Of a stretch of DNA of 21,941 nucleotides, positions 1 to 21,941 are shown piece after piece. Under the pieces are notes generated by a model that worked only from the letters and a program-made list of their open reading frames with translations, ran no database searches and was not told where the DNA came from. The DNA comes from a virus: positions 1 to 21,941 of IMG/VR virus record IMGVR_UViG_3300044675_001159. One strand, given 5' to 3'. Made by a program: the position numbers and the translations under genes. Every line of letters starts with the position of its first letter. The first letter of the stretch is position 1.

Positions 1-2
1 CG

Positions 3-167
3 ACAAGACCTGCTGTGCCATCAGTCATAGCTACTATGAATTTAGTAGGCGGTGGTGCTACTTTTAATGGTATTTACGCTAGTTCCCAAGGACAGGGTAC
101 GGCTACGATTACCCACTTTGCCAATTCGACTGCAAATAAGACATATCGGTATGCAATTATTGGTTGA
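3..167 (+). CDS. C-terminal end of a structural/tail protein (partial)
   Basis: An open frame enters from the left edge and ends at the TGA at 165-167, giving 54 residues that end in RYAIIG. The segment is rich in Gly, Thr, Ser and Ala and has short alternating hydrophobic stretches, as in beta-structured phage tail or virion proteins. It lies directly upstream of virion-type genes on the same strand. The start is outside the window. I do not recognise the family, so the structural call rests on composition and position. Confidence 0.6.
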   Translation, partial: TRPAVPSVIATMNLVGGGATFNGIYASSQGQGTATITHFANSTANKTYRYAIIG

Positions 168-188
168 TTTTAATAATTTATGTATAAT
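160..188 (+). promoter_or_regulatory. Candidate sigma-70-like promoter before the virion gene block
   Basis: A perfect TATAAT lies at 183-188, and TTGGTT at 160-165 (3 of 6 consensus bases) is separated from it by 17 bases. The predicted start falls about 40 bases before the ATG at 238. The -35 is weak and overlaps the end of the preceding gene. Confidence 0.4.
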
Positions 189-218
189 GGATTCCGTGGA
201 TGACCCATCTTGGAATCC
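189..218 (+). promoter_or_regulatory. Stem-loop in the leader before the 238 gene
   Basis: GGATTCC at 189-195 pairs with GGAATCC at 212-218, with a 16-base loop that contains a further GATG/CATC pairing. No T-run follows, so it is not a standard intrinsic terminator. It sits just downstream of TATAAT at 183-188 and upstream of the AGGAG ribosome site at 227-231. It could be a 5' RNA structure or a processing site. Confidence 0.45.
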
Positions 219-237
219 GAAACTCTAGGAGTAAAAG

Positions 238-1134
238 ATGGCTACTACTACCACATCGTCAATTGACCCAACAATTCAGCCGTACCTTTCGTATGGCTTA
301 CAGCAAGCACAGCAAGCGTATCAGGGCGGTGGCCCACAGTATTATGGTGGCCCTACCTTTGTAAGTCCTAGCACTACCACTCAAACTGGTCTACAGGCTC
401 TTGAGGCTCGTGCTTCTTTGGGTAATCCCTTACTTCAGTCTGCACAGAATCAGCTACAGAACACAGTTTCTGGTGGATTTCTAGGTGGAAACCCTTTCTT
501 TCAAGGTGCGTTTCAACCTGCTGCACAAGCAGCGCAGACTCAGTTTCAACAAACACTAGGCGACATTGGCTCTAAAGCAAGCCTAGCAGGGCGTTATGGC
601 TCTGGTGCTATGGGTTCATTGCAAGACAGGGCAGCAGGTATATTTGGGCAAAACTTAGCTAATACTGCTGGTCAACTGGCTTATCAGAATTACGCTGACG
701 AGAGAGCAAGACAACAAGCTGCTACGATGGCTGCGCCTCAAATGGCTCAAGCTGATTATCAAGACATTCAGAATATGTTGCAAGCAGGTCAGTTGCGTGA
801 AGGCTACACAGGTCAGCAAATGCAATCCGACATTGCTAAGTTTAACTTCTTGCAAAACCAGCCACAACAGAACTTACAGAACTATTTATCACTTGTCTAT
901 GGTAATCCATTAGGACGAGTGGCTTCATCTACTACTAGTGGTGCTGCTGACACATCTACATTGCAAAATATATTAGGTACTGCTGCTACTGCTGGTGGTC
1001 TTTATAAGAATCTCGGTGGTTCTACTGGCATCAGTAACTTGTATAACAGCGCATCTAACTTTTTAACTGGTGGCTCTAACATGGGAACTATTGATGCTAG
1101 TTACCCTACTCTTGGCTCTAACTGGTGGGATTAA
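238..1134 (+). CDS. Putative internal virion/structural protein, Gln-Ala rich
   Basis: This 298-residue protein starts at an ATG with AGGAG six bases upstream. It is rich in Gln, Ala, Gly and Asn. The N-terminus has PYLSYGLQQAQQAY, the middle is a Gln/Ala helical region with an SKASLAGRYGSGAMGS segment, and the C-terminus is Gly/Ser/Thr rich and ends in NWWD. I recall this protein type just upstream of other internal virion proteins in short-tailed phages from aquatic samples. No enzymatic motif is visible. It is followed at once by two similar virion-type genes, which supports a role in the particle or in DNA ejection. Confidence 0.55.
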   Translation: MATTTTSSIDPTIQPYLSYGLQQAQQAYQGGGPQYYGGPTFVSPSTTTQTGLQALEARASLGNPLLQSAQNQLQNTVSGGFLGGNPFFQGAFQPAAQAAQTQFQQTLGDIGSKASLAGRYGSGAMGSLQDRAAGIFGQNLANTAGQLAYQNYADERARQQAATMAAPQMAQADYQDIQNMLQAGQLREGYTGQQMQSDIAKFNFLQNQPQQNLQNYLSLVYGNPLGRVASSTTSGAADTSTLQNILGTAATAGGLYKNLGGSTGISNLYNSASNFLTGGSNMGTIDASYPTLGSNWWD

Positions 1135-1136
1135 AT

Positions 1137-2399
1137 ATGGCTGGACTATTAGACATTTTTGGTACTAGCGGTGCAGACACAATGGGTCTGTTGGGTATGT
1201 CACAAGCTGACATTGCTCGTAATCGTGACGATGCACAAGCACAAGCCTTGTATGCCCTAGCAGGGCGTTTATTCCAAGGTGGGAATACTGGTCAATCTAT
1301 TGTTGAGGGATTGCAACAAGGTCAGAAAGCCTATCGTGGCGGTATGCAAGACACATTGCAAAGCCAGTTACAGAATGTCCAGTTGGCTGACATGATTCGT
1401 AAGCGTAAGTTAGAGCAACAACAACTAGCTGAACAACAACGAATTCAAGGTGTCATACAAGGTGCTGTAACCAAACCTCAAGAGATTTATGGCGAGGACA
1501 TAATGGGTCAGCGAGTAGGCGAAGGCATGACTGCTGGTGGCTTTGATTTGCAAAAAGCAATTCCTCAATTGATGGGTTCTGCTGAAGGTCGCAAAGCACT
1601 AAATGAGTTGGTTGCTTCTCAGAAAGCAATGCAACCAGAGTACAAAGAAGTTAATGGTGCGCTTTATGAGATTTCTGCTGGTATGCCTCCAAGATTGGTT
1701 GCTGGTTCAAAAAAGCGTGATACTGTAACAGTTGGAAATGTTGTTCTTGATAAAGACGATATGCGTGTTCTTTATACCGCACCTGATGCACCTGCTGGCT
1801 CAATTAAAGAGTTCCAAGATTTTATGAAGTTGCCTAAAGACCAACAGGCAGCATATATTCAGTTACAAGACCAAAAGCGTCCAAGCACAACAATCAATAT
1901 GCCTAATGAGGGTGAGCGTAAGGCGGCAACATTAGCAAGCCGTTTGAACTTCAGCGTTGGACAAATGAATGAAGCTATTGGTTTAGACCCCAAAGCGGCT
2001 ATGCCAAGTACACCAGCAGAAATTGCTCGTTTTGTATCACGCACAGACTTTTTGCCAAACAAATTAAATACAGACCAACGACAAGTTGTTGAAGCAGCGC
2101 AAGAGGATATTCTTGATGCAGCATTAACATTAGGAACTGGTGCTGCTTATAGCCGTGAACAGTTGGCTGGTTACAAGAAATCATATTTCCCACAATTGGG
2201 AGATAGCACAACAACAGTTAAAACAAAGCAAGAGCGTCTTAATAACTTGCTTAAATCTGCTGAAGTTGCTTCTGGTCGTGCTGCAAGTCAGATTACTGCG
2301 CCAATACCTAAATTGCCAACTGCCCCTACAAGCGGTGGATTGCCAAGTCAAGATGCTATTCAAGCTGAAATTGAAAGACGCAAAAAAGGCGGTGGATAA
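1137..2399 (+). CDS. Putative internal virion protein with Gln-rich coiled coil
   Basis: This 420-residue protein is most likely started by the ATG at 1137 (MAGLLDIFG), two bases after the previous stop, with GGTGGGA just upstream. A GTG at 1125 in the same frame is a poorer start. The N-terminus is a short hydrophobic segment. A helical Gln/Leu region with coiled-coil character follows at roughly residues 70-110, and then a mixed Thr/Pro/Ala part. Its stop overlaps the next start by one base (TAATG), which indicates translational coupling. Family and exact role are not recognised; the virion assignment is inferred from position and composition. Confidence 0.5.
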   Translation: MAGLLDIFGTSGADTMGLLGMSQADIARNRDDAQAQALYALAGRLFQGGNTGQSIVEGLQQGQKAYRGGMQDTLQSQLQNVQLADMIRKRKLEQQQLAEQQRIQGVIQGAVTKPQEIYGEDIMGQRVGEGMTAGGFDLQKAIPQLMGSAEGRKALNELVASQKAMQPEYKEVNGALYEISAGMPPRLVAGSKKRDTVTVGNVVLDKDDMRVLYTAPDAPAGSIKEFQDFMKLPKDQQAAYIQLQDQKRPSTTINMPNEGERKAATLASRLNFSVGQMNEAIGLDPKAAMPSTPAEIARFVSRTDFLPNKLNTDQRQVVEAAQEDILDAALTLGTGAAYSREQLAGYKKSYFPQLGDSTTTVKTKQERLNNLLKSAEVASGRAASQITAPIPKLPTAPTSGGLPSQDAIQAEIERRKKGGG

Positions 2400-3961
2400 T
2401 GGACTTAACTCAATTATCTGATAGTGACCTGTTGGCTTTGCAATCAGGAGACTTAACTAAAGTTTCCGATGCTGGTTTAGCTGTTCTTAATCAAGGTCAG
2501 CCTAAATCTCCAACACTTAGAGAATCATTTGAGCGTGGTGCTGGTTTAACTTATCGTGCTGTTGCACCAACATTAGCTGGCGCACAGATTGGCTCTTATG
2601 GTGGCCCATTGGGTGCTCTTGTAGGCTCAATGGCTGTCCCTGCTGCTGATGCAGTCAATGCGCTATTAAATGTAATTGCTTCTCCATTTACTGATAAGCG
2701 TCTTATTCCAGCATCTCAAGCTATTCAAAACTTGATGACTCGTTCTGGTGTACCTGCTGCGCCAGAGACACAAACACCAACTGAGCGAGTTGTTGGTGGT
2801 GGATTAGAGGCGATGACAGGAGTAGCTAGGACTATTCCTGCATTGATTAAAGCATCTACAACTGCTGCATCTCCTGTTACTCGTGGAGTTACAGAGCAAC
2901 TTGCTGTAGCCCCTAAGACACAAGCGATTGTGACTCCTACTGCTGTTATGTCTGGTCAAACAGTTACAGAAGCTACTGGTAATCCTTTATATGGCGCAGC
3001 TACTACATTGGCTACAGGTACTGCTGGTAGCGTTAAGCGTCCTCAAAAACAAGAAGCATTATCTACTCAAGCATTAGACAGAATTGCAACAGACAGATAT
3101 GACCAACTTCAAAGGTCTGGTGTTCAGTTAAAAACTGATGAGTTTGTTAATGCGATGGATGATATTGCCAAGGGTTTGAGGCAAGAGGGATATACGCCTA
3201 AAGCATTTCCAAAAGTTGCTGGTGCTATTGAAGAACTTACATCTACTGCTCAGCCTAAAGATTGGACTGAACTTCAAGCCTTACGCAAGATGATTCGTTC
3301 TGGTCAAAAGAGTATTGAGCCAGAAGAAAGACGGATGGCATCTATTCTTTTGGATGACTACGATAACTACTTGATGACTGTCCCAAAAGATTCAATTGCT
3401 TCTGGAGACATGAAAAACGCAGGTCAGTTGTGGTCTGAGGCTCGTAACGCTTATTCAAAGATGAAGAAGTCTGAAGTCTTTGAGGATATGCTTAACGAGG
3501 CAAAGCTAGACAGAAGTAAGTTTACTCAGTCTGGTGAAGAAAATTCACTTGCTAAACAATTGCGTCAACTTGCTAAGAATGACAAGAAAATGCGTTTGTT
3601 TACTAAGACTGAACAGGACGCTATTGAGCAAGCCGCCAAAGGTGGCAATGTTCAGAATATGTTGAAATTCTTTGGACGCTTTGCACCTACTGGTGTTGTG
3701 CCAGTTGGTCTTAGTGTTGGAACTACAGCATTAGCACCTATGATTGGAATTCCTTTAACTATTGGTGCTGCTGGCTCTCGTGGATTAGCTACTAATATGC
3801 GTAGAGGTAGCGTAGAGGACTTAACCAATATGATGCGTACTGGTGGAGTTCCACAGACAATTGGTAGTCCTTTTAGGGCTGTTACACCAACAACGGCTAG
3901 AGGTCTATTGTCTATGGAAGACTTAGACGAAGAACAGCGTAATCTTTTGGGTATCCAATAA
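2399..3961 (+). CDS. Putative internal virion/ejection protein
   Basis: This 520-residue protein begins MDLTQLSDSDLLALQSGDL, a short repeat of the type (L/V)SD-xx-L-LxxGDL that I recall at the N-terminus of phage internal virion proteins. Residues about 50-90 are a Gly/Ala-rich hydrophobic segment (VAPTLAGAQIGSYGGPLGAL). Another hydrophobic Gly/Ala segment at about 430-460 could insert into a membrane. The middle is charged and helical. A lytic or protease motif is not obvious. It is coupled to the upstream gene by TAATG. A role in DNA ejection is inference from the membrane-prone segments and the neighbours. Confidence 0.5.
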   Translation: MDLTQLSDSDLLALQSGDLTKVSDAGLAVLNQGQPKSPTLRESFERGAGLTYRAVAPTLAGAQIGSYGGPLGALVGSMAVPAADAVNALLNVIASPFTDKRLIPASQAIQNLMTRSGVPAAPETQTPTERVVGGGLEAMTGVARTIPALIKASTTAASPVTRGVTEQLAVAPKTQAIVTPTAVMSGQTVTEATGNPLYGAATTLATGTAGSVKRPQKQEALSTQALDRIATDRYDQLQRSGVQLKTDEFVNAMDDIAKGLRQEGYTPKAFPKVAGAIEELTSTAQPKDWTELQALRKMIRSGQKSIEPEERRMASILLDDYDNYLMTVPKDSIASGDMKNAGQLWSEARNAYSKMKKSEVFEDMLNEAKLDRSKFTQSGEENSLAKQLRQLAKNDKKMRLFTKTEQDAIEQAAKGGNVQNMLKFFGRFAPTGVVPVGLSVGTTALAPMIGIPLTIGAAGSRGLATNMRRGSVEDLTNMMRTGGVPQTIGSPFRAVTPTTARGLLSMEDLDEEQRNLLGIQ

Positions 3962-3969
3962 GGACTAAC

Positions 3970-6297
3970 ATGGCAAAGACCAAGATTTCAGAATACAGCA
4001 GTACCGCTAATAACAATACTGACATTAACAGTATTAACCTAGCGGAGGGTATGGCCCCAAGTTTGGTCAACAATGCTATTCGTACATTGATGGCTCAGTT
4101 GAAGAACTTTCAAGATGGTTCTGCTGGCGACAATGTAACTGTAGGTGGTAACTTATCTGTTACTGGAACATCTACGCTGACAGGTACTTTAACGGCTACG
4201 GCTGGTCTGTCAGGCCCACTCACATCATCGTCTGCCACTATTACTGGTGGAACTATCAATGGTGCGGTGATTGGTGGCTCATCTGCCCAAGCTATCACAG
4301 GAACTACAGTAACTGCCTCTACAGGCTTTGTTGGTGGTTTGACAGGTAACGTAACTGGTAACACTACTGGAACACACACAGGTGCTGTAACAGGTAATGT
4401 CACAGGTAACTTGACAGGCAATGTCTCTGGTAACGTCACAACGGCTACAGGAACTTCTACATTCAATAACGTCACGATTGATGGCACATTGGATATGAGT
4501 TCTGGCACAGTAGGAACGATTACTGGTCTTGCTACACCTACCAATGCTTCAGACGCTGCTACCAAAGGTTATGTAGATACTGCTGACGCTTTGAAGCTGA
4601 ATCTATCTGGTGGCACTATGTCTGGTGCTATCGCTATGGGTACAAACAAGATTACAGGTCTTGGTACTCCTACGGCTGATGCTGATGCGGTAACCAAGTC
4701 TTATGTAGACGCTATTGCCCAAGGTATTGATGCTAAAGCGTCTGTAGTTGCTGCTTCTACTGCTAACCTTACTTTATCTGGCGCACAGACCATAGACGGA
4801 GTTTCTGTTATTGCAGGTGACCGAGTATTGGTTAAAGACCAGACTACTGCTTCTAATAATGGTATCTACTTATGTGCATCTGGTTCATGGACTAGAACAA
4901 CAGACGCTGACACTTATGCTGAGTTAGTAGCTGCTTACACCTTTGTTGAGGGCGGTACAGTTAACGGAAATAACGGCTTTATCTGTACTATTCCAACAAG
5001 CGGTACTTTAGGTAGTACATCAATTACCTTTGCTCAATTTTCAGGTGCAGGTCAGGTTATCGCTGGCACAGGTATGAGCAAGACAGGCAACACACTTAAC
5101 GTGAACACTGCCTCAAGCGCACGAATTGTTGTAGGGGCAGATGAGATTGACTTGGCTACAACTGGCGTTACTGCTAGTACATATAAGTCTGTAACTGTTG
5201 ACGCATTTGGACGTATCACTTCTGGTACGAATCCTACGACTATCTCTGGTTATGGTATTACAGACGCTTACACAAAGACTGAAGTTGATACTTCTCTTAG
5301 TGGTAAGTTATCTACTACTGGTGGCACGATGTCGGGTGCTATTGCAATGGGTACGTCTAAGATTACTGGATTGGGTGACCCTACCAATAACCAAGACGCT
5401 GCCACTAAGACTTATGTTGATGGCATCTTAGGAAGTGCAACTTCTGCTGCAACAAGTGCTGCTGCTGCTGCGACTTCAGCATCCAATGCTTCAACGAGTG
5501 CATCCAATGCCTCTACAAGCGCAGGAAACGCATCTACAAGCGCAACAAATGCTGCTGCTAGTGCTACGAGTGCGTCTAACACTTACGATGAGTTTGATGA
5601 CCGATATTTAGGTTCTAAAGCATCTGCGCCATCTGTAGACAATGATGGTAACGCTTTGCTCACAGGTGCTTTGTACTGGAACACATCCACTAATAACTTG
5701 TTCGTGTGGACAGGTTCAACATGGGCTAATGCAGCGTTCACAGCAGGTTCTTTTGCTACTTTGACAGGCGTTGAAACCCTGACAAACAAAACCATTACCT
5801 TTGCTGACAATACGCTAACCAATGTTGCAAGCCTTAACACAGCACAGACATTTACGGCTACTAAGACTTTCTCAGGTTCATCATCAGCTACTGCGATTGT
5901 CCTAAACGATGCGGCTGAAGTAGCTACAGTGTCAGCAACTGCGGCTACTGGCACGATTGCTTACGACATTACAACTCAGTCTGTTCTGTACTACACAAGT
6001 AACGCAAGTGCTAACTGGACAGTTAACTTCAGAGGCTCTAGCGGTACATCATTAGATACTTTGATGAGTACAGGTCAATCAATGACTGTGGCTTTCTTGG
6101 TTACTCAAGGCTCTACGGCTTATTACAACTCTGCGGTTCAAGTGGATGGCACTACATCTGGTGTGACTACTAGATGGCTAGGTGGTGCGCCTACTGCGGG
6201 TAATGCTAGTGGCATTGATAGCTATCGTTATTTGATTATCAAAGTTTCGTCTGGTACATTTACAATTCTTGCTTCAGTAACACAGTTCAAAGCCTAA
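3970..6297 (+). CDS. Tail fibre-like protein with repeated shaft modules
   Basis: This 775-residue protein starts at an ATG five bases after AAGGA, which is formed by the preceding stop (TAAGGA). The N-terminus (about 1-45) resembles a virion attachment region. Residues about 110-165 carry repeats of the GNVTGN type. Two copies of a module with SGAIAMGT-KITGLG-PT followed by a TK-YVD motif lie at about 210-255 and 445-485. Residues about 490-535 are a low-complexity Ala/Ser/Thr/Asn stretch. A conserved fibre segment with GALYWNTSTNNLFVWTG follows at about 560-580, then a beta-rich C-terminal part. These are hallmarks of trimeric tail fibres used in host recognition. The receptor is unknown. 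Confidence 0.8.
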   Translation: MAKTKISEYSSTANNNTDINSINLAEGMAPSLVNNAIRTLMAQLKNFQDGSAGDNVTVGGNLSVTGTSTLTGTLTATAGLSGPLTSSSATITGGTINGAVIGGSSAQAITGTTVTASTGFVGGLTGNVTGNTTGTHTGAVTGNVTGNLTGNVSGNVTTATGTSTFNNVTIDGTLDMSSGTVGTITGLATPTNASDAATKGYVDTADALKLNLSGGTMSGAIAMGTNKITGLGTPTADADAVTKSYVDAIAQGIDAKASVVAASTANLTLSGAQTIDGVSVIAGDRVLVKDQTTASNNGIYLCASGSWTRTTDADTYAELVAAYTFVEGGTVNGNNGFICTIPTSGTLGSTSITFAQFSGAGQVIAGTGMSKTGNTLNVNTASSARIVVGADEIDLATTGVTASTYKSVTVDAFGRITSGTNPTTISGYGITDAYTKTEVDTSLSGKLSTTGGTMSGAIAMGTSKITGLGDPTNNQDAATKTYVDGILGSATSAATSAAAAATSASNASTSASNASTSAGNASTSATNAAASATSASNTYDEFDDRYLGSKASAPSVDNDGNALLTGALYWNTSTNNLFVWTGSTWANAAFTAGSFATLTGVETLTNKTITFADNTLTNVASLNTAQTFTATKTFSGSSSATAIVLNDAAEVATVSATAATGTIAYDITTQSVLYYTSNASANWTVNFRGSSGTSLDTLMSTGQSMTVAFLVTQGSTAYYNSAVQVDGTTSGVTTRWLGGAPTAGNASGIDSYRYLIIKVSSGTFTILASVTQFKA
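4336..4440 (+). repeat. Imperfect tandem repeats coding GNVTGN units in the fibre shaft
   Basis: Imperfect units of about 12-24 bases such as acaggtaacgtaactggtaa recur in frame and encode GNVTGN, GNTTGT, GNVTGN, GNLTGN and GNVSGN. Such repeats expand and contract by recombination and change fibre shaft length. They lie inside the 3970-6297 gene. Confidence 0.75.
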
Positions 6298-6299
6298 TC

Positions 6300-6974
6300 A
6301 TGTGTATCTGCAAAAGATGTAATGTTGACAAACCTTTGGATGAATTCCAAATGGATAAGCGCAGGAATAAGCACTATGGTACTTGCAGAAAGTGCCGTGT
6401 GAAAGCGCAGAACGACAGAAGACTTGCAAACATTGACGAGAGCAGAAAGAAAACTCGTGAGTATTTACGTGAGTGGAGGGCTAAGAATCCTGAGAAACAA
6501 GCTGCCATTAACAAGAAATATGACGAGAAAAACAGAGATAAGCGTAGTGCTTATGCTAAACAATATCGCAAAGACAATCCTGAGAAAGTCAAAGAATTAG
6601 GTAAAGCATGGGCAGAGCAAAACCCTGAGAAAATAAGAGCCTATGGACAAAAAGCAGTTAAGGCTTGGCTTGAGCGTAACCCTGAGTATCCAAGCAACTT
6701 TTACAAGGCCAACAAAGAGCGTTATGTTGCGGCTAGAGCAAGGCGTAGGGCGGCTCAGGACTCAGCCACACCATCTTGGTTAACAGCCATTGATAAAGCA
6801 ATGATTCAAGAGATGTACGATGTTTCTGAAGCAAGGTATATCCAAACTGGTATAAAACACCATGTTGACCATATCGTTCCAATTAACGGCAAAGGCGTAG
6901 CGGGTATGCACGTTCCTTGGAATTTACAAGTAATAACTGCTCATGAGAATTTGAGCAAAGGTTGGAGATTTTAA
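6300..6974 (+). CDS. HNH endonuclease, likely homing type
   Basis: This 224-residue protein starts two bases after the fibre stop. The N-terminus has two Cys pairs (CKRC at about residues 4-7 and CRKC at about 29-32) that could bind zinc. The middle is a Lys/Arg/Glu-rich helical array with repeated NPEK/NPEY units. The C-terminus has the HNH core: HHVDHIVPINGKG at about 186-198, then HVPWNLQVI and HENLSKGWRF. This architecture is common for free-standing phage HNH nucleases that spread themselves or flanking fibre genes. Its TAA overlaps the next ATG by one base. The target site is unknown. Confidence 0.85.
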   Translation: MCICKRCNVDKPLDEFQMDKRRNKHYGTCRKCRVKAQNDRRLANIDESRKKTREYLREWRAKNPEKQAAINKKYDEKNRDKRSAYAKQYRKDNPEKVKELGKAWAEQNPEKIRAYGQKAVKAWLERNPEYPSNFYKANKERYVAARARRRAAQDSATPSWLTAIDKAMIQEMYDVSEARYIQTGIKHHVDHIVPINGKGVAGMHVPWNLQVITAHENLSKGWRF

Positions 6975-9004
6975 TGCCATTACAAGCAACTTCTGGTGCG
7001 GCTAGTTACGATGCCTTTGGTGGTGGTGTTCCTGCTGTGCCTAACTACATCGAGGATGTGTTCAGCACATACCTCTACACAGGCAATGACCCATCAACTC
7101 AAGACATTATTAACGGCATTGATTTATCTACTAAAGGTGGGATGATTTGGCAGAAAGGCCGTAGTTATGTTGGCAATCATGTTATATCGGATACTGTTCG
7201 AGGTTTAAGTGGTGGTCGAAGCAGAGAGATATACCCGAATTTAACTAACGCTGAAGATGTAGATTCAAGTGTAACCGCTTTTTACAATAACGGCTTTCGT
7301 GCTGGCGCAAATGGCGCTACGAATAGTAATGGTGGATTAGTTGCCTCATGGACATTCCGCAAGCAACCAAAGTTCTTTGATGTTGTGACTTATAGTGGAA
7401 ATGCGGTCGCTAATAGGCAAATTAGCCATAGCCTTGGCTCAACACCCGGTATGGTTATTGTTAAATGCACAAGTGCCGCTGACTCTTGGATGGTGTATCA
7501 CCGTTCTTCTGGCGCACAAGGTAATTTTCTTATATTAAATTCAACTGGTGCGGTTGATACAAGATTTTCCAATTTTTGGGGAACTACCCCATTTTCTGAA
7601 ACAACATTTAGTGTCTCTGATTTTAATGAAATAAATGGGTCTGGTCGCACATACGTAGCCTACCTATTCGCCCATGACGCAGGAGGCTTTGGTCTTACTG
7701 GTACAGACAATGTGATTTCGTGTGGGTCTTATACGGGTAATGGTTCCGCTACTGGCCCTGTTGTAACATTAGGCTACGAGCCTCAGTGGTTAATGATTAA
7801 AAATGCAAGTGTAGCAGGGGAAGATTGGTTTATTGTAGATACGATGAGAGGATTTACAGCAAGCACAACTGGTGGAAGCACAGTAAAACTTTCTCCTAAT
7901 ACATCTGGCGTTGAAGATAGCCAATTTTATGTAACTCCTACGGCAACTGGTTTTCAAGTATTAGACAGCAATGCAAATGTCAATGGGTCTGGCAACACAA
8001 TGATTTACATAGCCATCCGACGTGGCCCAATGAAAGTGCCTACAAGTGGGACTAGTGTGTTTAGTCCTATTTCTGTTAGCAACTCAACAGGAACGGCTAA
8101 TACAACTAACTTTCCTATTGATTTACAGTTTGCGTCTAATAGTAATGCAGTTCACGAAACACAGGTGATGGATAGATTGCGTGGAGTTATTACAACCAAT
8201 ACTGATGCGGACTCACCATACTCAGCAACTCAATCAACTAGCGCTGAAAAGACAACATTTACAGGATATTCAAGAAATTGGGGTAACACAGGTTTTGCTA
8301 CAGGTTCTAGTTACAGCGGTTTGCAAATGGCCTACTGGAACTTCAGACGTGCCCCTAGCTTCTTTGATGAGGTTTGCTATACAGGGACGGGGGCAAGTCC
8401 TCAAACATTAACTCACAATCTTGGTTTTGTACCAGAGTTAATGATTTTTAAAAGCCGTAGCGGAGCGTATGGTTGGACTGTTTATTCATCTGCAATTTGG
8501 GGAACAGGTATAGGGGGTTCTTCTGGTTTTGATTTATTAGGCTTAAACTCAGATTCTGCCGCACTTGGAAATAACCGCCAAATCAATGAAACACAACCCA
8601 CAGCGTCTGTGTTTTCAGTTGGATATTCTGGTGTTACTTACAACAACACAAATACAAGCGGTGGTACGTATGTCGCCTACTTATTTGCTACTTGTGCAGG
8701 TGTTTCTAAAGTAGGCTCATACACAGGCACAGGCACTACAAAACAAGTTGATTGTGGATTCACAGCAGGAGCGAGGTTTGTGCTCATTAAACGTGCTGAT
8801 GCTTCTGGCGACTGGTATGTATGGGACACAGCCCGAGGAATCGTGGCTGGTAACGACCCCTACGTTTTACTCAACAGCACAGCCGCTGAAGTAACATCTA
8901 CCGACTACATAGACACATATAGCGCAGGATTTGAGATTAGTTCAACAGCGCCAGCCGCTATCAATGCCTCTGGTGGCACATTTATCTTCTTGGCTATCGC
9001 ATAA
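6974..9004 (+). CDS. Fibre-associated protein of repeated beta modules (DUF7483-like)
   Basis: The ATG at 6974 (MPLQATSGAASY) overlaps the HNH stop as TAATG and has GGAG at 6964-6967, so it is preferred over the in-frame TTG at 6962. The product has 676 residues. At least four copies of a module are visible, each with a 'hy-G-hy-x-P-x-hy-hy-hy-hy-K' strand: SLGSTPGMVIVKC, LGYEPQWLMIKN, HNLGFVPELMIFKS and GFTAGARFVLIKR. Each is followed by a W-x-V/I-Y/D strand. Conserved YVAYLFA blocks end two modules. I recall this as a DUF7483-type protein of phages; that name needs checking. It is probably a virion protein at the tail or receptor-binding end. Confidence 0.65.
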   Translation: MPLQATSGAASYDAFGGGVPAVPNYIEDVFSTYLYTGNDPSTQDIINGIDLSTKGGMIWQKGRSYVGNHVISDTVRGLSGGRSREIYPNLTNAEDVDSSVTAFYNNGFRAGANGATNSNGGLVASWTFRKQPKFFDVVTYSGNAVANRQISHSLGSTPGMVIVKCTSAADSWMVYHRSSGAQGNFLILNSTGAVDTRFSNFWGTTPFSETTFSVSDFNEINGSGRTYVAYLFAHDAGGFGLTGTDNVISCGSYTGNGSATGPVVTLGYEPQWLMIKNASVAGEDWFIVDTMRGFTASTTGGSTVKLSPNTSGVEDSQFYVTPTATGFQVLDSNANVNGSGNTMIYIAIRRGPMKVPTSGTSVFSPISVSNSTGTANTTNFPIDLQFASNSNAVHETQVMDRLRGVITTNTDADSPYSATQSTSAEKTTFTGYSRNWGNTGFATGSSYSGLQMAYWNFRRAPSFFDEVCYTGTGASPQTLTHNLGFVPELMIFKSRSGAYGWTVYSSAIWGTGIGGSSGFDLLGLNSDSAALGNNRQINETQPTASVFSVGYSGVTYNNTNTSGGTYVAYLFATCAGVSKVGSYTGTGTTKQVDCGFTAGARFVLIKRADASGDWYVWDTARGIVAGNDPYVLLNSTAAEVTSTDYIDTYSAGFEISSTAPAAINASGGTFIFLAIA

Positions 9005-9013
9005 GGAAAAACC

Positions 9014-9508
9014 ATGCAAATCAGAACACAAACAGGCGCAGTCATGTACGAAGCAGAATTTCGTGCATATACAAAAGCCAATGGTGGCCCATCATGGGAC
9101 ATAACAACAACTGAAGTCTTAACTGCTTTGGGTGCTGATGTAGTCTTTGAAGGCCCACAAGCAACTGGTGGTACTGTTTACCAATACTCTCAAGCCTCTG
9201 GTGTTGAGCAAGTAGATGGTAAGTGGTACACCAAATATATCCTTGGCCCTGTGTTTACCGATACTACTGTTGAGGGAGTAACAACTACAGCCCTTGAGCA
9301 TGAGACTGCTTACAAAGCCACTAAAGATGCTGAACAGGCTAAGAGTGTTCGTGCTTCAAGGGATGAGAAACTAAAAGACTGTGATTGGACTCAAGTAGCT
9401 GATGCCCCTGTGGACAAAGCAGTATGGGCTACCTATCGTCAAGCCTTGCGTGATGTAACTACGCAGACAGGTTTCCCTTGGACTATTACATGGCCTGATG
9501 CACCATGA
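9014..9508 (+). CDS. Phage tail assembly chaperone-like protein
   Basis: This 164-residue protein has AAGGAA seven bases before its start, overlapping the previous stop. The C-terminal part is diagnostic: RASRDEKLKDCDWTQ at about 112-126, then WATYRQALRDVT and GFPWTITWP at the end. This is the R-D-x-x-L-x-x-(C/S)-D-W-T-Q / W-x-x-Y-R-Q-x-L-R-D pattern of phage tail-assembly chaperone proteins often found next to fibre genes. The N-terminal half is less conserved. It would help fold or assemble the fibres encoded upstream. Its stop overlaps the next start (ATGA). Confidence 0.75.
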   Translation: MQIRTQTGAVMYEAEFRAYTKANGGPSWDITTTEVLTALGADVVFEGPQATGGTVYQYSQASGVEQVDGKWYTKYILGPVFTDTTVEGVTTTALEHETAYKATKDAEQAKSVRASRDEKLKDCDWTQVADAPVDKAVWATYRQALRDVTTQTGFPWTITWPDAP

Positions 9509-9729
9509 AAGACGTAAGCCATGAGCAAATCTATGAGCGTCTACTAGCTGTTGAAGCAAAGGTAGATGAGATAGATAAGAACACTAAAGACTTGGTAGAA
9601 GCTATTGACGCTGCCAAGGGTGCTGTAAAGGTTCTTAACTGGATAGCATCTATTGCTCAACCAGTTTTGTGGATTGGTGGTTTAGTCATTGCTGCTGGTG
9701 CTATCTGGCAGACTTGGATTAAAAAATGA
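9505..9729 (+). CDS. Small membrane protein, holin candidate
   Basis: This 74-residue protein overlaps the chaperone by four bases (ATGA). The N-terminal 45 residues are charged and helical (EQIYERLLAVEAKVDEIDK) with coiled-coil character. One hydrophobic segment follows at about 49-69 (IAQPVLWIGGLVIAAGAIW), and the tail is WIKK. A charged coil followed by one membrane segment near an endolysin fits either a holin-like or a virion/hemolysin-XhlA-like protein. I cannot decide between these from sequence. It begins a run of coupled membrane genes. Confidence 0.6.
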   Translation: MKDVSHEQIYERLLAVEAKVDEIDKNTKDLVEAIDAAKGAVKVLNWIASIAQPVLWIGGLVIAAGAIWQTWIKK

Positions 9730-9818
9730 GAGATTGGGCTATGGCTTTTACTACCGCAGTCCTTTTTTGTATTACTGTTGTTTGGTGTGCCTACATTATT
9801 TTGTGGGCATGGTACTAG
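9726..9818 (+). CDS. 30-residue single-pass membrane microprotein
   Basis: The ATG at 9726 overlaps the previous stop (ATGA). The frame encodes 30 residues beginning MRDWAMAFTTAVLFCITVVW and ending in ILWAWY, nearly all in one hydrophobic helix. It overlaps the next small gene by ten bases. The unbroken chain of coupled start/stop overlaps on both sides is the main support that it is translated. Its role is unknown; lysis timing is a guess from the neighbours. Confidence 0.55.
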   Translation: MRDWAMAFTTAVLFCITVVWCAYIILWAWY

Positions 9819-9931
9819 CGTTTTTATTGGCTGTAACTATTGAGTACAGGTGTGTCAAGTGGGTTTGGGTTGGCGATGTGTACAACCGAAAAGTCTACTG
9901 TATTGAATGGAAAAAGGTAGATAAAAAATGA
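9809..9931 (+). CDS. 40-residue conserved-looking phage microprotein
   Basis: The ATG at 9809 gives 40 residues: a short hydrophobic start (MVLAFLLAVTIEY), then RCVKWVWVGDVYNRKVYCIEWKK in two pieces (RCVKWVWVGDV and YNRKVYCIEWKK), and a Lys-rich end. Two Cys residues and alternating aromatic residues suggest a small beta hairpin outside the membrane after an N-terminal anchor. I recall similar peptides beside phage lysis genes, without a function. The frame stays open upstream to 9689, but the internal ATG fits the gene packing better. Confidence 0.6.
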   Translation: MVLAFLLAVTIEYRCVKWVWVGDVYNRKVYCIEWKKVDKK

Positions 9932-10425
9932 TAGACCCCATCACAGCTCTAGCGGGTATTCAATCCGCTATCAGCATGGTCAAGAAGGCGGCAGGTGTTG
10001 CTCAAGACTTAGGCTCACTTGCACCCATGATTGGTAAGCTATTTGACGCAAAGTCTGTAGCTACAAAAGCCATGCTTCAAGCTAAACAGTCTGGCAAAGG
10101 CTCAAACATGGGTACTGCCCTACAGATTGAGATGGCTTTGGAACAGGCTAGAGCGTTTGAAGAAGAACTGAAAATGCTCTTTATGCAGACAGGCAAGATT
10201 GACGTTTGGAACAAGATTAAGGCTCGTCAAGCAGAGATGGACTTAGCAGATGCTAAAGAGATAAGTGCATTAAAGAAAGCAGAGAAAGCAGCCAAGCAGA
10301 AAGAGCAAGAGCAATTAGAGATTGGTTTGGCAATAGGTGGAATCTGCTTTGTTTTGTTTCTCGTCTTTGTTGGCGTAAATGAATTGATGGAATTCTGTGC
10401 AACTACTCGTAGATGTGGCAGATGA
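9928..10425 (+). CDS. Helical protein with C-terminal membrane anchor
   Basis: This 165-residue protein overlaps the previous gene by ATGA. It starts MIDPITALAGIQSAISMVKK, a pattern I recall in phage genes near endolysins. The middle (about 40-130) is long, charged and helical, with a Lys/Glu/Ala-rich coiled coil. A membrane helix lies at about 132-150 (IGLAIGGICFVLFLVFVGV), and the last residues are ATTRRCGR. It may be a membrane-tethered accessory lysis or virion protein. No catalytic motif is visible. Confidence 0.6.
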   Translation: MIDPITALAGIQSAISMVKKAAGVAQDLGSLAPMIGKLFDAKSVATKAMLQAKQSGKGSNMGTALQIEMALEQARAFEEELKMLFMQTGKIDVWNKIKARQAEMDLADAKEISALKKAEKAAKQKEQEQLEIGLAIGGICFVLFLVFVGVNELMEFCATTRRCGR

Positions 10426-10577
10426 ATGAGTACCAAAAGACCTTTGACTTATGCTTAAAAATATTTGTCTATGGACTTGTGGCTTTGTATTTTTTAGGCT
10501 TTTTAAAGTTTCTTCCTGACGATTTGTCGGACAAAATTGTCAATCTCCTACTTAATCGTATTGGACTTGGTAAATGA
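10422..10577 (+). CDS. 51-residue membrane microprotein
   Basis: The ATG at 10422 overlaps the previous stop (ATGA), and its own TGA overlaps the next start in the same way. The protein begins MNEYQKTFDLCLKIF, has a hydrophobic segment at about 14-30 (FVYGLVALYFLGFLKF), and ends in a charged amphipathic tail with DDLSDKIVNLLLNRIG. Overlap on both sides and the clear membrane segment support it as a real gene. Function is unknown. Confidence 0.6.
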   Translation: MNEYQKTFDLCLKIFVYGLVALYFLGFLKFLPDDLSDKIVNLLLNRIGLGK

Positions 10578-10777
10578 GATATTTATTGCTTCTTTTACTG
10601 TTAACTGGTTGCGATGAAAAATATCGTTATTTTTGCCAAAACCCAGACAACTTCCATGCTGAACCTTGTCAGAAACCTAGATGCCAATTCACTCAGACTT
10701 GCCCTGAGTACTTGGTTGCCCCAATCTTGGAGAAAAAAATCAATGATGTACAACCAGAAACAAAAGCTAACAACTGA
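10574..10777 (+). CDS. Small phage lipoprotein
   Basis: This 67-residue protein has a classic lipoprotein signal: MRYLLLLLLLTGC, with lipobox LTGC placing the lipidated Cys at residue 13. The mature part has further Cys residues (FCQNPDNF, EPCQKPRC, TQTCPEYL) that could form disulfides. It lies between small membrane genes and the holin candidate. The gene is coupled to its upstream neighbour by ATGA and overlaps the next by about 35 bases. Outer-membrane targeting could mean superinfection exclusion or a lysis role. The clearer o-spanin is at 11451. Confidence 0.7.
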   Translation: MRYLLLLLLLTGCDEKYRYFCQNPDNFHAEPCQKPRCQFTQTCPEYLVAPILEKKINDVQPETKANN

Positions 10778-11243
10778 AGAAATTGAGGTTAGGGTCTGGA
10801 GTATTGTGGTGCTTGCTGTCACACTGATTCTTTTCTTTATCGTAATTTCTTTGCTCTATTCTGTGACGTTTGTCACTCAGCCAATCAAAAGCATGGCCCC
10901 GATTGACCAAGCCTACACCAAGATGCTGAACGACATTGTTCTGCTTATCGTAGGCGGTATCGGTGGTGTTATTGGCAAACGAGCAATGACTTCTAGGCAA
11001 CAGCCTCCACAACAGCCAATGTGTCAACCAATGGGTTATGGTCAACAATATGGCTCATCCTATGCGCCTCCGCAATCTGCGTATGGTTTGCCTAGTCAGC
11101 CATTTGGTGCTATGCCTGTTTGGAAGAATCCAGAACTAGATGAGAACTGGACTCCTCCTCCTCCTCCTGATACGCCTCCAGACCACTTGGAAGACGATTA
11201 TGTTAGAGAAGAAATAGCTAACGCAAGAAAAGAGGCTGAGTAA
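10743..11243 (+). CDS. Membrane protein with Pro-rich tail, holin candidate
   Basis: The frame is open from further upstream, but the best start is the ATG at 10743 with GGAG at 10729-10732, giving 166 residues. One long membrane helix lies at about 18-42 (VWSIVVLAVTLILFFIVISL). A second hydrophobic Gly-rich helix lies at about 64-80 (DIVLLIVGGIGGVIGK), followed by KRA. The C-terminal half is Gln/Pro/Tyr rich and contains a five-Pro run, then an acidic end. Two membrane segments next to spanins and an endolysin make it a holin candidate, although the long Pro-rich tail is unusual. It ends in a TAATG overlap with Rz. Confidence 0.55.
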   Translation: MMYNQKQKLTTEEIEVRVWSIVVLAVTLILFFIVISLLYSVTFVTQPIKSMAPIDQAYTKMLNDIVLLIVGGIGGVIGKRAMTSRQQPPQQPMCQPMGYGQQYGSSYAPPQSAYGLPSQPFGAMPVWKNPELDENWTPPPPPDTPPDHLEDDYVREEIANARKEAE

Positions 11244-11740
11244 TGTTTCCAATTCCTTTGCCTTGGTTAATCATTGGCGTTATGGTATCTCTCTTTGGTA
11301 CATACCAAGTTGGACACCACTACGGATGGCTAGAGCGTGATGAAGACATGAAGATAGCCATTGCCCAAAAGAATGAAGAAGCTCGTCAGATAGAGCAAAA
11401 CATGGGTGAGAAACTTAACAAACAATCTGCCAAACTACAGGAAGCCAATGATGCTATCAACAAAAAAACTACTGCTCTTGCTGTTGCCAATCGTGCTGGC
11501 AAGTTGCGCCTCTGCCCCTCCAGTAACGTACAAGCCTCCACAAGTTCCTCCGTTGCCTCCGCAGATACAAAAGCAACCAGTCAACCTGACGGACAGGCTG
11601 ACAGAGCTTCTGATGCCGAAAGAGCAACCATCGATGCCATTGCAGAAATAGTTGCACAGGGTGATAGAAATACTATTGCGCTCAATGCTTGTGTGGACTC
11701 ATATAACGAAGTAAGGAATCTCTTAAATGGTAAGCCCTGA
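11243..11740 (+). CDS. Rz: Inner-membrane spanin subunit (Rz-like)
   Basis: This 165-residue protein has an N-terminal membrane anchor at about 5-20 (PLPWLIIGVMVSLFGTYQVG). A long charged helical periplasmic region follows at about 30-80 (MKIAIAQKNEEARQIEQ and onward). The Cys-containing C-terminal region includes NACVDSYNEVRNLL. Length, anchor and coiled coil match i-spanins, which join an outer-membrane partner to fuse the two membranes in the last step of lysis. The partner gene lies inside it in another frame, and the endolysin starts inside its last 14 bases. Confidence 0.85.
   Translation: MFPIPLPWLIIGVMVSLFGTYQVGHHYGWLERDEDMKIAIAQKNEEARQIEQNMGEKLNKQSAKLQEANDAINKKTTALAVANRAGKLRLCPSSNVQASTSSSVASADTKATSQPDGQADRASDAERATIDAIAEIVAQGDRNTIALNACVDSYNEVRNLLNGKP
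11451..11651 (+). CDS. Rz1: Outer-membrane spanin lipoprotein (Rz1-like), nested in Rz
   Basis: A second frame inside Rz encodes 66 residues from the ATG at 11451, with AGGAAG at 11439-11444 as ribosome site. The alternative ATG at 11448 adds one Met but sits too close to that site. The signal peptide MLSTKKLLLLLLPIVLASC ends in the lipobox LASC. The mature part is Pro-rich (APPVTYKPPQVPPLPPQ), as in Rz1 proteins. It lies wholly within Rz, as in phage lambda. The lipidated N-terminus anchors in the outer membrane and the C-terminus meets Rz. Confidence 0.85.
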   Translation: MLSTKKLLLLLLPIVLASCASAPPVTYKPPQVPPLPPQIQKQPVNLTDRLTELLMPKEQPSMPLQK

Positions 11741-12326
11741 CCAACTTAAAAAGATGCACATTGACCCTGTGTGGGCTGACGCACTTAACGAGACTTTTGA
11801 GCGTTTCGATATATCTACACCTGCTAGACAAGCTGCTTTCATTGGGCAATGTGGGCATGAGTGTGCTAACTTTAGAATCCTTGAGGAAAACCTAAATTAT
11901 CGTGCTGAAACCCTGATGAAGTTGTGGAAGTCTAGGTTTCCAACAATTGAGATAGCTAACGAGTACGCTAGGAATCCTAAGAAGATTGCTAACAAAGTCT
12001 ATTCTTCTCGTATGGGTAACAGGGATGAAGCGTCTGGGGATGGGTATCGTTTCCGAGGCAGAGGGTGTATCCAGTTGACAGGTCACGCAAACTACTTCCA
12101 TGCAGGTCAAGCCTGTGGTGAAGACTTTGTAATGCAGCCAGATTTAGTAGCTACGCCTAGATACGCTGCAATGACAGCAGGGTGGTTCTGGAACACCCAT
12201 AAGCTAAATCAGTATGCTGATTCTCAAGATTACAAAACTTTAACAAAGAAGATAAATGGTGGGTTTATTGGTCTTGAAGACCGCATAAAGCACATAAACG
12301 AAGCCTTACAGGTTTTAACAAGTTAA
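11727..12326 (+). CDS. Endolysin, glycoside hydrolase family 19 type
   Basis: This 199-residue protein has GH19 chitinase/lysozyme-type motifs: RQAAFIGQCGHECANF at about 34-49 with the likely catalytic Glu45, and GDGYRFRGRGCIQLTGHANY at about 104-123 with the conserved GRG-x-IQLTG substrate-cleft loop. Glu101 just before this loop is a candidate second acid. No signal peptide is present, so it would need a holin to reach the peptidoglycan. It cleaves the glycan strands of the cell wall. It closes the lysis block directly after the spanins. Confidence 0.92.
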   Translation: MVSPDQLKKMHIDPVWADALNETFERFDISTPARQAAFIGQCGHECANFRILEENLNYRAETLMKLWKSRFPTIEIANEYARNPKKIANKVYSSRMGNRDEASGDGYRFRGRGCIQLTGHANYFHAGQACGEDFVMQPDLVATPRYAAMTAGWFWNTHKLNQYADSQDYKTLTKKINGGFIGLEDRIKHINEALQVLTS

Positions 12327-12333
12327 ATATAAT
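12305..12333 (+). promoter_or_regulatory. Candidate promoter before the HEXXH gene
   Basis: CTTACA at 12305-12310 (4 of 6 bases) and a perfect TATAAT at 12328-12333 are separated by 17 bases. The predicted start is about 20 bases before the ATG at 12362. It overlaps the 3' end of the endolysin gene. It would start a separate transcript for the HEXXH and phosphoesterase genes. Confidence 0.5.
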
Positions 12334-12361
12334 TGTCATAAATACTGTATAAGGTGTTGAA

Positions 12362-12736
12362 ATGCCTAACATTCCTACACCAGAACACGCAGAACTGTTC
12401 GCACAAAGTGTCAAAAAGTGGCAACAAGTGCTGAGTTTGGGTGATTGGAGAATTGAGAAGGGCATAAAGCCAGCTAAAGCAGCAATGGCTTCTGTTGAAT
12501 TTACACCTGCTGCAAGACTTGCTGTTTATCGTTTGGGTGACTTTGGTGCTGAGAAAATTACACCAGAAAGCATAGACATGACTGCTTTGCATGAGTTGCT
12601 TCATGTGTTTCTGCACGATTTAATGACTGTGGCACAAGACCCCAAATCATCTCAAGATGAAATTGAAATGCAAGAACATAGGGTTATCAATCTGTTAGAA
12701 AAATTACTCTCTAAGGATTCCAATGGGCGCACATAA
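12362..12736 (+). CDS. Putative zinc metalloprotein with HEXXH motif
   Basis: This 124-residue protein has HELLH at 77-81 within TALHELLHVFLHDL, the zinc-binding and catalytic motif of many metallopeptidases. EHRVIN at about 105-110 could supply a third ligand. The N-terminal part contains a WQQVLSLGDWRI segment and an AARLAVYRLG strand ahead of the zinc helix, a layout like small SprT- or ImmA-like phage and plasmid proteins. I recall related conserved unknowns in phages. No signal peptide or membrane helix is visible, so it should act in the cytoplasm. The last 14 bases overlap the phosphoesterase gene. Confidence 0.65.
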   Translation: MPNIPTPEHAELFAQSVKKWQQVLSLGDWRIEKGIKPAKAAMASVEFTPAARLAVYRLGDFGAEKITPESIDMTALHELLHVFLHDLMTVAQDPKSSQDEIEMQEHRVINLLEKLLSKDSNGRT

Positions 12737-13709
12737 TGAGACTTGTACCGACATGGAGTTTATCCAGTTATGGGGACAACTTCAATCTGCACAAAGAATG
12801 GCAGAACACCTTGGTATAAATAACAGGGCAGTCCACTTACGCAGAAGGTGGATTGAAAAAGAATACAACATGACCCTCAATGCGAAAGACCATCGAGGTG
12901 ATTTGTATAACAAAAACAGACCCAAGTCTTTCTCTCCCTTAAAGCAAGTAGAACTTGGCATACTGGACGGAACAGTTATTGTGTTCTCAGATGCTCACTT
13001 CATTCCTAGTCAGCGTACAACAGCCTTTAAAGGGCTTCTATGGGCTATCCAAGAGTTCAGGCCCCGCGCAATCATCTGTAACGGAGATGCGTTTGATGGT
13101 GCGTCTATATCAAGGCATGACGTAACTGAACAACCAGCGACTACTGTTATCCAAGAACTAAAATCTACGCAAGCTGCGTTGGGTGAGATTGAGGAAGTAG
13201 CTAAAGCAGCAAGGCACAATGTAAAGCTACTGTGGACATGGGGAAATCACGATGTTAGGTTTGGTAATCGTTTAGCGCAACATGCACCACAATTTAAAGA
13301 AGTATTGGGATTTAAGCTGACAGACCACTTCCTTGATTGGGAATTCTGTTGGGCGGTATGGCCTACAGAGGATGTGATTATTAAGCACCGATATAAGAGT
13401 GGTGTTCACGCTACTCATAACAATACAGTTAACGCTGGTGTGTCAATAGTTACTGGACACTTGCATAGCCTTAAAGTCACTCCATTTAACGACTATAACG
13501 GGATTCGATATGGTGTAGATACGGGGACGCTGGCTGAGACTGATGGCCCACAATTTACTTATGCTGAAATAAACCCAAATAATCACAGGTCTGGCTTTGC
13601 GGTACTGAACTTCTTTAACGGACAGTTACTATGGCCAGAACTTGTGCATAAGTTTGACGAGGACATGATTCAGTTCAGAGGGGACGTTATAGACGTTTCT
13701 GCGTTTTGA
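12723..13709 (+). CDS. Calcineurin-like metallophosphoesterase
   Basis: This 328-residue protein carries the five metal-site motifs of the family in order: D90-A-H92 (VFSDAHF), GD at 121-122 (CNGDAFD), GNHD at 174-177, an isolated His near 229 (SGVHATHNN), and GHLH at 245-248 (VTGHLHSL). The N-terminal 50 residues look like a helix-turn-helix (SAQRMAEHLGINNRAVHLRR), so the enzyme may bind nucleic acid. Phage members of the family include nucleases and phosphatases; the substrate here is unknown. It overlaps the HEXXH gene by 14 bases. Confidence 0.85.
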   Translation: MGAHNETCTDMEFIQLWGQLQSAQRMAEHLGINNRAVHLRRRWIEKEYNMTLNAKDHRGDLYNKNRPKSFSPLKQVELGILDGTVIVFSDAHFIPSQRTTAFKGLLWAIQEFRPRAIICNGDAFDGASISRHDVTEQPATTVIQELKSTQAALGEIEEVAKAARHNVKLLWTWGNHDVRFGNRLAQHAPQFKEVLGFKLTDHFLDWEFCWAVWPTEDVIIKHRYKSGVHATHNNTVNAGVSIVTGHLHSLKVTPFNDYNGIRYGVDTGTLAETDGPQFTYAEINPNNHRSGFAVLNFFNGQLLWPELVHKFDEDMIQFRGDVIDVSAF

Positions 13710-13849
13710 GTGCTTGGTTAATCATCCTAACTGGTGGCATCTACGCCTACATTGCTGCTGAACAACTTTACAGAGGAAACCCAAGCATGGCGGTGGTGTA
13801 TGCAGGTTACGCTTTTTCAAACGTGGGTCTGTACTTGTTGGCTAAGTAG
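13706..13849 (+). CDS. 47-residue membrane microprotein with TTG start
   Basis: A TTG at 13706 overlaps the previous TGA (TTGA) and opens a 47-residue frame. It starts SAWLIILTGGIYAYIAAEQ, continues with GNPSMAVVYAGYAFSNVGLY and ends LLAK. Two hydrophobic segments are separated by a short polar turn with RGNP. I recall near-identical small proteins in other phages, and the alternating pattern is not random. There is no strong ribosome site, so translational coupling to the phosphoesterase is likely. It overlaps the convergent mazG-like gene by eight bases. Confidence 0.65.
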   Translation: MSAWLIILTGGIYAYIAAEQLYRGNPSMAVVYAGYAFSNVGLYLLAK

Positions 13850-14150
13850 TATCCTTTTGGAAAACTCCATTCGGCAAAAGAATTCCCTTGCGATTCTTAA
13901 TCTGGTCATAGGCAACTTCCATGCAATCTACTAGCTGAATATCTTGTAAAGCGCAGTAGTTAATAAGGCAGACCATGACATCACCAACAGCGTCAATAAC
14001 AGCTTCTTTGTCATGTTTAATCGTGGCATCTGCTAGTTCTCCCATCTCTGACATTGCTTTTAGAAGCTGAACTTCTGGGGTGCTGTTAGGAATAATTTTC
14101 CTAGCTTCAGACCATTGTATGATTTTTATTTCTACTGCTGCATAAGACAT
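13842..14150 (-). CDS. MazG-like nucleotide pyrophosphohydrolase
   Basis: The start at 14150 (MSYAAVEIKIIQWSEARKI) has AAAGGAT five bases upstream and gives 102 residues; the frame is open 11 codons further but without a better site. The core is MSEMGELADA at about 33-42 followed by VIDAVGDVMV at about 51-60, matching the E-x-x-E ... (E/D)-x-x-D metal-binding pattern of MazG-type proteins. The C-terminal YDQIKNRKG is also typical. Such enzymes hydrolyse NTPs or dNTPs to monophosphates, and phage forms may alter nucleotide or alarmone pools. It is the last gene of the minus-strand operon. Confidence 0.8.
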   Translation of the reverse strand: MSYAAVEIKIIQWSEARKIIPNSTPEVQLLKAMSEMGELADATIKHDKEAVIDAVGDVMVCLINYCALQDIQLVDCMEVAYDQIKNRKGILLPNGVFQKDTT

Positions 14151-14152
14151 AA

Positions 14153-14533
14153 CTATCCTTTCGTATTTGCAAATTCGTACCACATAACATAAAAGTCTTT
14201 GAGAAAATTAAGACCCTCTCCTATCCTTACACACTTACCTAGAACAACTTGGAACACATCTCCAACTTCTGTTTGTTCGTTGTCTGTGTTACCAATGATG
14301 ACTAACACAGTAAATTTAGGAACTTGAGCAAAAGCCTTGAGTAGCAATTGCTGACCAGTAGCCATGTTCTCGTTAGGTTTCTTCCACTCTCCGATTAGGA
14401 AGTGTCCCTTTCTCTCGCAAATCATGTCTATGTTGCTAGGCAAGAAATGCGTATTTTCGGGAATTACTCCTCGGAAATCACGGAAGTCAGTATGGGTTGC
14501 ATACTGATTCCTCATAGTGGTGAGGGTACTCAT
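14153..14533 (-). CDS. PD-(D/E)XK nuclease-like protein
   Basis: This 126-residue protein has a nuclease core pattern: Asp36 in LPSNIDMICERKG, a beta strand, then Glu49-x-Lys51 in FLIGEWKKPNE. That is the D ... E-x-K arrangement of the PD-(D/E)XK superfamily. Later Q61 and the helix GQQLLLKAFAQV fit the usual helix after the core. In an operon with ERF and an SSB-like protein it could process DNA ends for annealing, or resolve junctions. The stop is two bases before the mazG-like start. An in-frame stop upstream supports 14533 as start, though the ribosome site is weak. Confidence 0.65.
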   Translation of the reverse strand: MSTLTTMRNQYATHTDFRDFRGVIPENTHFLPSNIDMICERKGHFLIGEWKKPNENMATGQQLLLKAFAQVPKFTVLVIIGNTDNEQTEVGDVFQVVLGKCVRIGEGLNFLKDFYVMWYEFANTKG

Positions 14534-14582
14534 TGCTCGTCTGCAAGCCTAAAAGACTCTTTGCACAACTTTCCCCTCGTAA

Positions 14583-14834
14583 TCAGAACGGAATATCCGA
14601 ATCATCAAACTCAGCCTTTTTAGGCTTTGTTGGCTTGTTTAAAGAAGCGTCAGCGTTCTTATTCTTGATAGACAGGGACATAAACTTAGCCCCATCCTTG
14701 CTGACCTTTAGCCAAGCAGATAGCCAGAATTCTACCCCATCTACATTTAAGCTGCCTTTGTAATCAGGAAACTTAGCATCGTCTTTTCTATCGTTCTTAA
14801 AAAGACTTCCTCGGTTTGTATTATCGTATTCCAT
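14583..14834 (-). CDS. SSB-like small protein with acidic IPF tail
   Basis: This 83-residue protein starts MEYDNTNRGSLFKNDRKDD, continues with the beta-type segment GSLNVDGVEFWLSAWLKVS and KFMSLSIKNKN, and ends in FDDSDIPF. The C-terminal acidic run closed by I-P-F is the hallmark of bacterial SSB proteins, which use it to recruit replication and repair partners. The protein is shorter than a normal OB-fold SSB (about 110 residues or more before the tail), so the fold is uncertain. AAAGGAT lies five bases before the ATG and contains the ERF stop. Confidence 0.65.
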   Translation of the reverse strand: MEYDNTNRGSLFKNDRKDDAKFPDYKGSLNVDGVEFWLSAWLKVSKDGAKFMSLSIKNKNADASLNKPTKPKKAEFDDSDIPF

Positions 14835-14836
14835 AT

Positions 14837-15445
14837 TTATCCTTTAGCGTTCTTTAACGCACTTCTTACTTTACTAGGAAGCAATGTCCAAAGAGCAACT
14901 TTCTGTTCGCTATCTAAGTTCTCTGCTTCCAACTTCACCCAAGCACTCTTAGGTTCTTCTTTCTCACAGAGAGCAATTAACTCCATTGCTAACTCTCTGA
15001 GATAATTCTGTTCATCCTCTGGGATGGTATCCATTGCACCCTGAGTAGGCGTGATGATTATCTTTTCTTCTTTGATAGGTGCGGAAGCATCAAAGCTATC
15101 CCCCTCTACGAGGTCAGTAGCGCATAAATATAAATATCTCCGTTGATACGTCTGGCAACCGCCAAGGGACTGAATGGGTGATGCGCCTTTCATGTTTGCC
15201 TCAACCATTGGGCTTGTAATCACAATACAAGTTCCATCATCTACGTCTGTGATTGTCAGGCTTGCATATTCAGCGTCAAACGACACTACGCTGCACAAAC
15301 CAAGGCGATTAAAGATTGAGTTTACTTGAGGGAGAAAGTCTCCTAACTCAAAGTAGTTGTAGCCAGCAAACTTGTTGTGACCAGACTTCTTGAGTGGCAT
15401 TGCTTGTAGTTCCACTCGTGCTTGCATTAACTTCTTGTGTACCAT
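14837..15445 (-). CDS. erf: ERF-family single-strand annealing protein
   Basis: This 202-residue protein has ERF-family signatures: ARVELQAMPLKKSGHNKFAG followed by YNYFELGDFLPQVNSIFNRL in the N-terminal half, and IQSLGGCQTYQRRYLYLCAT at about 91-110, which corresponds to the family's G-(S/x)-x-x-(T/S)-Y-x-R-R-Y core. ERF proteins anneal complementary single strands in phage recombination and in circularisation. The C-terminal part after about 125 is charged and variable, as usual. AGGAA lies seven bases before the ATG. It shares an operon with an SSB-like protein and a nuclease. Confidence 0.85.
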   Translation of the reverse strand: MVHKKLMQARVELQAMPLKKSGHNKFAGYNYFELGDFLPQVNSIFNRLGLCSVVSFDAEYASLTITDVDDGTCIVITSPMVEANMKGASPIQSLGGCQTYQRRYLYLCATDLVEGDSFDASAPIKEEKIIITPTQGAMDTIPEDEQNYLRELAMELIALCEKEEPKSAWVKLEAENLDSEQKVALWTLLPSKVRSALKNAKG

Positions 15446-15446
15446 T

Positions 15447-15623
15447 TCATTTTCCTTTACTTAAATATTCTTCAATCATTGCTTCTTTGTCATCATCGTA
15501 TAAATCCTCAAAAGGTACGAAGTGATTTTCTCCACAGCATGAGCCAGTTGTTTTAGGTTCTGTGCAGTAGCAGCAGTAGTCACCATGCGATAAATCTTTG
15601 ATTGCGTCTTGTCTTGTAATCAT
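15447..15623 (-). CDS. Small Cys-rich protein, possible zinc binder
   Basis: The start at 15623 (MITRQDAIKDL) overlaps the stop of the upstream gene (ATGA) and gives 58 residues; a GTG at 15656 in the same frame is less likely. The Cys residues are grouped: CCYC, then SCCGENH with a His after the second group, which could form a zinc site. The C-terminal half is acidic and helical (EDLYDDDKEAMIEEYL). I recall similar phage proteins without known function. Its end codes SKGK while supplying AAAGGAA as ribosome site for ERF. Confidence 0.65.
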   Translation of the reverse strand: MITRQDAIKDLSHGDYCCYCTEPKTTGSCCGENHFVPFEDLYDDDKEAMIEEYLSKGK

Positions 15624-15775
15624 TGGATTCTTTCGATAGGCTTTGCTACAAGCCACTTGTCACCCAACTGGCGTACTGACTTGACCCATTGCTTTTGGTA
15701 GCTTCTAATGACCTCTGGAGGGGCATCATAGGTGCGGAATATCTTACGGACATGGGTTAGGTAGTGTGTGTTCAT
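15620..15775 (-). CDS. 51-residue basic unknown protein
   Basis: The ATG at 15775 overlaps the previous stop (TAATG), and the TGA overlaps the next start (ATGA). The 51-residue product is basic and Trp/Tyr containing: MNTHYLTHVRKIFRTYDA, then PPEVIRSYQKQWVKSVRQLG and DKWLVAKPIERIQ. Tight coupling on both sides and the position in the operon support it. No family is recognised. Confidence 0.65.
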   Translation of the reverse strand: MNTHYLTHVRKIFRTYDAPPEVIRSYQKQWVKSVRQLGDKWLVAKPIERIQ

Positions 15776-15867
15776 TAGCCTCTCCAAGCCAGTAGTACAC
15801 CGATACCGCCAAAGATAACGATGGCTAACACATACTCAACTAGCGTCTGAATAATCTTACTTTTCAT
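15775..15867 (-). CDS. 30-residue membrane microprotein, first gene of the minus operon
   Basis: The ATG at 15867 has AGGAA six bases upstream. The frame encodes 30 residues: MKSKIIQTLVEYVLAIVIFG, then GIGVLLAWRG. A basic N-terminus is followed by one membrane helix with a Gly-rich end. Its TAA overlaps the next ATG (TAATG). It is the first gene after the minus-strand promoter, a place often used by phage host-takeover or regulatory peptides. Function is unknown. Confidence 0.6.
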   Translation of the reverse strand: MKSKIIQTLVEYVLAIVIFGGIGVLLAWRG

Positions 15868-15886
15868 TTTGATTTCCTTAAAAATA

Positions 15887-15908
15887 CCCACTTACGTTTT
15901 GTTGTGGG
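15887..15908 (-). promoter_or_regulatory. Weak hairpin in the leader of the minus operon
   Basis: CCCAC and GTGGG form a five-base stem with a 12-base loop, followed on the minus strand by TATTTTT just before the AGGAA ribosome site. It may be a weak attenuator or leader structure of the recombination operon transcript. The stem is short and may not be functional. Confidence 0.3.
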
Positions 15909-15917
15909 CTGAGACGG

Positions 15918-15945
15918 ATTGTAGAGAGTTCTTAACAGATTGCAA
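15918..15945 (-). promoter_or_regulatory. Promoter of the minus-strand recombination operon
   Basis: On the minus strand, TTGCAA (15940-15945, 4 of 6) and TACAAT (15918-15923, 5 of 6) are separated by 16 bases. The start would lie near 15910, about 45 bases before the ATG at 15867. The spacer holds CTGTTAAG, close to the CTGTTTAG found at the plus-strand promoters, so one regulator may bind both. Confidence 0.55.
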
Positions 15946-15990
15946 GATATTTATGTAGGTGTTTTCCCTAAAAACAACAAATAGTTTCTT

Positions 15991-15999
15991 TGCTATACT
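15991..15999 (+). promoter_or_regulatory. Extended -10 promoter of the Cro-like gene
   Basis: TG-C-TATACT forms an extended -10 element with no good -35 at the usual distance. The predicted transcription start, seven bases downstream, falls on the A of the ATG at 16006. No ribosome site lies upstream of that ATG, so the transcript is probably leaderless, as for the lambda repressor made from PRM. Confidence 0.55.
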
Positions 16000-16016
16000 G
16001 TTTAGATGGATAAACA
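15999..16016 (+). promoter_or_regulatory. Palindromic operator candidate over the cro-like start codon
   Basis: TGTTTA at 15999-16004 and TAAACA at 16011-16016 form an 18-base inverted repeat with a six-base centre. It overlaps the last base of the -10 and the start codon. A small HTH protein binding here would block its own promoter. Autoregulation is inference. Confidence 0.5.
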
Positions 16017-16158
16017 AACTGCTATCACACTTGCTGGCTCACAGAGTGAGCTTGCTAGAATACTTGGAATAGAAAGGTCTGCCGTTCACCAATGGAAGAC
16101 CATTCCTCCTCTACGAATTTATCAACTTAAAGAACTCAGACCAGAGTGGTTCAAATGA
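16006..16158 (+). CDS. Cro/YdaS-like helix-turn-helix regulator
   Basis: This 50-residue protein starts MDKQTAITLAGSQSELARIL and contains a helix-turn-helix: SQSELARILGIERSAVHQW at about 12-30, with recognition helix RSAVHQWK. The C-terminus (PPLRIYQLKELRPEWFK) resembles Cro/YdaS-type repressors. It lies at a divergent promoter pair, as cro does. It would control both early operons. No cI-like partner is visible in the window. The stop overlaps the next start by ATGA. Confidence 0.8.
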   Translation: MDKQTAITLAGSQSELARILGIERSAVHQWKTIPPLRIYQLKELRPEWFK

Positions 16159-16523
16159 CACAAGAAGCAGTTATCCGATGCCTACAAAACGGCCCACTAA
16201 CATCCTACCAACTAGAGGATTTAACAGGCATACCAAGACTATCTATTGCAGCTTGTTGCACCAAGATGAGTTACAAGAAGAAATTAAAAATTGGGAAAAT
16301 TAAGTTAGGACGTTCTTGGGTTTCTCAGTACACCTTAGAGCCACATATGATTGAGGCTCAAAAGGCTGCCAATGATGAGCCTTACGACAAGCTAAACCCA
16401 TTCGACATTCGCAATGCCAAGGGTATCTTTTCTAAGGCTGAATATGCGGTTATGAACGCACAAGCTAAAAGATTGCTTGGCAAATCGTTTTCACAAGATA
16501 TTACAAATAACCAGTTTATTTGA
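16155..16523 (+). CDS. Winged-helix-like DNA-binding protein
   Basis: The ATG at 16155 overlaps the cro-like stop (ATGA), giving 122 residues; a GTG at 16146 is less likely. The N-terminal 60 residues (QEAVIRCLQNGPLTSYQLED, then LTGIPRLSIAACCTKMSYKK and a beta pair LKIGKIKLGRSWVSQY) have the length and pattern of a winged helix. The C-terminal part is charged (NPFDIRNAKGIFSKAEY). A role in early gene control or replication is likely but unproven. Confidence 0.6.
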   Translation: MTQEAVIRCLQNGPLTSYQLEDLTGIPRLSIAACCTKMSYKKKLKIGKIKLGRSWVSQYTLEPHMIEAQKAANDEPYDKLNPFDIRNAKGIFSKAEYAVMNAQAKRLLGKSFSQDITNNQFI

Positions 16524-16529
16524 TACAAT
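16501..16529 (+). promoter_or_regulatory. Candidate extended -10 promoter before the replication gene
   Basis: TG-A-TACAAT at 16521-16529 is an extended -10, with TTACAA (3 of 6) 17 bases upstream at 16501-16506. A palindrome TGTTT-TG-AAACA follows at 16529-16540, just after the -10, in the same relative place as the palindrome at the cro-like gene. Confidence 0.45.
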
Positions 16530-16638
16530 GTTTTGAAACACGGCTAGATGCGAAGTCATGAGCGCATTGAAAAGGGTTCCCACTTTTTCCCCTGCCGAGG
16601 TTTCTTTCTTTTTAAGTGGCTTTTAAAGTGGAAATTCT
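16530..16638 (+). promoter_or_regulatory. Structured 5' leader of the replication gene
   Basis: The 110-base leader has no gene. GATGCG (from about 16547) can pair with CGCATT near 16564. CCCACTTTTT at 16579-16588 can pair with either of two downstream copies, AAGTGG at 16614-16619 or AAAGTGG at 16625-16631. The second copy overlaps the ribosome site (AGTGGA) of the ATG at 16639, so the two pairings would expose or hide that site. A switch or attenuation role is inference from these complementarities. Confidence 0.4.
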
Positions 16639-17421
16639 ATGCACTACTATCAGCATCATATTGGTGACTTCATCAAGGATACATCGTTCTTGACCAATGA
16701 AGAAATCGGTATTTATCTCAAGTTAATTTGGCTTTATTACGACTCTGAAAAGCCATTGCCAAACAATTTATTTGAACTTGGCATGAAGACAGGAACAAGG
16801 GACAACCAAGTTGTTCTTGAGGGTCTTTTAGAGATGTTCTTTATTCTTGATGAGCAGAATAAATGTTGGAATCACACTAGATGCGACAAAGAACTTGAAC
16901 ATTACAAACAGCAATTAACTACTGCTTCTAAGGCTGGAAAAGCATCAGCACTTAAACGAGCGATGAACAAGAATCCAACGAGCGTTGAACAGACGTTAAA
17001 CGAGCGTTCAACAGAGGTTCAACCAACCAATAACCAACAACCATTAACCAAGAACCAAGAGAAGAAGACACTCGGCAAACGCCTCGCTTCTGATTTTAGT
17101 TTTCCAAAAGAATGGGAAGAATTCTGTCAAACAGAACGCCCAGAACTTAGCCCTGTAAAAACCTTTGACCAGTTTAAGGATTACTGGATAGCTCAAGCAG
17201 GTCAAAAGGGTGTAAAGCTGGATTGGTTTGCTACTTGGCGTAATTGGGTGAGAAGCACTAACGCACCAAAGCAAAACCCTGCCGACATTGTGAGGCTCAC
17301 AGTTCCGAGCAGAAATGAGCCTGACCCTGCTTTGGAAAAGATTAAAGCTGATGCGAAAAAGGCTGCACCATTGCCAGACCACATTCGTCTGATTATGCAA
17401 AACATGAAAGGCAGGTCATGA
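16639..17421 (+). CDS. DUF1376-type phage replication protein
   Basis: This 260-residue protein has a YdaU/DUF1376-like N-terminus: MHYYQHHIGDFIKDTSFLTN, EEIGIYLKLIWLYYDSEKPL and WNHTRCDKELEHYKQQ, followed by a KAGKASALKR motif typical of the family. A Gln/Asn/Thr linker covers about 110-145. The C-terminal domain has FPKEWEEFCQTERPELSP and FDQFKDYWIAQAGQKGVKLD, then WFATWRNWVR, as in phage replication-initiation (O-like) proteins. It likely loads the host helicase at the phage origin. No ATPase motif is present. Its stop overlaps the methyltransferase start by ATGA. Confidence 0.8.
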   Translation: MHYYQHHIGDFIKDTSFLTNEEIGIYLKLIWLYYDSEKPLPNNLFELGMKTGTRDNQVVLEGLLEMFFILDEQNKCWNHTRCDKELEHYKQQLTTASKAGKASALKRAMNKNPTSVEQTLNERSTEVQPTNNQQPLTKNQEKKTLGKRLASDFSFPKEWEEFCQTERPELSPVKTFDQFKDYWIAQAGQKGVKLDWFATWRNWVRSTNAPKQNPADIVRLTVPSRNEPDPALEKIKADAKKAAPLPDHIRLIMQNMKGRS

Positions 17422-18203
17422 ATGAGTTGGCATTATTTGCGGGGGGGGGGGAGGAATCCTTGCAGGACATTTGCTCGGATGGAGAACTGTGTGTGCCGTT
17501 GAAATCGAAGATTACCCACGCAGAGTTTTACTGCAACGGCAAGCTGATGGATTCTTACCTAGATTCCCTATCTGGGACGACATTTGTACATTCGATGGAA
17601 AGCCTTGGGCAGGAAAAGTCGATGTCATCTCAGGTGGATTTCCCTGTCAGGACATTAGTGCCGCAGGAAAAGGCGCAGGACTTGACGGAGAAAGGTCAGG
17701 ACTCTGGGGAGAAATGGCAAGGGTCATTCACGAAGTACAGCCCAGATTCGTATTCGTGGAAAACTCACCAATGCTCACTTCTAGGGGACTTGGACGAGTT
17801 CTTGGAGACTTGGCCACAATGGGGTTTGATGCGAGATGGGGAGTGTTGGGAGCATCAGACGTTGGAGCGAAGCATGAAAGGAAGCGAATCTGGATTGTTG
17901 CCAGACAACCAAAATTTCTTTCACACGCCCAACACAACAGGATTAGATGGTGGGAGCAACAGCAGAAAAGCCTTGAAGAAAAGAATTTCAACATGGCCAA
18001 CACCAACGACTCCGAGTGGAGGAGGGAATGTAGGCGGTTCTGGAGCGTACAAAAATGCAATCAAGAATGGGACTCACATTCCACATTCGATAAACCCGAG
18101 CCTATACGAATGGTTGATGGGGTGGCCAATAGGGTGGACAGACTTAAAGCCATTGGAAACGGACAAGTGCCATTGTGCGCTGCAACAGCATGGAGAATCC
18201 TAA
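17418..18203 (+). CDS. Alternative-frame ORF overprinted on dcm (261 residues)
   Basis: With 11 G as written, translation from 17418 stays open for 261 codons in the frame not used by the methyltransferase. The product begins MNELALFAGGGEES and contains FPVRTLVPQEK, SYSWKTHQCSLLGDLDEF, LETWPQWGLMRDGECWE, STWPTPTTPS and LYEWLMGWPIGWTDLKPLE. I recall proteins of this appearance in phage databases, where they may be either real overlapping genes or mis-called dcm shadows. The absence of stops is notable but does not prove translation. Function is unknown. A -1 shift on the G-run would move ribosomes from this frame to dcm. Confidence 0.4.
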   Translation: MNELALFAGGGEESLQDICSDGELCVPLKSKITHAEFYCNGKLMDSYLDSLSGTTFVHSMESLGQEKSMSSQVDFPVRTLVPQEKAQDLTEKGQDSGEKWQGSFTKYSPDSYSWKTHQCSLLGDLDEFLETWPQWGLMRDGECWEHQTLERSMKGSESGLLPDNQNFFHTPNTTGLDGGSNSRKALKKRISTWPTPTTPSGGGNVGGSGAYKNAIKNGTHIPHSINPSLYEWLMGWPIGWTDLKPLETDKCHCALQQHGES

Positions 18204-18217
18204 GTGAATCACTTTGA
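17418..18217 (+). CDS. dcm: C5 cytosine DNA methyltransferase, frameshifted at an 11-G tract
   Basis: The start at 17418 overlaps the replication gene stop (ATGA) and encodes MNELALFAG, the beginning of motif I. The rest of motif I (ILAGHLLGWRTVCAVEIE) is in a different frame after 11 G at 17441-17451; 9 or 12 G would restore it. Downstream, motif IV is SGGFPCQDIS (near 17633-17659) with the catalytic Cys, motif VI is VENSP (17756-17770; ENS instead of the usual ENV), and motif VIII is KRIWIVA. The final block, RLKAIGNGQVPLCAATAWRIL, has the motif IX/X pattern. The reconstructed protein is about 265 residues with a short target-recognition region. It would methylate cytosine for protection from host restriction. 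Confidence 0.85.
17441..17451 (+). repeat. Poly-G tract of 11 in dcm motif I
   Basis: Eleven consecutive G lie between GC and AGGAATCC. Such tracts slip in replication, transcription and translation, and are also prone to sequencing error. Length modulo three decides whether the start codon reads into dcm (9 or 12 G) or into the alternative frame (11 G). Confidence 0.95.
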
Positions 18218-18228
18218 ATGGCCTACAA

Positions 18229-18444
18229 ATGACTCCTGCAGAATTAGAACACTTCAAGGACTGCGAAGCGAGAGAGTGGATACGCAGATTCAACCAAAAG
18301 AAATTGACGATTGGCTCAAGCAAAGCGTTGCTCTGGTGGCAGGGTGTGTGCGTGGACTTGGAACGAATCAGAGGAAAGTCAGATACTTTGCTTTTGAGGG
18401 ACAGAATGACGAGGTTACGAAATGAGGAGAGCAGCAAGAGTTGA
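18229..18444 (+). CDS. Small charged phage protein of unknown function
   Basis: The ATG at 18229 (MTPAELEHFKDCEAREWIRR) gives 71 residues; a TTG at 18214 in the same frame is less likely. The protein is basic and helical, with LLWWQGVCVDLERIRG in the middle and LRDRMTRLRNEE near the end. I recall the MTPxEL...CEAR-W(I/L)R start in other phage hypothetical proteins. It overlaps the nuclease-like gene by 23 bases. The other frame from 18204 shows no family-like pattern. Confidence 0.55.
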   Translation: MTPAELEHFKDCEAREWIRRFNQKKLTIGSSKALLWWQGVCVDLERIRGKSDTLLLRDRMTRLRNEESSKS

Positions 18445-18688
18445 CGCTAACCAAGACCAGATAGTTTCTGCCTTGCGTGGTGCAGGGGCATATGTCTGGA
18501 TTATTGGCTTACCAGTTGACCTGCTGGTTGGCTACAAGGGTCACACCTTTCTGGTGGAGATTAAAACGGACTCTAAAAAGCGTTTAACGAAGCTACAAGC
18601 CGATTTTTTCGAGAATTGGTCAGGTAGTACCTTGGCAAGAATAGATTGCCCAGAGGCAGCACTAAGAATGATTGGGGTAGTTAAGTGA
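18422..18688 (+). CDS. Holliday-junction-nuclease-like (PD-(D/E)XK) protein
   Basis: This 88-residue protein has the compact resolvase/VRR-type nuclease core: VDANQDQIVSALRGAGAYVW, then GLPVDLLVGYKG with Asp33, and FLVEIKTDSKKRLTKLQ with Glu46-x-Lys48 and a following Gln59. The order G-x-P-x-D ... E-x-K ... Q is characteristic. It could cut branched or recombining DNA before packaging. Its stop overlaps the next GTG start (GTGA). Confidence 0.8.
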   Translation: MRRAARVDANQDQIVSALRGAGAYVWIIGLPVDLLVGYKGHTFLVEIKTDSKKRLTKLQADFFENWSGSTLARIDCPEAALRMIGVVK

Positions 18689-19017
18689 AAGCACCTTATA
18701 AAGCCATCGAATACATCATTGAAAATTCATGCAAATATGCGGAGGCTAAAGCACAAAGAATTTACCTTGAGGAGTTCCGAAAAACCAAGAAGGCTCTATT
18801 GATGAAGGATGCGTTAGCCAGAGGGATAGATTCTGCCGTGGCTCAAGAGCGTGAAGCCTATGCCCACATTGAGTATGCTGATTTGCTCAAGGGGCTAATG
18901 ATTGCCATCGAAAAAGAGGAAACCTTAAAGTGGATGCTGACTGCTGCCCAGATGAAAGCCGACATTTGGAGAAGTGAGCAAGCTAGTGAGCGTCTTGGCG
19001 TAAAAACTACGGAGTAG
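18685..19017 (+). CDS. Conserved-looking helical phage protein
   Basis: A GTG at 18685 overlaps the previous stop (GTGA) and opens 110 residues. The protein is almost wholly helical and charged: KYAEAKAQRIYLEEFRKTKK, then LLMKDALARGIDSAVAQE, and LKWMLTAAQMKADIWRSEQA. I recall similar proteins next to resolvase-like genes in phages; no function is known to me. No membrane or metal motif is visible. Confidence 0.65.
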   Translation: MKAPYKAIEYIIENSCKYAEAKAQRIYLEEFRKTKKALLMKDALARGIDSAVAQEREAYAHIEYADLLKGLMIAIEKEETLKWMLTAAQMKADIWRSEQASERLGVKTTE

Positions 19018-19038
19018 GGAAAGTACCTAGTAAATAAA

Positions 19039-19067
19039 TTGCACAAGTCTGTTTAGTTTGCTATACT
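19039..19067 (+). promoter_or_regulatory. Promoter with extended -10 before the 19115 gene
   Basis: TTGCAC at 19039-19044 and TATACT at 19062-19067 are separated by 17 bases, with TG-C before the -10. TTTGCTATACT (19057-19067) is identical to the cro-like promoter, and CTGTTTAG at 19049-19056 also occurs there. The leader to the ATG at 19115 is about 40 bases. Confidence 0.6.
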
Positions 19068-19114
19068 TCACTCAGCCCAAGAAATTCTCAAGGGTACTTT
19101 TAAGGATTAAGACA

Positions 19115-19285
19115 ATGACTAAAGCATACGAAGTTCACAACCCAAGTTTTAACGACATGACGCTTGAGCAGCAAATTGAGGTTGGCATCAATGATTGGGC
19201 AGTTGAAGGTAAAAGTGGTCACTTGTACTTTGGCAGAACTGCTAAAGAAGCAATGGAAATTGCTCAAGGTTTTAATTTCAAGTAA
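19115..19285 (+). CDS. 56-residue acidic unknown protein
   Basis: The ATG at 19115 (MTKAYEVHNPSFNDMTLEQQ) has AAGGA eight bases upstream and follows a clear promoter, so it is chosen over an earlier in-frame start at 19058 that would lie inside the promoter. The 56-residue product continues with IEVGINDWAVEGKSGHLYFG and ends EIAQGFNFK. It has no recognised family. Its own promoter suggests high or timed expression. Confidence 0.6.
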   Translation: MTKAYEVHNPSFNDMTLEQQIEVGINDWAVEGKSGHLYFGRTAKEAMEIAQGFNFK

Positions 19286-19292
19286 ATCAATA

Positions 19293-19315
19293 GGGGACTT
19301 AGTCCCCCACTTTTA
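19293..19315 (+). terminator. Weak terminator or attenuator hairpin
   Basis: GGGGAC at 19293-19298 and GTCCCC at 19302-19307 form a six-base GC-rich stem with a TTA loop, followed by CACTTTTAA. The T-run is only four long and does not directly abut the stem, so partial termination or 3' end protection is more likely than full termination. Confidence 0.5.
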
Positions 19316-19326
19316 AGGACTACAAA

Positions 19327-19578
19327 ATGAAATACGAATTTGACACAACTACTGGTGAAGGCTCTGTAATCGTTACTGTCGTGATGACATACGAGACAGA
19401 CGAAGAAGGCACTTACAACGAGAACATTGATGAAGTCTGGTTTGAAGGACGTAACGTCATGGGCATCTTTACTGACCAGCAGTTTAAGGAATTAGAGATT
19501 GAGGGATGTATGCGTCTTGCAAAGCACATCTTGGAGGAAGCTGACCATGCAAAAATCATGGCGTACGAGGCTGAGTAA
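19327..19578 (+). CDS. Acidic unknown protein
   Basis: This 83-residue protein starts at an ATG with AAGGAC upstream. It is strongly acidic: MKYEFDTTTGEGSVIVTVVM, TYETDEEGTYNENIDEVWFE and a helical C-terminus with LAKHILEEADHAKIMAYEAE. A beta-rich N-terminal half followed by a helix is plausible. A membrane microprotein gene begins inside its 3' end. No family is recognised; a small acidic host-directed protein is possible but unproven. Confidence 0.6.
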   Translation: MKYEFDTTTGEGSVIVTVVMTYETDEEGTYNENIDEVWFEGRNVMGIFTDQQFKELEIEGCMRLAKHILEEADHAKIMAYEAE

Positions 19579-19663
19579 ACAGGCAGTTTGGCGACTAACT
19601 GTTCTTTCACTAGCGACTTTTTGGTGGTTGGTGGTTTATTTCATAGGGGTTTGGTATGAATAG
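19547..19663 (+). CDS. 38-residue membrane microprotein
   Basis: The ATG at 19547 lies within the 3' end of the preceding gene in another frame, with a strong GGAGGAA site at 19533-19539, seven bases upstream. The product has a basic N-terminus (MQKSWRTRLSKQAVWR) and one membrane helix (LTVLSLATFWWLVVYFIGVW) ending in YE. It overlaps the next gene by eight bases. The strong ribosome site is the main support. Confidence 0.6.
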   Translation: MQKSWRTRLSKQAVWRLTVLSLATFWWLVVYFIGVWYE

Positions 19664-19853
19664 AGAAGACGTTATTCGCATAGCCCTAGAAGTTGGCTTC
19701 TATGATGGTGAGATTGATAAATGTCAATTGATGCTTGAACGCTTTGCCTATCTGATTGCTCAACAAGAACGAGAGCGTATTGCCAAAAAAATAGAGCAAT
19801 TACCTTTTGGCGATACTGCTGCCAGTTTTAGTGTTTATGTAAGAGAAGCATGA
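19656..19853 (+). CDS. Small helical phage protein
   Basis: This 65-residue protein has GGGG six bases before its ATG. It reads MNREDVIRIALEVGFYDGEI, then LMLERFAYLIAQQERERIAK. The pattern M-N-R-x-D-(I/V)-I-R-x-A-x-E-x-G-F ... L-E-R-F-A-x-L-(V/I)-A is one I recall in many phage hypothetical proteins. No function is known. The stop overlaps the HNH gene by ATGA. Confidence 0.65.
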   Translation: MNREDVIRIALEVGFYDGEIDKCQLMLERFAYLIAQQERERIAKKIEQLPFGDTAASFSVYVREA

Positions 19854-20107
19854 ACAACAGACCCAATAACAGGGAACGACTCCACTTGGCAAAGATTAAA
19901 GAAATGCCTTGTGGGGTCTGCAATGCTTCTGGCCCAAGCGATGCACACCATATTGTCCAACATAATCAATACTTATGTATTCCTTTATGTAAGGATTGCC
20001 ATCAGGGTTCATTTAATGGCATACACGGACAGGCTAGGATTTGGAAGGTAATGAAGTTAGATGAGATGGATGTTTTAAATCTAACGCTTGCAAATCTTTT
20101 CAGATAG
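19850..20107 (+). CDS. Small HNH/Ref-like zinc nuclease
   Basis: This 85-residue protein has an HNH-type zinc finger: MPCGVCNASGPSDAHHIVQH with CxxC and the HH of the active site, then LCIPLCKDCHQG with a second CxxC-H, and FNGIHGQARIWK. The Cys pairs hold zinc and the HH pair is catalytic. The layout resembles the phage P1 Ref recombination nuclease and related small HNH proteins. It is the last gene before the strong terminator. Confidence 0.7.
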   Translation: MNNRPNNRERLHLAKIKEMPCGVCNASGPSDAHHIVQHNQYLCIPLCKDCHQGSFNGIHGQARIWKVMKLDEMDVLNLTLANLFR

Positions 20108-20143
20108 CGCACAATGGACGCACTCAGTTGCCATTGAGACTTT

Positions 20144-20170
20144 AGAGGGACTTGTTCCCTCTTTTTTTTT
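20144..20170 (+). terminator. Strong intrinsic terminator of the early operon
   Basis: AGAGGGA at 20144-20150 pairs with TCCCTCT at 20156-20162, with a CTTGT loop and a run of nine T at 20162-20170. This is a textbook rho-independent terminator. It ends the early plus-strand operon that begins at the cro-like gene. Confidence 0.92.
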
Positions 20171-20180
20171 ATGAGATAAT
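20152..20180 (+). promoter_or_regulatory. Candidate promoter overlapping the terminator
   Basis: TG-A-GATAAT at 20172-20180 is an extended -10, and TTGTTC at 20152-20157 lies 17 bases upstream, inside the terminator loop and stem. The start near 20187 precedes the gene at 20204. The strong AGGGA site at 20194-20198 follows. Confidence 0.5.
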
Positions 20181-20203
20181 GAGACAAACTCCTAGGGACA
20201 CCT

Positions 20204-20710
20204 ATGTCTGGATTATTAGAGCCATCCGTAAAAATTGAGATTGAGATACAAAGCCAAGAGAAAAAGGGCGAAGCGTGTCCAGTTGCCACAGGTGACGTAG
20301 AAGTCAATCTTGAGTGTCGTCAGAAAGCCATCGACAAGGCGAACTATGGCCCAATGAATCCTAACGAGCCAAACGCTGATTACTGGCGTGATATTTCTAA
20401 GGCTTGGAGAATCTCACCTGCACAGGCTAAAAAGTCTCGTTGCGGTAACTGCGCTGCTTTCATTCAAACACCTAAGATGCTTGCTTGCATTGAGAGTGGC
20501 TTGGAAATGAACGGCACAGAGATGGATGCTTGGGAAGTCATTGATGCTGGCGACTTAGGCTATTGCGAAGTGTTTGATTTTAAGTGTGCTTCCAAGAGAA
20601 CTTGTGAGGCATGGATTAGTGGTGGGCCAATAACTGAGGATGAATATGATGGGAACGACAAACCAACAAGCGATGGAAATGATGCAGAAATTGATGCAGA
20701 AGAAGCCTAA
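20204..20710 (+). CDS. Cys-rich putative metal or Fe-S binding protein
   Basis: This 168-residue protein has AGGGA five bases before its ATG. Six Cys lie at about 80, 83, 95, 121, 128 and 134: SRCGNCAAF, MLACIESG, GYCEVFDFKC and RTCEAW. The spacing (CxxC-x11-C-x25-C-x6-C-x5-C) suggests metal or Fe-S binding. Flanking blocks GPMNPNEPNADYW and WISGGPIT look conserved. The N-terminus is acidic and low in structure, and the C-terminus is an acidic tail. I recall related proteins in uncultured phages, near terminase genes, without function. Confidence 0.65.
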   Translation: MSGLLEPSVKIEIEIQSQEKKGEACPVATGDVEVNLECRQKAIDKANYGPMNPNEPNADYWRDISKAWRISPAQAKKSRCGNCAAFIQTPKMLACIESGLEMNGTEMDAWEVIDAGDLGYCEVFDFKCASKRTCEAWISGGPITEDEYDGNDKPTSDGNDAEIDAEEA

Positions 20711-20771
20711 GCCAATGCCTGAGCGTGGTGAGCGTACTGCAAAGAACAAAGCAAAGAAGCCAAAAAAATGA
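20646..20771 (+). CDS. 41-residue Lys/Met-rich basic protein
   Basis: A frame inside the 3' end of the Cys-rich gene starts at ATG 20646 with GAGGA five bases upstream. It reads MMGTTNQQAMEMMQKLMQKK, then PKPMPERGERTAKNKAKKPK and a final K. It is strongly basic. Its stop overlaps the next start by four bases. I recall similar M-P-E-R-x-x-R-T-A-K-N-K peptides in phages. A nucleic-acid-binding or virion role is possible. Confidence 0.55.
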   Translation: MMGTTNQQAMEMMQKLMQKKPKPMPERGERTAKNKAKKPKK

Positions 20772-20926
20772 TGGGCTTGTACGCAAATATCGCTGCAAAG
20801 AAGAAGCGTATCGAGGCTCAAAAGGCTGCTGGGAAAACCCCAGAGCGTATGCGTAAGGTAGGCTCAAAAGGCGCACCGACTGCGGATGCGTTTAAGCAAG
20901 CAGCTAAGACTGCTAAGAAGAAATGA
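20768..20926 (+). CDS. 52-residue basic phage protein
   Basis: An ATG at 20768 (or 20771) overlaps the previous stop, and the TGA overlaps the next ATG. The product reads MMGLYANIAAKKKRIEAQKA, then MRKVGSKGAPTADAFKQAAK and TAKKK. The pattern MGLYANI-x-A-K-K-x-RI ... GxKGAPTAxAF is one I recall as common in phage genomes, often near head or packaging genes. It is Lys-rich and helical. Function is unknown. Confidence 0.7.
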   Translation: MMGLYANIAAKKKRIEAQKAAGKTPERMRKVGSKGAPTADAFKQAAKTAKKK

Positions 20927-21174
20927 TTAAACGAGGTTCTGAGCAGTTTTCTGGCTACAACAAGCCCAAAGCTACTCCTAACCATCCCACTAAATCTCAC
21001 GCTGTTTTGGCTAAATCTGGTGAGGATGTAAAACTTATTCGCTTTGGTCAACAAGGGGCTAAAGGCTCACCTGATGGCACGAAGCGTAACGAAGCGTTCA
21101 AGGCTCGTCACGCTGAGAACATTGCCAAGGGTAAGATGAGTGCAGCGTATTGGGCTAACAAGGTTAAATGGTGA
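20923..21174 (+). CDS. Basic phage protein with GYNKPKxTPNHPTKSH motif
   Basis: This 83-residue protein overlaps the previous gene by ATGA. It begins MIKRGSEQFSGYNKPKATPN, continues HPTKSHAVLAKSGEDVKLIR and FGQQGAKGSPDGTKRNEAFK, and ends SAAYWANKVKW. It is basic and has a likely central beta core (VKLIRFGQQG). I recall close relatives in many phages, annotated only as hypothetical. Position next to terminase suggests a packaging or virion role. Confidence 0.7.
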   Translation: MIKRGSEQFSGYNKPKATPNHPTKSHAVLAKSGEDVKLIRFGQQGAKGSPDGTKRNEAFKARHAENIAKGKMSAAYWANKVKW

Positions 21175-21347
21175 CTAACATGAAAATGACAAAAGCTGGT
21201 CAGAAGAAAGTTGGCAAAGTAATGGGTGAGTACAAAGAAGGTACTCTGCACTCTGGTAAAGGCGGTAAAGTGGTTTCCAACCCTAAACAAGCAGTTGCCA
21301 TTGCTCTTAGTTCTGCTAAAAAAGTAATGAAGAAAAAAGGCAAGTGA
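21171..21347 (+). CDS. DUF6496-like small basic protein
   Basis: The frame starts at GTG 21171 (overlapping the previous TGA, with AAGG seven bases upstream; 58 residues) or at ATG 21180 (55 residues). It contains KVGKVMGEYKEGTLHSGKGG and KVVSNPKQAVAIALSSAKK. The V-M-x-E-(F/Y)-K-x-G-x-L-x-S-G ... V-x-N-P-K-Q-A-(V/I)-A-I-A-L-S pattern is that of the small DUF6496 family as I recall it. A promoter and terminase follow. Function is unknown. Confidence 0.7.
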   Translation: MTNMKMTKAGQKKVGKVMGEYKEGTLHSGKGGKVVSNPKQAVAIALSSAKKVMKKKGK

Positions 21348-21353
21348 TATACT
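21345..21353 (+). promoter_or_regulatory. Extended -10 promoter before terminase
   Basis: TG-A-TATACT at 21345-21353 overlaps the stop codon of the upstream gene. No good -35 lies 17 bases upstream, so it depends on the extended -10. The start would be near 21360. Confidence 0.45.
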
Positions 21354-21356
21354 AAC

Positions 21357-21375
21357 TCTACTCGTTGTGAGTAGA
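21357..21375 (+). promoter_or_regulatory. Leader hairpin flanked by direct repeats before terminase
   Basis: TCTACTC at 21357-21363 pairs with GAGTAGA at 21369-21375 over a GTTGT loop, and no T-run follows. The 9-base direct repeat ATACTAACT lies on both sides (21349-21357 and 21375-21383). It may stabilise the mRNA 5' end or be a protein binding site. Confidence 0.45.
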
Positions 21376-21410
21376 TACTAACTTGACCAACCCTAGAGGA
21401 GTCAAACAAA

Positions 21411-21656
21411 ATGGCACAAGTCGGAAGACCAATAAACAAACTTCATCAGGAAGATGTACGCAAAAAGATTCAAGTAAGTCAATTACTAAATGTTTTGCAA
21501 AATCATGCACTTGGTGTAAATGATGATGAGATAAGTCCTACAAGGATGAAGGCTATTGAGATACTCTTGCGTAAATCAATGCCTGATATGGCTTCAGTAA
21601 CCATAAGCGGTGACTCTGACCAACCACTTCAGCACATCGTTACATGGGCGAAGTAA
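21411..21656 (+). CDS. Terminase small subunit-like protein
   Basis: This 81-residue protein has a strong AGAGGAG site upstream. It reads MAQVGRPINKLHQEDVRKKI, then SQLLNVLQNHALGVNDDEIS and MKAIEILLRKSMPDMASVTI. The pattern 'D-V-R-x-K-I-x-x-S-Q-L-(L/I)-N-x-L ... K-A-x-E-(I/V)-L-L-(R/K)-K-x-(L/M)-P-D' matches short phage small terminases. It would recognise phage DNA and load the packaging motor. It overlaps the large subunit gene by 13 bases. Confidence 0.8.
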   Translation: MAQVGRPINKLHQEDVRKKIQVSQLLNVLQNHALGVNDDEISPTRMKAIEILLRKSMPDMASVTISGDSDQPLQHIVTWAK

Positions 21657-21941
21657 TAGAAATTCCCTATAAGCCAAGGGAACACCAACTAAAGGTTCAC
21701 GAGTTACTGGAAGGCAAACGCTTTGCAGTAGTAGTTGCACATCGTAGGTTTGGTAAGACTGTTGCAGCACTTAACCACTTAATCCGTGAGGCGGTGCTAA
21801 ACGAGAAAGAAACTCCCAGATACGCTTACATTGCGCCTACCTATGGACAAGCAAAGCGTGTAGCTTGGGACTATCTCGTTAAATACACTACTCCGCTAGG
21901 CGGTACTAACAACATCTCAGAGTTACGAGTTGACTTCTGGG
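21644..21941 (+). CDS. terL: Terminase large subunit, N-terminal part (cut by window edge)
   Basis: The ATG at 21644 opens a frame that runs off the right edge, with 99 codons visible. KPREHQLKVHELLEGKR is followed by the Walker A region VVVAHRRFGKTVAAL (the R-x-G-K-T form typical of terminases), and then by RYAYIAPTYGQAKRVAWDYL, the conserved strand and helix after it. The protein is the ATPase and nuclease of DNA packaging; the Walker B and nuclease domains lie outside the window. Confidence 0.9.
   Translation, partial: MGEVIEIPYKPREHQLKVHELLEGKRFAVVVAHRRFGKTVAALNHLIREAVLNEKETPRYAYIAPTYGQAKRVAWDYLVKYTTPLGGTNNISELRVDFW

Follow-up and report, generated by a model that had tools for sequence, protein, structure and literature searches.

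The gene that begins at position 16006 of the window (the whole 21,941-nucleotide stretch of viral DNA that we analyzed) is probably a leaderless cro of the P22/N15 type that heads a rightward early operon and is transcribed from an extended -10 promoter with its start at the A of the ATG. In the mechanism that we propose, the gene would encode a short Cro repressor, and the phage, which is probably lytic, would carry, opposite cro, a leftward operon that includes ERF- and SSB-like genes. Host RNA polymerase would use the extended -10 promoter, and the resulting mRNA would be translated from its 5'-terminal AUG, as are the mRNAs of lambda cI and PY54 cro. It is reasonable to infer that Cro would act back on the segment from about 15920 to 16060. 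The features discussed below are collected in Table 1.

A first-pass annotation of this DNA had described an extended -10 element, TGCTATACT, ending seven bases before the ATG. The element is present, but the gap is six bases long (GTTTAG). In sigma-70 promoters the usual start site is the seventh base after the -10. A spacer of six bases therefore places the A of the cro ATG at this usual start site. The in-frame TAG at 16003 rules out a longer cro reading frame in the window. The annotation had also stated that no ribosome site precedes the gene, and we found the same: pairing with the anti-Shine-Dalgarno (anti-SD) sequence was +1.5 kcal/mol, the weakest among the 36 listed window starts that were compared for SD and -10 sequences, two of which had been entered at slightly wrong positions. 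A missing SD is not special on its own, since eight other starts among the 36 were likewise above -2 kcal/mol. A -10 hexamer with at most one mismatch, 4 to 8 nt before the start, was found for cro only (1 of 36). The pattern TGNTATA[AC]T occurs three times on the plus strand of the window and not at all on the minus strand. A promoter scan of positions 15600 to 16300 that required a -35 did not list the cro promoter because no -35 hexamer lies at the right distance from its -10; the promoter would have to act as an extended -10 promoter. The candidate promoter for the leftward operon is not above chance.

Table 1. Features around the start of the cro-like gene, in window positions
Feature	Positions	Strand	Remarks
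Candidate promoter (weak) for the leftward operon, TTGCAA-16-TACAAT	15918-15945	-	Scan: 1 found versus 1.3 expected by chance
Second perfect inverted repeat, TGTTTT-N5-AAAACA; its core is the CCCTA block	15960-15976		CCCTA-like block in 135/151 promoters
Extended -10 element of the predicted cro promoter, TGCTATACT	15991-15999 (hexamer TATACT 15994-15999)	+	No recognisable -35
Palindrome over the cro start codon, TGTTTA-GATGGA-TAAACA	15999-16016		Perfect arms; haplotype-specific
cro-like gene, 50 aa, predicted leaderless	16006-16158	+	Predicted transcript start, A at 16006; Pfam, fold, SD absence
Coding palindrome GCTCAC-AGA-GTGAGC, codons 11-16	16037-16051		Perfect arms in 137/167; synonymous constraint
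Next gene of the rightward operon	16155-16523	+	ATG overlaps the cro stop (ATGA); no Pfam match

The description of the gene as Cro-like was supported. Its product is a P22-type Cro protein of short length: it matched the Pfam profile P22_Cro (PF14549) at 41 bits (cut-off 30.2) and YdaS at 36.2 bits (cut-off 30), it matched PHROG 409 (transcriptional regulator), and it matched P22 Cro by sequence with an E value of 0.0039. An AlphaFold2 (AF2) model built from 22 sequences (pLDDT 90.5) predicts an all-helical helix-turn-helix (HTH) fold with four helices in 50 residues. The best rows of the PDB comparison were N15 Cro on its operator (Z 7.0), N15 Cro (6.8), P22 Cro (6.3) and Xfaso 1 Cro (6.1), with CP-933P YdaS at Z 4.4; by the tool's own note, Z scores under 8 are middling. 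The profile score and the predicted fold both place the protein with the P22-type Cros, and the fifth helix known from N15 Cro is absent from the model.

Leftward of cro lie genes for an ERF annealing protein, an SSB-like protein and a MazG-like protein; rightward, the gene that overlaps the cro stop is followed by a DUF1376 primosomal-type protein and a cytosine methylase. We sought two families expected of a lambdoid CI/Cro switch, tyrosine integrases (PF00589) and CI-type S24 repressors (PF00717), in 26 relatives of 31 to 37 kb, records whose completeness is not stated, and found each in 0 of 26. One relative lies within a contig of a Comamonadaceae metagenome-assembled genome (MAG). The first gene opposite cro appears to be an unlisted leftward open reading frame (ORF) of about 30 aa (15775-15867, minus strand), hydrophobic by eye and with an AAGGA ribosome site.

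Two further features were observed downstream. A structured RNA related to Rfam int-alpA (RF02996) precedes the DUF1376 gene (16535-16604, plus strand). The window copy scored 24.1 bits (E 0.0028), below the gathering score of 35.8, which 2 of 10 related loci pass (L012 and L065). RNAalifold on 38 sequences of this RNA gave 18 pairs, 5 of them changed on both sides. Of 45 distinct contexts, 35 place a -10-like hexamer 5 nt ahead of the first base of the RNA, as though the RNA were served by a promoter of its own. The cytosine methylase gene carries, close to its start, an 11-G run (17441-17451, plus strand) at a place where two overlapping frames are open (17418-18203 and 17471-18217). Among relatives (7 distinct contexts) this run varies in length or is broken up, and the reading frame changes with it; this variation may be either phase variation or sequencing error.

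Relatives of the cro region came from IMG/VR, in five scans guided by protein sequence, and from GTDB contigs, in one such scan. Where 406, 156, 385, 379 and 215 relatives were found, the best 80 of each were kept, and many loci were the same contig refetched. The 281 usable loci, including the window and its copy L081, gave 151 distinct promoters (-60 to +12) and 167 distinct coding sequences, and all counts on these two sets are drawn from the best-80 relatives. Six distant database relatives of low identity (L083 to L088) and two loci with short upstream sequence (L158 and L184) were left out. Because the loci share ancestry, the counts do not represent independent events; the upstream regions fell into 16 groups on loose clustering. 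As controls we used 772 distinct, mechanically called ORF starts of at least 100 aa from the same sequences.

A -10 hexamer lies 5 to 7 nt before the cro ATG in all 151 distinct promoters, the window included. The distance is 6 nt in 138, 5 nt in 11 and 7 nt in 2, and the hexamer is TATACT in 139, TACAAT in 6, TAAAAT in 3, TATAAT in 2 and TACACT in 1. The spacer between -10 and ATG takes 72 different sequences, with little information at most positions. Constancy of distance without constancy of sequence is expected if transcription starts at the AUG, and it supports the leaderless reading. The cro-type -10 pattern, which had been picked after inspection of the data, was found before 0 of the 772 control starts. 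Anti-SD energies of -4 kcal/mol or better, calculated with the last 3 nt before the ATG omitted, were reached by 0 of 151 cro starts versus 41% of the controls, a share that is lowered by wrong starts among them. In 119 of the 151 promoters, again including the window, an in-frame stop precedes any upstream start codon. The start codon was ATG in 167 of 167 distinct coding sequences, as located by a finder that took ATG only. The claim of the first-pass annotation that the mRNA begins at the start codon is therefore well supported as far as comparison of sequences can carry it, although a leader of 1 to 3 nt on the cro mRNA is possible, given the purine at -2 in most 6-nt spacers and the G-rich letters in which many spacers end.

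Several observations speak against our explanation: the promoter lacks a -35, 128 of the 138 spacers of 6 nt have A or G at -2, 32 of the 151 promoters have an upstream in-frame start codon before any stop, the 50-residue protein has no fifth helix like that of N15 Cro, and PY54 Cro seems not to repress itself (PMC4488713). The absent -35, together with the purine-rich spacers of many relatives, could also mean that the main cro transcript starts further upstream, with an ordinary leader or by read-through, and that the ATG-adjacent -10 is secondary. We consider this highly unlikely, given that the distance from -10 to ATG is fixed in every promoter despite the variable spacer, and that such a leader would have no SD to use at any of the 151 cro starts.

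The second half of the first-pass interpretation was that the TGTTTA-N6-TAAACA palindrome, which does span the edge of the -10 and the ATG with perfect arms, mediates self-repression: Cro would bind it and shut off its own leaderless mRNA. Binding there would block RNA polymerase. The palindrome taken alone is not beyond chance, as positions 15869 to 16030 hold 2 perfect 6-bp inverted repeats (spacer 0 to 10) where shuffles give 0.65 (P 0.17). Across the whole window there are 61 such repeats, fewer than the 72 ± 7 of shuffled sequence. Of the 151 promoters, 20 carry the left arm of the palindrome, GTTTAG; the right arm is coding sequence, translated as D-K-Q. Comparison over 49 residues showed five protein sequences that occur both with GTTTAG and with other promoters; the window's own Cro protein is among them, with the palindrome in L004 and without it in L008. 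The protein therefore does not need the start-codon palindrome in these relatives. On the basis of this poor conservation and of identical proteins with different promoters, we rejected the palindrome as a conserved operator, and self-repression through it does not stand as a conserved mechanism. An operator specific to the GTTTAG promoter haplotype is possible. Of the 20 GTTTAG promoters, 19 are followed by GAT, the codon needed for a complete right arm, versus 34 of 131 others, but given the tight linkage of this codon to the promoter, descent may explain the association. YdaS of CP-933P binds 18-bp repeats with the consensus GTTTAGTAA (PMC8630535), but the spacing of the palindrome is unlike that of those repeats. 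Taken together, the full model of the annotation seems unlikely to us.

A better-conserved element lies further upstream. The CCCTA-like block is most often at -40 (55 of the 135 promoters that have it). In the upstream regions, CAACA/TGTTG motifs reach 1.89 per promoter versus 0.46 in shuffles (150 promoters), a fourfold excess. The arrangement CAACA-N3-TGTTG just upstream of the -10 is far above chance among promoters with at least 110 nt of upstream sequence (21 of 150 versus 0.07 expected), but it is absent from most promoters, and we rejected it as a general operator. We likewise rejected co-adaptation between promoter types and Cro alleles, since both types occur with one and the same protein. 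In the region 15868-16005 and its relatives, promoter haplotypes appear reassorted with respect to cro alleles: each of five Cro sequences is combined with at least two promoter types. This pattern points to recombination among the phages close to the start of cro.

If Cro represses itself, its target is more likely to be an element shared between haplotypes, in the CCCTA region or at 16037 to 16051, than the start-codon palindrome. At the latter site, codons 11 to 16 read GCTCAC-ARA-GTGAGC, and in the 30 of 167 distinct coding sequences with arm mismatches, 16 by E15A, no compensatory pair is listed. Synonymous differences were fewer in codons 3 to 16, a range picked after inspection of the data, than in codons 17 to 49 (0.16 versus 0.49 of pairs in 167 sequences; permutation P 5e-5). 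Between two clades of 98 and 68 sequences (one sequence left out), codons 3, 4, 11, 12, 14 and 15 differ in 0.00 to 0.05 of pairs, and most codons after 16 differ in 0.5 to 0.99; values are lower at codons 24, 28, 29, 39, 40 and 47, and three codons could not be compared. In control genes of the same loci, the corresponding values for codons 3 to 16 and 17 to 49 were 0.37 and 0.46 for DUF1376 (64 sequences), 0.20 and 0.37 for ERF (67 sequences), and 0.46 and 0.33 for SSB (57 sequences); part of the constraint on cro codons may thus be ordinary for gene starts. Two control-gene patterns gave no matches in the same loci. In a sample of 60 of the 167 sequences, the hairpin folded better than synonymous controls (paired probability 0.78 versus 0.55; mean z -1.25), and the window alone gave a z of -1.89 against shuffles, so that an RNA hairpin at the coding palindrome is modestly favored. 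An Rfam search of 15850 to 16250 gave four matches, all with E above 1. The first cro codons bear a weak resemblance to an antitermination site, on which we base no claim.

An operator array of coding palindromes was considered and rejected: the window has one perfect copy, and five others at 3 mismatches are within chance. When up to 2 mismatches were allowed in 26 relatives, 22 had one perfect copy, 3 had a one-mismatch copy of the same core, and one (the record of L071) had neither; some of the weaker matches were recurrent.

A DNA site, an RNA hairpin and plain constraint at 16037 to 16051 look alike so far. That the coding palindrome is not regulatory at all, and was conserved through slowly changing gene starts or through homogenizing phage recombination, has in our estimate slightly less than an even chance. 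This account fits the slower start of ERF in the same loci, the exchange of promoters and cro alleles between phages, the uncompensated mismatches and the single copy in the window. The contrast within cro nonetheless exceeds that of DUF1376, SSB shows the opposite pattern, and codons 11, 12, 14 and 15 differ in just 0.02 to 0.05 of between-clade pairs. A more speculative proposal, which we regard as unlikely, is that the first 48 nt of the leaderless mRNA form a compact control element kept across clades, consisting of the AUG, an open A/C-rich start and the coding palindrome, and bound by Cro or another factor. The factor would then bind 16037 to 16051 either as DNA, as a roadblock centered at +39, or as an RNA hairpin, in feedback or antitermination of the early operon; the regulator's first codons would hold its control site, and upstream promoter haplotypes would be exchanged freely.

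A few phage regulators are already known to be leaderless. An environmental phage group that keeps this layout makes leaderless initiation testable by comparison and supplies a set of natural promoter variants. The group also illustrates that a start-codon palindrome can be specific to one promoter haplotype, with a better-conserved site lying inside cro.

The closest protein relatives are the Cro proteins of P22 and N15 (PF14549; PDB 1rzs, 2hin and 6on0), which the window protein resembles in profile and in predicted structure. It differs in having a shorter C-terminus and in that no CI gene was found beside it; N15 Cro, the all-alpha type that dimerizes through its C-terminal part, has five helices (PMC4488713). 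In the immunity region of CP-933P, the likeness extends to the YdaS profile match, a leaderless regulator in a divergent region and GTTTA-type half-sites, but the leaderless gene there is the CI analogue paaR2 and not the Cro-like YdaS, and the operator spacing differs (PMC8630535). The comparison of the first-pass annotation with lambda cI transcribed from PRM, also a leaderless regulator mRNA (PMC8630535), is apt for translation, but cI is a lysogeny repressor, whereas in the window it is a Cro-type gene that is predicted to be leaderless. Of the leaderless transcripts in Burkholderia cenocepacia, 24 are tRNAs, and the remainder is enriched in regulators (PMC4603805). A closer precedent than lambda cI is the cro gene of PY54, an N15-like telomere phage of Yersinia, in which both cro and cI are leaderless by rapid amplification of cDNA ends (RACE), the cro mRNA starts at the AUG, a strong promoter lies just upstream of the cro start codon, and Cro is of the all-alpha type (PMC4488713). 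PY54 differs in being temperate, with a CI, and its Cro, which requires its C-terminus, binds a single 16-bp site upstream of cI (PMC4488713), whereas the window protein has 50 residues and four predicted helices. Leaderless cro is thus already known from PY54, and the cro described here adds a broadly conserved leaderless case.
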